This document shows, one piece after another, positions 1 to 64,000 of a DNA stretch of 64,000 bases. Position 1 is the first letter of the stretch; each line of letters begins with the position of its first letter. Under the pieces are notes generated by a model that saw only the letters and a program-made list of their open reading frames with translations, ran no database searches and was not told where the DNA came from. Source of the DNA: Pseudomonas brassicacearum (GTDB lineage Bacteria > Pseudomonadota > Gammaproteobacteria > Pseudomonadales > Pseudomonadaceae). The stretch spans positions 2,445,430-2,509,429 of the forward strand of contig NZ_CP007410.1 in the NCBI RefSeq assembly GCF_000585995.1. The letters run 5' to 3'. The position numbers and the translations under genes are program-made.

Positions 1-1045
<1,045 letters not shown>

Positions 1046-1074
1046 TTACGCGTAACGAGACACTATTTATTACT

Positions 1075-1195
1075 TGTGGCGAGGGAGCTTGCTCCCGCTG
1101 GGGCGCGAAGCGGCCCTGAATCCTGGCAATCCGTTGCATCAGCTGGACACAAGGGGCTGCGTTGCAGCCCAGCGGGAGCAAGCTCCTTCGCCACA
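1075..1195. repeat. Inverted REP pair (class II)
   Basis: Two copies of the palindromic core TGTGGCGAGGGAGCTTGCTC face each other around a short loop between hflD and purB. This is the class with the GCTGGG(C/G) extension and the GCGAAGCGGCCC-like second stem. Such pairs (BIME or REPIN) in Pseudomonas can fold into a long hairpin in RNA and often lie at operon ends. Confidence 0.9.
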
Positions 1196-1215
1196 AAAAA
1201 GCAGGTTGATGCGAC

Positions 1216-1839
1216 TTATTCGTTGCGCATCAACGGGTAAAGCTCTTTAAGCAATTTGCGCCGGCTGACCACCAACTGCCAGCGATGGCCGCCCAGTTGC
1301 CGCCACAGCCGTGCCGAGCGGATACCAGCCAGCAACAGGGCGCGGATCTTCGAGGCATTGCTCGGTTGCTGCAGGTTGCGCATGTCGCCATGCACCTGGA
1401 TGCGCTGGCGCAGGGTGCTCAGGGTGTCCTGGTACAGCGCGCCGCAAGCGGCAATAACGTTTTCGTGGGACGGGCCGAAGTGTTCGACCTGGGATTGGAT
1501 CTGCGGCAGGCGTTTGCCGATGGTTTCCAGCAGGTCGTCACGCTTGGCCAACTGACGCTCAAGGCCCAGCATCGACAGGGCGTAGCGCAGCGGTTCGCGT
1601 TGCAGGGCGCTGGGGTCGCGCTCCAGGGCGCCGACCAGCGCACGGTAGCCTTCGCGCAGGTTCAGGTCGTCGCCACCGTAGACCTCGAGGGTGTCCTTGG
1701 GGTCGCGAACCAGCAGGCTGCCCAGCATGCAGGCCAGGCCCGCTTCGGTGGCCTGGCCGGTCTTGGCGATCCGATCCACCAGCACGGCGGCGAGAAACAC
1801 GCCGCCCAATGCTGTCAGTTGCTCCTGGGTCGGGGTCAT
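1216..1839 (-). CDS. hflD: High-frequency lysogenization protein HflD homologue
   Basis: A 207-residue HflD-family protein, the usual length, with conserved blocks [17 protein letters not shown] and [20 protein letters not shown]. In E. coli HflD is membrane-associated and binds the lambda CII regulator; its cellular role elsewhere is not settled. Its ATG overlaps the mnmA stop codon (ATGA, 1836-1839), so the two are translationally coupled. The gene is identified by sequence and by its position between mnmA and purB. Confidence 0.93.
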
Positions 1840-2960
1840 GCCTTGCTGCTCCAGGGTTCTGCGACTTCGATCACGCCGCCACCCAGGCAGATTTCGCCGT
1901 CATAGAACACCACGGACTGGCCGGGTGTGACCGCTCGCTGCGGATCATCGAAGATGGCTCGGTAGCCCGTGGCGGTTTTTTCCAGGGTGCACGGCTGGTC
2001 GCTCTGGCGATAGCGAACCTTGGCCGTCAGGCGGCGTGGCTCGCTGAGGTCGATCGGGTTGACCCAATAGATGTCGGAGGCGAGCAGGGCGCGGGAAAAC
2101 AGCCATGGATGGTCGTTGCCCTGGCCGACGATCAGCTCGTTGTGCTCCAGGTCCTTGATCAGCACGTACCATGGCTCTTCACCGGCGTCTTTGAGCCCGC
2201 CAATGCCCAGGCCCTGGCGCTGGCCGATGGTGTGGTACATCAGGCCATGGTGGCGGCCGATGACCTCGCCTTCGGTGGTCTTGATCTCGCCCGGCTGGGC
2301 CGGCAGGTATTGCTTGAGGAAGTCGCTGAAGCGGCGCTCGCCGATAAAGCAAATGCCGGTGGAGTCTTTCTTCTTGGCGGTGGCGAGCGCGTGTTTCTCG
2401 GCAATCGCCCGCACTTCGGGCTTTTCCAGTTCGCCCACCGGGAACAGGGTCTTGGCGATCTGCTCGCCGCCGACGGCATGCAGGAAGTAGCTCTGGTCCT
2501 TGTTCGGGTCCAGGCCCTTGAGCAGTTCGGTGCGGCCATCGATGTCGCGGCGGCGCACATAGTGACCGGTGGCGATCAGGTCAGCGCCGAGCATCATGGC
2601 GTAGTCGAGGAACGCCTTGAACTTGATTTCGCGGTTGCAAAGGATGTCCGGGTTCGGCGTGCGACCGGCCTTGTATTCGGCCAGGAAGTGTTCGAACACG
2701 TTGTCCCAGTACTCGGCGGCAAAGTTGGCGGTGTGCAGCTTGATGCCGATCTTGTCGCACACGGCTTGGGCGTCCGCGAGGTCGTCCATGGCGGTGCAGT
2801 ATTCGGTTCCGTCGTCTTCTTCCCAGTTCTTCATGAACAGGCCTTCCACTTCGTAACCCTGCTCGATCAGCAGAAGGGCGGAAACGGAAGAGTCCACGCC
2901 GCCGGACATGCCGACAATGACGCGTTTCTTGGGTGTGTCAGAAGGGGCTGGATCACGCAT
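1836..2960 (-). CDS. mnmA: tRNA 2-thiouridylase MnmA
   Basis: MnmA activates U34 of Lys, Glu and Gln tRNAs with ATP and transfers persulfide sulfur to make 2-thiouridine. The 374 residues include the PP-loop SGGVDS (residues 19-24), a Cys in [12 protein letters not shown] (C108) and a Cys in [11 protein letters not shown] (C204). These correspond to the catalytic pair of the E. coli enzyme. Its sulfur comes through TusBCD-TusE, whose operon is also in this window at 24376-25755. It lies 59 bp downstream of nudJ and overlaps hflD by 4 bp. Confidence 0.97.
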
Positions 2961-3019
2961 AGGAATTCAATGAGTGTCTTGAAAAAGGACGCGATTCTAT
3001 CAGGCCCGGGCGCGCAAGG

Positions 3020-3466
3020 CTAAAGAGAAGGGCGGATCAGCGCAAGACTGTGGCAATGGCCGGCCAGATAATCGTCAATGCAGCGGATGATCAGCTCGCT
3101 GCGCCAGCGGTCGCGCTGTTCCAGCAGTTCGTCGCGGCTTAGCCACTTGGCGCCGAGGATGCCGTCGTCCAGTTGATAGTCAGGGTGATGGTTCAAGGCC
3201 TTGGCAGCGAAACAGACCCGCTGGTAGGTCACGCCGTTGCTGGGGGCGGTGTACAGGTAAATGCCCACCACGCTGGTGGGTTCGACGTCCCAGCCGGTTT
3301 CTTCCAGGGTTTCGCGCACGGCGGCTTCAATCAGCGTTTCGTCCGGGTCCAGGTGCCCGGCGGGCTGGTTGAGCACCGCGCGCCCGCCCTTGGATTCTTC
3401 CACCATCAGGAAGCGGCCGTTGTCTTCGACGATGGTGGCGACGGTGATGTGGGGTTGCCAATCCAT
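3020..3466 (-). CDS. nudJ: NUDIX hydrolase, NudJ-like
   Basis: A 148-residue NUDIX pyrophosphohydrolase; E. coli NudJ hydrolyses nucleoside triphosphates and thiamine pyrophosphates. The Nudix box runs from G37 through E43, R51-E52 and E55-E56 to G58, all present. A longer frame reaches 3484, but its extra six codons are the ribosome-binding site itself (GAGGAGA, 6 bases before the ATG at 3466), so 3466 is chosen. The order nudJ-mnmA-hflD-purB matches E. coli. Confidence 0.92.
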   Translation of the reverse strand: MDWQPHITVATIVEDNGRFLMVEESKGGRAVLNQPAGHLDPDETLIEAAVRETLEETGWDVEPTSVVGIYLYTAPSNGVTYQRVCFAAKALNHHPDYQLDDGILGAKWLSRDELLEQRDRWRSELIIRCIDDYLAGHCHSLALIRPSL

Positions 3467-3502
3467 GAGGTCTCCTCGATTCAAAGGTTTAGCGCGGTCA
3501 AG

Positions 3503-3555
3503 TGTGGGAGCGAGCCTGCTTGCACAGGTGGGGGCAGGCTTGCTCGTGAAGGCGC
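3503..3555. repeat. Degenerate class I REP
   Basis: TGTGGGAGCGAGCCTGCTTG followed by an imperfect inverted arm GGCAGGCTTGCTCGTGAAGG. It resembles the GTGGGAGCGAGCTTGCTCGC REP class found elsewhere in the window, but both arms carry mismatches and the loop is short. It sits between nudJ and the orphan gene. Confidence 0.6.
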
Positions 3556-3569
3556 TGTGTCAGTGACAC

Positions 3570-4451
3570 CTAAAGCGCAATGCATATTGCATTAGGAAAA
3601 TGGATTTCGAGGTACACGAAGTCTCGGATGTCGCACAGTGTGCTTGTAAATGACTTGATTGTCATGGTGACCTGTTTTTCGACGGTGTTGTGATCGAATT
3701 CAATGACCGCCGTTGCGTCCGAGAATCCATCTTTGATCACCAGCGTTGTTATTCCGGCTGGATAGCTTTTATCCGGTGTGAGGTAAAAGTCGGTATCTAC
3801 TCGTGGATTGCCCTCGCCGTGTCGTTCAACCTTATATATTTGCCCAGGAGAAACTTCTCGGTATACGTCACAGCCTGAGAAATAAACATTGACGTTAGCT
3901 AAAAGAGAGAATTTACCCGTGTCTGGAAAAACGACTTTTGAGACCTTTGTTTGAGGGGCGGGATGAACTGGGGTGTCGGGAGAGTATTGAACGACCTGAT
4001 CGTTGATTTGGAAGTCGCATCCTATGTACCTCCTGTCGACTTTGTCGTTGGCGGGGGTGTCTGGGGTATTGACCACAAGTCCGATGCTGCCTATGAAATC
4101 ATCAAAGATCCAAGGGTAGGTCTCGACGGCGGCGCGGGGTGAGCGAGTTGAGTAGGTCACTTGGTTTCCGAACTTTATTGCGTTGAACCTATATTCGGTG
4201 GATGCGTTTTTAAACACCAGTTCATGAGAGGCAGTGGCGTAGCTATAGAGCTGTCCATATTCATTGGTGTGTACATTCGTGGAGAACTTTCCGCCGCCAA
4301 AGCTGAACTCAGTTTCTTTGACATATTCAAACGGCTCGTTAGCACCCTCTCTGAGATACAGCGTAGGGGATACTGAGAGCTTCAGGAAACTCCAATTCCC
4401 AACAGAGAAATGCTTTTGGGCGGGTACGGTAACTTCCGTATTCTTTTTCAT
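3570..4451 (-). CDS. Orphan protein of unknown function in a low-GC patch
   Basis: A 293-residue open frame with ATG at 4451 preceded by TGAGGACACATC, a usable ribosome-binding site. I do not recognise the family. The protein has no signal peptide or membrane segment. It is rich in Tyr, Phe, Val, Thr and Asn in short alternating stretches, which suggests a beta-sandwich. One 60-base line I counted (3601-3660) is about 45% GC, clearly below the flanking genes. It interrupts the otherwise conserved passage from nudJ to idh, so recent acquisition is likely. It could be a secreted or surface beta-protein, but nothing proves this. Confidence 0.75.
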   Translation of the reverse strand: MKKNTEVTVPAQKHFSVGNWSFLKLSVSPTLYLREGANEPFEYVKETEFSFGGGKFSTNVHTNEYGQLYSYATASHELVFKNASTEYRFNAIKFGNQVTYSTRSPRAAVETYPWIFDDFIGSIGLVVNTPDTPANDKVDRRYIGCDFQINDQVVQYSPDTPVHPAPQTKVSKVVFPDTGKFSLLANVNVYFSGCDVYREVSPGQIYKVERHGEGNPRVDTDFYLTPDKSYPAGITTLVIKDGFSDATAVIEFDHNTVEKQVTMTIKSFTSTLCDIRDFVYLEIHFPNAICIAL

Positions 4452-4842
4452 GATGTGTCCTCAATATGCGCGAGTAAGGTGGCGAGTTTTCAGCGCGTAG
4501 GGGGACGCCAGGAAAACCCAGCCTTGTGCAGCAGATCGCTGTCGCTACGTAAGCGATTTCAGCAACCTGGTTTCGCTCCACTTGAGGTCGGTACGGCTGT
4601 AAGCAATTCCAGTTTCAGAATAACGCTTGGTCTGACTCTCTCGTTCTCTTGCCGAGACATCACACATCCACAAAGGCTGAAAGGGGGGCACGCCGAAGCT
4701 TTCAACGCTCCTGGTTTACTTCATGCGCCTTCAGTGAAGAGGGCGTACTTAGAACGATGCTTTAAGCCTAGGTCGGGTGCTTGTGCTGTCAAGTCGGGGG
4801 GAGTTACTCCCGCAGGAGGAAGTAGGTGTGCCTGGAAACACA
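4452..4842. other. Gene-free low-GC stretch upstream of the orphan gene
   Basis: About 390 bases between the orphan gene start and the idh terminator. I see no reading frame with family resemblance, no tRNA and no inverted repeat flanking the patch. It must contain the orphan gene's promoter. The composition matches the orphan rather than the core genes, so the foreign segment probably spans roughly 3556-4800. Confidence 0.5.
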
Positions 4843-4865
4843 AACCCCGGCACAAGGCCGGGGTT
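4843..4865 (-). terminator. Rho-independent terminator of idh
   Basis: AACCCCGGC (4843-4851) pairs with GCCGGGGTT (4857-4865) around a 5-base loop. On the minus strand the stem is followed by a T-rich run (TTTGTGTTTCC). It lies about 20 bases after the idh stop codon. Confidence 0.8.
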
Positions 4866-4885
4866 CGTGGTGTTTCCTTGCAACC

Positions 4886-7592
<2,707 letters not shown>

Positions 7593-8849
7593 ATGGGGTA
7601 TCAAAAGATTCAGGTTCCAGCCGTCGGTGACAAAATCACCGTCAATGCAGACCATTCTCTTAATGTTCCCGACAACCCGATCATCCCCTTCATCGAAGGC
7701 GACGGCATTGGCGTCGATATCAGTCCGGTCATGATCAAGGTTGTGGACGCTGCGGTTCAGAAGGCCTATGGCGGCAAGCGCAAGATTTCCTGGATGGAAG
7801 TCTATGCGGGTGAGAAAGCGACTCAGGTTTACGACCAGGACACCTGGCTCCCCCAGGAAACCCTGGACGCGGTCAAGGATTACGTGGTTTCCATCAAGGG
7901 CCCGCTGACCACGCCGGTCGGTGGTGGCATCCGTTCGTTGAACGTGGCCCTGCGTCAGCAGCTTGATCTGTATGTATGCCTGCGTCCGGTACGCTGGTTC
8001 GAAGGTGTACCGAGCCCGGTCAAGAAGCCTGGCGACGTAGACATGACGATCTTTCGCGAGAACTCCGAAGACATCTACGCCGGTATCGAGTGGAAGGCCG
8101 GTTCGCCTGAGGCGACCAAGGTCATCAAGTTCCTGAAAGAAGAAATGGGTGTGACCAAGATCCGTTTCGACCAGGACTGCGGCATTGGCGTCAAGCCGGT
8201 CTCCAAGCAGGGCACCAAGCGCCTGGCTCGCAAGGCTTTGCAATACGTTGTCGACAACGATCGTGATTCGCTGACCATCGTGCACAAAGGCAACATCATG
8301 AAATTCACCGAAGGTGCCTTCAAGGAGTGGGCCTACGAAGTGGCGGCCGAGGAATTCGGTGCGACCTTGCTCGACGGCGGGCCTTGGATGCAATTCAAGA
8401 ACCCGCGGACCGGCAAGAATGTCATCGTCAAGGACGCTATTGCCGACGCCATGCTCCAGCAGATCCTGCTGCGTCCGGCCGAATATGACGTGATCGCGAC
8501 GCTGAACCTCAACGGCGACTACCTCTCCGACGCCCTGGCGGCGGAAGTCGGCGGTATCGGTATTGCGCCAGGTGCCAACCTGTCCGACACCGTGGCCATG
8601 TTCGAAGCCACCCACGGTACCGCGCCTAAATACGCTGGGAAGGATCAGGTCAACCCGGGGTCGTTGATCCTGTCGGCTGAAATGATGCTGCGCCACATGG
8701 GGTGGACCGAAGCGGCCGACCTGATCATCAAGGGCACCAACGGCGCGATTTCGGCCAAGACCGTGACCTATGACTTCGAACGCCTGATGGAAGGCGCCAC
8801 GCTGATGTCGTCCTCGGGCTTCGGCGAAGCACTGATCTCGCACATGTAA
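7593..8849 (+). CDS. icd: Dimeric NADP-dependent isocitrate dehydrogenase
   Basis: A 418-residue homodimeric IDH of the E. coli Icd type. [17 protein letters not shown] starts at 7593 with GGAG seven bases upstream; the longer frame from 7524 is not supported. RSLNVALRQ contains S115, the position equivalent to the E. coli phosphorylation site for AceK, so flux to the glyoxylate shunt may be controlled by phosphorylation. The isocitrate/isopropylmalate dehydrogenase signature is around [19 protein letters not shown]. Confidence 0.97.
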
Positions 8850-8872
8850 GCGGATCGGCGCGCAGCAACAAT

Positions 8873-8908
8873 GCCCGGCTCGAGTGATCGAGCCGGGCAT
8901 TTTATTTT
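8873..8908 (+). terminator. Terminator after icd
   Basis: GCCCGGCTCGA (8873-8883) pairs with TCGAGCCGGGC (8888-8898) around GTGA, followed by ATTTTATTTT. It lies between the convergent icd and cspD and may serve both, although the minus-strand T-run is weak. Confidence 0.9.
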
Positions 8909-8927
8909 ACGTAAGGTTGACCGTCGG

Positions 8928-9197
8928 TCAGTGGGTCTCGGTGACCTGGGCGCTGACGGGGGAGGTTGCGTCTTCGATGCTGACCACCTCGATGTTGACG
9001 GCATGCAGGCCCTTGGGTCCCTGGATGACTTCAAATCTCACAGGCTGTCCGGCCTTCAGGGTTTTATAGCCATCCATGTTGATTGCCGAGTAATGGGCGA
9101 AAAGGTCTTCATCGTCCCTGCCGGCCGCGATAATGAAACCGTAACCCTTGGTATTGTTGAACCATTTCACCTTGCCACTCATCTTGACGACCGACAT
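8928..9197 (-). CDS. cspD: Cold-shock-domain protein CspD
   Basis: A 90-residue OB-fold nucleic-acid-binding protein with RNP1 (KGYGFI) and RNP2 (DLFAHYSAI). In E. coli CspD is induced in stationary phase and inhibits replication. The gene is divergent from clpS, as in other gamma-proteobacteria. Two starts compete: ATG at 9197 (MSVVKMSGK) has AGAGGG nine bases upstream, while ATG at 9182 (MSGKVKWF) matches the usual N-terminus but lacks a ribosome-binding site. I prefer 9197 for that reason. Confidence 0.9.
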   Translation of the reverse strand: MSVVKMSGKVKWFNNTKGYGFIIAAGRDDEDLFAHYSAINMDGYKTLKAGQPVRFEVIQGPKGLHAVNIEVVSIEDATSPVSAQVTETH

Positions 9198-9423
9198 AAC
9201 CCACATCCCTCTGCAACACACTCCATCACTGGAGTATCATCCAGTTCATCCGCAGGCTAATCTTGAAGACAGGATCGATTCCACGGACCTTTTTAACCCA
9301 CGATGGGCTCTATTGGTTGTAACACCGTTTTCCCGATAGTCAAGGTGACCGGGTGGTCGCGGTTGAAATCGCCTGCAAGCGCCCCCATCACTGTATTCGC
9401 CAACTAAACGAACCTTTCTTTCC

Positions 9424-9786
9424 ATGCATGCAATCAGCCAGATTCGACTAACATTCAATCAGGATCGCCCGGATCTACATGACGACGATTCCGCAGGCAT
9501 TGCTGTTCAGGAAGCAAAGCCCGCATTACAGGCGCCACCGATGTACAAGGTGGTTTTGTTCAACGATGACTACACACCGATGGATTTCGTCGTCGAAGTG
9601 CTCGAGGTGTTTTTTAACCTGAATCGCGAGCTGGCGACCAAGGTCATGCTGGCCGTCCATACAGAGGGACGGGCAGTATGTGGAGTGTTTACCCGCGACA
9701 TCGCCGAGACGAAGGCAATGCAGGTCAACCAGTACGCCCGGGAAAGCCAGCATCCGCTACTCTGTGAAATCGAGAAGGACGGTTAA
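9424..9786 (+). CDS. clpS: ClpS adaptor, N-degron recognition
   Basis: A 120-residue ClpS that captures proteins with bulky N-terminal residues and delivers them to ClpAP. The core [20 protein letters not shown] and the segment [21 protein letters not shown] are diagnostic. The first ~38 residues are the variable tail that engages the ClpA pore. Upstream there is no strong Shine-Dalgarno sequence, only a pyrimidine-rich stretch. clpA follows 29 bases later. Confidence 0.97.
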
Positions 9787-9815
9787 CGCCGACCACTTGG
9801 GTATGAGGTGAAGCT

Positions 9816-12086
9816 ATGTTAAACCGCGAGCTCGAAGTCACCCTCAATCTTGCCTTCAAGGAGGCTCGTTCGAAGCGTCATGAATTCATGACCGTCGAGC
9901 ACTTGTTGCTGGCCCTATTGGATAACGAGGCTGCCGCCACCGTTTTGCGTGCCTGCGGCGCAAACCTCGATAAACTCAAGCATGATTTGCAGGAGTTCAT
10001 CGACTCCACCACGCCCCTGATCCCCGTCCATGATGAGGATCGGGAAACCCAGCCTACCCTGGGCTTCCAGCGTGTCCTGCAGCGTGCTGTCTTTCATGTA
10101 CAGAGCTCGGGCAAACGTGAAGTCACCGGCGCCAACGTGCTGGTTGCGATCTTCAGTGAACAGGAAAGCCAGGCGGTTTTCCTGCTCAAGCAGCAGAGCG
10201 TTGCACGCATCGATGTCGTCAACTACATCGCCCATGGCATCTCCAAGGTGCCCGGGCATGGCGATCATTCCGAGGGTGAGCAGGATATGCAGGACGACGA
10301 GGGCGGTGAGTCTTCTTCTTCGGGCAATCCACTGGACGCCTATGCCAGCAATCTGAACGAGCTGGCTCGCCAGGGACGCATTGATCCGCTGGTCGGGCGT
10401 GAGGCCGAGGTCGAGCGCGTTGCGCAGATCCTGGCCCGGCGTCGCAAGAACAACCCGTTGCTGGTGGGCGAGGCAGGCGTGGGCAAGACCGCGATTGCCG
10501 AAGGCCTGGCCAAGCGCATCGTCGACAACCAGGTGCCGGACCTGCTGGCCAACAGCGTGGTGTATTCCCTCGACCTGGGTGCCTTGCTGGCCGGTACCAA
10601 ATACCGCGGCGATTTCGAGAAGCGCTTCAAGGCGTTGCTCGGCGAGCTGAAAAAACGTCCGCAGGCGATCCTGTTCATCGATGAAATCCACACCATCATC
10701 GGTGCCGGGGCTGCGTCCGGTGGCGTCATGGATGCCTCGAACCTGCTCAAGCCGCTGCTGTCTTCGGGCGATATCCGCTGCATCGGTTCGACGACGTTCC
10801 AGGAATTTCGCGGGATCTTCGAGAAGGACCGTGCCCTGGCCCGGCGTTTCCAGAAGGTCGATGTGTCGGAGCCTTCGGTGGAAGACACCATTGGCATCCT
10901 GCGCGGCCTGAAGGGGCGTTTCGAGCTGCACCACAACATCGAATACAGCGATGAAGCCCTGCGCGCGGCGGCTGAGCTGGCCTCGCGCTACATCAATGAC
11001 CGGCACATGCCGGACAAGGCCATCGATGTCATCGACGAAGCGGGTGCCTATCAGCGCCTGCAACCCGTGGAGAAACGCGTCAAGCGCATCGAAGTGCCTC
11101 AGGTCGAGGACATCGTGGCGAAAATCGCACGGATTCCGCCTAAGCACGTCACCAGTTCCGACAAGGAGCTGCTGCGTAACCTGGAGCGTGACCTGAAGCT
11201 GACGGTGTTCGGCCAGGATGCGGCCATCGATTCGCTGTCGACGGCCATCAAACTGTCTCGCGCCGGTCTCAAGTCGCCGGACAAGCCTGTCGGTTCGTTC
11301 CTGTTCGCCGGTCCTACCGGTGTGGGCAAGACCGAGGCGGCACGGCAACTGGCCAAGGCGATGGGGATCGAGCTGGTCCGCTTCGACATGTCCGAGTACA
11401 TGGAGCGTCACACCGTATCGCGTCTGATCGGTGCGCCTCCGGGCTATGTCGGTTTCGATCAGGGCGGCCTGTTGACCGAAGCCATCACCAAGCAACCGCA
11501 CTGCGTATTGCTGCTCGACGAAATCGAGAAGGCGCATCCGGAAGTCTTCAACCTGCTCCTGCAGGTGATGGACCACGGTACGCTGACCGATAACAACGGG
11601 CGCAAGGCGGACTTCCGCAACGTGATCGTCATCATGACCACGAACGCCGGTGCCGAAACCGCGGCGCGCGCTTCGATCGGTTTCACCCATCAGGACCACT
11701 CGTCCGATGCGATGGAAGTGATCAAGAAGAGCTTCACGCCTGAATTCCGCAACCGCCTGGACACCATTATCCAGTTTGGTCGCCTCAGCCATGAGGTCAT
11801 CAAGAGCGTGGTGGACAAGTTCCTTACCGAACTTCAGGCGCAGCTCGAAGACAAGCGTGTACTGCTGGAAGTCACCGATGCGGCCCGTAGCTGGCTGGCG
11901 GAGGGTGGTTACGATGTGACGATGGGGGCCCGACCAATGGCTCGCCTGATCCAGGACAAGATCAAGCGTCCGCTGGCCGAGGAAATCCTCTTTGGCGAAC
12001 TGGCCGAACATGGCGGTGTGGTTCACATCGACATCAAGGACGGCGAACTGACCTTCGACTTCGAAACCACGGCCGAAATGGCCTGA
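9816..12086 (+). CDS. clpA: ClpA, ATP-dependent unfoldase of ClpAP
   Basis: A 756-residue AAA+ unfoldase. The Clp N-domain repeats cover about residues 1-145, followed by an acidic linker (about 150-172). D1 has Walker A GEAGVGKT (218-225) and Walker B LFIDE (286-290). D2 has Walker A GPTGVGKT (499-506) and the C-terminal D2-small domain. It feeds substrates into ClpP, which is not in the window. It is co-transcribed with clpS and ends at a clear terminator. Confidence 0.98.
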   Translation: MLNRELEVTLNLAFKEARSKRHEFMTVEHLLLALLDNEAAATVLRACGANLDKLKHDLQEFIDSTTPLIPVHDEDRETQPTLGFQRVLQRAVFHVQSSGKREVTGANVLVAIFSEQESQAVFLLKQQSVARIDVVNYIAHGISKVPGHGDHSEGEQDMQDDEGGESSSSGNPLDAYASNLNELARQGRIDPLVGREAEVERVAQILARRRKNNPLLVGEAGVGKTAIAEGLAKRIVDNQVPDLLANSVVYSLDLGALLAGTKYRGDFEKRFKALLGELKKRPQAILFIDEIHTIIGAGAASGGVMDASNLLKPLLSSGDIRCIGSTTFQEFRGIFEKDRALARRFQKVDVSEPSVEDTIGILRGLKGRFELHHNIEYSDEALRAAAELASRYINDRHMPDKAIDVIDEAGAYQRLQPVEKRVKRIEVPQVEDIVAKIARIPPKHVTSSDKELLRNLERDLKLTVFGQDAAIDSLSTAIKLSRAGLKSPDKPVGSFLFAGPTGVGKTEAARQLAKAMGIELVRFDMSEYMERHTVSRLIGAPPGYVGFDQGGLLTEAITKQPHCVLLLDEIEKAHPEVFNLLLQVMDHGTLTDNNGRKADFRNVIVIMTTNAGAETAARASIGFTHQDHSSDAMEVIKKSFTPEFRNRLDTIIQFGRLSHEVIKSVVDKFLTELQAQLEDKRVLLEVTDAARSWLAEGGYDVTMGARPMARLIQDKIKRPLAEEILFGELAEHGGVVHIDIKDGELTFDFETTAEMA

Positions 12087-12100
12087 TCGTTACCTGAAAA

Positions 12101-12130
12101 AAGCAAAAGGCGCCGGAAGGCGCCTTTTTG
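12101..12130 (+). terminator. Terminator after clpA
   Basis: GGCGCC (12109-12114) and GGCGCC (12119-12124) pair around GGAA. The stem is extended by flanking A and T tracts, ending in TTTTTG. Confidence 0.9.
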
Positions 12131-12156
12131 CTGTTATTGGCGCCACCGCCAATCCC

Positions 12157-12244
12157 TGTGGAAGCGAGCTTGCTCGCGATGGCTGCGGCACACGGCATCA
12201 ATGCAAGCTGACCCTCTGCTATCGCGAGCAAGCTCGCTCCCACA
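12157..12244. repeat. Inverted REP pair (class I)
   Basis: TGTGGAAGCGAGCTTGCTCG at the left and CGAGCAAGCTCGCTCCCACA at the right form a long-range inverted pair between the clpA and infA terminators. The left arm has one substitution (GGAAGC for GGGAGC). Confidence 0.9.
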
Positions 12245-12282
12245 AGAAAGACGGGGGCGATCATCAAATCGCGGACAAACAA

Positions 12283-12308
12283 AAACGCCCGGCATCAGCC
12301 GGGCGTTT
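12283..12308 (-). terminator. Terminator after infA
   Basis: ACGCCCGGC (12285-12293) pairs with GCCGGGCGT (12298-12306) around ATCA. On the minus strand the stem is followed by TTTTTGTTTG, just after the infA stop codon. Confidence 0.88.
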
Positions 12309-12320
12309 TGTATTGACTTG

Positions 12321-12539
12321 TTAGCGAGCGCGGTAAGTGATGCGCCCTTTGCTCAAGTCATAGGGCGTCAGCTCGACGCGCACTTTGTCACCGGTAAGAA
12401 TACGAATGTAGTTCTTGCGCATCTTGCCGGAGATATGCGCGGTTACGACGTGCCCATTTTCCAACTCCACACGAAACATGGTGTTGGGCAGGGTGTCGAC
12501 GACAGTGCCTTCCATTTCGAAGCTGTCTTCTTTCGACAT
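12321..12539 (-). CDS. infA: Translation initiation factor IF-1
   Basis: A 72-residue S1-fold protein beginning [20 protein letters not shown] and ending KGRITYRAR, full length. IF-1 occupies the ribosomal A site during initiation. The frame is open a further 22 codons upstream, but the family start is at 12539. Position between clpA and bpt is conserved in Pseudomonas. Confidence 0.98.
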
Positions 12540-12639
12540 GCAGTAAAGCCCTCGGTATCCAGTGAATGGCCCGGTGCAACTGCGCCAGGCAAAAGCGGCG
12601 TGCATTGTGCCCGAAAAAGGGGGTTTAAGCCAAGGGGTT

Positions 12640-13347
12640 CTAACTCAGGACAACCCATCGCTGGTTAATCAGCAGTTCAATGGGTCGATATTGGGTTTTG
12701 TAATTCATTTTTTTGCAGTTTTTGATCCAGTAGCCCAGGTACACCGCTTCCAGTCCCAGGCGCAGGGCTTCGTTGATTTGCCAAAGGATGGCAAAGCGCC
12801 CCAGGCTGCGCCGTTCTTCGTTCGGCTCATAGAAGGTGTACACCGCTGAAAGCCCGTTGGGCAGCAAGTCCGTGACGGCAATGGCCACCAGTCGTCCTTC
12901 GAGGCGGAATTCATAGAAGCGGGAAAACGGCAGGTCGCGCACCAGGAAGGTCGAAAACTGATCGCGGCTGGGTGGGTACATGTCGCCATCGGCGTGGCGT
13001 TGCTCGATGTAGCGTTGGTACAGGTCGAAATACTCTTCGCTGAACTGCGGCTTGGCCGGCCGGACCTGAAGATCGGCATTGCGTTTGAAAATGCGTTTCT
13101 GCTGGCGATTGGGGATAAATTGGGCCACAGGGATGCGCGCGGGAACGCACGCATTGCAATGCTGGCAATGGGGCCGGTAGAGGTGATCGCCGCTGCGCCG
13201 AAAGCCCATCTCCGACAGGTCTGCGTAGACATGCACATCCATGGGCTGGCTAGGGTCGAGGAACAGCGTCGTGGCCTGCTCCTCGGGCAGGTAACTGCAG
13301 GAATGGGGCTGAGTGGCATAGAACTTCAAACGCGCCAACTCGGTCAT
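12640..13347 (-). CDS. bpt: Aspartate/glutamate leucyltransferase
   Basis: A 235-residue ATE1/Bpt-family transferase (older name arginyl-tRNA-protein transferase). Bacterial Bpt adds Leu from Leu-tRNA to N-terminal Asp or Glu, creating N-degrons for ClpS. The N-terminal domain has the expected cysteines: C17 in HSCSYLPE and C61, C64 and C67 in [15 protein letters not shown]. The C-terminal GNAT-like half includes [25 protein letters not shown] precedes the ATG. With aat, clpS and clpA nearby, the locus holds the whole N-degron branch. Confidence 0.93.
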
Positions 13348-13404
13348 GATCGGCCCTCGGGATAAGCTTTGAATTTAATTGTAAGCCAGGAGCGCGAAAG
13401 TCGC

Positions 13405-14085
13405 TCAGCAAACCCATGTCGCATGGTTGGGTAGGTCCAAATGTGCCTTTAGATAGCCCGCGAATTCGTCGCGTGGAATCGACCGCGCGCCCAGGCTATG
13501 CAGGTGTTCGGTGGGCATCTGGCAGTCGATCAGTACAAAACCGGCCGCCTTGAGGTGTTGGACCAGCGTCGCGAAGCCGAATTTCGACGCGTTGTCGGCA
13601 CGGCTGAACATGGATTCGCCAAAAAACAACTGCCCCATGGCCAGGCCGTACAAGCCGCCCACCAGCAGGCCTCGGTCCCAGACCTCCACGCTGTGGGCGA
13701 AGCCGCGCCGATGCAGGTCCAGATAGGCGGTTTGCATGGCGTCGGTGATCCAGGTGCCGTCGGCATAGTCCCGTGGCTCCGCGCAGGCCTTGATGACCGC
13801 CGCAAAATCCGTGTCGAAGGTCACTTCATAGCGCTGCTTGCGCAATAGCTTGCCCAGGCTGCGGGAGACATGCAGTTCGTCGGGAAACAGTACGGTGCGA
13901 GGGTCCGGAGACCACCACAGGATCGGTTGGCCCTCGGAAAACCACGGGAAGCAGCCGTGGCGATAGGCTTGGATCAACCGATCGGCGGACAGATCGCCAC
14001 CGGCGGCCAGTAATCCGTTGGGTTCGCGCATGGCTTTTGCCAGTGGCGGGAAATCGAAAGTGTTGCGTTGTAACCAAGTCAGCAT
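13405..14085 (-). CDS. aat: Leucyl/phenylalanyl-tRNA-protein transferase
   Basis: A 226-residue Aat, which transfers Leu or Phe from tRNA to N-terminal Lys or Arg and so marks proteins for ClpS-ClpAP. Typical motifs are [40 protein letters not shown] and [18 protein letters not shown]. Its upstream neighbour on the same strand would normally be trxB; here only a 14-codon remnant is present (14156-14200). aat may therefore be read from the old trxB promoter. Confidence 0.97.
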
Positions 14086-14155
14086 CGTTCATTCGGCTTG
14101 CAGTAGGGGAGGGCGGGCCCCGCCCACAAGCGAGAGCCCGACTGGAGGTTACCCG

Positions 14156-14200
14156 TCAAGCGGCGGGGATGTCATTGAGATACTGCTTCACTTCGCTCAT
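14156..14200 (-). pseudogene. trxB: Probable in-frame deletion remnant of trxB (14 codons)
   Basis: A complete mini-frame, MSEVKQYLNDIPAA then TGA, with a strong ribosome-binding site (GAGGTG six bases before the ATG). From memory, pseudomonad thioredoxin reductase TrxB begins MSEVKHSR and ends near AALDxExYLDD(I/L). This peptide therefore looks like the first five codons joined in frame to the last nine. In P. aeruginosa, trxB1 lies between ftsK and aat, exactly here. The alternative is an unrelated leader peptide for aat. What is seen is the frame and its start signal; the trxB origin is inferred from position and remembered sequence. Confidence 0.55.
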
Positions 14201-14519
14201 AAAAAACACCTCATAAGCCTTTGTCACAAAAGAGAATGCATGGTCCAATTAGCGCGGGTGTCCGCCGTTTCTGGCTAGGCTGTCACCCTGCGTGCGGGCA
14301 ATGCCTTGGGGCCGACAAACCCGTACAATGCTTGAGTTTTGCACGCAGGATGGGCTAAAGATCAAAAACTTCGGCGGCACCTGCGGTTTTCTGGATGCAC
14401 GTCACAGTGGTAAAAGTAGTACCGGTTGTGCACATTCACTTTTTTACCTGCTCGTCATGGGCAGTTTTTTATAGTCATTCAACAGATGGACGCGCCATTG
14501 GCGCAGGAAAAGAAGCGTT
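14201..14519. promoter_or_regulatory. Divergent region between the trxB remnant and ftsK
   Basis: 319 bases without a gene, locally AT-richer near 14380-14480. It must carry the ftsK promoter and the promoter serving the remnant and aat. I see no clear sigma-70 pair, operator or hairpin. Confidence 0.4.
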
Positions 14520-16925
14520 TTGAAGAAATCCACCGCAGCACCCAAAACAGTCGTTCCGCTCTGGCGCCAGCAATTGCACTACCGGCTCAAGGAAGGTGCA
14601 TTGATCGCCATCGGTGCCTTGTGCCTGTTCCTGATGATGGCCTTGCTGACCTACGGCAAGGACGATCCGGGCTGGAGCCATAACAGCAAGATCGAAGACG
14701 TGCAGAATTTCGGCGGTCCGGCCGGTTCCTACAGTGCCGACATCCTGTTCATGGTGCTGGGCTATTTCGCCTATATCTTCCCGCTGCTGCTGGCGATCAA
14801 GGCCTACCAGATCTTCCGCCAGCGCCACGAGCCATGGCTGTGGAGCGGCTGGCTGTTCTCCTGGCGCTTGATCGGCCTGGTGTTCCTGGTGTTGTCGGGG
14901 GCCGCGCTGGCTCATATTCATTTCCACGCGCCCACTGGCCTGCCGGCCGGGGCGGGCGGCGCCCTGGGGGAAAGCCTCGGCGACCTGGCCAGGAACGCCC
15001 TGAACATCCAGGGCAGCACGCTGCTGTTCATTGCCCTGTTCCTGTTCGGCCTGACGGTGTTCACCGACCTGTCGTGGTTCAAGGTCATGGACGTCACTGG
15101 CAAGATCACCCTCGACCTGATCGAGCTGATCCAGGGCGCCATGAACCGCTGGTGGGCGGCGCGCACCGAGCGCAAGCAACTGGTGGCGCAACTGCGGGAA
15201 GTCGACGACCGGGTCCACGACGTGGTGGCCCCGACGACGCCGGACAAACGCGAGCAGGCCAAGGTCAAGGAACGCCTGATCGAGCGTGAGCAGGCGTTGA
15301 GCAAGCACATGTCCGAGCGCGAGAAGCAGGTGCCGCCGGTCATCACCATGGCCCCGGCCAAGCCGCCGGAGCAGAGCAAGCGGGTGCAGAAAGAGAAACA
15401 GGCGCCGCTGTTCGTCGACAGCGCCGTCGAAGGCACCCTGCCGCCGATCTCGATCCTGGACCCGGCGGAAAAGAAACAGCTCAACTATTCCCCCGAATCC
15501 CTGGCGGCCGTTGGTCACCTGCTGGAGATCAAGCTCAAGGAGTTCGGTGTCGAGGTCTCGGTGGATTCGATCCACCCGGGTCCGGTCATCACCCGCTACG
15601 AAATCCAGCCGGCCGCCGGCGTGAAGGTCAGCCGCATCTCCAACCTCGCCAAGGACCTGGCGCGTTCCCTGGCCGTGACCAGCGTGCGGGTGGTGGAAGT
15701 GATTCCCGGCAAGACCACCGTGGGTATCGAGATTCCCAACGAAGACCGGCAGATCGTGCGCTTCTCCGAGGTGCTGTCGACGCCGGAGTATGACAATCAC
15801 AAGTCGCCGGTCACCCTGGCCCTGGGCCACGACATCGGCGGCAAGCCGGTCATCACCGACCTGGCGAAAATGCCCCACCTGCTGGTGGCCGGTACCACCG
15901 GTTCCGGTAAGTCGGTGGGTGTGAACGCGATGATCCTGTCGATCCTGTTCAAGTCGGGTCCCGAAGACGCCAAACTGATCATGATCGACCCGAAAATGCT
16001 CGAGCTGTCGATCTACGAGGGCATTCCGCACCTGCTGTGCCCGGTGGTCACCGACATGAAGGACGCCGCCAACGCCCTGCGCTGGAGCGTTGCCGAGATG
16101 GAGCGCCGCTACAAGCTGATGGCGAAGATGGGCGTGCGTAACCTCTCGGGCTTCAACGCCAAGGTCAAGGAAGCCGAAGAGGCCGGTACGCCGCTGAGCG
16201 ACCCGCTGTATCACCGCGAAAACATCCACGACGAAGCGCCGCTGCTGCACAAGCTGCCGACCATCGTGGTGGTGGTGGACGAATTCGCCGACATGATGAT
16301 GATCGTCGGCAAGAAGGTCGAGGAGCTGATCGCCCGTATCGCCCAGAAGGCCCGTGCGGCCGGTATCCACTTGATTCTCGCGACACAGCGGCCGTCGGTG
16401 GACGTGATCACCGGCCTGATCAAGGCCAACATTCCGACCCGCATGGCGTTCCAGGTGTCGAGCAAGATCGACTCGCGGACCATCATCGACCAGGGTGGCG
16501 CCGAGCAGTTGCTCGGTCACGGTGACATGCTCTACATGCCGCCGGGCACCAGCCTGCCGATTCGCGTGCACGGTGCGTTCGTCTCCGACGATGAAGTGCA
16601 CCGCGTGGTGGAGGCCTGGAAACTGCGCGGCGCCCCTGAGTACAACGACGACATCCTCAACGGTGTCGAAGAAGCCGGCAGCGGTTTCGAGGGCAGCAGC
16701 GGCGGTGGTGACGACGATGCTGAAACCGATGCGCTCTATGACGAAGCGGTGCAATTCGTTCTGGAAAGCCGCCGGGCCTCGATTTCTGCCGTTCAGCGCA
16801 AGCTGAAGATCGGCTACAACCGCGCCGCCCGCATGATCGAAGCCATGGAAATGGCCGGTGTAGTGACGGCGATGAACACCAACGGTTCGCGCGAAGTACT
16901 GGCGCCGGGCCCGATGCGCGACTAA
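14520..16925 (+). CDS. ftsK: DNA translocase FtsK
   Basis: An 801-residue septal DNA pump that clears and orients chromosomes and activates XerCD at dif. Four membrane segments lie in residues ~25-185, followed by a short charged linker (~190-310) and the RecA-like motor with Walker [10 protein letters not shown] at about 457-465 and Walker [10 protein letters not shown]. The C-terminal winged-helix gamma domain (after the Gly/Asp-rich spacer, about 735-801) reads KOPS. The start is TTG at 14520 ([10 protein letters not shown]), the only start giving the known N-terminus; AGGAAAAG lies upstream. Confidence 0.97.
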
Positions 16926-16982
16926 CGACCCGGGCGGCCTGGCGACAGGTCGCTCGATCCCCACGACTTCATGAGGATTCCC

Positions 16983-17606
16983 ATGCGCCTGATTCGCATG
17001 TTGCTGTTGCCCGTACTGGCCTTGTCTACTTTGTCGGCCCACGCCGGCGAAAAGGATGTGGCCCGCCTGACCCAATTGCTGGGGGGCTCCCAGACCCTGA
17101 CGGCACGTTTCTCCCAGTTGACCCTCGATGGCAGTGGTACCCAATTGCAGGAAACCGCCGGCGACATGGCCCTGCAGCGTCCAGGCCTGTTCTACTGGCA
17201 CACCGATGCGCCAGCCGAACAACTGATGGTCTCCGATGGCAAGAAAGTCTCCCTGTGGGACCCGGACCTGGAACAGGTGACTATCAAGACCCTCGACCAT
17301 CGCCTGACCCAGACGCCGGCGTTGCTGCTCTCCGGCGACATCTCCGAGATCAGCCAGAGCTTCGAGATCACCTCCAAGGAGGCCGGGGGCGTGATTGACT
17401 TCACCCTTAAGCCCAAGACCAAGGACAGTCTGTTCGACAGCCTGCGCCTGTCGTTCCGCAACGGCCTGGTCAACGACATGCAACTGATCGACAGCGTCGG
17501 CCAGCGCACCAATATCCTGTTCACCGGGGTCAAGGCCAACGAGCCGATCGCCGCGTCCAAGTTCAAGTTCGACATCCCCAAGGGTGCCGATGTGATCCAG
17601 GAATAA
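16983..17606 (+). CDS. lolA: Outer-membrane lipoprotein carrier protein LolA
   Basis: A 207-residue periplasmic chaperone that takes lipoproteins from LolCDE to LolB. The signal peptide [21 protein letters not shown] is cleaved before GEKD. Motifs [14 protein letters not shown] and [15 protein letters not shown] are typical. ATG 16983 is chosen because GAGGA lies just upstream; an in-frame ATG at 16971 would put the ribosome-binding site inside the gene. It lies 57 bp after ftsK. Confidence 0.95.
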
Positions 17607-17626
17607 CGGGGCATCTCAGAACCTAA

Positions 17627-17715
17627 TGTGGGAGCGAGCTTGCTCGCGATAGCGGTGGGTCAGTCACATCTATTTCGACTGATCCGACGCCATCGCGAGC
17701 AAGCTCGCTCCCACA
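17627..17715. repeat. Inverted REP pair (class I)
   Basis: Head-to-head copies of TGTGGGAGCGAGCTTGCTCG separated by about 40 bases, between lolA and rarA. Confidence 0.93.
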
Positions 17716-17775
17716 GGGTGCTGTAGTGTTCAATAGAGTCGGCAACAGGACCCAGCGGAGGTTTTGTAAGTAATC

Positions 17776-19100
17776 ATGGACCTGTTTCGAAGCGCCCCGA
17801 TTGCCCAGCCATTGGCCGCCCGCTTGCGCGCGACCAACCTGGATGAGTACGTCGGCCAGGAGCATGTGCTCGCTCGCGGCAAGCCTTTGCGCGAAGCCTT
17901 GGAGCAGGGTGCCTTGCACTCGATGATTTTTTGGGGCCGCCGGGCGTGGGCAAGACCACCCTGGCGCGATTGCTGGCGGAAGTCTCGGACGCGCATTTCG
18001 AAACGGTTTCGGCGGTACTGGCCGGGGTCAAGGAAATCCGCCAGGCGGTGGAAGTGGCCAAGCAGCAGGCCGGGCAGTACGGCAAGCGGACCATCCTGTT
18101 CGTCGACGAAGTGCACCGCTTCAACAAGTCGCAGCAGGACGCGTTCCTGCCCTACGTCGAAGACGGCACGCTGATTTTCATCGGCGCGACCACCGAAAAC
18201 CCTTCCTTCGAACTCAATAACGCCTTGCTGTCCCGGGCGCGGGTCTATGTACTCAAGAGCCTCGACGAGACGGCGATGCGCAAGCTGGTGCACCGGGCGC
18301 TCACCGAAGAGCGTGGCCTGGGCAAGCGCCAGCTGAGTCTTAGCGATGAAGGGTTCCAGATCCTGTTTTCAGCCGCCGATGGTGATGGCCGGCGTTTGCT
18401 CAACCTGCTGGAAAACGCCTCGGACCTGGCCGAAGACAACAGCGAGATCGACGTCGAGCTGTTGCAAAGCCTGCTGGGGGATACCCGTCGACGCTTCGAC
18501 AAGGGCGGCGAAGCGTTCTACGACCAGATTTCGGCGCTGCACAAATCCATCCGCGGCTCCAACCCCGATGCTGCCTTGTACTGGTTTGCGCGCATGATCG
18601 ACGGCGGGTGCGATCCGTTGTACCTGGCGCGGCGGGTGGTGCGCATGGCCAGCGAAGACATTGGCAATGCCGACCCCCGGGCCCTGAGCCTGTGCCTGGC
18701 GGCCTGGGACGTGCAGGAGCGCCTCGGCAGCCCGGAAGGTGAACTCGCCGTGGCCCAGGCGATCACTTACCTGGCCTGCGCGCCGAAGAGCAACGCCGTG
18801 TACATGGGCTTCAAGGCGGCGATGCGCAGCGCCACCGAGCACGGTTCCCTCGAAGTGCCGTTGCACCTGCGCAACGCGCCGACCAAGCTCATGAAGCAGT
18901 TGGGCTATGGCGATGAATACCGTTACGCCCACGACGAGCCGGACGCCTATGCCGCCGGCGAAGACTATTTTCCTGACGAACTCGAACCCCAACGGTTCTA
19001 TCAGCCGGTGCCCCGTGGCCTGGAGCTGAAGATCGGCGAGAAGCTCAACCACTTGGCACAACTGGACCGCTTGAGTCCACGGCAGCGGAGAAAACCTTGA
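17776..19100 (+). pseudogene. rarA: Replication-associated recombination AAA+ ATPase RarA, frameshifted in Walker A
   Basis: RarA (MgsA) acts at stalled replication forks. The first frame gives [18 protein letters not shown] up to ALHSMIFWG, then goes out of frame. The family sequence [16 protein letters not shown] resumes in another frame from about 17933 and runs to 19100 with [17 protein letters not shown] and the full C-terminal domain. Loss of one C in the GGGGCC(C) run near 17937 explains it; corrected, the protein has about 441 residues. Everything else is intact, so this is either a recent mutation or a consensus error. ATG 17776 has GGAGG about 14 bases upstream. Confidence 0.9.
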
Positions 19101-19471
19101 TCCCCTTGATCCTCGCAGTTTCCGCCGGCGGCGTGGCCGGTACATTGTTGCGTTTCGCCACGGGCAACTGGATCAACGCAAATTGGCCCCGGCACTTCTA
19201 TACCGCGACGCTGGCCGTTAATATCGTGGGCTGTCTGCTGATCGGCGTTCTATACGGTCTGTTTTTGATGCGCCCGGAAGTGCCCATCGAGGTCCGTGCG
19301 GGCCTGATGGTCGGCTTTCTCGGCGGCCTGACGACTTTTTCATCCTTTTCACTGGATACGGTGCGCCTGCTGGAAAGCGGGCAGGTGCCGCTGGCCCTGG
19401 GCTATGCGGCCATCAGCGTATTCGGCGGGCTGCTCGCCACCTGGGCCGGCCTGTCCCTGACCAAACTTTGA
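19097..19471 (+). CDS. crcB: Fluoride channel CrcB (Fluc)
   Basis: A 124-residue four-helix membrane protein that exports fluoride as a dual-topology dimer. Motifs are [10 protein letters not shown], the Asn of [11 protein letters not shown] and [15 protein letters not shown]. The start is TTG at 19097, overlapping the rarA stop codon (TTGA) with GGAG just upstream, so translation is coupled to rarA. No fluoride riboswitch is visible; expression seems tied to the operon. Confidence 0.94.
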
Positions 19472-19474
19472 TAA

Positions 19475-20767
<1,293 letters not shown>

Positions 20768-22162
20768 ATGGACTATTTGCCGCTGTTCCACAACCTGCGC
20801 GGTAGCCGCGTGCTGGTGGTTGGCGGCGGGGAGATTGCCTTGCGCAAGTCCCGCCTGCTGGTCGATGCCGGCGCGTTGCTGCGGGTGGTCGCGCCGGAGA
20901 TCGAGCCGCAGTTGCGGGAATTGGTCGGTGGCAGCGGTGGCGAATGCGTCCTGCGTGGTTACCAGGAAGCCGACCTGGACGGCTGCGGCCTGATCATTGC
21001 CGCCACCGACGACGAACCTCTCAACGCCCAGGTATCCGCCGACGCCCATAAGCGCTGCGTGCCGGTCAACGTGGTGGACGCGCCGGCGCTGTGCAGCGTG
21101 ATCTTCCCGGCGATTGTCGACCGCTCGCCCCTGGTGATCGCGGTGTCCAGTGGCGGCGACGCACCAGTGCTGGCGCGGCTGATCCGGGCCAAGCTGGAAA
21201 CCTGGATTCCTTCGACCTACGGGCAACTGGCCGGGCTGGCGGCGCGTTTTCGCAGCCAGGTCAAAGGCCTGTTCCCGGATGTGCAGCAGCGCCGCGCATT
21301 CTGGGAAGAGGTGTTCCAGGGGCCCATCGCCGACCGTCAGTTGGCCGGGCAGGGCGCCGAGGCCGAGCGGCTGTTGCAGGAGAAAATCGCCGGTCAGGCG
21401 CCGAACGCGCCGGGTGAGGTTTACCTGGTGGGCGCCGGGCCGGGTGACCCTGACCTGCTGACCTTCCGCGCCCTGCGCCTGATGCAGCAGGCCGACGTGG
21501 TGCTGTACGACCGCCTGGTGGCACCGGCGATCCTGGAACTGTGCCGGCGTGATGCCGAGCGGATCTACGTCGGCAAGCGCCGCTCCGAACACGCCGTGCC
21601 CCAGGACCAGATCAACCAGCAATTGGTGGACTTGGCCCGACAGGGCAAGCGCGTGGTGCGATTGAAAGGCGGTGATCCGTTCATCTTCGGTCGCGGCGGT
21701 GAAGAGATCGAAGAGCTGGCGGCCCACGGCATCCCGTTCCAGGTCGTCCCGGGTATCACGGCGGCCAGTGGTTGCGCGGCCTACGCCGGGATCCCGCTGA
21801 CCCATCGCGACTATGCCCAGTCGGTGCGTTTCATCACCGGCCATCTCAAGGATGGCACCAGTGACTTGCCGTGGGCGGACCTGGTTTCGCCCGCCCAGAC
21901 CCTGGTGTTCTACATGGGGTTGGTGGGGCTGCCGGTGATCTGCGACGAGCTGATCAAGCACGGTCGCGCGGCGGATACGCCGGCGGCGTTGATCCAGCAG
22001 GGCACGACGTCGAACCAGCGGGTCTTCACCGGCACCCTGGCGGACTTGCCACGGCTGGTGGCTGAGCATGAAGTTCATGCGCCAACGCTGGTGATCGTTG
22101 GGGAAGTGGTACAACTGCGCGAGAAATTGGCCTGGTTTGAAGGGGCTCAGGGGCAGGTCTAG
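20768..22162 (+). CDS. cysG: Siroheme synthase CysG
   Basis: A trifunctional 464-residue enzyme making siroheme for sulfite and nitrite reductases. The N-terminal dehydrogenase/chelatase has the NAD-binding [15 protein letters not shown] and S128 in [10 protein letters not shown], the residue phosphorylated in Salmonella CysG. The C-terminal uroporphyrinogen-III methyltransferase starts at [18 protein letters not shown] (about residue 218). The ATG directly follows the serS stop codon without a gap. Confidence 0.97.
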
Positions 22163-22182
22163 GAAGACTGCGTCGCGCCCAA

Positions 22183-22256
22183 TCGCGGGTAAGCTCGCTC
22201 CCACACTCGCTCTCCAGTGAGCACAAAACCTGTGGGAGCGAGCTTGCTCGCGATGA
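22183..22256. repeat. Inverted REP pair in outward orientation (class I)
   Basis: The arm AAGCTCGCTCCCACA comes first and TGTGGGAGCGAGCTTGCTCG second, the reverse of the usual order, with a 25-base spacer. The first arm is partly degenerate (GCGGGTAAGC). It lies between the convergent cysG and glutathionyl-hydroquinone reductase genes. Confidence 0.85.
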
Positions 22257-22284
22257 GGCCCGTATATTCAGCACACGCTCGGAA

Positions 22285-23289
22285 TCAGTCTCGGGCCCCT
22301 AGCCAAATCCCTTTCCCACTCAACCTTTCCCGATCATGGGCAACCATGAAATCCTGCTTCGGCCCCTTGGGCACGATCCCATTGGGGTTGATGGTCTTGT
22401 GGCTGCCATAGTAATGACCCTGGATATGCGTGAAATCCACGGTCTCGGCAATGCCCGGCCACTGATACAACTCCCGCAACCAATTCGACAGGTTCGGGTA
22501 ATCGGCGATGCGCCGCAGGTTGCATTTGAAGTGGCCGAAATACACCGCATCGAAACGGATGATCGTGGTGAACAGGCGGATATCAGCTTCAGTCAGGTAT
22601 TCGCCGGCCAGGTAGCGCCGGGTATTCAGCAAAGCCTCCAGTCGGTCCAGCTCGGCAAACAGCCCATCGAACGCTTCTTCGTACGCCGCTTGGGTCGTGG
22701 CGAATCCAGCACGGTACACACCGTTGTTCACCGCCGGGTAGATCCGCTCGTTCAAGGCATCGATATCGCGGCGCAGATGCTCGGGATACAGGTCCAAGTC
22801 GTTGCCAGTCAAACCATCGAAGGCGCTGTTGAACATGCGGATGATTTCCGCCGATTCGTTGTTGACGATGCGCTGTTGGCGTTTGTCCCACAGCGCTGGC
22901 ACGGTGACGCGGCCGGTGTAGTCGGCGGTGTCGGCGGTGTAGCGCTGGTGCAGGAAGCTCAGGTTGTCGAGTTTGTCGCCGGTGGAGCCGTGGGCCTTGT
23001 CGAAGGTCCAGCCGTTTTCCAGCATCAGGTAGCTGACCACCGAGACATCGATCAGGTCTTCCAGGCCTTTGAGCTTGCGGAAAATCAGCGTGCGGTGGGC
23101 CCAGGGGCAAGCCAGGGACACATACAAATGGTAGCGCCCGGCCTCGGCGGCAAACCCGCTCTCGCCCGTGGGGCCGGCGCTGCCGTCGGCGGTGACCCAG
23201 TGACGGCGTTGCGCCTGTTCGCGCTGGAACGTGCCGTCCTTGCTTTCATACCACTGATCCTGCCAGCGGCCTTCGACTAACAAACCCAT
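22285..23289 (-). CDS. yqjG: Glutathionyl-hydroquinone reductase (YqjG type)
   Basis: A 334-residue Xi-class glutathione transferase that reduces glutathionyl-hydroquinones. The catalytic Cys is C61 in ACPWAHRTLIFRKLKGL, followed by the helical C-terminal domain. ATG 23289 has GAGGAG six bases upstream; the ATG six codons earlier would put this site inside the gene. Monocistronic. Confidence 0.92.
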   Translation of the reverse strand: MGLLVEGRWQDQWYESKDGTFQREQAQRRHWVTADGSAGPTGESGFAAEAGRYHLYVSLACPWAHRTLIFRKLKGLEDLIDVSVVSYLMLENGWTFDKAHGSTGDKLDNLSFLHQRYTADTADYTGRVTVPALWDKRQQRIVNNESAEIIRMFNSAFDGLTGNDLDLYPEHLRRDIDALNERIYPAVNNGVYRAGFATTQAAYEEAFDGLFAELDRLEALLNTRRYLAGEYLTEADIRLFTTIIRFDAVYFGHFKCNLRRIADYPNLSNWLRELYQWPGIAETVDFTHIQGHYYGSHKTINPNGIVPKGPKQDFMVAHDRERLSGKGIWLGARD

Positions 23290-23377
23290 CTCGATCTCCT
23301 CGGCCAATAAACGTTGGAGACGAGTCTATTCCGATAGGTTCGAACAAAAAGCGCAAAGGTTAGGCGCTAATGATCGG

Positions 23378-24379
23378 TTAAATCGAACGGTCCCGGGCCG
23401 CCCAATACTGCCGGGCGCGATCGAAGGCTTCTTCGCGAGACAGGCCCAGGCCGCGCAAGGCCAGGGCCATGGTGGCGATCAGCGCCAGTTGCGGGTAGCT
23501 GTCCTCCACATCACCGCGCCAAATGGCTTTGAGATGTTCAGGGTCGAGGCTTTCCGGTTTGACGTGACGCTGCTCGGCCAGGCGCGGCCATTCTTCGTCC
23601 CAGCTGACGCCGCCGGTGGTGCCGTACAGGTGACTGTCGGCGTCCGGGTTGATCTCGATCTCGCCGCCGTCGCCCTTGATCACGATGGCGGTGTCGCCCA
23701 GCAAGCCGCTGGCATCGCGATGCACCGCCTGGTAGCCCGGATGGAAAATGCTCTGCAGCCCACAGCGGGCGCCCAGCGGATTGAGAATCCGCGCCAGCGA
23801 GTGGATCGGCGAGCGCAGGCCCAGGGTGTTGCGCAGGTCGATCATCCGTTGCATCTGCGGTGCCCAGTCCACCAGCGGCATGAAGGCCAGGCCACCGTTG
23901 TCCAGCGCGCTGCCGACCTGCTGCCAGTCGCGGCAGAGCGGGATTTGCAAAAACGCCAACAGTTGTTCGGTGTAGAGCCGGCCCGCCGTGTGGGCGCCGC
24001 CGCCGTGCATGAAAATCCGCACGCCGTTTTGCCCAAGGCACTTGGCCGCCAGCAGGTACCACGGCAAATGGCGCTTCTTGCCGGCGTAGGTTGGCCAGTC
24101 GAGGTCCACCGTCAGCGCCGGGACCACCAGGCGTTCACGCAGGGCTTCGGTGAAGCCGGCCATTTCCTCGGCGCTTTCTTCCTTGTGCCGCAACAGCATC
24201 AGGAAGGCGCCGAGCTGGGTCTCCTCGACCTTTTCGTCCAGCACCATGCCCATGGCCTCGCGGGCTTCTTCGCGGGTCAGGTTGCGGGCGCCGCGCTTGC
24301 CTTTGCCCAGGATGCGCACGAATTGAGCGAACGGATGTTCGGCCGGGGTTTCCAGGGTCAGCGATGGGAAGTCGGTCAT
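23378..24379 (-). CDS. ybiB: TrpD2/YbiB family, anthranilate-phosphoribosyltransferase-like protein
   Basis: A 333-residue protein with the glycosyltransferase family 3 fold: a helical N-terminal domain (FTEALRERL) and a C-terminal domain with HGGGAHTAGR near the usual pyrophosphate-binding loop. E. coli YbiB (TrpD2) binds DNA and lacks Trp synthesis activity, so a tryptophan role is not assumed. The ATG overlaps the tusE stop (ATGA), making it the fifth gene of the tus operon. Confidence 0.85.
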   Translation of the reverse strand: MTDFPSLTLETPAEHPFAQFVRILGKGKRGARNLTREEAREAMGMVLDEKVEETQLGAFLMLLRHKEESAEEMAGFTEALRERLVVPALTVDLDWPTYAGKKRHLPWYLLAAKCLGQNGVRIFMHGGGAHTAGRLYTEQLLAFLQIPLCRDWQQVGSALDNGGLAFMPLVDWAPQMQRMIDLRNTLGLRSPIHSLARILNPLGARCGLQSIFHPGYQAVHRDASGLLGDTAIVIKGDGGEIEINPDADSHLYGTTGGVSWDEEWPRLAEQRHVKPESLDPEHLKAIWRGDVEDSYPQLALIATMALALRGLGLSREEAFDRARQYWAARDRSI

Positions 24380-24711
24380 AAGCAATTCGTCGGTTTGGGC
24401 AGGCCCGCCAGCTTGGCGGCGAGTTTGGCGGGAGTGCCTTTGAACAATCGGTTCAGGTGCAGGCTGTTGCCCTTGTCCGCGCCCAGTTTCAGCGCGGTGT
24501 ACTTGATCAGCGGCCGGGTCGCGGGGGAAAGCTGGAATTCATGGTAAAAGCCGCGCAGCAATTCGAGGATCTCCCAGTGTTCGGGGCTCAACTCGATGTC
24601 TTCGGCGGCGGCCAGGGCCGTGGCGACGTCGGCCGACCAGTCCTCCAGGTCGGCCAGGTAGCCGTCCTTGTCCAGCGCGATGGTGCGCTCGCCCAGGTTC
24701 AGCGTGTTCAT
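24376..24711 (-). CDS. tusE: Sulfur relay protein TusE (DsrC family)
   Basis: A 111-residue protein that accepts persulfide sulfur from TusBCD and hands it to MnmA. The flexible C-terminal arm ends PKPTNCL, with the conserved penultimate Cys (C110). DsrC core motifs are DKDGYLADLEDWS and LSPEHWEILELLR. It overlaps tusB upstream by 4 bp. Confidence 0.95.
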   Translation of the reverse strand: MNTLNLGERTIALDKDGYLADLEDWSADVATALAAAEDIELSPEHWEILELLRGFYHEFQLSPATRPLIKYTALKLGADKGNSLHLNRLFKGTPAKLAAKLAGLPKPTNCL

Positions 24712-25001
24712 AGCCAGGTGTTGACCTTGTCGTGCTCGATCGATAGCTCGACGAAACCTGAGTAGTTGATGGCTTCGGCCCAGTCTGGGGTGTCCAGGCC
24801 GCGGGCCTGGAGATCTTCGGCGAGCACGAACAGATTCAGGCCGGTGGCCTGCAGCTGTTCAAACGGTGAACTGCCCGGTTGCAACGCGTACGTCGCGTCG
24901 CCGCAGAGCAGCAGCGCATCCTGGTCGCCCAGTACCCGCAGGCAACTGGCGAGACGGTTATCGCCGAAGGGCGAATGAGACAACACATGCAAAGTCGACA
25001 T
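24708..25001 (-). CDS. tusB: Sulfur relay subunit TusB (DsrH family)
   Basis: A 97-residue subunit of the TusBCD heterohexamer. MSTLHVLSHSPFGDNRLASC and ALLLCGDATYAL are typical of DsrH/TusB. The subunit is mainly structural in E. coli. Its ATG touches the tusC stop codon at 25001 and its stop overlaps tusE. Confidence 0.92.
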   Translation of the reverse strand: MSTLHVLSHSPFGDNRLASCLRVLGDQDALLLCGDATYALQPGSSPFEQLQATGLNLFVLAEDLQARGLDTPDWAEAINYSGFVELSIEHDKVNTWL

Positions 25002-25363
25002 CAGAGGGTGATCACTTGGTCGTAACGGTCGATGAGCGCGGCGATTTGCGGCGCGCTCAGTGCTTTCATGTCGGCCAGCGCCAGGGTGTCGAGGGTGACA
25101 CCGCGTTCGGCGGCGCTGTCGGCGCAGACAAACAGGTCGTCGACGCCAAACATCGGCAATGCCTGCAAGTTCGCGCTCAGGTCCTTTTGCTGGACGGCCT
25201 TGGCGTTCTGGCCGCTCGTCAGCTGGAACACCCCATCATCGAGAAACAGCAGGCCGATGGGCAGGTCGAACGCGCCGCCGGCCAGGACGATGTCCAGCGC
25301 TTCACGGGCGCCGGGGCCGGACCAGGGGGCCTGGCGGCTGATCAGCAATAAAGACTTGGCCAT
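25001..25363 (-). CDS. tusC: Sulfur relay subunit TusC (DsrF family)
   Basis: A 120-residue DsrE/F-fold subunit; MAKSLLLISRQAPWSGPGAR at the N-terminus and GLLFLDDGVFQLTSGQNA are family features. The start at 25363 shares a base with the tusD stop (TGATG). The frame is open 69 codons further upstream, but that part is antisense-like noise overlapping tusD. Confidence 0.93.
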   Translation of the reverse strand: MAKSLLLISRQAPWSGPGAREALDIVLAGGAFDLPIGLLFLDDGVFQLTSGQNAKAVQQKDLSANLQALPMFGVDDLFVCADSAAERGVTLDTLALADMKALSAPQIAALIDRYDQVITL

Positions 25364-25755
25364 CACGCGCCTCCAAAACAGATCAAGCGGTCGGCGTCCT
25401 GGATCGCATCGTGCAACTGGCCCAGCCCGGACAAGGCCCAAGGGGCGTCGACGCTGACCGCCGAACGCTGGTAGCGCTGGGCCTCTTCCTCGTTCAACAC
25501 GCCACGGCGCAACGCCGCCGCGATGCAGACCACACCGTCGAGCTGGTTGTCGCTGACAAAGGTTCGCCACTGCTGGGGGAGGTCATGTTCGTCCTGGGGC
25601 GTGACGACACTGGCGCAGGCGTTGTAGACGCCGTCCTGATAGAAAAACAGCCGCACGATTTCATGCCCACCGGCCAGCGCGGCCTGGGCAAACAGCAAGG
25701 CACGGCGCGAGGAGGGCGCATGGGCGGCGGAAAACAGCGCGATGGCGAACTTCAT
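25363..25755 (-). CDS. tusD: Sulfurtransferase subunit TusD (DsrE family)
   Basis: A 130-residue subunit carrying the catalytic persulfide. The active Cys is C77 in VVCIAAALRRGV, matching Cys78 of E. coli TusD; FFYQDGVYNACA precedes it. MKFAIALFSAAHAPSS at 25755 is the natural N-terminus rather than the ten-codon extension. First gene of tusDCBE-ybiB; the promoter should lie in 25756-25854. Confidence 0.94.
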   Translation of the reverse strand: MKFAIALFSAAHAPSSRRALLFAQAALAGGHEIVRLFFYQDGVYNACASVVTPQDEHDLPQQWRTFVSDNQLDGVVCIAAALRRGVLNEEEAQRYQRSAVSVDAPWALSGLGQLHDAIQDADRLICFGGA

Positions 25756-25854
25756 GACAGACCCGATCAGCAAAACTGCGGCCATGATAAAGCTTTATGG
25801 GCGGTGGGGCGATTGCCAGGAGATTCAACACAAAGGGGCATGCTTTGGATACTT

Positions 25855-26006
25855 TGTGGCGAGGGGATTCATCTTGTGGCGAGGGGATTTATCCCCGCTG
25901 GGCTGCGAAGCAGTCCCTTGACCCGCCAACGCGGTGTATCAGACAGGCCTCGGTGGCGAAAGAGGGGCCGCTTCGCAGCCCAGCGGGGATAAATCCCCTC
26001 GCCACA
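25855..26006. repeat. Inverted REP pair (class II variant) with a partly duplicated left arm
   Basis: The left side carries TGTGGCGAGGGGATTCATC followed at once by TGTGGCGAGGGGATTTATCC, a tandem duplication of the outer half of the arm. The right arm ends GATAAATCCCCTCGCCACA. The core GGGGATTTATCCCC differs from the GGGAGCTTGCTCCC form elsewhere. Confidence 0.88.
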
Positions 26007-26028
26007 GGTGGTATTCAATCCATTCGAG

Positions 26029-26358
26029 CTACTGCTTGAGCCCATGCAACTCGCAATATTCCACCCACTCCATCCCCGCCATCTCCGCCACTTCCCTGTG
26101 CACTTCCAGGCGCTGGGCCTGGTAGTCCTGGGGCGAGGCGGCGGTCAGTTGCAGGGTCAGTTCCCAGGCGAACAGGCCCAGGCGCTCGGCCTCGGCTTCG
26201 AACGCTTCATGCAAGCGTTCGGCGCGGTACTGCGCCGCGGTCTCGCCCTTGGCCTGGGCCAGCAGCGGGTTGAGGTTGTCCAGCTCGACGCGCAGCGCGG
26301 GGCGCTCATCGAGGAATTTTTCCAGGGCCTGTTCGTGTTGCTGTCCGGTTGCCGCCAT
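26029..26358 (-). CDS. Conserved small protein of unknown function
   Basis: A 109-residue, largely helical, charged protein (MAATGQQHEQALEKFLDERP) without signal peptide or membrane segment. AAGGAG lies just upstream of ATG 26358. It follows the HTH gene at 26361 by two bases, so the two are an operon. I cannot name a family or a function. Confidence 0.75.
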   Translation of the reverse strand: MAATGQQHEQALEKFLDERPALRVELDNLNPLLAQAKGETAAQYRAERLHEAFEAEAERLGLFAWELTLQLTAASPQDYQAQRLEVHREVAEMAGMEWVEYCELHGLKQ

Positions 26359-26360
26359 GG

Positions 26361-26615
26361 TTACTCCTTGGGTGACTGCTTCTTGCTGGCCTTGGCCGCA
26401 GCCGCCAGGCATTCGAGGGCGAATTGTTCGGTGTAGGTCATCTGGATCGGCGTGGTTTCGCCCTTGACGGTGCGTTCGCCGTCGAGGATGTAGCGAATCC
26501 GCTTGTCGGTGACGCCGATTCGTTTGGCGATCCAGGCCGGCGTCTGGCCGATCTGGCTGATCAGTTTGTCGGCATATTCGGCGGTGGGTTTGTAGAACTC
26601 GGCGTTGGGTGTCAT
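26361..26615 (-). CDS. Small helix-turn-helix protein
   Basis: An 84-residue protein; residues ~18-50 (LISQIGQTPAWIAKRIGVTD then KRIRYILDGER) resemble a lambda-repressor-like HTH, including the Q-x3-A turn. The C-terminus is Lys-rich. It probably binds DNA and may regulate its two-gene operon. The ribosome-binding site is weak. Function otherwise unknown. Confidence 0.7.
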   Translation of the reverse strand: MTPNAEFYKPTAEYADKLISQIGQTPAWIAKRIGVTDKRIRYILDGERTVKGETTPIQMTYTEQFALECLAAAAKASKKQSPKE

Positions 26616-26758
26616 GGGGGCGTTCCGCGATGGCTGGTGGCAATGGCGCGACAGGGTGCGCGAATCGTTGGCCGATGTCGCGTGTAAATTTCAGTAAAGC
26701 AGCACGAAGGCGGGGGCCGCAGTGCTAAAGTCCGTTTTTTTCTCGATGAGTGAACGCG

Positions 26759-27109
26759 ATGCGTATGTTGACGGTGGCCCTGGCCGCCACCTTGCTGGCC
26801 GGCTGCGCGGGTTCGGCGATGAACCAGGCCCGGACTCAAGCCCCTTACAAGACGATGACTTCGGACAAGCCCGAACAGGTCGTGGCCCAGTGCATACAGT
26901 TTTCCTGGCAGGACGAAGCGGTGTTCGGCGTCGATGCCGGCGCTTACCTGCAACCGGGCAAGAAGGGCGGATCGACGGTTTACACGCGCTCTGCTGAATC
27001 CTTTGTCGATTTGGAAGCCGGTGCGACAGGCACCGCGTTGAATTATTACGCCAAGCATGACGACTTCGTGGCCAAGCGTCGGTTGGCGGCGTTGGCGACT
27101 TGTCTGTAA
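26759..27109 (+). CDS. Small lipoprotein of unknown function
   Basis: A 116-residue protein whose N-terminus MRMLTVALAATLLAGC ends in a lipobox (LLAGC, Cys16). The mature part (QVVAQCIQFSWQDEAVFGVD) resembles small Pseudomonas lipoproteins I cannot name. Two further Cys (in AQCIQF and at the C-terminal TCL) could form a disulfide in the periplasm. ATG 26759 has GAG eight bases upstream. Confidence 0.8.
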   Translation: MRMLTVALAATLLAGCAGSAMNQARTQAPYKTMTSDKPEQVVAQCIQFSWQDEAVFGVDAGAYLQPGKKGGSTVYTRSAESFVDLEAGATGTALNYYAKHDDFVAKRRLAALATCL

Positions 27110-27137
27110 ACGGATCGCACCTGACACCCGGATCCTA

Positions 27138-27227
27138 TGTGGGAGCGGGCTTGCTCGCGAAAGCGGCGGGTCAATCGACATCGATGTTGAATGTTAAGCC
27201 GTCTTCGCGAGCAAGCCCGCTCCCACA
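27138..27227. repeat. Inverted REP pair (class I)
   Basis: TGTGGGAGCGGGCTTGCTCG on the left and CGAGCAAGCCCGCTCCCACA on the right, both in the GCGGGC form, between the lipoprotein and GNAT genes, which converge here. Confidence 0.93.
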
Positions 27228-27238
27228 GGGGTTGTGCT

Positions 27239-27667
27239 TCAGGTGTCCAGGCGCTTCTGGAAAAAGAAGTGCTGGTGGCCTGGCGGGTAGTCGTCGATCT
27301 GGCCGATTTCCGTGAAACCGTGCTTCCTGTAGAACGCCGGCGCCTGGAAGTCGAAAGTGTCCAGCCAGATGCCCACGCAGTTTTTCTCCCTGGCCAGGTC
27401 TTCGACCTTCTGCATCAACGCCGAACCCGTGCCTTGGCCTCGCGCCTGTTCCGGCACCACCAGCAACTCGATATAAAACCAACGGAAAAACACTCGTCCG
27501 TAGAGCCCGCCCACGATCTCGTTGCTGTGTTCGTCGCGCACCAGCCAGGCGACCAGTTCAGGCGTTGTTCCGCCGGTCTTGGCGGTGTTGTAGGCGCGTA
27601 GCGGGGCGAGGATGGCTTGGCGCTCTTCGTCGGTCGGGGCGTCCGTGCGTTCGATTCGCAGCGTCAT
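27239..27667 (-). CDS. GNAT-family N-acetyltransferase
   Basis: A 142-residue GNAT protein. The acetyl-CoA-binding motif is VPEQARGQGTGSALMQ, with the beta-4/5 segment WFYIELLVV before it and APAFYRKHGFTEIG after. The substrate cannot be told from sequence. AAGGAC precedes the ATG. Single gene, convergent with the upstream lipoprotein. Confidence 0.88.
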   Translation of the reverse strand: MTLRIERTDAPTDEERQAILAPLRAYNTAKTGGTTPELVAWLVRDEHSNEIVGGLYGRVFFRWFYIELLVVPEQARGQGTGSALMQKVEDLAREKNCVGIWLDTFDFQAPAFYRKHGFTEIGQIDDYPPGHQHFFFQKRLDT

Positions 27668-27827
27668 CGGCGATGTCCTTATGCATGTATGGATGAGCCG
27701 CCGAGCCTATCGCAAAGGGAAACCTGAAGTCACCCGGCTGTCAGGAAACAGGCGCATTACGTAAACCGGGCCATACTGCCTAATGCTCTTGATGCGATCC
27801 CCCTTTAAAACAAGAAGAGACCGACTC

Positions 27828-29555
27828 ATGAAGTTCGAATCCTTTGCGCGGGTACTCGTCGCCACCTCCCTGACCCTCGGTTGTTTGTATGCCCAGGCTG
27901 CCTCCCAGGCGCCGGTCGCCGCCGAGAACGGCATGGTGGTCACTGCCCAGCACCTGGCGACCCACGTGGGTGTCGACGTGCTCAAGAACGGCGGCAATGC
28001 CGTGGATGCGGCGGTGGCCGTGGGGTATGCACTGGCGGTGGTGTACCCGGCGGCGGGGAACCTGGGCGGCGGTGGCTTCATGACGCTGCAACTGGCCGAT
28101 GGCCGCAAGACCTTCCTGGATTTTCGTGAAAAGGCGCCCCTGGCCGCCACGGCCGACATGTACCTGGACAAGGACGGCAATGTCGTTCCCGAACTCAGCA
28201 CCCGCGGGCACCTGGCGGTAGGTGTGCCCGGTACCGTCTCCGGCATGGAGCTGGCGTTGCAGAAGTACGGCAGCAAACCCCGGGCCGAGCTGATCGCCCC
28301 GGCCATCCGGTTCGCCGAGGACGGCTTCACCCTGGAGCAGGGCGATGTCGATCTGCTGGAAACCGCCACCGATGTGTTCAAGAAGGACACGCGCGATTCC
28401 GGCGCGATCTTCCTGCACAACGGCGAGCCGATGCAGGTCGGCCAGAAGCTGGTGCAAAAAGACCTCGCCAAGACCTTGCGTGAAATCTCCACCAAGGGTG
28501 CCGATGGCTTCTATAAAGGTTGGGTGGCCGATGCCCTCGTCACCTCCAGCCAGGCCAACAAAGGCATCATCACCCAGGCCGACCTGGACAAATACAAGAC
28601 CCGGGAACTGGCCCCGGTGGAATGTGACTATCGCGGCTACCACATCATTTCGGCACCGCCACCCAGTTCCGGCGGGGTGGTGCTGTGCCAGATCATGAAC
28701 ATCCTTGATGGTTATCCAATGAAGGACCTGGGCTTCCATTCGGCCCAGGGCATGCACTATCAGATCGAAGCCATGCGCCACGCCTACGTGGACCGCAACA
28801 GCTACCTGGGTGATCCGGATTTTGTGCAGAACCCCATCGACCACCTGTTGGATAAAAACTACGCCGCCAAACTGCGGGCCGCGATCGAGCCGCAAAAGGC
28901 CGGTGAGTCGCAGAAAATCAAACCTGGCGTGGCGCCCCACGAGGGCAGCAACACCACCCATTACTCCATCGTCGATCAATGGGGTAACGCCGTTTCCGTC
29001 ACCTACACCCTCAACGATTGGTTCGGTGCCGGCGTCATGGCGAGCAAGACCGGGGTCATTCTCAACGATGAAATGGACGATTTCACCGCCAAGATCGGTG
29101 TGCCCAACATGTACGGCCTGGTGCAGGGCGAAGCCAACGCCATCGCGCCGGGCAAGGCGCCGCTGTCATCCATGAGCCCGACCATTGTCACCAAGGACGG
29201 CAAGACGGTGATGGTGGTGGGGACCCCGGGCGGCAGCCGCATCATCACGGCGACCTTGCTGACCATCCTCAACGTGATCGACTACGGCATGAACCTGCAG
29301 GAAGCCGTCGATGCGCCGCGTTTCCACCAGCAGTGGATGCCCGAGGAAACCAATCTGGAAACCTTCGCGGCCAGCCCGGATACCCAGAAACTGTTGGAGA
29401 GCTGGGGCCACAAGTTTGCTGGCCCGCAGGACCCCAACCATATTGCCGCGATCCTGGTGGGCGCCCCATCATTGGGTGGCAAGCCGGTGGGCAAGAACCG
29501 CTTCTATGGCGCTAACGACCCCCGTCGCAATACCGGGTTGTCGCTGGGTTATTAA
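27828..29555 (+). CDS. ggt: Gamma-glutamyltranspeptidase
   Basis: A 575-residue periplasmic Ntn-hydrolase precursor that cleaves glutathione and other gamma-glutamyl compounds. The N-terminus carries a Sec signal (about residues 1-25). Autocleavage should occur before T376 in the motif NTTHYSIVD, giving large and small subunits; PGGSRIITATLLTILNVIDY is typical of the small subunit. ATG 27828 is preceded by AAGAAGAGA; an upstream in-frame ATG would mask the signal peptide. Confidence 0.94.
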   Translation: MKFESFARVLVATSLTLGCLYAQAASQAPVAAENGMVVTAQHLATHVGVDVLKNGGNAVDAAVAVGYALAVVYPAAGNLGGGGFMTLQLADGRKTFLDFREKAPLAATADMYLDKDGNVVPELSTRGHLAVGVPGTVSGMELALQKYGSKPRAELIAPAIRFAEDGFTLEQGDVDLLETATDVFKKDTRDSGAIFLHNGEPMQVGQKLVQKDLAKTLREISTKGADGFYKGWVADALVTSSQANKGIITQADLDKYKTRELAPVECDYRGYHIISAPPPSSGGVVLCQIMNILDGYPMKDLGFHSAQGMHYQIEAMRHAYVDRNSYLGDPDFVQNPIDHLLDKNYAAKLRAAIEPQKAGESQKIKPGVAPHEGSNTTHYSIVDQWGNAVSVTYTLNDWFGAGVMASKTGVILNDEMDDFTAKIGVPNMYGLVQGEANAIAPGKAPLSSMSPTIVTKDGKTVMVVGTPGGSRIITATLLTILNVIDYGMNLQEAVDAPRFHQQWMPEETNLETFAASPDTQKLLESWGHKFAGPQDPNHIAAILVGAPSLGGKPVGKNRFYGANDPRRNTGLSLGY

Positions 29556-29595
29556 TGGACTGCGAGCATTCAACACCGTTTGAAGAGGGAAAGTC

Positions 29596-30129
29596 ATGAA
29601 CACCGCATTGCTGATCATCGATGTCCAGAAAGGGCTGTGCAGCGGCGAAGAAGAATGCTTCGACATCCAGCGCGTCATCCGGACCATCAACGACCTCAGT
29701 GCGAAGGTCAGGGCCTTGGGCTTGACGGTGATCCTGGTCCAGCACGAAGAGCTGGAAGGCTCGCTGACCCATGGCTCTGCCGCCTGGCAACTGGCCGACG
29801 ATCTGCTGATCGCTGCGGATGACCTGCGGGTGCGCAAGACCACGCCGGACGCCTTCTACCAGACCGATCTGCTCTCGTTGTTGCAAGCTCGCGGCATCGA
29901 CCGCCTGGTGATCTGCGGGCTGCAAACCGACTATTGCATCAACGCCACCGTGCGCCAGGCCCATGCCCTGGGCTATGACGTGGTCCTGGCTGCCGACGCT
30001 CACTCCACGGTGGCCAACGGCAGCATGGCCGCCGAGCAGATCATCGCCAACCACAACAACCGGCTGGGGCGCTTGAGCAGTGCGGTGTCGCGGATCGATA
30101 TTGTGCCGGCGGGGGAGGTGCGCCTGTAG
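29596..30129 (+). CDS. Isochorismatase-family cysteine hydrolase
   Basis: A 177-residue cysteine hydrolase with catalytic triad D9 (LLIIDVQKG), K81 (RVRKTTPDAF) and C114 (LQTDYCINATVRQA), typical of the nicotinamidase/isochorismatase family. The cis-peptide motif precedes C114. It lies 40 bp after ggt on the same strand with GAGGGAAAG upstream. The substrate is unknown. Confidence 0.9.
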   Translation: MNTALLIIDVQKGLCSGEEECFDIQRVIRTINDLSAKVRALGLTVILVQHEELEGSLTHGSAAWQLADDLLIAADDLRVRKTTPDAFYQTDLLSLLQARGIDRLVICGLQTDYCINATVRQAHALGYDVVLAADAHSTVANGSMAAEQIIANHNNRLGRLSSAVSRIDIVPAGEVRL

Positions 30130-30152
30130 CTGGGGCATCGGTGCGATAAAAC

Positions 30153-30247
30153 TGTGGCGAGGGAGCTTGCTCCCGCTCGATTGCGCAGCAATCGCAAAGA
30201 ACCAAGGGTCGCTTCGCAACCCAGCGGGAGCAAGCTCCCTCGCCACA
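30153..30247. repeat. Inverted REP pair (class II)
   Basis: TGTGGCGAGGGAGCTTGCTC at the left and GAGCAAGCTCCCTCGCCACA at the right, with GATTGCGCAGCAATC as the inner stem instead of the GCGAAGC form. Confidence 0.93.
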
Positions 30248-30279
30248 ACATCACATGGCTCACCATCGGTGGCGGCTGA

Positions 30280-31140
30280 TCAAGGCGCGCCAAACACCAT
30301 CGTCCAGTAAACCCCCGCATCACTGCGCGAGTCGTTGGCATACGCCGCGCCCATTTGGGTGAACATCGGGTTCATCAGGTTGGCGCAGTGTCCGGGGCTG
30401 GCCAACCAGTCTTGCATGGCCTTGTTCGGGGAGCCTTGTCCGGCGGCGATGTTTTCGCCGATCTTGCGCCCACGGAAACCGGCGCTTTTGGCGCGGTCGG
30501 CGACGGAGCGGCCGTCGGGGTCCTGGTGGGCGAAATAATTGCCTCGGGCCATCGCCCGGCTGTGCCCCTGGGCCGCTGTCCCGAGGGCGGCGTTCCAACT
30601 CAGCGGCCGGGCGGCGGCAAAGCGCTGGCGGCCACACATCCTGGAGCGGGCTCGGGCGGCGTTGACCTGGGCCAGCAAGCTCTTGTCTGCGGAGGCCGCA
30701 TCGTTGACCCGGCCACCGCCCATGGGTTGTGCCAGCACCACGCGCCATTCATCACCGACCCGATTGACGCCAATATCGGTGTACTGGTTGTCCAACAGCG
30801 CCGAGCAGTGTTCGTCTGCCAGCATCTCGAAGGCTTCTTCGGCGTCTCGCGCATCCGTCAGGCGGATGCTACGTACGGCCTGGGCTTGATAGCCGGAGTC
30901 CTTCAAGGTGTCCCGCAAACCCCCACGAAAGCCGATCGGCAAGGCCAGGCTCGAGCGCAGCACCAAGGGCGGCACGGCGCGCACTGTGCGCCATTCACAG
31001 CGGTGGGGTTGGCGGCGATAGTCATTGATCGCGCCCACCAATTGCCCTTCGCCCCGGGCATGGGCGGGGCTGGCGAACACAGGAAGCAAGGTGACAAGGC
31101 AAAGCGAAGCGAGACGGCAAGAGCGAACAGTGTGGCGCAT
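30280..31140 (-). CDS. Secreted protein with two CAP (SCP/PR-1) domains, the first degenerate
   Basis: A 286-residue protein with a signal peptide ending PAHA (about residue 28). The second half is a canonical CAP domain: LLAQVNAARARSRMCG, HSRAMARGNYFAHQDPDGRS, GENIAAGQGSPNKAMQDW and SPGHCANLMNPMFTQMG. The first half (about 33-145) shows the same outline in worn form: LVGAINDYRRQPHRC, DEHCSALLDNQYTDIGVN and WRVVLAQP. It therefore looks like an internal duplication. Role in the envelope unknown. Confidence 0.88.
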   Translation of the reverse strand: MRHTVRSCRLASLCLVTLLPVFASPAHARGEGQLVGAINDYRRQPHRCEWRTVRAVPPLVLRSSLALPIGFRGGLRDTLKDSGYQAQAVRSIRLTDARDAEEAFEMLADEHCSALLDNQYTDIGVNRVGDEWRVVLAQPMGGGRVNDAASADKSLLAQVNAARARSRMCGRQRFAAARPLSWNAALGTAAQGHSRAMARGNYFAHQDPDGRSVADRAKSAGFRGRKIGENIAAGQGSPNKAMQDWLASPGHCANLMNPMFTQMGAAYANDSRSDAGVYWTMVFGAP

Positions 31141-31331
31141 GGGGCGAACGGCTCAGGAGGGGAGTTGCTTTAGCGCCAGGCTTGGCGCCGATCAGCCGCT
31201 AAGCACATCGCTGGGGTGGGCGAGGTTTTCACGGCTGGGGTAGGACTGTGGGTTTGAAAACAAGTTTCAGGTGGAGGAAGACTTATCTGTGGGCCTGCGC
31301 AAGTCCCTCGCCACAATGGGGTTCAGTCAGT

Positions 31332-32294
31332 TCAACTGTGCTCAGCCACTGGCGCCTTGACCCGCTCAACCTTGCGATAAGTCAGCAACACAATGCCCGT
31401 CACCACAATCACGCCACCCAATACCTGGCCCGGGTTGAGCATCTGGTCCAGCACCAGCCAGCCGATCAGCAGGGTCGCCAGCGGTTCGATGTTCATCACC
31501 GGGGCGTTGCGCGGCATGTCCAGGCGGGGCACGGAAATGAACAGCACGATAAACCCGGTGCCGTAGAGCACCACCAACGTCGCCAGGGCCAACCAGCCGT
31601 TGCTGGTGGCCGGCAGGTCGAAGCCGCCGGGGAGGGCGCCGGTCAGGCCGGCGAGGTTGACGCTGCTGAAGACAATGAAAATCGTCAGCAGGCTGCGCAC
31701 CGAACCGCGCACCTGGGACAGCTTGTGATCGGTGATCCACAGTGCGCAGGCGAAGACGCAAGCGGCGCAGAAGGCCAGGCCCACTCCCAACAGCCATTGC
31801 GGGCCGACGCTCTGTTCCGACGATAAACGGGCCGGCACCTCCAATACGAACACCAGCCCCACCAGGATCATCCCCATCAATGCGGCGGTGCGCGCGGTTG
31901 GTCGTGGCCCGCCCAGTGCCCAGGTCAGCAACGCCAGCAAAATCGGAAAGACATTGCCCACCAACAGGGCCAGCGCCACCGGCACCCGCGCCACGGCGGA
32001 GTACAGGCACAGGCTCTGGGCACCGATCAACAGCCCCAGCGTCAACTGCCAACGCCACGCACCGGGCGGCAAACGCAGGCTTTGGCGTTGCCACAGCACC
32101 ATCGCGGCCAACACCAGCAGCGTTCCACCCGAGCGCAGCAGGATCGCCAGTAGCACACCGGCCCCGTCGTCGAATGCCGCCCGCGCGGCAACATGATTGC
32201 CGGCGAAGGCACAGCCCATGCACAGCAGGACGAGCACCGCGAGGTGGCGTGGTAACGGAGCGGGGGTGTCGGGTGCAGCAGTGGCGCGAGTCAT
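31332..32294 (-). CDS. EamA/DMT-family transporter
   Basis: A 320-residue inner-membrane protein with about ten hydrophobic helices in two EamA repeats (about 15-150 and 165-305). The second repeat ends near LLIGWLVLDQMLNPGQVLGG. Such proteins export metabolites or amino acids; the substrate cannot be assigned. The start at 32294 is 38 bp from the palindrome at 32332-32344, which may regulate it. Confidence 0.88.
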   Translation of the reverse strand: MTRATAAPDTPAPLPRHLAVLVLLCMGCAFAGNHVAARAAFDDGAGVLLAILLRSGGTLLVLAAMVLWQRQSLRLPPGAWRWQLTLGLLIGAQSLCLYSAVARVPVALALLVGNVFPILLALLTWALGGPRPTARTAALMGMILVGLVFVLEVPARLSSEQSVGPQWLLGVGLAFCAACVFACALWITDHKLSQVRGSVRSLLTIFIVFSSVNLAGLTGALPGGFDLPATSNGWLALATLVVLYGTGFIVLFISVPRLDMPRNAPVMNIEPLATLLIGWLVLDQMLNPGQVLGGVIVVTGIVLLTYRKVERVKAPVAEHS

Positions 32295-32331
32295 GGCAGT
32301 GTCTCAAAGGGTCAATTATTTTTAGTTATAG

Positions 32332-32344
32332 GTTGTCGTACAAC
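32332..32344. promoter_or_regulatory. Palindrome GTTGTCGTACAAC, candidate GntR-type operator
   Basis: GTTGT and ACAAC flank CGT. The inner 11 bases fit the TNGTNNNACNA pattern known for FadR-subfamily GntR repressors. It lies in the 217-bp space between the divergent EamA and histidine kinase genes, next to TATAGG. The reverse strand shares TTGTACGA with the sites at 33672 and 56127. Confidence 0.45.
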
Positions 32345-32511
32345 ATGGTTTTGTACCCCATAGCGTTGTAAGAGACAAGGTTCGAATCCCGATGACCTGT
32401 TACGTCGGCGCAGCGACTCCTCGCAAGACCTCGTACGCAGCCCTGCGCTTTGCTGTACAACAACCTGACCAATGTGTCGTTTACATCCTCGCCCTTTTTG
32501 CGGAGCCATCC

Positions 32512-33642
32512 ATGCGCCTGGCCGATTTCATCCTCGACAATATCGAGCCGATTCTCCAGGCGTGGGAAGACTTCGCCAAAACCATCACGCCGGCTTCCGA
32601 GGGCATGGATTCCGTGGCGCTTCGTGACCACGCCGAACAGATGCTGCGAACCATCGCCGCGGACCTGCGCACCTCGCAAACGCGCAAGGAACGGATCGCC
32701 AAGTCCCACGGTGACGCCCCGGCGACGGATGCCGAAACCCCTGCAGAAACCCATGCGATCATTCGTCAATCCTCGGGTTTTACGGTGGAACAGATGGTCT
32801 CGGAGTACCGGGCGCTGCGCACCAGTGTGCTGATGCTCTGGATGCCGCACACCCAGCTGGAGCACAAGCAGGTCATGGATGACTTGATCCGCTTCAACGA
32901 AGCCGTGGACCAGGCCTTGGCGGAATCAGTGGTCAGTTATTCGTCGGCGGTCGATGCGGCGCGCAATATCTTCCTCGGGATCCTGGGGCATGACCTGCGC
33001 AGCCCCTTGGGCGCCATCCTGCTGAGTTCCGAGGTGCTGTTGCGGGCGGGGGACCTGCCCGCCAAAGCGACCAAGATCTCTTCGCGGATCTACACCAGCG
33101 TCAAGCGGGCCACCAAGATTGTCGGCGACCTGCTGGACTTCACCCGCACCCAACTGGGGTCCGGCATTCCAGTGCAGCGCTTCAACGGTGACCTGGTGGC
33201 GGCCTGCGAAGGCATGGTGGAGGAGGCGCGGGCCTATCACCCGGAAAACAGAATCCTGTTTGAAACCACCGGTCCTCTGGAAGGATTGTTTGACCAGGCA
33301 CGAATGGAACAGGTGTTCTCTAACCTGATCGGCAATGCCGTCCAGCATGGTACCGAGGGCACGCCGATTACTGTTTCATTGAGCGCCGAAGAGGACACGG
33401 CGGTCGTTGCGATCAACAACCAGGGCAAACCTATCGCCGAAGACGCCATCGGCAGCATCTTCAACCCGATGGTCCGGCAGTTGCACAGCGGTGAAATGCA
33501 ATATGGCTCGACGGCCGGGCTGGGGCTTGGCCTGTATATCGCCTCAGCGATCGTAGCGGCCCACAAGGGCACCATCGAGGTACATTCGAAGGTGCGATCG
33601 GGCACCACCTTTACCGTTCGGATCCCCCTTCACGCGGACTGA
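32512..33642 (+). CDS. Soluble sensor histidine kinase without adjacent response regulator
   Basis: A 376-residue kinase with no membrane segment. Residues 1-~140 form a helical input domain resembling the RsbRD N-terminal type (MRLADFILDNIEPILQAWED). The H-box FLGILGHDLRSPLGAI places the phospho-His at H160; the N-box is SNLIGNAVQHGT and the G2-box STAGLGLGLYIASAI. The G1 region reads INNQGKPI rather than DxGxG, a divergent ATP site. ATG 32512 has CGGAG upstream; the frame extends 40 codons further without support. No partner regulator is near. Confidence 0.88.
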   Translation: MRLADFILDNIEPILQAWEDFAKTITPASEGMDSVALRDHAEQMLRTIAADLRTSQTRKERIAKSHGDAPATDAETPAETHAIIRQSSGFTVEQMVSEYRALRTSVLMLWMPHTQLEHKQVMDDLIRFNEAVDQALAESVVSYSSAVDAARNIFLGILGHDLRSPLGAILLSSEVLLRAGDLPAKATKISSRIYTSVKRATKIVGDLLDFTRTQLGSGIPVQRFNGDLVAACEGMVEEARAYHPENRILFETTGPLEGLFDQARMEQVFSNLIGNAVQHGTEGTPITVSLSAEEDTAVVAINNQGKPIAEDAIGSIFNPMVRQLHSGEMQYGSTAGLGLGLYIASAIVAAHKGTIEVHSKVRSGTTFTVRIPLHAD

Positions 33643-33671
33643 TTGTCTGCCCAGGCGCGAAGGGTGTGTAC

Positions 33672-33687
33672 TTGTACGATGTCTTAT
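33672..33687. promoter_or_regulatory. Operator-like element shared with the Nramp-like gene
   Basis: TTGTACGATGTCTTAT lies 50 bp before the SMP-30 gene. It matches the element at 56127-56142 at 15 of 16 positions and is near-palindromic (GTACGA and TCTTAT around TG). It coincides with a possible -35 (TTGTAC) 17 bases from TAAAAC. Confidence 0.5.
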
Positions 33688-33737
33688 CACGTAGTAAAAC
33701 AGTCGTCCCGTCCAATAATAATTAACGGAGACGCACG

Positions 33738-34829
33738 ATGGATGCTTCGCAATCTGCACCCGCCGCCGATCAGGGCCGCCGGGTATTCCTGAAAAAATCC
33801 CTGGTGGTCTCGGCGGCTGCCGCCACCCTTGGCAATCTGCCGGGGCTCGCCCAGGCCGAGCCCTTGAGCCAGCGTTACCCGGACCCGCTGATCAATATCC
33901 TTGACCCCAGCTTCATGGACTTGCGCATTTTCAACGCCAGTGTGGAAAAACTCGCCACCGGCCTGCGTTGGGCGGAAGGGCCGGTGTGGATTGGTGACGG
34001 CCGTTATCTGCTGGTCAGTGATATTCCCAACAACCGCATCGTGCGCTGGGACGAAGTCACCGGCGACCTGTCGGTGTACCGTGAGAATTCCAACTTCTCC
34101 AACGGCATGTGCCGTGATCGCCAGGGGCGGCTGCTGGTGTGCGAAGGCTCCACCACGTCCAGCGAAGGGCGACGTGTCACTCGCACTGAACACAACGGCA
34201 CGATTACCGTGCTGGCGGACAGTTTCGAGGGCAAGCCTTTCAACTCGCCCAATGACATCGTGTGCAAACGGGACGGTTCGGTCTGGTTCACCGACCCACC
34301 GTTCCAGACCGGCAACAACTACGAAGGGCACAAAGTCACCCCCACTCAACCCCACGCCGTGTATCGCGTCGACGGCGAGACCGGCAAGGTTACCCGGGTC
34401 ATCGACGACCTGGCGGGGCCGAACGGCCTGTGCTTTTCCCCAGACGAGAAAACCCTCTACGTGGTCGAAGGCCGGGCCAAGCCCAACCGCCTGATCTGGG
34501 CGATCACGGTCAAGGACGACGGCACGCTGGGCGACCGGCGCAAGCACATCGAAGGCCTGGACTACGCGGCTATCGACGGGATCAAGTGCGACGAGGGCGG
34601 CAACCTCTGGTGCGGCTGGGGCGGCAACGGCGACCCCAAGGCCGACCTGGAGAAACTCGATGGGGTACGGGTGTTCAACCCCGAAGGCAAGGCCATCGGG
34701 CACATCTCCTTGCCGGAACGCTGCCCTAACGTTTGCTTTGGTGGCCGGGAAGGCAATCGGTTGTTCATGGCTGGCAGCCACTCGTTGTATTCGCTGTTCG
34801 TGAATACCCGGGGGGCGACGTTTGCCTGA
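33738..34829 (+). CDS. Exported SMP-30/gluconolactonase-family lactonase
   Basis: A 363-residue six-bladed propeller of the SMP-30 family, which hydrolyses sugar lactones using a bound divalent cation. A Tat-type signal is seen at residues 13-40 (GRRVFLKKS then a hydrophobic stretch ending GLAQA), so it folds in the cytosol and acts in the periplasm. Conserved pieces are GLRWAEGPVWIGDGRYLLVSD, FNSPNDIVCKRDGSVWFTDP and GPNGLCFSPDEKTLYVVE. The ribosome-binding site is ACGGAGAC. An upstream element is shared with the transporter at 56198. Confidence 0.9.
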   Translation: MDASQSAPAADQGRRVFLKKSLVVSAAAATLGNLPGLAQAEPLSQRYPDPLINILDPSFMDLRIFNASVEKLATGLRWAEGPVWIGDGRYLLVSDIPNNRIVRWDEVTGDLSVYRENSNFSNGMCRDRQGRLLVCEGSTTSSEGRRVTRTEHNGTITVLADSFEGKPFNSPNDIVCKRDGSVWFTDPPFQTGNNYEGHKVTPTQPHAVYRVDGETGKVTRVIDDLAGPNGLCFSPDEKTLYVVEGRAKPNRLIWAITVKDDGTLGDRRKHIEGLDYAAIDGIKCDEGGNLWCGWGGNGDPKADLEKLDGVRVFNPEGKAIGHISLPERCPNVCFGGREGNRLFMAGSHSLYSLFVNTRGATFA

Positions 34830-34843
34830 GTCAGTGTAATCAC

Positions 34844-34974
34844 TGTGGCGAGGGAGTTTGCTCCCGCTGGGCTGCGAAGCAGCCCTGAAACCTGACACCT
34901 CGTTGTGTCAGGTTGACTGGATTCATTCTTTGGGGCCGCTTCGCGGCCCAGCGGGAGCAAGCTCCCTCGCCACA
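34844..34974. repeat. Inverted REP pair (class II) running into the LacI gene
   Basis: TGTGGCGAGGGAGTTTGCTC at the left and GAGCAAGCTCCCTCGCCACA at the right with GCTGCGAAGCAGC and GCCGCTTCGCGGC inner stems. The right half (from 34923) is translated as the C-terminal tail of the LacI-family regulator. Confidence 0.92.
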
Positions 34975-36002
34975 GGAGCCTGGGTGCTCCCTGGCGCCAC
35001 AAACCCCGCCAAAGGCGCCGTACTGCCACGCACCGTCAACTCAAACGGTAGCAACACATGCCGTTGGGCAATCGGCTTCTTCTCGATCAGCGCAATCAGC
35101 ATCTCCACCGCTTTTTGGCCAAACGCTTCGGCAGGTTGCGAAATGGTGGTCAGGGGCGGGTCGCAATAGGCGGCGAAAGGAATATCGTCAAACCCCACCA
35201 GGGAAATATCCTCGGGCACTCGCAAGCCCATTTGCTTGATGCGCTTGAGCGCGCCGATGGCCATCTCGTCGTTTTCACAGAACAGTGCGCTGGGGCGGTC
35301 GGCCCGTTCCAGCATGGCCTCGGCACCCTCATAACCCGCCTTCAAGGTGAAGTCGCCATGGCAGATCAGGCTCGGGTCGACCGCGATGCCGGCCTGCTCC
35401 AAGGCTTGCTGGTAACCGGCGACACGGTCGAGGGTCAGCGGGCTGCTGCGAGGCCCCTTGATAATGCCGATGCGGCGGTGACCGAGGCCGATCAGATGCT
35501 CGGTCATGGCCTGGGCGGCGGCGCGGTTGTCGAGGCTGATGGTCGGGTAGGGCGCGCCTTTGACCACTTCGCAAGCGTTGACCAGCGGCAGGGAATCGAC
35601 GCCCGAGGGAAGTGATTCGAACGGGTCGCTGGCCCGCAACTGGATCACCCCGTCGGCTTGGTGGGCGTAGACCAGGGCGGCGAATTCCCGCTCGATTTGC
35701 GCCCGACCCTGGGTGTCGCACAACAGCAATCGGTAGCCCGCCGCCTGGGCCGCCTGTTGGGCACCACTGATGACCCGGGCAAAAAAGGTATTGGCGATGG
35801 TCGGCACCAGGATCACCAGGTTACCGGTGCGGCGGGAGCGAAACTGCACGGCCATCAGGTTCGGTCGATAGCCGGCCTGTTCCACTGCCGCATTGACCTT
35901 GTCCCGCGTTTCGGGAAGCACCCGCTCGGGGGATTTCAGCGTTCTGGACACCGTGGCCACCGACACACCGGCCAACCGGGCCACTTCACGGATATTGGAC
36001 AA
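34923..36002 (-). CDS. LacI-family transcriptional repressor
   Basis: A 359-residue regulator. HTH and hinge helix: SNIREVARLAGVSVATVSRT then RPNLMAVQ; the rest is a periplasmic-binding-like effector domain (LVPTIANTFFARVISGAQ, ALFCENDEMAIGAL). The start chosen is TTG 36002, five bases after GAGG; the GTG at 36008 lies within that site. The last ~16 residues (VARELAPAGPRSGPKE) are encoded by the REP element, beyond the usual family end. It is divergent from the oxidoreductase, and the operator at 36134 is its probable target. Confidence 0.92.
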   Translation of the reverse strand: MSNIREVARLAGVSVATVSRTLKSPERVLPETRDKVNAAVEQAGYRPNLMAVQFRSRRTGNLVILVPTIANTFFARVISGAQQAAQAAGYRLLLCDTQGRAQIEREFAALVYAHQADGVIQLRASDPFESLPSGVDSLPLVNACEVVKGAPYPTISLDNRAAAQAMTEHLIGLGHRRIGIIKGPRSSPLTLDRVAGYQQALEQAGIAVDPSLICHGDFTLKAGYEGAEAMLERADRPSALFCENDEMAIGALKRIKQMGLRVPEDISLVGFDDIPFAAYCDPPLTTISQPAEAFGQKAVEMLIALIEKKPIAQRHVLLPFELTVRGSTAPLAGFVAPGSTQAPVARELAPAGPRSGPKE

Positions 36003-36096
36003 GATCACCTCGATTCGGCGCCAGGAATGCCGGCACGGTGAGGGAGCTTACCGCAGGTTGCGTGCCGCACAAACGGTCATTCATGGCGCGTGAGGT

Positions 36097-36125
36097 TTGA
36101 CACGACGGAAAACTGAGCCTAGATT
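36097..36125 (+). promoter_or_regulatory. Sigma-70 promoter of the sugar cluster
   Basis: TTGACA (36097-36102), a 17-base spacer and TAGATT (36120-36125). The predicted start of transcription, near 36132, is directly before the operator. Confidence 0.7.
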
Positions 36126-36133
36126 TCCGTCAT

Positions 36134-36151
36134 GATGTAACCGGTTACATC
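36134..36151. promoter_or_regulatory. LacI-type operator, perfect 18-bp palindrome
   Basis: GATGTAACCGGTTACATC is a perfect inverted repeat with the central CG typical of LacI/PurR-family operators. It overlaps the expected +1 region, so the divergent LacI repressor would block transcription of the oxidoreductase operon until its inducer binds. Confidence 0.85.
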
Positions 36152-36177
36152 GTCAGCAACCGCAAAAGAGAATCGCG

Positions 36178-37344
36178 ATGAATCCTGTAGCACCCAAAAT
36201 AAGAATCGGCTTTGTCGGCGGTGGAGAGGGCGCTTTCATCGGCCAGGCCCATCGTCAGGCCGCGGGCCTGGACGGCGGTTTCGAGCTGGTGTGCGGCGCG
36301 TTCAGCCGCGATGCCCAGAACAACCGGCAAACCGGCGCGGCCCTTGGCCTGCCCGCATCCCGTTGCTACAGCGACTGGCAGCAGATGCTGGACACCGAAG
36401 CGGCGTTGCCAGCGGACCAGCGTATGGAACTGCTGGTCATCGTCACCCCCAATCACCTCCATGCTCCCATCGCCAGCCAGGCGCTGAAGGCCGGTTTCCA
36501 TGTGTTCAGCGAAAAGCCCGCGGCGCTGAACCTGCGTGAATTGCTCGCCCTGAAAGAAGCGGTTGAGAGCAGCGACCGGCTCTATGGCCTGGCCCACACG
36601 TACCTGGGTTATCCCATGGTCTGGCAGGCCCGGGACATGGTGCGCTCGGGGGTGATCGGCGCGGTGCGCAAAGTGCTGGTGGAATACCCCCAAGGCTGGC
36701 TCAGCCAGGACGTCGCCGGGCAGGGCAACAAGCAGGCCGGCTGGCGCGACGACCCGCAACAGTCAGGGCTGGGCGGCTGTATTGGCGACATCGGCACCCA
36801 CGCGTTTTCCCTGGCGGAGTTCGTTGCGGACCAAGCCGTCGAGCGAATTTGCGCGATGTTGGGCACCCACATCCAGAGCCGCCGGTTGGACGATGATGTG
36901 TCGATGCTGTTCCAAATGAACGCTGGCGCCAGTGGTGTGTTGATCGCCAGCCAGGTCTGCGCCGGTGAAGAGAACCCGCTGAAGATCCGCGTCTATGGCG
37001 ACAGGGGCGCGCTGGAGTGGCGCCAGGAAGAACCGACGAGCCTGATCCATCGCGCCCTCGACCAACCCCTGCGCATCCTGCGCTGCGGTGTCGGCCAGCC
37101 CTGGTTGTGCGAGGCCGCCACCCAGCGCATGCGCTTGCCCGCCGGGCATCCCGAAGGGTATCTGGAGGCCATGGCCAATCTCTACGGCGATTTCGCCCGT
37201 GCCATTCGCGGCAATGTCCAAGGCCACGAAGCCCCCGGCGTACCCGGCATCGAAGTCGGCCTGCGCGGCATGGCGTTCATCGAGGCGGCCATTGCCAATC
37301 ATCGCGGCGAGGCCAAATGGACCGCCCTGGCCTGTGCCCTATGA
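36178..37344 (+). CDS. Gfo/Idh/MocA-family oxidoreductase
   Basis: A 388-residue NAD(P)-dependent dehydrogenase. The Rossmann motif is GFVGGGEGAFIGQAHRQAA; the catalytic EKP-type segment is FSEKPAALNLRELLAL, followed by the GLAHTYLGYP strand and the C-terminal beta-sheet domain. Members oxidise sugars or inositols, often at C-2 or C-3. First gene of the LacI-controlled cluster; ATG follows AAAGAGAATCGCG. Confidence 0.9.
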   Translation: MNPVAPKIRIGFVGGGEGAFIGQAHRQAAGLDGGFELVCGAFSRDAQNNRQTGAALGLPASRCYSDWQQMLDTEAALPADQRMELLVIVTPNHLHAPIASQALKAGFHVFSEKPAALNLRELLALKEAVESSDRLYGLAHTYLGYPMVWQARDMVRSGVIGAVRKVLVEYPQGWLSQDVAGQGNKQAGWRDDPQQSGLGGCIGDIGTHAFSLAEFVADQAVERICAMLGTHIQSRRLDDDVSMLFQMNAGASGVLIASQVCAGEENPLKIRVYGDRGALEWRQEEPTSLIHRALDQPLRILRCGVGQPWLCEAATQRMRLPAGHPEGYLEAMANLYGDFARAIRGNVQGHEAPGVPGIEVGLRGMAFIEAAIANHRGEAKWTALACAL

Positions 37345-37358
37345 ACCCGGAGAACTCT

Positions 37359-38438
37359 ATGACGTCCCCGCTTGAAGCACCCACGGGCCTGCGCGGCCCA
37401 GGTATTTTCCTGGCGCAGTTCATGTCCGCCGAAGCGCCGTTCGACACCCTGGCCAACATCGCCCAGTGGGCCGCATCGCAAGGCTACAAGGCTGTTCAAC
37501 TGCCGACGTCGGGCACGCAGTACATCGACCTGGCCCGGGCCGCCGAGAGCCAGGACTATTGCGACGAGCTCAAGGCCACATGCGCGCAATTCGGCGTCGA
37601 GATCAGCGAGTTGTCGACGCACCTGCAAGGCCAGTTGGTGGCGGTGCACCCGGCATTCGACGCGCTGTTCGACGACTTCGCCCCGGCCCCTCTGCGTGGC
37701 CAGCCCGAGGCGCGGACCGAGTGGGCGATCGAGCAACTGAAACTGGCCGCCCGCGCCAGCCAGCGCTTGGGCCTCAAGGCGCACGCGACGTTTTCCGGTG
37801 CGCTGTTGTGGCCGTACTTGTACCCGTGGCCGCAGCGCCCGGCCGGCCTGGTAGAGCAAGGTTTCGCCGAACTGGCTCGGCGCTGGTTGCCGATTCTGGA
37901 CGCCTTCGATGCGGCGGGCGTGGACCTGTGCTACGAGATCCACCCCGGCGAAGACCTGCACGACGGCGCCTCGTTCGAGCGCTTCCTGGAGGCCGTCGAT
38001 CATCATCCGCGAGCAGCGATTCTCTACGATCCCAGCCATTTGCTACTGCAACAGATGGATTACCTGGGCTTCATCGACCGTTACCACGCGCGCATCCGCA
38101 TGTTCCACGTCAAGGACGCCGAGTTCCGCCCCGATGCCCGTTCCGGGGTGTACGGCGGTTATCAGGGCTGGGTGGATCGCCCCGGCCGGTTCCGCTCGCT
38201 GGGCGATGGCCAGATCGATTTCAAATCGATCTTCAGCAAACTGACTCAATACGATTTCAGCGGCTGGGCGGTGTTGGAATGGGAATGCTGCCTGAAGGAT
38301 TCCCAGCAGGGCGCCGCAGAAGGCGCGGCGTTCATCCGGCAGCACATGATCAGCAAGACCCGCAAGGCGTTTGATGATTTTGCCGGGGTGACGGCTGATG
38401 AAGGCTCCAATCGACGGCTGTTGGGCCTGTCGAGGTAA
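37359..38438 (+). CDS. Sugar phosphate isomerase/epimerase (xylose-isomerase-like TIM barrel)
   Basis: A 359-residue AP-endonuclease-2-type TIM barrel. Metal ligands are suggested by YEIHPGEDLHDG, YDPSHLLLQQMD, FHVKDAEF and LEWECCLKD. Such enzymes isomerise or dehydrate keto-sugars or inosose, fitting a step after the Gfo/Idh/MocA oxidation. The ATG at 37359 has GGAG six bases upstream and lies 14 bases after the oxidoreductase stop codon; another ATG at 37341 would overlap that stop. Confidence 0.88.
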   Translation: MTSPLEAPTGLRGPGIFLAQFMSAEAPFDTLANIAQWAASQGYKAVQLPTSGTQYIDLARAAESQDYCDELKATCAQFGVEISELSTHLQGQLVAVHPAFDALFDDFAPAPLRGQPEARTEWAIEQLKLAARASQRLGLKAHATFSGALLWPYLYPWPQRPAGLVEQGFAELARRWLPILDAFDAAGVDLCYEIHPGEDLHDGASFERFLEAVDHHPRAAILYDPSHLLLQQMDYLGFIDRYHARIRMFHVKDAEFRPDARSGVYGGYQGWVDRPGRFRSLGDGQIDFKSIFSKLTQYDFSGWAVLEWECCLKDSQQGAAEGAAFIRQHMISKTRKAFDDFAGVTADEGSNRRLLGLSR

Positions 38439-38519
38439 CCCGTCCAACACAAAAGCTGTGCAAGGCCTGAGTTATTTATTAGCTGCCCCACAAGAACAAC
38501 AAATAAAACGGTGACGGTC

Positions 38520-39752
38520 ATGACCACGATGAATGCACGCTTGAGCGTGATGATGTTCCTGCAGTTCTTTATCTGGGGTGGCTGGTTCGTCACCCTCGGT
38601 ACCTTCCTCTCCAGCACACTGGGTGCCAGCGGCGGGCAGGTCGGCATGGCGTTCTCCACGCAGTCGTGGGGGGCGATCATCGCGCCATTCGTGATCGGCC
38701 TGATCGCCGACCGCTATTTCAATGCCGAGCGCATCCTGGCGGTCCTGCACCTGCTGGGCGCGGTGTTGCTGTACCAGCTGTATTCGGCGCCTGATTTCAG
38801 CGTGTTCTACCCGTATGTGCTGGCGTACATGGTGGCCTACATGCCAACCCTGGCCCTGGTCAACTCCGTGGCGTTCCGGCAGATGCGCGACCCGGCGCTG
38901 GAGTTCTCCCGTATCCGGGTCTGGGGCACCGTCGGCTGGATCGTCGCGGGGGTGGTGATCAGTTTTGTGTTTGCCTGGGATTCGCGTGAAGCGATCTCGG
39001 CCGGTGGTTTGCGTAATACCTTCCTGATGGCGGCCATCGCGTCGCTGGTCCTGGGGCTCTACAGCTTTACGCTGCCCAACACCGCCCCGCTCAAAGACCC
39101 GGCGAGCGCCGGCGGCATCAAGCAATTGCTGGGGCTGGATGCCTTGGGCCTGTTGAAGGACCGCAGCTACCTGGTGTTTTTCATCGCCTCGATCCTGATC
39201 TGCATTCCCTTGGCGTTCTACTACCAGAATGCCAACCCGTTCCTGGCCGAGACCGGCATGACCAACCCCACGGCGAAGATGGCCATCGGGCAAGTCTCCG
39301 AAGTGCTGTTCATGCTGCTGTTGCCGCTGTTCATCCAGCGTTTCGGCATCAAGCTGGCGCTGTTGGTGGGCATGCTGGCGTGGGCCTTGCGCTACCTGTT
39401 GTTCGCCTACGGCAATAACGGCGACCTGGCGTTCATGCTGTTCACCGGCATTGCGCTGCACGGCATCTGCTACGACTTCTTTTTTGTCTCGGGGCAGATC
39501 TACACCGACGCCAAGGCGCCGAAGCATTTGCGCAGCTCGGCCCAGGGGCTGATTACGTTGGCGACTTATGGCCTGGGCATGCTGGTCGGGTTCTGGGTGG
39601 CGGGACAGGTGACCGATCACTTTGCCGTGGCCGGCGGCCATGACTGGAAAAACATCTGGCTATTCCCGGCCGGTTTCGCGTTGGTGGTATTTGTCTGCTT
39701 CCTGTTGACCTTCAGCGGCCGCCAGGCAGTCGTCGCGCCCTCAAAGGCCTGA
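38520..39752 (+). CDS. MFS transporter, nucleoside:proton-symporter-like
   Basis: A 410-residue, 12-helix MFS protein of the NupG/XapB-like family (LQFFIWGGWFVTLGTFLSST and the RIRVWGTVGWIVAGV segment). In sugar clusters with Gfo/Idh/MocA and TIM-barrel enzymes such carriers probably import glycosides or modified sugars rather than nucleosides. ATG 38520 is chosen; GTG 38511 is an alternative, and neither has a strong ribosome-binding site. Last gene of the cluster. Confidence 0.87.
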   Translation: MTTMNARLSVMMFLQFFIWGGWFVTLGTFLSSTLGASGGQVGMAFSTQSWGAIIAPFVIGLIADRYFNAERILAVLHLLGAVLLYQLYSAPDFSVFYPYVLAYMVAYMPTLALVNSVAFRQMRDPALEFSRIRVWGTVGWIVAGVVISFVFAWDSREAISAGGLRNTFLMAAIASLVLGLYSFTLPNTAPLKDPASAGGIKQLLGLDALGLLKDRSYLVFFIASILICIPLAFYYQNANPFLAETGMTNPTAKMAIGQVSEVLFMLLLPLFIQRFGIKLALLVGMLAWALRYLLFAYGNNGDLAFMLFTGIALHGICYDFFFVSGQIYTDAKAPKHLRSSAQGLITLATYGLGMLVGFWVAGQVTDHFAVAGGHDWKNIWLFPAGFALVVFVCFLLTFSGRQAVVAPSKA

Positions 39753-39778
39753 AGCAGGCTCGATCAGCTGGGCGCCCG

Positions 39779-40435
39779 TCATTTATGGCTGACGTCCAGT
39801 TTGGTGTAGGTCACTTTCCCGCCTTCGGTGGAATACCCGACGTTGTCCAGGGTGTAGACGCCGGCCTTGAAGTAGAAGTTGTAGCCGTACCAGGACGGAT
39901 CCAGCTTCACCTGCTTGCCTGCGTTGTTGATCAGCACCGAGAGTTGGCCCTGTTTGTCCATTTGCAAGGAGTAAGTGAAGACTTTGTTCAAGGCAACGTT
40001 CGGCACGGTAAAGATCACCGGGCTCTTCGCGTCCTTGGGCTTGACCCGGTATTCGACGTCCAGGTTGCCGCTGCCCTTGGCGAAGCGGTACACCAGTTTC
40101 AGCAGGGGAGCAGGCGCATCCTTGGCATGGATCTGCGCGACAACCACGCGACCGACCGAAGGCACCTGGTTCACGGACAGCGTTCCCTTCAGGCTGTTGA
40201 TGCCGCTGTTGTAGCGCCAGTTGCGCAACTTGCCGTCTTTCGAGGTTTCCCGCAGCTCGGAACGCGGGTATTCGCTTTTGCCCGTGTGAGAACCCGTCAC
40301 CGGCGCCCAGAACACAATTTTGTCACCAGTGTTGGTGAAGTACGCGTTGCGCAGCGTCGGGACGGCTTTGGTCGCAACGGTCAGGGCCGGTGTTTGGATG
40401 GGCAGCGTGAGGTTCCAGACGGTCAGGTCGATCAT
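39779..40435 (-). CDS. Polysaccharide lyase family 7 alginate lyase
   Basis: A 218-residue beta-jelly-roll lyase. All three PL7 motifs are present: RSELR (58-62), QIH (101-103) and YFKAGVY (188-194), giving catalytic R58, Q101, H103 and Y194. It degrades alginate by beta-elimination. There is no signal peptide, as in some short Pseudomonas PL7 enzymes, so its export route is unclear. Convergent with the sugar cluster, 26 bp from the MFS gene. Not part of an alginate operon. Confidence 0.9.
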   Translation of the reverse strand: MIDLTVWNLTLPIQTPALTVATKAVPTLRNAYFTNTGDKIVFWAPVTGSHTGKSEYPRSELRETSKDGKLRNWRYNSGINSLKGTLSVNQVPSVGRVVVAQIHAKDAPAPLLKLVYRFAKGSGNLDVEYRVKPKDAKSPVIFTVPNVALNKVFTYSLQMDKQGQLSVLINNAGKQVKLDPSWYGYNFYFKAGVYTLDNVGYSTEGGKVTYTKLDVSHK

Positions 40436-40692
40436 GGTAAAAAGCTCTGGCAGGCTGGCGCTCGTGGGCGTTCAGCCGAGGTGTGCGAGGGCCTTCCGTG
40501 GCGCTGTTTCCAGCTTATCGACGAGGAATTGTTTTGCTGGAGGAGCAACTGACGGATGGTGCTGGCAGCGCTCTGGCACGTCGTTTCAGGGCAGCGGCGT
40601 GCCTGGACGAAGAGATGTCAATCTGATTCTGATCGGTTAGAGTACGCGCCGCCCGAGAGATGGATCCCGGGCGTTTTCTCATGGAGTATTCA

Positions 40693-41028
40693 ATGAACCA
40701 CATCAGTAAAGTTGTCGCCTGCGCACTGTTCGGCCTGGCCCTGGCGGGTTGCACCGGCACCCCGATGAAGACCCAGCAATACGACAGCAGCCAATACACC
40801 GTCGTCGGTCACAGTGAAGCGAAGGCCACCGGCCTGCTGCTGTTCGGCGTGATCCCGATCCGCCAGAACAACCGTTTCGTCCGTGCTCAGACCGAGGCGA
40901 TCAAGGCCAAGGGCGGCGACGCCATGATCAACACCCAAGTCCAGGAAAACTGGTTCTGGGCCTGGGTCCTGACCGGTTACACCACCTCGGTGTCCGGTGA
41001 TGTGGTCAAGCTGAAGAGCGTTCAGTAA
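40693..41028 (+). CDS. Small lipoprotein of unknown function
   Basis: A 111-residue protein with signal peptide and lipobox LALAGC (Cys19). The mature part has GHSEAKATGLLLFGVIPIRQN and AKGGDAMINTQVQENWFWAW, a pattern seen in small Pseudomonas lipoproteins, with a central hydrophobic GLLLFGVIPI stretch. ATG 40693 has GGAG upstream. A GC hairpin and T-run at about 40652-40678 precedes it and might act as an attenuator. Confidence 0.85.
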   Translation: MNHISKVVACALFGLALAGCTGTPMKTQQYDSSQYTVVGHSEAKATGLLLFGVIPIRQNNRFVRAQTEAIKAKGGDAMINTQVQENWFWAWVLTGYTTSVSGDVVKLKSVQ

Positions 41029-41057
41029 ACCGTGCTTCAAAGGTCAGTGAGCTGACT

Positions 41058-41150
41058 TGTGGCGAGGGAGCTTGCTCCCGCTGGGCTGCGTAGCAGCCCC
41101 TTTATTATGCGATTGCTGCGCAATCGAGCGGGAGCAAGCTCCCTCGCCAC
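41058..41150. repeat. Inverted REP pair (class II)
   Basis: TGTGGCGAGGGAGCTTGCTC and its inverted partner GAGCAAGCTCCCTCGCCAC, between the convergent lipoprotein and lactate permease genes. Confidence 0.93.
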
Positions 41151-41180
41151 CCAAAGCCCGTCCTCACTGGCTTCCTACTA

Positions 41181-42944
41181 TTAGCGCGCCCCCACCACCA
41201 TATGACTGAACGGCGCCACATACGCCTGCAACGTCACCAGCCCGCCCACCAGAATCGCCAGCACCACCGAGTGGAAGAACACGTAGCGCAAAATCTCCCC
41301 TTCATGGCCGTACCAGCGGGTAGCGGTGGAGGCGACCACGATCGACTGCGCATCGACCATCTTGCCCATGACCCCACCCGAACTGTTCGCCGCAGCCATC
41401 AGCACCGGGCTGATCCCCAACTGCTCCGCCGTCACCCGTTGCAAACCACCGAATAGCACGTTGGACGCGGTGTCCGAGCCCGTCAACGCCACCCCGAGCC
41501 AGCCCAGCAGGGTGCCGAACATCGGGTAGAAGATGCCCGTGGCGGCGAAGGCCAGGCCCATGGTGGCGTCCAGCCCCGAGTAACGCGTGAGAAACCCCAG
41601 GGCCAGCATCGCCACGATGGTGATCAGCGAATAGCGCACCACCCAGAGCGTTCGCAGATAGTGGTGCACCAGTTGTGGAATGGAATAGCCCATCAGCAAA
41701 CCACCGAGAATCGCCGCCAGGAAGATGCCGCTGCCCGTGGCGGTGAACCAGTTGAATTTGTAGACCGCTTCCTCGGTTTTAGGCTGGGGCACCACGGGCG
41801 GGACTTTTTCGATCTGCTGGTGGATGGTGCCGAAGGTCACCAGGGGCGAGAAGATCGGGTTCGCCTCGCGCATCGGCTTGCCTTGCGGGTCAAGCTTGGC
41901 CGATTGCGTTTGCGGGTCCAGCGCCGGGCGGGTATCGAACAGGTTCTTGAACCCCTGGGTGCCCCAGGCGAACACGAACACCGTGAGGATGATCCACGGC
42001 ATCCAGGCCCTTAGCACGGCGGGACGGGCGTCACTGGCAAACGCTGCGCTGGCGACGGGTTTTTCATCCTCGCTGGCATCGATTTTCGAATCGTCGACCC
42101 GCCCCGACAGCGCAGCGGAGGTGTGCACCGTGGCCGGTTTCCAGACCTTGAGGAAACCGGTGAGGCAGGCCATGGAAATCAGCGCGGCAATCACGTCCAC
42201 CAGCATCGGCCCGTGGTAGTTGGACACCAAGAACTGCGGGATGGCGAAGCTGACGCCGGCCACCAGGATCGCCGGCCAGATTTCCAGCATCTTGCGCCAC
42301 CCGGCGAAGGCCCAGATCAACCAGAACGGCACGATCACCGAGAAAAACGGCAACTGCCGACCGACCATCATCGACAGCTCCATTTCATCCAAGCCGGTGA
42401 CCTTGGCCAGGGTGATGATCGGCGTGCCCAAGGCACCGAAGGCCACCGGCGCAGTGTTGGCGATCAACGCCAGGCCCGAGGCGGCCAGGGGCGAAAAGCC
42501 CAGCCCGATCAGAATCGCCCCGGTCACCGCCACCGGCGTACCAAAGCCGGCCGCGCCTTCGAAGAACGCGCCAAAGCAAAAGGCGATCAGCAGCAATTGC
42601 AGACGCCGGTCGTCGGTGATGCGCGCCAGGGAATCCTGCAGGACCTTGAACGAGCCGTTCTCGGTGGTCAGGCGGTGCAGGAAAATGATGTTGAGCACAA
42701 TCCAGCCGATGGGCAGCAAGCCGTTGGCCGCGCCATACAGCGCCGCCGAACCGGCCATGTTGGCGGGCATACCGAAGGCGAAAATCGCGATCAGCAGGGC
42801 CGAGGCCAAGGCCAGTAACGCGGCCAAGTGCGCCTTGACATGAAAGAACGCCAGAGACACCAGCATCACCACCACCGGCACCGCCGCCAGGAGCGTCGAG
42901 AGCACCGCATTACCGAAGGGATCGTAGACTTGTTGCCAGACCAT
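41181..42944 (-). CDS. lldP: L-lactate permease (LctP family)
   Basis: A 587-residue inner-membrane lactate (or glycolate) permease with about 13 helices. MVWQQVYDPFGNAVLSTLLA, FCFGAFFEGAAGFGTPVAVT and NVLFGGLQRVTAEQLGISP are family signatures. AGAGGTGG precedes ATG 42944. The lldD/lldE dehydrogenase genes are not adjacent, so the exact substrate is not fixed by context. Confidence 0.9.
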   Translation of the reverse strand: MVWQQVYDPFGNAVLSTLLAAVPVVVMLVSLAFFHVKAHLAALLALASALLIAIFAFGMPANMAGSAALYGAANGLLPIGWIVLNIIFLHRLTTENGSFKVLQDSLARITDDRRLQLLLIAFCFGAFFEGAAGFGTPVAVTGAILIGLGFSPLAASGLALIANTAPVAFGALGTPIITLAKVTGLDEMELSMMVGRQLPFFSVIVPFWLIWAFAGWRKMLEIWPAILVAGVSFAIPQFLVSNYHGPMLVDVIAALISMACLTGFLKVWKPATVHTSAALSGRVDDSKIDASEDEKPVASAAFASDARPAVLRAWMPWIILTVFVFAWGTQGFKNLFDTRPALDPQTQSAKLDPQGKPMREANPIFSPLVTFGTIHQQIEKVPPVVPQPKTEEAVYKFNWFTATGSGIFLAAILGGLLMGYSIPQLVHHYLRTLWVVRYSLITIVAMLALGFLTRYSGLDATMGLAFAATGIFYPMFGTLLGWLGVALTGSDTASNVLFGGLQRVTAEQLGISPVLMAAANSSGGVMGKMVDAQSIVVASTATRWYGHEGEILRYVFFHSVVLAILVGGLVTLQAYVAPFSHMVVGAR

Positions 42945-43046
42945 GTTCCACCTCTGCTTTTTATTGTTGGAAGTGCAGGCCCCGGGGGGATTGGCAGAGA
43001 AGTATAGGCGGGGATTTGGCGCAGTAATGGGGATCAGGCTATGACC

Positions 43047-43159
43047 TGTGGCGAGGGAGCTTGCTCCCGCTGGACTGCGCAGCAGGCCCAAGTTTTTTGT
43101 TTAAGCACAAATTCTTGGGGCGGCTTCGCCACCCAGCGGGAGCAAGCTCCCTCGCCACA
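43047..43159. repeat. Inverted REP pair (class II)
   Basis: TGTGGCGAGGGAGCTTGCTC at the left and GAGCAAGCTCCCTCGCCACA at the right, with GACTGCGCAGCAGG and GGCTTCGCCACCC inner parts. Nearly the same unit recurs at 43846-43958. Confidence 0.93.
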
Positions 43160-43176
43160 GGGTAAGTGGTGTGTGG

Positions 43177-43728
43177 CTAGCGTGGGTGCCCACCTTCCTC
43201 CTGGCGAAGCTCAAGGCTCAAGCCATCACAGCTTTGCGACCAGTCGGTAAGCCAATCGGGCATGGCCGGCGATTGTTCGGCCAACCCCAATTCCCGGATA
43301 AACTCACCCGGCGCAATCGTGCCCTTGGCCGAGCGGAACAGGCCACGCATGATCACGACCCCGACCACGCGCCCCTGGCTCATGAAGCGGTGTTCCATGA
43401 AGGTCCATTTGGCGTCCCAGCCGAGCAGCCGGGTGTGCACCTCGAACGCTTCGAACAGGTTCAGCTCCCGCCGAAACTTGCCCCAGACATCCCCCACGAT
43501 CGGCACCGCGCGGTTACGCAGCGCCACTTTGTAGGCACCGCTGCGCAGCACGTAATCCATGCGACCCACGTCGGCCAGGGTGAAATAACGCCCATTGGTG
43601 ACATGGCGATTGAGGTCCAGGTCCAGTGGCCAAACCCGCATACGCACCACGGTGGTCCCCAGGGGATCCACCGGCTTGCGCCAGGGACGACGGAACAGCA
43701 TCAGCAACAGTCGGAACCAGAGATTCAT
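43177..43728 (-). CDS. Hotdog-fold thioesterase-like protein
   Basis: A 183-residue acyl-CoA-thioesterase-like protein (4HBT type). The conserved WPLDLDLNRHVTNGRYFTLAD holds the Asp/Asn region of the active site. The N-terminus has a hydrophobic and basic stretch (MNLWFRLLLMLFRRPWRK), perhaps a membrane anchor. Its frame is open far upstream through the REP, but homology begins at 43728. Confidence 0.85.
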   Translation of the reverse strand: MNLWFRLLLMLFRRPWRKPVDPLGTTVVRMRVWPLDLDLNRHVTNGRYFTLADVGRMDYVLRSGAYKVALRNRAVPIVGDVWGKFRRELNLFEAFEVHTRLLGWDAKWTFMEHRFMSQGRVVGVVIMRGLFRSAKGTIAPGEFIRELGLAEQSPAMPDWLTDWSQSCDGLSLELRQEEGGHPR

Positions 43729-43845
43729 AAGTACGCCGTGAGAGGGGAAAGCAGCGCACTTTAGCTTCGCCGTGTGGGGCGGGCTAGGTGCGTAAATGAC
43801 GATTTCGGCGACAATCGCGCATTTGGGGCATGTCCGGGATGCTTT

Positions 43846-43958
43846 TGTGGTGAGGGAGCTTGCTCCCGCTGGACTGCGAAGCAGGCCAAAGTTCTTTGCT
43901 TTGGCACAAAATCTTGGGGCGGCTTCGCCACCCAGCGGGAGCAAGCTCCCTCGCCACA
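43846..43958. repeat. Inverted REP pair (class II)
   Basis: TGTGGTGAGGGAGCTTGCTC at the left, GAGCAAGCTCCCTCGCCACA at the right. The interior is nearly identical to the pair at 43047-43159, which suggests recent duplication of the whole unit around the thioesterase gene. Confidence 0.92.
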
Positions 43959-43992
43959 AAAGCGCTCGCAAGGCTACAAAAAGGGGGGGCGT

Positions 43993-44373
43993 TCAGGCCT
44001 TGGCCGCCATCGCAGTCACTTCCACGCGCATGCCCTCAACCGCCAGCGCCGCCACGCCCACCGCCGCACGAACTGGCCAGGGCTTGGCGAAGAAGCGCTT
44101 GTACACCTCATTGAAAGCCGCGCGATCCGCCATATCGGTGAGGTAGATGGTCAGGTGCAAGACCCGGTCCATGGAACTGCCGGCGCGTTCCAGCGCGGTC
44201 TTGAGCGCCTGCAACGTGCACTCGCTTTGCAGGGTGATATCGCCCAGTTCCAGGCTGCCGTCGGCGCGGGTGGGAATTTGAGTGGAGACCAGTAGCCCGC
44301 CGAAGCCAGCGACGTCCGAAGAGATGGAGTCCGCATCCGGGTCAGGTGTAAACGTGATGTCTTGGTTTGCCAT
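43993..44373 (-). CDS. RidA-family enamine/imine deaminase
   Basis: A 126-residue RidA (YjgF/UK114) protein. The family Arg that binds the substrate carboxylate is present in WPVRAAVGVAAL, so 2-aminoacrylate-type deaminase activity is plausible. AGGGA precedes ATG 44373. One of three RidA-family genes in the window (others at 59087 and 63524). Confidence 0.9.
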   Translation of the reverse strand: MANQDITFTPDPDADSISSDVAGFGGLLVSTQIPTRADGSLELGDITLQSECTLQALKTALERAGSSMDRVLHLTIYLTDMADRAAFNEVYKRFFAKPWPVRAAVGVAALAVEGMRVEVTAMAAKA

Positions 44374-44491
44374 GGAAATCCCTGGTTCGAAAAAGGAGGA
44401 AGAGTCGCCGAAATCAAGGTGACCGTGCGCCAGTTTACCGTTCATCATCGAGCCTTCGGGAATTCCTTGAGCCCTTGTGACGGGCCACCGC

Positions 44492-45154
44492 TCAGCGACC
44501 GGCCTGAACCCTTGGCGGGGTGGCGGGCACATGGGCGAGTTGAGATTCAGCCATCGCGGCATACCCCGTCATGTGTTGCGCCTGTTCCCAATCCAGGTCG
44601 GGCTTCAACCACTGGAGTGCCTCCTCACCAGTGAACGCCAGGAGACGTTGCTGTTTGCTGGCGATATCGCCATAGGTCACCAGCGTCAGTCCATCGCAGC
44701 CGTTGGGGGTTTCGCTGGCTTGGGCCAGGGCGGCGAGGAAGATCGGGGTCGATTGTCGGGTCGTCATGTAGCGCAGGCGTTGTGCCGGGGATGTCGAAGC
44801 GGTATCGGTGCTTAGGTACCACCCGTCCACGGCCACCAGTACACGTCCCTCACGTTTGATTTGGGCAAAAACCTTGGAGCGCATCACCAGGTGCAAGGGC
44901 AGGTGAGTTAGCGGCGGCATCGTCCCCATCGACCAGACAGGCGACCAGCCCCAGCGGACCTTGATGCATTCCAGATGCCCGCCACGTCGGCGAATGGCGC
45001 TGACCTGCATGTTGGGCTTGATCACGTGTTGCTGGGCGTGGGGTTTCAGGTCTGCCGTCACATACAACCCAGCACTGGCGCCATGGGCGTCTCGCCGGGC
45101 GAAAAACGCCAGGGAGTCCTTTGAGGATACCTGTTGGACAAGGCATTCGAACAT
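44492..45154 (-). CDS. Divergent SRAP (YedK/HMCES-like) protein lacking catalytic residues
   Basis: A 220-residue SOS-response-associated-peptidase-fold protein. Family landmarks are VRWGWSPVWS, VAVDGWYLST and PIFLAALAQA. Canonical SRAP proteins begin MCGR and use Cys2 to cross-link abasic DNA; here the start is MFECL, with no Cys at position 2. The usual DGxYEW Glu is L114 and the NARSE block reads VMRSK. It is probably not a standard abasic-site shield. CAGGAG precedes ATG 45154. Confidence 0.8.
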   Translation of the reverse strand: MFECLVQQVSSKDSLAFFARRDAHGASAGLYVTADLKPHAQQHVIKPNMQVSAIRRRGGHLECIKVRWGWSPVWSMGTMPPLTHLPLHLVMRSKVFAQIKREGRVLVAVDGWYLSTDTASTSPAQRLRYMTTRQSTPIFLAALAQASETPNGCDGLTLVTYGDIASKQQRLLAFTGEEALQWLKPDLDWEQAQHMTGYAAMAESQLAHVPATPPRVQAGR

Positions 45155-45354
45155 GGCAAAAACTCCTGGCAGTGGAGCGCAAAGCCTCGCTGGGGCCCGC
45201 CGTCCAAGCCACGGCATCAGCGTGCCATCGAAGCTTTCAGCGGTGTCATGTATCTCCGAGCCGTGGCGGTGGGCTTGGTTCGAAAATCCTGTCGACGAGG
45301 AGACGAGCGGGAGGGTGGGCTGACCAGGGGCAGGGGGCTGGATTCACGGCAGTC

Positions 45355-45378
45355 ATCGCGAGCAAGCTCGCTCCCACA
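45355..45378. repeat. Single class I REP
   Basis: CGAGCAAGCTCGCTCCCACA without an inverted partner, inside the 236-bp gap between the SRAP and LysR genes. The rest of this gap shows no gene. Confidence 0.85.
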
Positions 45379-45390
45379 TTTTTCCCAGGG

Positions 45391-46305
45391 CTATGTAGGC
45401 AGCGAATCCCGCCGTGCCTGGATGAAATCCACAAAAGCCCGCAGCGGCGAGGGCAGGTAGCGGCGGCCGGGGTAGTAGAGGAACGGTCCGGTAAAGCGCT
45501 GCCACCAGGGTTCGAGTACCGGCTCGAGAGCGCCGCTGTCCAGGTACGGCCGTAGCCAGTCTTCGAACAGGTAGACGATGCCCAGCCCATCCACCGCGGC
45601 TTGCACCGAAAGGTCCACCGCGCCGCCGATACGCACGATCAACGGGCCGCTCGGGTCGACGCTCACGGTTTCGCCGTCGCGCTCGAATTCCCAGAGTGGC
45701 ATGGCGCCGCTGGGGAACTTGCCCCGCAGGCAGGCGTGCTGGAGCAAATCCCGTGGATGCTCGGGACGTCCCTTTGCATCGAGGTACGCCGGTGAGGCGG
45801 CGGTCGCGAAGCGCTGGAAACGTGGGCCGATGGGGAGGGCGATCATGTCCTGCTCAAGGCGCTCATCGTAGCGAATGCCGGCGTCACAGCCAGCCGCCAG
45901 CATGTCGACGAAGCTTTCCTCGGCAATCACCTCCAGGCGGATGTCAGGATAGCTCTTGAGAAATGGCGTAATGATCGACGGCAACACCAGCCGGGCGGCG
46001 CTGACCGGTACGTTCAACCTGAGAGTACCCGAAGGACGGTCGCGAAAATCGTTGACCACATCCATGGCGGCTTCGACTTCGCCCAGGGCCGGCACAATGC
46101 GTTCCATCAGCCGGGCACCGGCCTCGGTCGGCACCACACTGCGGGTGGTGCGGTTGAGCAGGCGCACGCCGAGGCGGCTTTCCATCCGGCGTACGGCATC
46201 GCTGAGGCTCGAGGCGGATTTACCGCTTATCCGCGCGCCCTCGCGAAAGCCCCCTGCGTTAACCACGGCCACAAAGGCCAGCAAGTCTTGAATATCCGTC
46301 GCCAT
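45391..46305 (-). CDS. LysR-family transcriptional regulator
   Basis: A 304-residue regulator with N-terminal winged HTH (DLLAFVAVVNAGGFREGARI then SASSLSDAVRRMESRLGVRLLNRTTR) and a C-terminal effector domain. It is divergent from the aldo/keto reductase at 46406 across a 100-bp gap, its likely target. GGAGAG precedes the ATG. Confidence 0.93.
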   Translation of the reverse strand: MATDIQDLLAFVAVVNAGGFREGARISGKSASSLSDAVRRMESRLGVRLLNRTTRSVVPTEAGARLMERIVPALGEVEAAMDVVNDFRDRPSGTLRLNVPVSAARLVLPSIITPFLKSYPDIRLEVIAEESFVDMLAAGCDAGIRYDERLEQDMIALPIGPRFQRFATAASPAYLDAKGRPEHPRDLLQHACLRGKFPSGAMPLWEFERDGETVSVDPSGPLIVRIGGAVDLSVQAAVDGLGIVYLFEDWLRPYLDSGALEPVLEPWWQRFTGPFLYYPGRRYLPSPLRAFVDFIQARRDSLPT

Positions 46306-46405
46306 TGTTCTCTCCGCCGTACAGCCCGTGCTGATTGCACCTGATTATCAGTGGAGTGGTCAATGCCTATAGTGGGCCCACTCACATTGATCCAAGGGGC
46401 ACGAA

Positions 46406-47277
46406 ATGAACATTGCAGGCAAGGCAGGCAGCTTCTTACTGGGCGACCGTACCGTCAAACGCATGGGCTATGGCGCGATGCAGTTGACGGGACCTCATGT
46501 GTTCGGCCCTCCCAAAGACCCGGCGGCGGCCATTGCCGTACTGCGCGAAGCCTTGGCGTCAGGGGTCAACCACATCGATACCGCGGACTTCTACGGGCCC
46601 CATGTCACCAACCAGTTGATCCGCGAAGCGCTGCACCCTTACGCCCAGGACCTGGTGATCGTGACCAAGGTCGGTGCTGTCCGAGGTTCCGACGCGTCCT
46701 GGAACCCTGCCCTGAGTCCCGCCGAGTTGGTCCAGGCTGTCCATGACAACCTGCGCAACCTGGACGTGGACGTATTGGACGTGGTCAACCTGCGGGCCTG
46801 GGGCGACATGCAATCGCCCACGGAGGGCTCCATCGAGGAAGCGTTCACGGCGCTGGCGGAACTGCAGCGCCAGGGCCTCATCCGCCACCTGGGGCTGAGC
46901 AACGTCACGGCTGCGCAGGTCAAGCAGGCCCAAGGCATCGCCAAGGTGGTCTGCGTACAGAACCACTACAACCTGACCCATCGGACCGACGAACAGCTCA
47001 TCGCGGACCTGGGCCAACAGGGTATCGCCTATGTACCGTTCTTCCCGTTGGGCGGCTTTACCCCGCTGCAATCGCAAGCACTCTCCAGCGTCGCGGCGCG
47101 CCTGGAAGCGTCCCCTTGTGTGTTGCGCTGGCGTGGTTGCTGCAACGCGTGCCCAATCTCCTGCTGATACCGGGCACGTCGTCGCTGGCGCATCTGCGGG
47201 AAAACCTCACGGCGAGTGAGCTGACGATACCGCCGCAGATGTTGGCTGAGTTGGAAGGGTTGGGTCTGGCAGGCTGA
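46406..47277 (+). pseudogene. Aldo/keto reductase, frameshifted near the 3' end
   Basis: The first ~235 residues are a standard AKR barrel: MGYGAMQLTGPHVFGPP, HIDTADFYGPHVTNQLIREA, LVIVTKVGAV and GLIRHLGLSN. After ARLEASP the frame fails at about 47113-47120 and stops at 47167. The next frame continues with VALAWLLQRVPNLLLIPGTS and LRENLTASELTIPPQM to a stop at 47277. Loss of one base restores a 290-residue protein. Without the tail the NADPH-binding segment is lost. It faces the LysR gene at 45391. Confidence 0.88.
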
Positions 47278-48052
47278 ACTCAAAGACTAACGCCTGGCCA
47301 TCATCCGGTATGAGTATCCGATCCCGGACACCGGCCCGGGCGGCCGCTTCGGCGAGGGCTGTGCGTGTGGTCGGGCAGTGGCTGATCGCTTCAAGATGAT
47401 TGGCCACTACCGTCCCGTGGGCCAGGCGTGTGAACGCCACGGTCTCCTCGATTCCCATGATGATGTCGCCACCGACGTCGAACCTCGCTCCGCCTGCCGG
47501 CACCACGCTGACCTGCGGTTGATGGCGCAGCACGAACTCGCGCACGGTGGGCGTAAGGACGGTATCGCCCGTGAGGTAGACGCTGGGCTCGCCCGGTAAC
47601 TCGATGAGGTAACCGACGCCATGTTCCATCAGCTTGCCTACCAGCCCGCGTCCATGCGTGCATCTGACGGTGCGGATGTTGCCCCCCAGAAACGCGCCGG
47701 GTTGATGGTGCTCCTTGGCAAGTGGCTGGACGTTCAAGCCTCGCTTGGCAAGGTAGCGCGCATCGTGGGGCGTGCAGATCACCGGGATCTGTCGTTCCCT
47801 CAGCCACCGCGTGGCTGCCCGATCCAGATGATCGAAATGACCTTTCTGGCAATGGGTGATCAGGCAGTGGGTGACGGTTTCCAGATCGTTCTTCGTTGAC
47901 GCTGGAAGCTCCACCAGTGGATTTCGCTGGGTGGCGCCGAACAGTCGCAGGGGCGGCAGCGTGCCCTTGCCGGCCAACATCGGGTCAACGAGCACGCGAT
48001 GCCGGCCGAACTCAAGAATGATCGTGGCGTTACGAATCTGCTGGATTTTCAT
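47207..48052 (-). CDS. Metallo-beta-lactamase-fold hydrolase with variant metal motif
   Basis: A 281-residue MBL-fold protein of the UlaG-like type. The metal motif reads THCQKGHFDHLD (66-77): H72, D74 and H75 are in place, but the first His of HxHxDH is K70, with H67 as a possible substitute. YLTGDTVLTP supplies the next ligand. Its last ~24 codons overlap, on the opposite strand, the out-of-frame end of the aldo/keto reductase. GAGGA precedes ATG 48052. Confidence 0.85.
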   Translation of the reverse strand: MKIQQIRNATIILEFGRHRVLVDPMLAGKGTLPPLRLFGATQRNPLVELPASTKNDLETVTHCLITHCQKGHFDHLDRAATRWLRERQIPVICTPHDARYLAKRGLNVQPLAKEHHQPGAFLGGNIRTVRCTHGRGLVGKLMEHGVGYLIELPGEPSVYLTGDTVLTPTVREFVLRHQPQVSVVPAGGARFDVGGDIIMGIEETVAFTRLAHGTVVANHLEAISHCPTTRTALAEAAARAGVRDRILIPDDGQALVFEFSLPDPTLPTQPTSAAVSSAHSP

Positions 48053-48141
48053 GGACCATCCTCTGAATGAGGGCTTCATGGTGCCGGTCTGGTGCGCCAG
48101 GCATAATGGCCGAATCTGACATCTTTGATTCGTTTACAGCC

Positions 48142-49110
48142 ATGTCCAAAACAATCCGTGTGGGTTTGCTCCTGTTTCCCGGCTGTATGCCTGCCGGACT
48201 GTTTGCTTTCGCCGATCTGCTGCATGCCGCCAACCGAAGAAGAGGGCGACCGCTGTTCGAGGTGTGCTACGTGGCACTGCAAGCCGGGCCAGTGACGTGC
48301 GCCCACGGTGTGAGCCTGGCGGCGCCAGCCGCCCTGGATAGCGCCGCTATTGACGCTGTTCTGGTGCCCGGCTTCTGGGCTGAGTCCGCCGAGCAGGTGA
48401 GGGCGGTGCTGGCTGACCAGGCCCAACTCTTGAGCGCTCTGTCGAAGCGTTCCCGGCCCCTTAAGCTCTGGGCCTATTGCACGGGTGTCTGTCTGCTGGC
48501 CGCCAGCGGTCGGTTGAACGGGCAGGCGGCGACGGTGACCTGGTGGCTGGCCGAGGCGATGCGCAGCCAGTACCAAAACGTGCAGTGGCAAAGTGAGCAG
48601 AACTGCATCTTCAACGAGCGGACGGCCACCGCGTCAGGTGTGAACGGTTACCTGCCCATCGCCGAAAATCTGATTGAGCGAAGCGTCAGCAGCGACGTCC
48701 TTCGCGACATCACCCGGCTCATGGTGCTGCCGCGTCCGATGGTGCCCCATGCCGCTTTCCAGGGCGTGAGCCTGATCGAGCAGCCAAGCGGATTGCTGCG
48801 ACGTTTGCATGGGTTGATCGAGCAGACGCCGGCGGAGCACATCACCGTCCAGGCGTTGGCGAGCCAGCTCGCGATGTCCGAGCGCACCCTGGCGCGCAAA
48901 GTCAGCAGTGAAACGGGGCAGACGGTCGCGGCCTACGCCAGGTGCATCAAGTTGAACCAGGTCAGCGAACGCCTGACGCTGACCTCTTTACCCCTTGCCA
49001 CCATCGGCGCCGAGCTGGGTTTCAGCAGCAGCTCCAACTTGCAGCGGATGTTCAAGGCACTGACGGGACTGACGCCGGCGCGGTACCGACGCCAGTTCGG
49101 GCGTTTGTGA
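48142..49110 (+). CDS. GlxA-type AraC-family regulator (DJ-1/PfpI + HTH)
   Basis: A 322-residue regulator: a DJ-1/PfpI-like domain (about 1-190, with YCTGVCLLAASGRLNG at the nucleophile elbow) followed by two AraC HTHs (AEHITVQALASQLAMSERT and LPLATIGAELGFSSSSNLQR). The start is uncertain: ATG 48142 fits the family, ATG 48106 adds 12 residues; neither has a clear ribosome-binding site. It is divergent from the MBL gene and may control it. Confidence 0.9.
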   Translation: MSKTIRVGLLLFPGCMPAGLFAFADLLHAANRRRGRPLFEVCYVALQAGPVTCAHGVSLAAPAALDSAAIDAVLVPGFWAESAEQVRAVLADQAQLLSALSKRSRPLKLWAYCTGVCLLAASGRLNGQAATVTWWLAEAMRSQYQNVQWQSEQNCIFNERTATASGVNGYLPIAENLIERSVSSDVLRDITRLMVLPRPMVPHAAFQGVSLIEQPSGLLRRLHGLIEQTPAEHITVQALASQLAMSERTLARKVSSETGQTVAAYARCIKLNQVSERLTLTSLPLATIGAELGFSSSSNLQRMFKALTGLTPARYRRQFGRL

Positions 49111-49116
49111 TCGGTG

Positions 49117-50943
49117 TCAGCTGCGCGGTTCATCCGTCTCGTTTCGATGGCCTTCAGGCCAGTCATTGAGCGGCCGCGCACGGTCCTCGTTGAACATGTT
49201 TGTCAGCAACGCATTGGCGCGCCTGTAGGCGTCGTGCCTGAAGTTGAGGTCATCTGCCGGTTGGGCAGCGATTTCATCCAGCATCTGAAGGTTCAGGCGG
49301 CGGAACTGATCCGCTCTTTCACGCGCTTCGTACGGCCCGACCCCCATGTGCACCAACGCGGTACGCCCCAAGGCCAGCGCGCTCTCAAAGGTCTCCCGCT
49401 CGGCGGCATCCACCCCCATCTGCCGAAGGGTGATCATGTGCCCCATGTCCCGCGCACGTACGATCAACTTCAAGGCAGGGAAGTGTTCTCGTGCCAACCC
49501 GGTCAGCCTCAAATTGTCTTCCTGGTCGTCTATCGCGTTGATCAGCACAGTGGCCTGGCCTGCGCCAGCCGCCTGTAGCAGGTCCAGGCGCGTAGCGTCT
49601 CCATAAAATACTTTCACGCCGAATTTACGCAGCGTTTCGATGTTGTCAGGGTCATGATCCAATACCACCACGTCGACGCCGCAGGACATCAGCAGACGCC
49701 CAGCGATCTGACCAAACCGGCCGAACCCCGCGATGATCACCCGCGGATTCTGTTGGTCGATGAGGTCGGATTCCCGGCGGTCTTTCTTGGTGGCGGTCTC
49801 TACGCGATCCAGCAACAGGATCAGCAGGGGCGTCAGGCACATGGACAGCGCCACCGCCAGCGTCAGGCTTTTGCCCCATTGATCGGTCAATATGCCGGCG
49901 ACCGTCGCCGCACCGAACACCACGAAGGCAAACTCGCTGCCTTGGCCCAGCAACACGGCCTGCCATGAGCGCTGGCCGGCGGGGACGTTGAGGAAGCGGC
50001 CCGCGGACTTGATCACCAGCAGCTTGATCAGGATGAAACCCAGGGTCAGGGTCATGACCTTCAACGGTGCGTTGATCAGGGTGCCGAAATCAATCGACAT
50101 GCCGACGCCGATGAAGAACAGGCCCAGCAGCAGGCCTTTGAACGGTTCAATGTCGCTTTCCAAGGCGTGCCGGTATTCAGAACTGGCCAGCAACACCCCG
50201 GCGAGGAAGGCGCCCATGGCCATCGACAGGCCGGCTTCTTCCAGGAGAAAACCGAAACCGAACACCAGGAACAGCGCTACGGCGCTGAAAATCTCACGCA
50301 AGCCTGAGCGTGCGGCGAAGCGCAGCAGTGGCCTCGTTAGGTAGCGTCCCAACAGCACGACGACGCTGATCGCGGCAACGATTTTGACAATCGACAGCGC
50401 CAGGGCGGTGCCTGACGGTGTTTCACCGTGGGCTGACAACAAGGGAATCATGGCGACCAGGGGAATGGCCGCGATGTCCTGGAACAGCAGGACAGCAAAG
50501 CTGCTGCGCCCGACGGCGGTTGACGTCAGGTTGCGCTCATTCATTGCCTGCATGGCAATCGCCGTGGAGGAAAGGCTCAAGGTCAGGCCCACCAGCAGCG
50601 CGGCCGTCCAGTTCAGGCCCAGGGCCGCGCAGAAAGCCGCGATCGCTGCGCCACAGGCCAGCATCTGCAAGGCCCCTCCACCGAACACCATCCTGCGCAA
50701 CGCCCACAGCCGCTTGGGGTCGAGCTCAAGGCCGATGATGAACAGCATCAGCACGACGCCAATTTCGGCGAATTCCAAGATGGCCTTCACATCAGTAATG
50801 AGCTTCAGCCCCCACGGACCGATGGCGCACCCGGCCAGGAGATAACCCAATACCGGGCCCAGCCCCAACCGGACGGCAATCGGCACGATCAACGTCGCCG
50901 CGCCCAGGTAGATGAGCATTTCAATCAGGCTGTGCGTCTCCAT
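49117..50943 (-). CDS. kefC: Glutathione-regulated K+/H+ antiporter, KefB/KefC type
   Basis: A 608-residue CPA2 antiporter: about 12 helices (residues 1-385) and a cytosolic RCK/TrkA-N domain starting [19 protein letters not shown]. It protects against electrophiles by potassium efflux and cytoplasmic acidification. GGAAGGAAG precedes ATG 50943. It is directly downstream of a KefF/KefG-like quinone reductase, the usual activating subunit. Confidence 0.92.
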
Positions 50944-50944
50944 A

Positions 50945-51466
50945 TCAATCTTCCTTCCAGGAGGCCAGTCGGGCGCCGTAGTGTTCGATTTGTGCGTGTT
51001 GGGCTGCGGACTCAGCGGCATACGCGCCGTGCACCACGACCGGCTCCAGCCAGCGCATGTGGCAATAGGTAGCCGTCGCGTGGAGCGGCTGGGCCAACAC
51101 GGAAAAACCCGGATGAGCGCCGATCTGGAAATGATCGTGCTCGCCACCCGTGGTGACGGCCCATAGCAGGCTCTTGTCCTTGAGGGCCGTGGTGCCCCGA
51201 CCGTAGGCCCAGCCGTGGGTGAACACTTTATCGATCCACAATTTCAGCAGCGGCGGCATGCTGTACCAGTACATCGGATGCTGGAGGACGACCAGCTCAG
51301 CCTGTTCGAGGGCGCGCTGTTCGGCCTCGACGTCGATGTCAAAGTCCGGGTAGAGATCATAGAGGGACCGTACCACCACGTCCGGATGGCTGGATGCCCG
51401 CTTGAGCATCTGCTGGTTGACCCGCGATTGATCGGGGTAGGGGTGGGCGTAAACGATCAGGATCAT
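50945..51466 (-). CDS. kefF: KefF/KefG-type NAD(P)H oxidoreductase
   Basis: A 173-residue flavodoxin-fold quinone reductase ([40 protein letters not shown]). In E. coli KefF and KefG bind KefC and KefB and are needed for full efflux. One base separates its stop from the kefC start. KefF and KefG cannot be told apart from sequence alone. Confidence 0.9.
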
Positions 51467-51567
51467 CGGAGCGATTCCAGGGGCGGGTCCAGGCCAAAAG
51501 GCCGGACATCCTACCGAGGAAGGCGCCGGTTGTTTAGAACATTGTTCGTCAAGGGGCCCCGCGTGGG

Positions 51568-52914
51568 TCAGTTCAATGGCAGTGAGACCTTGACCTCCAG
51601 CCCGCCATCACGCCGATTCCTGAGGCTCAGCGTCCCGCCATGCTCCAGCACCGTCGCCCGCGCCGCCGACAGACCCAGCCCGACACCGCCAGTGTTCTTG
51701 TTGCGCGAACCTTCGAGGCGAAAGAATGGCGCGAATACTTGCTCGTGGTATTCGGGGGCGATGCCTGGGCCTCGGTCCAGGATGCGGATTTCAACCTGAT
51801 CGGCACTGGCCTTGAGTTGAACCGTCGGTTCGCCGCCATATTTGATCGCGTTGTCGATCAGGTTAATCAACGCTCGCTTGATCCCAATGGGGCGGCCTAC
51901 ATAAACAACGCGATGGACGCCTTCGAAGGAAACCTCGGTGCCGGCATCCTTGAGGTCATCGACGAGGGTGTGCAGCAGCTCAGCCAGGTCGAACGCGGTG
52001 GCATGTTCCAGCCGCGCATCGTCGCGGAAGAACTCCAGTGCCGAATTGACCATCGCCTGCATTTCATCCACGTCCCTGAACAGTTTGGATTGTTGCTCGG
52101 CGTCCTCGATGAATTCCCCGCGCAGGCGCATGCGGGTCAATGGCGCGCGCAGGTCATGGGAGATGGCGGCCAGCATTTGCGTGCGGTCCTGCAGAAATTG
52201 CTTGAGCTGGGCCTGCATCGCGTTGAAGGCGCTGATTGCCTGGCGGATTTCGTGGGGGCCGATGACCGGGATGGGCGGCGCCTTGTGATCGACGCCAAAG
52301 CGCCTGGCGCCTTCGGCGAAACGTTCCAGTGGCGCCGCCAAGTGCCGCGTGGCGATCAGGGCCACGATCAGCGTCGACAGCAGAATCAACGCGATAATGA
52401 TCAAATTGCGTGCCCATTCCCCCAGCCCCCAGCTGCGCGAAGGCACGGAGAAGATGACCCACGAGTGGTCGGTCAATTCGATGATCACGGCATAGCGTGC
52501 GTCGGGTTGATCGGCCGGCCAATCGCCCGGCTCGTAGGCCTCTATCCTGGCGTCGGGCCTGGCCAGTTGCTGGCGCAGGAATGCCGAGCCTTCGCTGAAC
52601 TCCGGGTCGTCAATCACCGGCAACCGGGCGTCCTCATGGCGTCGCAACCATTGCGCGTTGAAGTTCTGGTTGCTGGCTGCCCTGGCGATGGCTGGCCTTT
52701 GTTCCGGTGCGACGGAGTCAATGATGCGGGTGATGGCGGCGGCCTTGTCCATCAGGCCGGTTTCCATCAGGGGAGGGCGCGCCCAGGCACCCGCCAACAG
52801 GCTGAACAGTTCATTCAAGGCCAGCAACGTCAGCATGGCGACCAGGGTGGTCAGGGCGATCCAGCGCGCCACCGTGTCCCGTGGTCGATGAGTGGCCGAG
52901 CGCAACGGTTTCAT
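51568..52914 (-). CDS. Sensor histidine kinase of an OmpR/EnvZ-type pair
   Basis: A 448-residue membrane kinase with two helices (about 18-42 and 170-188) around a periplasmic sensor of ~125 residues, a HAMP domain and the kinase core. The H-box AAISHDLRAPLTRMRLRGEF gives H253; the N-box is LINLIDNAIKYGG and the G-boxes are DRGPGIAPEYHEQVFAPFFR and GGVGLGLSAARATV. It overlaps the response regulator by 4 bp. The signal sensed is unknown. Confidence 0.94.
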   Translation of the reverse strand: MKPLRSATHRPRDTVARWIALTTLVAMLTLLALNELFSLLAGAWARPPLMETGLMDKAAAITRIIDSVAPEQRPAIARAASNQNFNAQWLRRHEDARLPVIDDPEFSEGSAFLRQQLARPDARIEAYEPGDWPADQPDARYAVIIELTDHSWVIFSVPSRSWGLGEWARNLIIIALILLSTLIVALIATRHLAAPLERFAEGARRFGVDHKAPPIPVIGPHEIRQAISAFNAMQAQLKQFLQDRTQMLAAISHDLRAPLTRMRLRGEFIEDAEQQSKLFRDVDEMQAMVNSALEFFRDDARLEHATAFDLAELLHTLVDDLKDAGTEVSFEGVHRVVYVGRPIGIKRALINLIDNAIKYGGEPTVQLKASADQVEIRILDRGPGIAPEYHEQVFAPFFRLEGSRNKNTGGVGLGLSAARATVLEHGGTLSLRNRRDGGLEVKVSLPLN

Positions 52915-53621
52915 CGCTTCACCACGTGGGGGCTGAAGAGGTAGCCGCTGTTGCGCACGGTGCGGATCATGGCGGCGCCGGTGATATCGGTCTCCAACTT
53001 GCGGCGCAATCGGCTGACCTGGACGTCGATGCTACGGTCAAACGCATCGAAGGTTTCACCGCGCGCCAGGTCCAGTAGCTGCTGGCGGCTCAGCACCCGG
53101 CGCGGGTGCTCGGCGAAGACCAGCAACAGTTCGAACTCGCCCGTGGACAGCGGGATCATGACTTTTTCCGGTGAGCGTAATTCGCGCCGGGTGACGTCCA
53201 GCTGCCAGTTCTCGAACTCCAGGATCGGTCGGGACGAGTCGTTCAATGTGCCCCTGGCTTCGCCGGTGCGCCTGAGGACGGCGCGCACCCGGGCCAACAG
53301 CTCTCGCGCGTCGAAAGGCTTGGTCAGGTAATCGTCCGCCCCCAGCTCCAGGCCGACGACGCGGTCACTCAACTCGCCCATGGCCGTGAGCATGATGATG
53401 CCGACCGTGTGTTCGGCCCGCAGCCGTTGGCAGAGCACCAGCCCGCTGTCTCCCGGCAACATGACGTCGAGGATGATGAGGTCTGGCAATCGCCGCTCCA
53501 CCGCTTGCCACAGCGCAGCGCCGTCGGCGGCCACATCCACGCTATAGCCATGTTGTTCGAGGAATTTGCGCAAGAGGGCGAGGACTTCGAGGTCATCGTC
53601 CACCAGTAATAAATGGCTCAC
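52911..53621 (-). CDS. OmpR-family response regulator
   Basis: A 236-residue regulator: receiver domain with phospho-acceptor D52 (LIILDVMLPGDSG) and the TKPF loop, then a winged-helix DNA-binding domain (ELLLVFAEHPRRVLSRQQLL, SRLRRKLETD, RTVRNSGYLF). First gene of the pair, with the kinase coupled by ATGA. Confidence 0.95.
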   Translation of the reverse strand: MSHLLLVDDDLEVLALLRKFLEQHGYSVDVAADGAALWQAVERRLPDLIILDVMLPGDSGLVLCQRLRAEHTVGIIMLTAMGELSDRVVGLELGADDYLTKPFDARELLARVRAVLRRTGEARGTLNDSSRPILEFENWQLDVTRRELRSPEKVMIPLSTGEFELLLVFAEHPRRVLSRQQLLDLARGETFDAFDRSIDVQVSRLRRKLETDITGAAMIRTVRNSGYLFSPHVVKR

Positions 53622-53976
53622 GGTGGGTACGCTGGGTGATGAATACAGAGGGCGATACTAGGGTCAATCCATGGCCTGCGTCATATATTTCAATCCGGCA
53701 ACAAAGTTGCCGGCGGGTAATGCTCTGGAAATCTTCAGGCAAAAAAACAGCGGCAGGATGGGGCCGTTACCAGTCAGTTAAATAACCAGCCAACACCGGA
53801 CCCGGTGGCGAGGGAGCTTGCTCCCGCTGGGGCGCGAAGCGGCCCTGTTTTGTGGGGCGCTGCCTTTGGATCTGCTGCGCAGCCCAACGGGAGCAAGCTC
53901 CCTCGCCACGGGGTTGGTGTCCGGCTTCTGACTGGCGTTGGGCAACCCCCTCTATTCCTTGCCGAGATAGCCTTGT
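53622..53976. promoter_or_regulatory. Divergent region upstream of the two-component genes and MlaA paralogue
   Basis: 355 bases with no gene. It holds a class II REP pair (53804-53910) and the promoters of the flanking genes. No clear operator was found. Confidence 0.4.
53804..53910. repeat. Inverted REP pair (class II)
   Basis: GGTGGCGAGGGAGCTTGCTC at the left and GAGCAAGCTCCCTCGCCACG at the right. The outermost bases differ from the usual TGTGG/CCACA, but they still pair. Confidence 0.9.
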
Positions 53977-54765
53977 ATGCCGATCATCAAACCCGCGCCA
54001 CTACGTGTTGGATCCTCCCTGGTCGTTGTACTGGCGGCACTCGCCAGCGGTTGCACCAGCACCCCCGCTGCAACGCCGGGCTCTTGTGAACGCGCGACCT
54101 ATACCGTTCATGATCCGGCAGAATCGATCAATCGCGGCCTCTTTGCGTTCAACCGTACCGTGGATGACTATGCGATGGCTCCCGTTGCCCGTGGCTATCT
54201 CAAGCTTCCAGATGTCGTGCAGACGGGGGTTCACAACTTCGTGGAAAACTTCGGCGAGCCCAAGGTGTTCATCAACGACTTGCTTCAAGGCAACGCCCAG
54301 CGTTCGGTCAACACCCTGGGCCGTTTCGTCATCAACACCACCGCAGGCATCGTCGGTTTGATCGATGTGTCGGGCAAGCTCGGCATTGAGCGCCACAAGG
54401 CTGATTTCGGCCAGACATTCGGCGTCTGGAACATCGCCCCAGGGCCAATCGTGGAACTGCCGCTGCTGGGCACCGCCAACCTGCGGGATGCAACGGGCAA
54501 GCTGATGAGCACCCTGGTCGATCCGTTTGGTGACAATAGCGATACCGTGGACACGCTAGGCACCGTCAACACGGTGGGTGGCATCGTCGATGGTCGAGCA
54601 CAGGCGTTGCCGCTGACGGATGAATTGCAGACCCGGCCGGATTACTACGTGGCGCTGCGGGATGCAGTGGCGCAGCGACGCGCCGATTTCGTCGCGCAGG
54701 GGAAGCTGGGGGTGGTGGGGCAGGACAACACCCATTGCCAGGATGGAGAATCGGTTGATGAGTAA
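53977..54765 (+). CDS. MlaA/VacJ-family outer-membrane lipoprotein
   Basis: A 262-residue MlaA-type lipoprotein (lipobox LASGC, Cys26), which removes misplaced phospholipids from the outer leaflet with MlaC. Motifs: DPAESINRGLFAFNRTVDDY, NFGEPKVFINDLLQGN and GVWNIAPGPIVELPLLG. No other mla genes are nearby, so it is likely a paralogue of the main mlaA. It overlaps the next small gene by 8 bp. Confidence 0.9.
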   Translation: MPIIKPAPLRVGSSLVVVLAALASGCTSTPAATPGSCERATYTVHDPAESINRGLFAFNRTVDDYAMAPVARGYLKLPDVVQTGVHNFVENFGEPKVFINDLLQGNAQRSVNTLGRFVINTTAGIVGLIDVSGKLGIERHKADFGQTFGVWNIAPGPIVELPLLGTANLRDATGKLMSTLVDPFGDNSDTVDTLGTVNTVGGIVDGRAQALPLTDELQTRPDYYVALRDAVAQRRADFVAQGKLGVVGQDNTHCQDGESVDE

Positions 54766-54994
54766 TGAGGTGCTGGTGTTGCATCGGCGAGTGAAAGTGC
54801 TCGACCGAGGGGTGCTGCATTGTCGGGAGCTCGAGCTGCGGCTGGCGGAGGATGGCCGCCATGTCCTGCTCAGCCGCTACCTGGAGTTGTACAGCCAGGA
54901 GCACGTCGGCGAGTGCGCCATCCACCACTATCGAGTGCCGCTGGCGAGCATGATTCGCTGGATGGTGAATAACGGCGAGCAGGAGCGTGTCTAG
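54758..54994 (+). CDS. Small conserved protein downstream of the MlaA paralogue
   Basis: A 78-residue soluble basic protein (MSNEVLVLHRRVKVLDRGVL) without signal peptide. ATG 54758 lies within the end of the mlaA paralogue, with GGATGGAG about ten bases before, so it is translationally coupled. I do not recognise the family. Confidence 0.7.
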   Translation: MSNEVLVLHRRVKVLDRGVLHCRELELRLAEDGRHVLLSRYLELYSQEHVGECAIHHYRVPLASMIRWMVNNGEQERV

Positions 54995-55018
54995 TCGGGT
55001 TCGACGAAACTTGGAAAC

Positions 55019-55972
55019 TCAATACTGCAGCTCGTAAAGCACCGGATAATGATCGCTGCGCAGTGCCTGTCCGCGGAAGATGCGCACCACCTCATCGTGC
55101 CCCCGCACCTTGAGTTCATCGGCATTGCGGATCAACTGGCGCTCATGCACCCAGGATTTCTTGATCTGCACCGCTGCGTCGCAATATCCCCGCGCCTCTA
55201 CGTGTTCATGGACATAGGCATAGTCCAACTGCGACGGAATGGCGAAATCCCCGTAGCCCAGGTCGCCGCCCAGGAGACTCGAGACGTATTGGTCGATGGG
55301 CGTATAGAAGCGGCTCACCTCGTCCAGTTTCTTGTACTCCTTCCTGGCCTGGGTTTCGGTAGAGCGGATGGTGATGTGCGTGAACCCGCTGCCTTCGGGG
55401 AACACGGCGTTCATCCGGGTTACGCCACGGTGCGCGGAGAGGGTCTTGGGTGCCGAGCTGTAAGGTGTATTGAGGTCGCCGCCGAAAAATACCAGGCGCT
55501 GAAAGTCGCCTTCGTGAATTGAACCGAGTTCTTGTATGTCTCCGAGGATCTGCGGCCAGGCATTCCTTGAAGCATTGGCATGGCAGAAGGCGAACGTATT
55601 GCCCTTATCGTCAGTCAGCAGCAAGGTGGCGCGCCTGGCTTCCGGGCCCAGCGGCCATATGTACCGTTCCTTGAACTCGGTGTCCCGGTCTGTGCGTACG
55701 AAGACCATCGAGCCCAGGGTGGTGCTTTTGCGCAGGCCGCCGTCCTGGTCGAGGGAGGCCTTGAGGGTGTAGTGCTGACTCAGGTCATTGACCAGCCGAT
55801 CATTGGGATTGCCGGTACTGCCCACTTCAAACAGGGCGACGATGTCCGGGTTGTCTTGTTGCAAGACCAGGTTGAGCGTCGCCAGTTTTTCCTGGTAGGC
55901 ATCGCTCATCTTGCCTCCGGCCTGATTGTTCAGGTGCTGGGTATTCCAGATCAGGATCTTGCATTTGGCCAC
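55019..55972 (-). CDS. Endonuclease/exonuclease/phosphatase-fold protein
   Basis: A 317-residue EEP (DNase I-like) protein with ILIWNTQHLNN, E49 in VALFEVGS, FGGDLNTPY and the final SDHYPV (S306-D307-H308), so the metal-dependent active site appears complete. The start is GTG 55972, with GGGAG eight bases upstream. No signal peptide or secretion motif. Substrate (nucleic acid, phospholipid or inositol phosphate) unknown. Divergent from the Nramp-like gene. Confidence 0.83.
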   Translation of the reverse strand: MAKCKILIWNTQHLNNQAGGKMSDAYQEKLATLNLVLQQDNPDIVALFEVGSTGNPNDRLVNDLSQHYTLKASLDQDGGLRKSTTLGSMVFVRTDRDTEFKERYIWPLGPEARRATLLLTDDKGNTFAFCHANASRNAWPQILGDIQELGSIHEGDFQRLVFFGGDLNTPYSSAPKTLSAHRGVTRMNAVFPEGSGFTHITIRSTETQARKEYKKLDEVSRFYTPIDQYVSSLLGGDLGYGDFAIPSQLDYAYVHEHVEARGYCDAAVQIKKSWVHERQLIRNADELKVRGHDEVVRIFRGQALRSDHYPVLYELQY

Positions 55973-56126
55973 GGCGTCCGCTCCCTGAATGCTGCGCCGG
56001 TGCAGTATAGAACAAGGTAACGATGTTGTTTTTCGCGCTCGGGCAGGGATGTTCCACAAAAAAAATGCTGGCCGCCGAGGTCAGAAAGCTCTGAAACATT
56101 TTCACATAATTACGGATTAATTATAG

Positions 56127-56142
56127 TTGTACGATGTCGTAT
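56127..56142. promoter_or_regulatory. Operator-like element shared with the SMP-30 gene
   Basis: TTGTACGATGTCGTAT, directly after a possible -10 (TATAGT, 56122-56127). GTACGA and TCGTAT form an almost perfect inverted repeat around TG. It matches 33672-33687 at 15 of 16 positions. It lies 56 bp before the Nramp-like gene. Confidence 0.55.
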
Positions 56143-56197
56143 CTAGTATGTTCGACTGTGGCCGTTTCTCACAAAAAAAATAACGGAGACTCCACCT

Positions 56198-57499
56198 ATG
56201 ACGAGCATTCCCTCCGTCGAAGGCCAGGCTGCGGCACCTGCGAAAAATCGCGTCGTACGCCTATTGAAGCTTCTCGGCCCCGGCATCATCGCGGTACTTT
56301 CCTGGTTGGGCGCAGGCGACCTGATCACCTCATCCGTGGCCGGTGCGAACTACGGCTACGCCATGATGTGGGTGCTGGCGGTGTCGCTTCTGCTCCGCTA
56401 CCTGATCGTCAACATCATCGCGCGCTTCCAGCTCTGCAATAACCAGGGCATGACCATCCTGCAAGGCTATGCCCAGCTCAACCCGTTTTTCGCCTGGTTC
56501 CTGTTGGTGTATGCGCTGCTCATGGGGCATCTGATGAATGCCTACATGATCAAGGGCGCCGGCGAAGCCCTGGCCATGTTGTTGAAGATCGACTACCCGC
56601 TGCTCTGCTCGGTGGCAGTGGTGTTGGCGGTCTGGATGCTGGTCGGCCGTAATATCTATTCGATGATCGAAGGCGTGATGAAGGCGCTGCTGGCGATCAT
56701 GACGCTGGCGTTCCTGGCCCTGGCCGTGATGTCCGGCCCGGATGTCGCCGGTATCGTCAAAGGCACCATCGGCTTCAGCATCCCGCCCGATGAAGGTGTG
56801 CACGGTGCGCTGCTGGTGGCGGTCTCGGTGATCGGTGCGGTAGCGGGTTCCATCGCCAACTTCGTTCACCCCTATGTCATGCGCCAGAAGGGGTGGGTAG
56901 GGCCGGAACACAAGCGCATCCAGCGCAACGATTTGCTGTTTGCGGTGTTCGTCGGGATCATCATCAACCTGGCGATCTGGATCGTCGGTGCGGAAATCCT
57001 GCGACCCAACGGCATTGAAGTGAACACCTTGGGCGATCTGGGCAAGGCCCTGGAAATATTCTTCGGCCCGATCGGTTGGTACGTGTTCTTCATCGGTGTG
57101 TTCGCCACGCTGTTCGCCAGTATTTCCGGCAAGACCACGGCGTTCCCGATGCTCATCACCGACGCTTTCCAGCACGTACGGCCCGAGCGCCGGGAGCGCT
57201 ACGGCAAAGAATTCCACCGCGATCCAATGCACAAATGGTTCATGCTTTTTATCCTCGTGACGCCGTTGATCTGGTCACTGCCGGGAATGCCAGACTTTGT
57301 CACACTGACCATTGGCGTTAACGCACTGAACATCATTGGCTTGCCGGTCATTTCCCTGGGCCTGCTGATCATGTCCAACCAGAAAAAATTGCTGAGCAAG
57401 GAATACCGCAACAACCTGTTCGAGAACATCGCCCTGATGTTCGCCACCGGCCTGGCGTTGTGGATTGCGTTCCAGCTGGGTGTCGATCTGTTCACCTGA
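56198..57499 (+). CDS. Nramp-fold transporter without canonical metal-binding motifs
   Basis: A 433-residue protein with about 11 helices aligned to Nramp: LLGPGIIAVLSWLGAGDL then ITSSVAGANYGYAMMW. Where true Nramp proteins have DPGN in helix 1, this has GAGD (38-41). The helix 6 metal motif (Met-Pro-His) is replaced by AGSIANFVHPY (216-226). It is therefore unlikely to be a Mn/Fe carrier. The shared upstream element with a sugar lactonase hints at an organic or non-classical substrate. ACGGAGAC is the ribosome-binding site, as before the SMP-30 gene. Confidence 0.85.
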   Translation: MTSIPSVEGQAAAPAKNRVVRLLKLLGPGIIAVLSWLGAGDLITSSVAGANYGYAMMWVLAVSLLLRYLIVNIIARFQLCNNQGMTILQGYAQLNPFFAWFLLVYALLMGHLMNAYMIKGAGEALAMLLKIDYPLLCSVAVVLAVWMLVGRNIYSMIEGVMKALLAIMTLAFLALAVMSGPDVAGIVKGTIGFSIPPDEGVHGALLVAVSVIGAVAGSIANFVHPYVMRQKGWVGPEHKRIQRNDLLFAVFVGIIINLAIWIVGAEILRPNGIEVNTLGDLGKALEIFFGPIGWYVFFIGVFATLFASISGKTTAFPMLITDAFQHVRPERRERYGKEFHRDPMHKWFMLFILVTPLIWSLPGMPDFVTLTIGVNALNIIGLPVISLGLLIMSNQKKLLSKEYRNNLFENIALMFATGLALWIAFQLGVDLFT

Positions 57500-57567
57500 G
57501 GTCGTTCTTCATCCGATTGGGGGGACTGCTAGACTTCACCGTCCAGTCCCTCTCTTGGAGAATCCGG

Positions 57568-58047
57568 ATGAACAACAAGAACAGGATTTGTCTGTGGTAC
57601 GACGGCACTGCATTGGAGGCCGCGCAGTTTTATGCGGCGACATTCCCGGACAGCGCGGTGCTGGCCATCTATCACGCCCCTGGCGACTTTCCGTCGGGCA
57701 AGCAGGGCGATGTGCTGACGGTCGATTTCACGGTTATGGGCATCCCTTGTCTGGGATTGAACGGAGGCTCGGCGTTCAAGCACAGCGAAGCGTTCTCGTT
57801 CCAGGTCGCTACCGACGACCAAGCCGAAACGGACCGCCTATGGAACGCGATTATCGACAACGGCGGCCAGGCCAGTGCCTGCGGCTGGTGCAAGGACAAG
57901 TGGGGGCTGTCGTGGCAGATCTCCCCGCGCGTCCTGGTGGATGCGGTCACCAGCTCCGATAAAGCCGTCGCCAAGCGTGCCTTCGACGCCATGATGACAA
58001 TGACCAAGATCGACATCGCAGCGATCGAGGCAGCGGTGAAAGGTTAG
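57568..58047 (+). CDS. VOC-family protein (PhnB-like)
   Basis: A 159-residue protein of the PhnB/3-demethylubiquinone-methyltransferase-like VOC group (ICLWYDGTALEAAQFYAATF, FDAMMTMTKIDIAAIEAAV). The motif GWCKDKWGLSWQISP is typical. Function within the group is not established. TTGGAGAA precedes ATG 57568. The gene ends 24 bp before the REP array. Confidence 0.88.
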   Translation: MNNKNRICLWYDGTALEAAQFYAATFPDSAVLAIYHAPGDFPSGKQGDVLTVDFTVMGIPCLGLNGGSAFKHSEAFSFQVATDDQAETDRLWNAIIDNGGQASACGWCKDKWGLSWQISPRVLVDAVTSSDKAVAKRAFDAMMTMTKIDIAAIEAAVKG

Positions 58048-58070
58048 TCGACGGATCGCCACCAATCTTC

Positions 58071-59048
58071 TGTGGGAGCGGGCTTGCTCGCGAAAGCGGT
58101 GAGGCAGCTTGCATTGATATTGAATGTGCCGCCGCCTTCGCGAGCAAGCTCGCTCCCACACTGGATCTTCAGTGAACAGAAATATCGTGTGCTCGGCACA
58201 GATCCCCTGTGGGAGCGGGCTTGCTCGCGAAAGCGGTGGGTCAGCTTGCATTGATATTGAATGTGCTGCCGCCTTCGCGAGCAAGCTCGCTCCCACACTG
58301 GATCTTCAGTGAACAGAAATACCGTGCTCGGCACAGATCCCCTGTGGGAGCGGGCTTGCTCGCGAAAGCGGTGGGGCAGCTTGCATTGATATTGAATGTG
58401 CTGCCGCCTTCGCGAGCAAGCTCGCTCCCACACTGGATCTTCAGTGAACAGAAATATCGTGTGCTCGGCACAGATCCCCTGTGGGAGTGGGCTTGCTCGC
58501 GAAAGCGGTGGGGCAGCTTGCATTGATATTGAATGTGCCGCCGCCTTCGCGAGCAAGCTCGCTCCCACACTGGATCTTCAGTGAACAGAAATATCGTGTG
58601 CTCGGCACAGATCCCCTGTGGGAGCGGGCTTGCTCGCGAAAGCGGTGGGTCAGCTTGCATTGATATTGAATGTGCTGCCGCCTTCGCGAGCAAGCTCGCT
58701 CCCACACTGGATCTTCAGTGAACAGAAATACCGTGCTCGGCACAGATCCCCTGTGGGAGCGAGCTTGCTCGCGAAAGCGGTGAGGCAGCTTGCATTGATA
58801 TTGAATGTGCCGCCGCCTTCGCGAGCAAGCTCGCTCCCACACTGGATCTTCAGTGAACAGAAATATCGTGTGCTCGGCACAGATCCCCTGTGGGAGCGGG
58901 CTTGCTCGCGAAAGCGGTGGGTCAGCTTGCATTGATATTGAATGTGCCGCCGCCTTCGCGAGCAAGCTCGCTCCCACACTGGATCTTCAGTGAACAGAAA
59001 TATCGTGTGCTCGGCACAGATCCCCTGTGGGAGCGAGCTTGCTCGCGA
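58071..59048. repeat. Tandem array of inverted REP pairs, seven units plus a partial eighth
   Basis: Units begin at 58071, 58208, 58343, 58480, 58617, 58752, 58889 and 59026 (the last only a single arm), so the periods are 137, 135, 137, 137, 135, 137 and 137. Each unit has a left arm TGTGGGAGCGGGCTTGCTCG, a loop with TTGCATTGATATTGAATGTG, a right arm CGAGCAAGCTCGCTCCCACA and a ~45-base spacer. Units 2 and 5 are identical and 2 bp shorter. Unit 4 has GGGAGTGGGC and unit 6 the GCGAGC form. Open frames across it are repeats of REP sequence, not genes. Confidence 0.97.
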
Positions 59049-59086
59049 TGACGCCAGAACCTTCAACACCCTCGCGAATCAGTCGA

Positions 59087-59488
59087 TCACCCGACGGTTT
59101 CAGGCAACTTGGCAATCACCTTGATCTCGAACTGGAAGCCATACAGCCACGTCACACCCACCCCAGTCAGCGTTGGATGCGGCGCGTCACCCCAGAATTC
59201 AGGTACCACTTTCCAGATCCTCTCGAAGGTCGATTCGGGGTCGACGATGAATACAGTGACATCAATCACATCATCAAAGCTGCAACCAGCGGCGGCGAGT
59301 ATCGCCTTCAGATTGTTGAACGCTTGCCGAACCTGAGTCTCCAGTTCGGGTTCCGGTGAACCGTCCTCAGTGCTGCCCACTTGCCCCGACACGAATAAAA
59401 AACCATTGGAGCGAATAGCGGGTGAATAACGATTGCGCTCATAAAGCGCCTGGCGTCCGGCGGGGAAAACAACGTCACGCTGTGTCAT
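59087..59488 (-). CDS. RidA-family protein without the substrate-binding Arg
   Basis: A 133-residue YjgF/RidA-fold protein (FLFVSGQVGSTEDGSPEPEL, VIDVTVFIVDPESTFE). Where true RidA has an Arg, this reads HPTLTGVGVTWL, so it probably belongs to a non-deaminase subgroup. ATG 59488 has GGAGG seven bases upstream. Divergent from the LysR gene at 59633. Confidence 0.88.
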   Translation of the reverse strand: MTQRDVVFPAGRQALYERNRYSPAIRSNGFLFVSGQVGSTEDGSPEPELETQVRQAFNNLKAILAAAGCSFDDVIDVTVFIVDPESTFERIWKVVPEFWGDAPHPTLTGVGVTWLYGFQFEIKVIAKLPETVG

Positions 59489-59632
59489 AAGTGCCTCCAT
59501 CAAGGGATCAAGATTGATTCGAAACCAACGATGAACTCACTTTAGGGGCTTGTGCCCGGGCGATAAACGAGCAACCTTGGCGATCACTGTTTGTGAAAGC
59601 CAAACAATCTGATCGATTTAACCGAGGCACAC

Positions 59633-60562
59633 ATGGATCGTTTCGATGCGATGCAAGCCTTCGCTCGAGTGGTGGAGACGGGCAGCTTCACCAAGGCGGC
59701 CGAGACACTGCACATGAGCAAGACCACCGTGACCCAACTGGTCCAGCAGTTGGAGGCGCGGTTGCGGGTCAAGCTGCTCAACCGCACCACGCGCAAAGTC
59801 AATATCACTGCCGACGGCGCCGCCTATTACGAGCGGGTGATCCGCCTGCTGGCCGACATGGACGATGCCGAGACCAGCCTGTCCGGCGCGCAGGCGCTGC
59901 CCCGGGGCCGGCTGCGGGTGGATGTGCCGAGCCCGTTGGCCGCGATGATCCTGATACCGGCATTGCCAGGGTTTTATGCGCGATACCCGGACATCCAGAT
60001 CGACATGGGCGTGAGCGATCGCATCGTCGACATCATCGATGAGAAAGTCGATTGCGTGGTGCGCGGCGGTGAGCTGACGGATCAGTCGTTGATCGCCCGG
60101 CATGTCGGTGACCTGGCCCTGGGCGTCTTTGCCGCGCCGAGCTACCTGGCACGGGTCGGCACGCCTGCGCATCCACGCGAGCTGGAGGATTCGCCGCAGC
60201 GCATCGTCGGTTTCTTGTGGGCCCGCACCGGCAAAGCCGTGCCCTACGCCATGCACAATCACAACGAGCACCTGCACATCCAGGGCCGCTACGCGCTGGC
60301 CATCGACGACGGCAATGCCTACCTCGCGGCCGGTTTGGCGGGGCTGGGCGTGCTCTGGCTACCCGAATACATGTCCAGGCACCACGAAGCGCAGGGCGAA
60401 TTGGTGCGTCTGTTCGAAGACTGGCGCCTCGACCCGATGCCGCTCTACCTGGCCTATCCGCCGAACCGGCACATCAGCGCCAAGTTGCGGGTATTCATTG
60501 CATGGGTGGTGGAGCTGATGGCGCAATATGCGCCTGTCAGGACCAAGGGGAAAACTGAATGA
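59633..60562 (+). CDS. LysR-family transcriptional regulator
   Basis: A 309-residue LysR protein (MDRFDAMQAFARVVETGSFT, AAETLHMSKTTVTQLVQQLE) with a C-terminal effector domain. Divergent from the RidA-like gene at 59087, a likely target. Its end overlaps the CPBP gene by 4 bp (ATGA). Confidence 0.93.
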   Translation: MDRFDAMQAFARVVETGSFTKAAETLHMSKTTVTQLVQQLEARLRVKLLNRTTRKVNITADGAAYYERVIRLLADMDDAETSLSGAQALPRGRLRVDVPSPLAAMILIPALPGFYARYPDIQIDMGVSDRIVDIIDEKVDCVVRGGELTDQSLIARHVGDLALGVFAAPSYLARVGTPAHPRELEDSPQRIVGFLWARTGKAVPYAMHNHNEHLHIQGRYALAIDDGNAYLAAGLAGLGVLWLPEYMSRHHEAQGELVRLFEDWRLDPMPLYLAYPPNRHISAKLRVFIAWVVELMAQYAPVRTKGKTE

Positions 60563-61296
60563 TGGCCGAAGGGGTCGCGGTACTGCTGGACTATGCAAAT
60601 TATCTGATGCCGGGCCTCATGCTCTTTGGCCTTTGGTTCGTGTTGACGCCCAAGACCCAGACCGCATTGCGCATCGTGATTCTGCTGTTGGCGTTCGTGC
60701 TGATGCGCGATGCGATGACGCCTCTGCACCTGTGGTCGCTCAATGGTGATCTGCGGATTGGTTTCCTAGCTAATCCGTTCGTTCTGACGATGTTGGGCGG
60801 TTCGTCGCTGCTGCTGGTCGCGCTGACGGCTCGCCTGTTGCCAGAATTGTGGCAATTGGTGGTTTTATTCAAGGGTAATCGACTGGTTGGCCTGCTCCTG
60901 GGTATCGGCGCAGGGTGTTTGATCGGTTTGCCATTGCGGCTTTATCAAGGCGCAGATCCGATGGCGATCCCAGGCTACTGGACCTGGCTACTCGGCATGG
61001 CGGTGCTGGCCTACGGGGCCAACGCCCTGGAAGAGGTGCTGCTTCGGGGTTTCCTGCAGGGTTACTTCGAGCAGCACGTCAGCGCACTGCGAGCGGCGCT
61101 GATCAGTGCCATGACGTTCTCGGCGCTGCATGCCTTCCTTGCCTTGACCGTCACCCAACTCGGTTGGCCCATCCTGCTCTTCACGTTGATTGAAGGCCTG
61201 GCCTGCGGACTCATACGCATGCGCTATGGGGTGGCGGCGTCGACGGCGACCCACGGGACCGCGATATTGCTGATGGCGGTGCCGATGGTGGGTTAA
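60559..61296 (+). CDS. CPBP-family intramembrane glutamic protease
   Basis: A 245-residue membrane protein with about eight helices. The ABI/CPBP motifs are ALEEVLLRGFLQGYF (E158, E159, R163), FSALHAFL (H191) and a final THGTAI. Such proteases process prenylated or membrane proteins; bacterial targets are mostly unknown. Translationally coupled to the LysR gene. Confidence 0.88.
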   Translation: MMAEGVAVLLDYANYLMPGLMLFGLWFVLTPKTQTALRIVILLLAFVLMRDAMTPLHLWSLNGDLRIGFLANPFVLTMLGGSSLLLVALTARLLPELWQLVVLFKGNRLVGLLLGIGAGCLIGLPLRLYQGADPMAIPGYWTWLLGMAVLAYGANALEEVLLRGFLQGYFEQHVSALRAALISAMTFSALHAFLALTVTQLGWPILLFTLIEGLACGLIRMRYGVAASTATHGTAILLMAVPMVG

Positions 61297-61367
61297 TGCG
61301 TTAAACCAAAAGCGGGCAGGGGCATCGAAAGCGTATTCCGGGTACTCGTTTGCAGAGGAGACACACC

Positions 61368-61790
61368 ATGGACCGATTCACCGGCGGTTGCCTGTGCGGC
61401 GACGTCCGCATCGAAGCCTCAGGGCGACCCTATCGGGTTGGCCTTTGTCACTGCCTGGATTGCCGCAAGCACCATGGCGCGCTCTTTTTCGCCGCCGCCG
61501 TGTTTCCCCTGGAAGCGGTGAAGATCGAGGGCGAGACACGGGATTACGCCGGCCGCCATTTCTGCCCTCGCTGCGGCTCGTCGGTGTTTGCCCGCAGCGG
61601 CGATGAAATCGAAGTGCACCTGGGCACGCTCGATGCTCCCGACCAACTGGTGCCCACCTACGAAAGCTGGACCCTGCGCCGCGAAGCCTGGCTACCGGCG
61701 TTTGCGCTCGCGCACCATTACGTGCGGGACCGTGAGGGCGAGGATCGATCCGAGGGCCAGGCGATCAACCAAACCCGACAATCGCCTTAA
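61368..61790 (+). CDS. GFA-family (CENP-V) zinc protein
   Basis: A 140-residue GFA-domain protein. Zinc cysteines: GGCLCGDVR, GLCHCLDCRKHHGALF and FCPRCGSSVFAR. The family includes glutathione-dependent formaldehyde-activating enzyme, but most members have no proven activity. GAGGAG precedes ATG 61368. Its last 26 bases overlap the end of the convergent aldehyde dehydrogenase. Confidence 0.9.
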   Translation: MDRFTGGCLCGDVRIEASGRPYRVGLCHCLDCRKHHGALFFAAAVFPLEAVKIEGETRDYAGRHFCPRCGSSVFARSGDEIEVHLGTLDAPDQLVPTYESWTLRREAWLPAFALAHHYVRDREGEDRSEGQAINQTRQSP

Positions 61791-63225
61791 TCTCCAGGTA
61801 TTCCTCGAAGCCGTGGACACCGTATTCACGCCCGTTTCCGGAGCGCTTGTAGCCGCCGAACGGCGCCATGGGATTCCACGCCGGGTAGTTCAACAGCACT
61901 TGCCCGGAGCGGATACGCAGGGCAACGCTGCGCACCCGATCAAGGTCTTGTCCCTGGACATGAGCGCCGAGCCCGTAGACCGTGTCGTTGGCGATGGCGA
62001 CCGCTTCATCCACCGTGTCATAAGGGATGATGCACAGCACAGGCCCGAAGATTTCTTCCTGGGCGATGCGCATGGCGCTGTCCACTTGCGAGAAAACCGT
62101 CGGTCGGGTGTAGAAGCCTTTGTCGAAGCCCGGTACTCGGCCTGGCCCGCCGCACACCAGTTTGGCGCCTTCCCTCAGGCCCACCTCGATCAGGGTCTGT
62201 ACGCGATTGAACTGGGCCTCGTTGGCGATGGGACCGAGGACCGTTGCTTCCGATTGCGGGTCGCCGACGATGATCGCGTTGGCGGTTGCGGCAGCCAACG
62301 CTTCGACTTCCGCCAAGCGGTTTCTTGGGACGATCATTCGGGTCGGCGCGCTGCACGATTGGCCGACATTGCGCAACGCCGACATCACCCCCAGCGGTAC
62401 GGCTTTGGCGAAGTCCGCGTCCGGCAGCAACACGTTCGGTGACTTGCCGCCCAGTTCCTGGGTGACGCGCTTCACCGTAGGAGCGGCGGCCTGGGCGACC
62501 AGTGCGCCGGCGCGGTTCGAGCCGGTGATGGAGATCATGTCGATATCGGGGTGCGCCGCCATGGCTGCACCGACCTCGGCACCGCTGCCGTTCACCAGGT
62601 TGAAGACACCGGCTGGAAGGCCCGCGTCATGTACCAATTGGGCGAACAGCAGCGCGCTCAATGGTGACAGTTCGCTCGGTTTCAACACCACCGTGCAGCC
62701 GGCGGCAATCGCCGGGGCGACTTTGGCGGTGATTTGATACAGCGGCCAGTTCCACGGTGTGATGAGGCCGCAGACGCCGATGGGTTCGCGTTGAATGGCG
62801 GTGCCATTTTCGACCTTCTGGAAACGATAAGTCGTCAGCACATCACGGGCCACTCGCACATGTTCGGCCGCCAACGGCACCTGCATGGCCCGGGCAAAAC
62901 CGATGGCCGCGCCCATTTCCAGCGAGAGCGCCTGGGCCAGTGTTTCCTGGCGCTCAAGGATCAGTTCGTGGATTTTTCCAAGGATCGATACGCGGGTGTC
63001 TACCGGGGTCGCGGACCAGCCGGGAAATGCGGCACGCGCGGCCGCTACTGCCCGGTCGACGTCCTCACCAGAACCTTGGGCGACCTCGGCGATCACTTCC
63101 TCGGTCGCTGGATTGACCACCGGCAGCGTTGCCGGTTGGACCGGGGACGACCAGGTGCCATTGATATAAAGCTGCCGGCACATTTGCGGGTCGACGCTGT
63201 AGTGGTTCGAGGTGTGGGTGGTCAT
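61765..63225 (-). CDS. NAD(P)-dependent aldehyde dehydrogenase
   Basis: A 486-residue ALDH with catalytic E257 (TQELGGKSPN) and C291 (NVGQSCSAPTRM), and the cofactor motif ITGSNRAG. The sequence GLITPWNWPLYQITAKVAPA is typical of the general ALDH group. The physiological aldehyde is not evident. AGGGAG precedes ATG 63225; the extra nine upstream codons are not supported. Confidence 0.94.
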   Translation of the reverse strand: MTTHTSNHYSVDPQMCRQLYINGTWSSPVQPATLPVVNPATEEVIAEVAQGSGEDVDRAVAAARAAFPGWSATPVDTRVSILGKIHELILERQETLAQALSLEMGAAIGFARAMQVPLAAEHVRVARDVLTTYRFQKVENGTAIQREPIGVCGLITPWNWPLYQITAKVAPAIAAGCTVVLKPSELSPLSALLFAQLVHDAGLPAGVFNLVNGSGAEVGAAMAAHPDIDMISITGSNRAGALVAQAAAPTVKRVTQELGGKSPNVLLPDADFAKAVPLGVMSALRNVGQSCSAPTRMIVPRNRLAEVEALAAATANAIIVGDPQSEATVLGPIANEAQFNRVQTLIEVGLREGAKLVCGGPGRVPGFDKGFYTRPTVFSQVDSAMRIAQEEIFGPVLCIIPYDTVDEAVAIANDTVYGLGAHVQGQDLDRVRSVALRIRSGQVLLNYPAWNPMAPFGGYKRSGNGREYGVHGFEEYLEIKAIVGFG

Positions 63226-63400
63226 CCGACGGGCTCCCTGGAGTGTTCTCAATAAGCTAACAAAGCCGTCCTGCTGAGATGTGCCGTTGTTGCGCCCGGC
63301 AAAGAATAATCTGCTGTATCGGCCGGGCTAACTTCGCAAAGGTAGCGGCGTCCGTTTCAGGGCCAACTGCGCCCAAGGTTAACCGATGGCCCAGGACACC

Positions 63401-63495
63401 TGTGGCGAGGGAGCTTGCTCCCGCTGGGTCGCGCAGCGGCCCCAAAAAAGCGATGAGCGCTTCGCACTCAAGCGGGAGCAAGCTCCCTCGCCACA
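63401..63495. repeat. Inverted REP pair (class II)
   Basis: TGTGGCGAGGGAGCTTGCTC and GAGCAAGCTCCCTCGCCACA around GCGCAGCGG/CGCTTCGC inner sequence, in the 298-bp gap between the RidA gene and the aldehyde dehydrogenase. The rest of this gap shows no gene. Confidence 0.93.
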
Positions 63496-63523
63496 CGTTC
63501 ATCTCATTGCCTTATGAGTGAAG

Positions 63524-63910
63524 TCAGCCCCGGGCCAGCGCTTCGATTTCGATCAGGTAGCCGTGGTGCAAGGCCGGGACGGGCACCACGGCGCGGGCAG
63601 GGCGGTGCTCGCCCAGATAGCGGGCGTAGATCCGGTCAAAAGCCGGCCAGTGCTCGATACCGGCGACATACACCGTCACCTTCAACAGGTCGTTCGGACC
63701 CCGGCCAGCCGCGCTAAGAATCGCCATCAGGTTCTCCAGGGCGAGGCAGGCCTGCGCCTCGAACGGTTGGCCGGCACTGTGGCTGCCATCGGCGCGTACC
63801 GGCAACTGCCCGGACACGTACAAGACGCCCTGGTGCGACACGGCCTGGGCGTAATGCCCGCCCGGAGCGGCCGCCTGGGTGGTGTGAATCAACTCGATCT
63901 CACCAGCCAT
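63524..63910 (-). CDS. RidA-family enamine/imine deaminase
   Basis: A 128-residue RidA protein (VSHQGVLYVSGQLPVRADGS, VTVYVAGIEHWPAFDRIY). The substrate-binding Arg is kept in PARAVVPVPAL. GGAG lies nine bases before ATG 63910. It is in the same orientation as the aldehyde dehydrogenase and upstream of it, across a REP pair. Confidence 0.9.
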   Translation of the reverse strand: MAGEIELIHTTQAAAPGGHYAQAVSHQGVLYVSGQLPVRADGSHSAGQPFEAQACLALENLMAILSAAGRGPNDLLKVTVYVAGIEHWPAFDRIYARYLGEHRPARAVVPVPALHHGYLIEIEALARG

Positions 63911-64000
63911 GTAGACGACTCCAACTATGCACTTCGCCCGTCGCATCACAGGCGCTGTAATGAGGAAATTGCGCGCCGGTGGCGCAGGCGTGGTTGGGCA

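Follow-up and report, generated by a model that had tools for sequence, protein, structure and literature searches.

The window, that is, the whole stretch of 64,000 nucleotides that was analysed, belongs to a single-contig genome of 6.65 Mb whose nearest relatives are Pseudomonas. Between the diverging ftsK gene and aat (the name used in the first-pass annotation), a frame of 14 codons lies behind an intact GAGGTG on the minus strand, exactly at the position reported for it in that annotation. It reads ATGAGCGAAGTGAAGCAGTATCTCAATGACATCCCCGCCGCTTGA and translates to MSEVKQYLNDIPAA. The features of the locus are listed in Table 1. Throughout, we write trxB1 and trxB2 for the two thioredoxin reductase genes, as the two paralogues are named in P. 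aeruginosa.

Table 1 Features of the aat-ftsK locus in the window.
Feature	Position	Strand	Basis
aat (leucyl/phenylalanyl-tRNA-protein transferase), downstream flank	13405..14085	-	ORF list; used to fetch relatives
14-codon trxB1 remnant MSEVKQYLNDIPAA, stop TGA	14156..14200	-	read directly; relatives' trxB1
Deletion joint, 16 or 17 bases into the frame	14183..14185	-	fewest mismatches against each of four relatives
GAGGTG, presumed trxB1 ribosome-binding site	14207..14212	-	unchanged against the four nearest relatives
Conserved 38-bp block P1, presumed promoter region upstream of trxB1	14212..14249	+ or -	spacer comparison
Terminator-like hairpin followed by a T run, close upstream of ftsK	14448..14464	+	scan; weak
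ftsK, diverging upstream flank	14520..16925	+	ORF list; tblastn of relatives' loci

The block P1 was recovered at no more than four mismatches in 70 of 72 spacers (the window's own included), both with and without trxB1. On the plus strand it contains TTGTCA-N17-TCCAAT, and it could therefore be a promoter towards ftsK, in addition to or instead of one for trxB. A sigma-70 scan of the ftsK-aat spacer found no promoter, and Rfam scans of the window and five relatives at gathering thresholds gave no match. The one terminator-like site observed in the spacer is within chance, with 0.7 expected in shuffled sequences. Just upstream of aat, the plus strand carries GGGGAGGG at 14106-14113, which fits the KOPS motif, GGGNAGGG; by eye, a similar G-rich run is present at the same place in other compared spacers.

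The trxB1 remnant and its joint

We compared the frame with the trxB1 genes of the four nearest relatives, P. brassicacearum (L039), P. kilonensis (L042), P. zanjanensis (L043), and P. thivervalensis (L044). In all four comparisons it consists of the first 16–17 and the last 28–29 bases of the 960-bp gene, with three mismatches in 45 bases to each relative. Reading of the alignment places all three mismatches in the 3′ remnant and none in the first 16–17 bases. The proposal that the peptide joins the start of TrxB1 in frame to its end was thus borne out, with both ends matching in these four relatives. Across the nine intact relatives of the clade described below, TrxB begins with M(S/N)E(V/A)KHSR and ends with EKYLDDIP(A/T)(V/A).

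What is missing relative to these genes is 915 bp, or 305 codons, in frame. The first five and the last eight codons of trxB1 are kept, and at the joint the CA of codon 6 (His in the relatives) is followed by G, the third base of the Lys codon that precedes YLDD, giving Gln. Judged from the relatives, the microhomology at the joint is 1 nt, and no longer direct repeat was detected. The relatives' sequence continues on both sides, without trace of a vector, marker, or recombination site, and with no restriction sites or foreign bases visible by eye. Searched as an exact pattern, the joint sequence occurred in one of the 284 loci compared, the window's own (L009), and thus in no other locus with or without trxB; within the window it occurs once, as against zero in 100 shuffles. 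With its 14 codons only, the remnant has neither the FAD and NADPH domains nor the CxxC. Judged by its sequence, it cannot encode a functional thioredoxin reductase, the CATC motif having gone with the 305 codons.

Loss of trxB1 across Pseudomonas and the remaining paralogue

The distribution of trxB1 was surveyed in two sets. The first comprised 80 relatives fetched through Aat (the best 80 of at least 584 confirmed matches), in which presence was scored by tblastn with the P. kilonensis TrxB as query, the intact trxB of L087 included. The second comprised 58 distinct Pseudomonas genomes, some overlapping the first set, after removal of the window strain's own row and eight that had been fetched twice. 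Of these best 80 relatives, 63 have a full-length trxB in the ftsK-aat interval and 17 do not, and in the second set trxB1 is found at the locus in 27 of the 58 genomes, the other 31 having no intact copy there. Loss in itself is therefore ordinary. The first-pass description of the deletion as unusual holds for the clean remnant, which does stand out, and not for the absence of the gene: most spacers without trxB1 are 320–550 bp long, and the other compared loci of this kind have longer, decayed spacers, in contrast to the single clean joint of the window.

A tree of 81 DNA rows, built by a quick method from 1446 bases counted from the start of aat, groups the window strain with nine relatives under a starred branch; trxB1 is intact in each of these nine, and members of the clade include P. 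kilonensis, P. brassicacearum, P. zanjanensis, P. thivervalensis, P. corrugata, and P. mediterranea. On this tree, the presence and absence of trxB1 require at least eight state changes, five of them forced by starred branches, and such counts alone cannot separate loss from gain. Losses did occur, since decayed pieces of trxB persist in several of the losers. In P. parakoreensis (L052:2405-2938, 177 aa) and P. fuscovaginae (L118:2464-2913, 149 aa), an open trxB1 frame still connects the former start with the former end, and in both the first active-site Cys has become Arg; these shrunken frames appear to be decay intermediates that stayed in frame. TrxB1 has repeatedly been dispensable in Pseudomonas.

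The paralogue that the first-pass annotation expected elsewhere in the genome is indeed present. We found one TrxB above the TIGR01292 cut-off, at C1:1097293, away from the scar; this gene, trxB2, is intact, and its product is 74% identical to TrxB1 and has CATC at the same residue. A DNA search for trxB1-like sequence elsewhere in the genome returned the paralogue (73% DNA identity) and one 41-base match, and no further long stretch. Each of the 36 same-genus genomes, the window strain's among them, has one or more TrxB proteins above the cut-off. Twenty of the 21 genomes without trxB1 at the locus (again counting our own) have one TrxB, and the remaining one (G031) has two; where trxB1 is at the locus, 14 of 15 genomes have two and one (G013) has a single TrxB. 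In this last genome trxB1 is kept (G013:C22:878527-879444) and no second TrxB was found at an E-value of 1e-90, a pattern that points to reciprocal loss of the paralogue. The scar is an ordinary paralogue loss, and the strain is useful as a natural trxB1 knockout.

Origin of the deletion

The 14 codons are very probably what remained after trxB1 lost 915 bp of its interior, in frame and by a natural event. The event would have been a simple illegitimate deletion with 1 nt of homology, tolerated since TrxB2 would take over thioredoxin reduction. The reading frame may have been preserved by chance (one in three), or because translation to the native stop spares the downstream aat. The 14-residue peptide itself probably has no function of its own.

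The first-pass annotation had allowed for either a natural or a constructed deletion, and the natural origin is the one that the data favour. In the remnant (YLND), Asn replaces an Asp shared by 91 of 92 distinct TrxB1 proteins from intact genes, as tallied by seeking ‘LD’ near their ends, the one exception being Glu; a change at so nearly invariant a position suggests a natural deletion that did not happen very recently. If the scar were laboratory-made, as a markerless in-frame knockout of trxB1, its clean joint, the retention of the frame and both termini, and the near lack of microhomology would be accounted for, as would the absence of the joint from all other loci compared. However, such a construct does not account for the Asn, many other species also lack trxB1 at this locus, and neither foreign bases nor a restriction site was seen at the joint, although a seamless construct would leave none. 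We consider a laboratory origin highly improbable. As points to be set against a natural one, a designed knockout looks alike, the scar is known from one genome among those compared, and three substitutions are few. Selection may also have acted on the short frame as a leader, in which ribosomes reach a stop before aat and aat is expressed from the trxB promoter. The ribosome-binding site, start, stop, and spacer to aat are all kept, and the decayed loci of P. parakoreensis and P. fuscovaginae are also open in frame; yet the frame is gone from other loci without trxB1, which keep aat (in L050, for example, a stop follows after six codons), and selection of this kind seems unlikely. A natural deletion thus remains our preferred reading. 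Overall, the first-pass deletion call was right as an observation and largely right as an interpretation.

A bipartite element inside trxB1

The unexpected part of the analysis is an element, here called E, that was lost with the gene in the window strain. E is a bipartite 30-bp sequence, TTACGACC-N15-AGTTGCA, in codons 81–91 of trxB1 (VYDHIHTAKLQ), located for example at L042:2202-2231 in P. kilonensis and at homologous places in relatives. At no more than three mismatches, E was found in all 17 trxB1 losers of the first set (best 80 of at least 584), exactly in 11 of them, with one mismatch in three, two mismatches in one, and three in two; only 15 of the 17 are informative, since long parts of trxB survive in L052 and L118, and losers that are related cannot be counted as independent. 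At the same threshold, the second set has E in 27 of 27 intact loci and in 21 of the 31 without trxB1. The positions flanking E are conserved in intact genes; in decayed loci most of them hold little information, apart from CG two bases before E.

We further examined 44 distinct trxB-less spacers, 15 from the first set and 29 from the second. E is present at no more than one mismatch in 28 and at no more than two in 32, while for control trxB windows more than 30 nt from E the corresponding maxima are 1 and 12 of the 44 spacers. Shuffled spacers gave a match with two mismatches once in 880 and never one with fewer. Within intact genes, 83 of 84 distinct sequences use TTG for Leu90, the next highest TTG share among the 27 Leu sites standing at 36%. 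By synonymous homogeneity, the three codons starting at codon 88 come fifth among 309 such windows; the constraint is thus remarkable for a single codon, but the three-codon stretch is not the only one of its kind.

Across the genus, 157 of 398 genomes contain E exactly, not all of these matches necessarily being at this locus, and a backward control occurs in five (counted from the table). Exact E lies on a contig other than that of the locus in two genomes (G007 and G026), and two others have two exact matches (G143 and G489). A looser form of E was matched in 41 of 145 genomes of the order, with a similar rate for the backward control by eye. A search allowing one mismatch, left out of the counts on account of its many control hits, gave two one-mismatch matches in the window genome, both far from the scar locus, and the strain's ftsK-aat spacer contains no match to E at up to four mismatches; the deletion that removed the interior of trxB1 took out E along with it. 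E is also missing at three mismatches from ten trxB1-less genomes of the second set (L161 and L169-L177), and it can therefore be given up. Eight of these ten spacers lack a CATTGTACG-type box near ftsK; as it is also absent from 4 of 27 loci that have trxB1 and E, it was rejected as a clean partner of E.

The distance between E and P1 is variable, at 10–124 bp in 94 distinct loci (those below 200 bp); in 93 other loci, essentially those with intact genes, it is 249–253 bp. The distances first looked phased (46, 57, 68, 79 bp and so on). A test on 27 entries, one per sequence cluster and distance, gave a best R of 0.43 for periods of 10.0–11.1, which was matched by 105 of 5000 random sets, and the peak lay outside this range, at 11.4. 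Helical phasing of E with P1 is therefore not claimed.

We regard E as likely to be a functional cis-element. More specifically, it is probably a cis-regulatory site, either an operator or a promoter, of the ftsK/trxB/aat region, and its loss would have changed regulation in the window strain. Its retention among largely scrambled neighbouring sequence, its excess over control windows, shuffled spacers, and the backward control, and the fixed TTG at Leu90 all argue for this reading. Against it stand the ten second-set losers and the window strain, which live without E, the modest rank in synonymous homogeneity, the lack of established phasing with P1, and the two uninformative loci and mutual dependence of the losers in the first set. 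The layout of E towards ftsK recalls ECF promoters, and we tentatively entertain an ECF-sigma-type promoter on the strand opposite trxB, read as TGCAACT-N15-GGTCGTAA, although we find this narrower reading doubtful. It is in line with two unlike boxes at a fixed 15-bp spacing, with the free distance of E to the flanking genes, and with some resemblance to the AlgU consensus, given in PMC7641640 as GAACTT-N16/17-TCTNN. By eye, however, E does not conform to that consensus, most copies having CAACT(T/C) and TC(G/A)(T/C)A, and its upstream box has TGCAACT in place of GAACTT. Moreover, exact E occurs at most twice per genome among those listed, unlike a sigma regulon. The AlgU/SigX literature among the matches listed does not include ftsK, and the count of ftsK is zero in the retrieved portions of PMC3875570 and PMC3597554. 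Literature searches gave nothing on trxB1 with ftsK in Pseudomonas, on the ftsK promoter, or on antisense transcription starts in ftsK/trxB; for GCAACTT with sigma factors in Pseudomonas, none of the matches listed evidently concerned E.

A signal within a gene normally escapes notice, since its bases are under the constraint of the protein as well. Here, the repeated loss of trxB1 separates signal from protein constraint, and makes E directly testable beside the cell-division gene ftsK: a 30-bp candidate signal inside trxB1 often outlives the gene. On balance, we favour the view that trxB1 throughout Pseudomonas embeds a regulatory sequence that would constrain synonymous codons and be retained after decay, that its remnants would be kept for the signal and not the enzyme, and that the window strain would be a natural knockout of both.

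Compared with known systems, the scar shares with TrxB (NCBIfam TIGR01292) at the aat-trxB-ftsK locus its start, end, place, strand, ribosome-binding site, and stop, and differs in missing 305 codons, CATC among them. Like the AlgU promoters in PMC7641640, E, taken on its ftsK-directed strand, pairs two boxes at a fixed distance of similar length; unlike them, its box differs at a fixed position, and it is nearly single-copy. Set beside the deletion of one of two redundant paralogues, the locus has its partner trxB2 intact, and the reverse case is found in G013.
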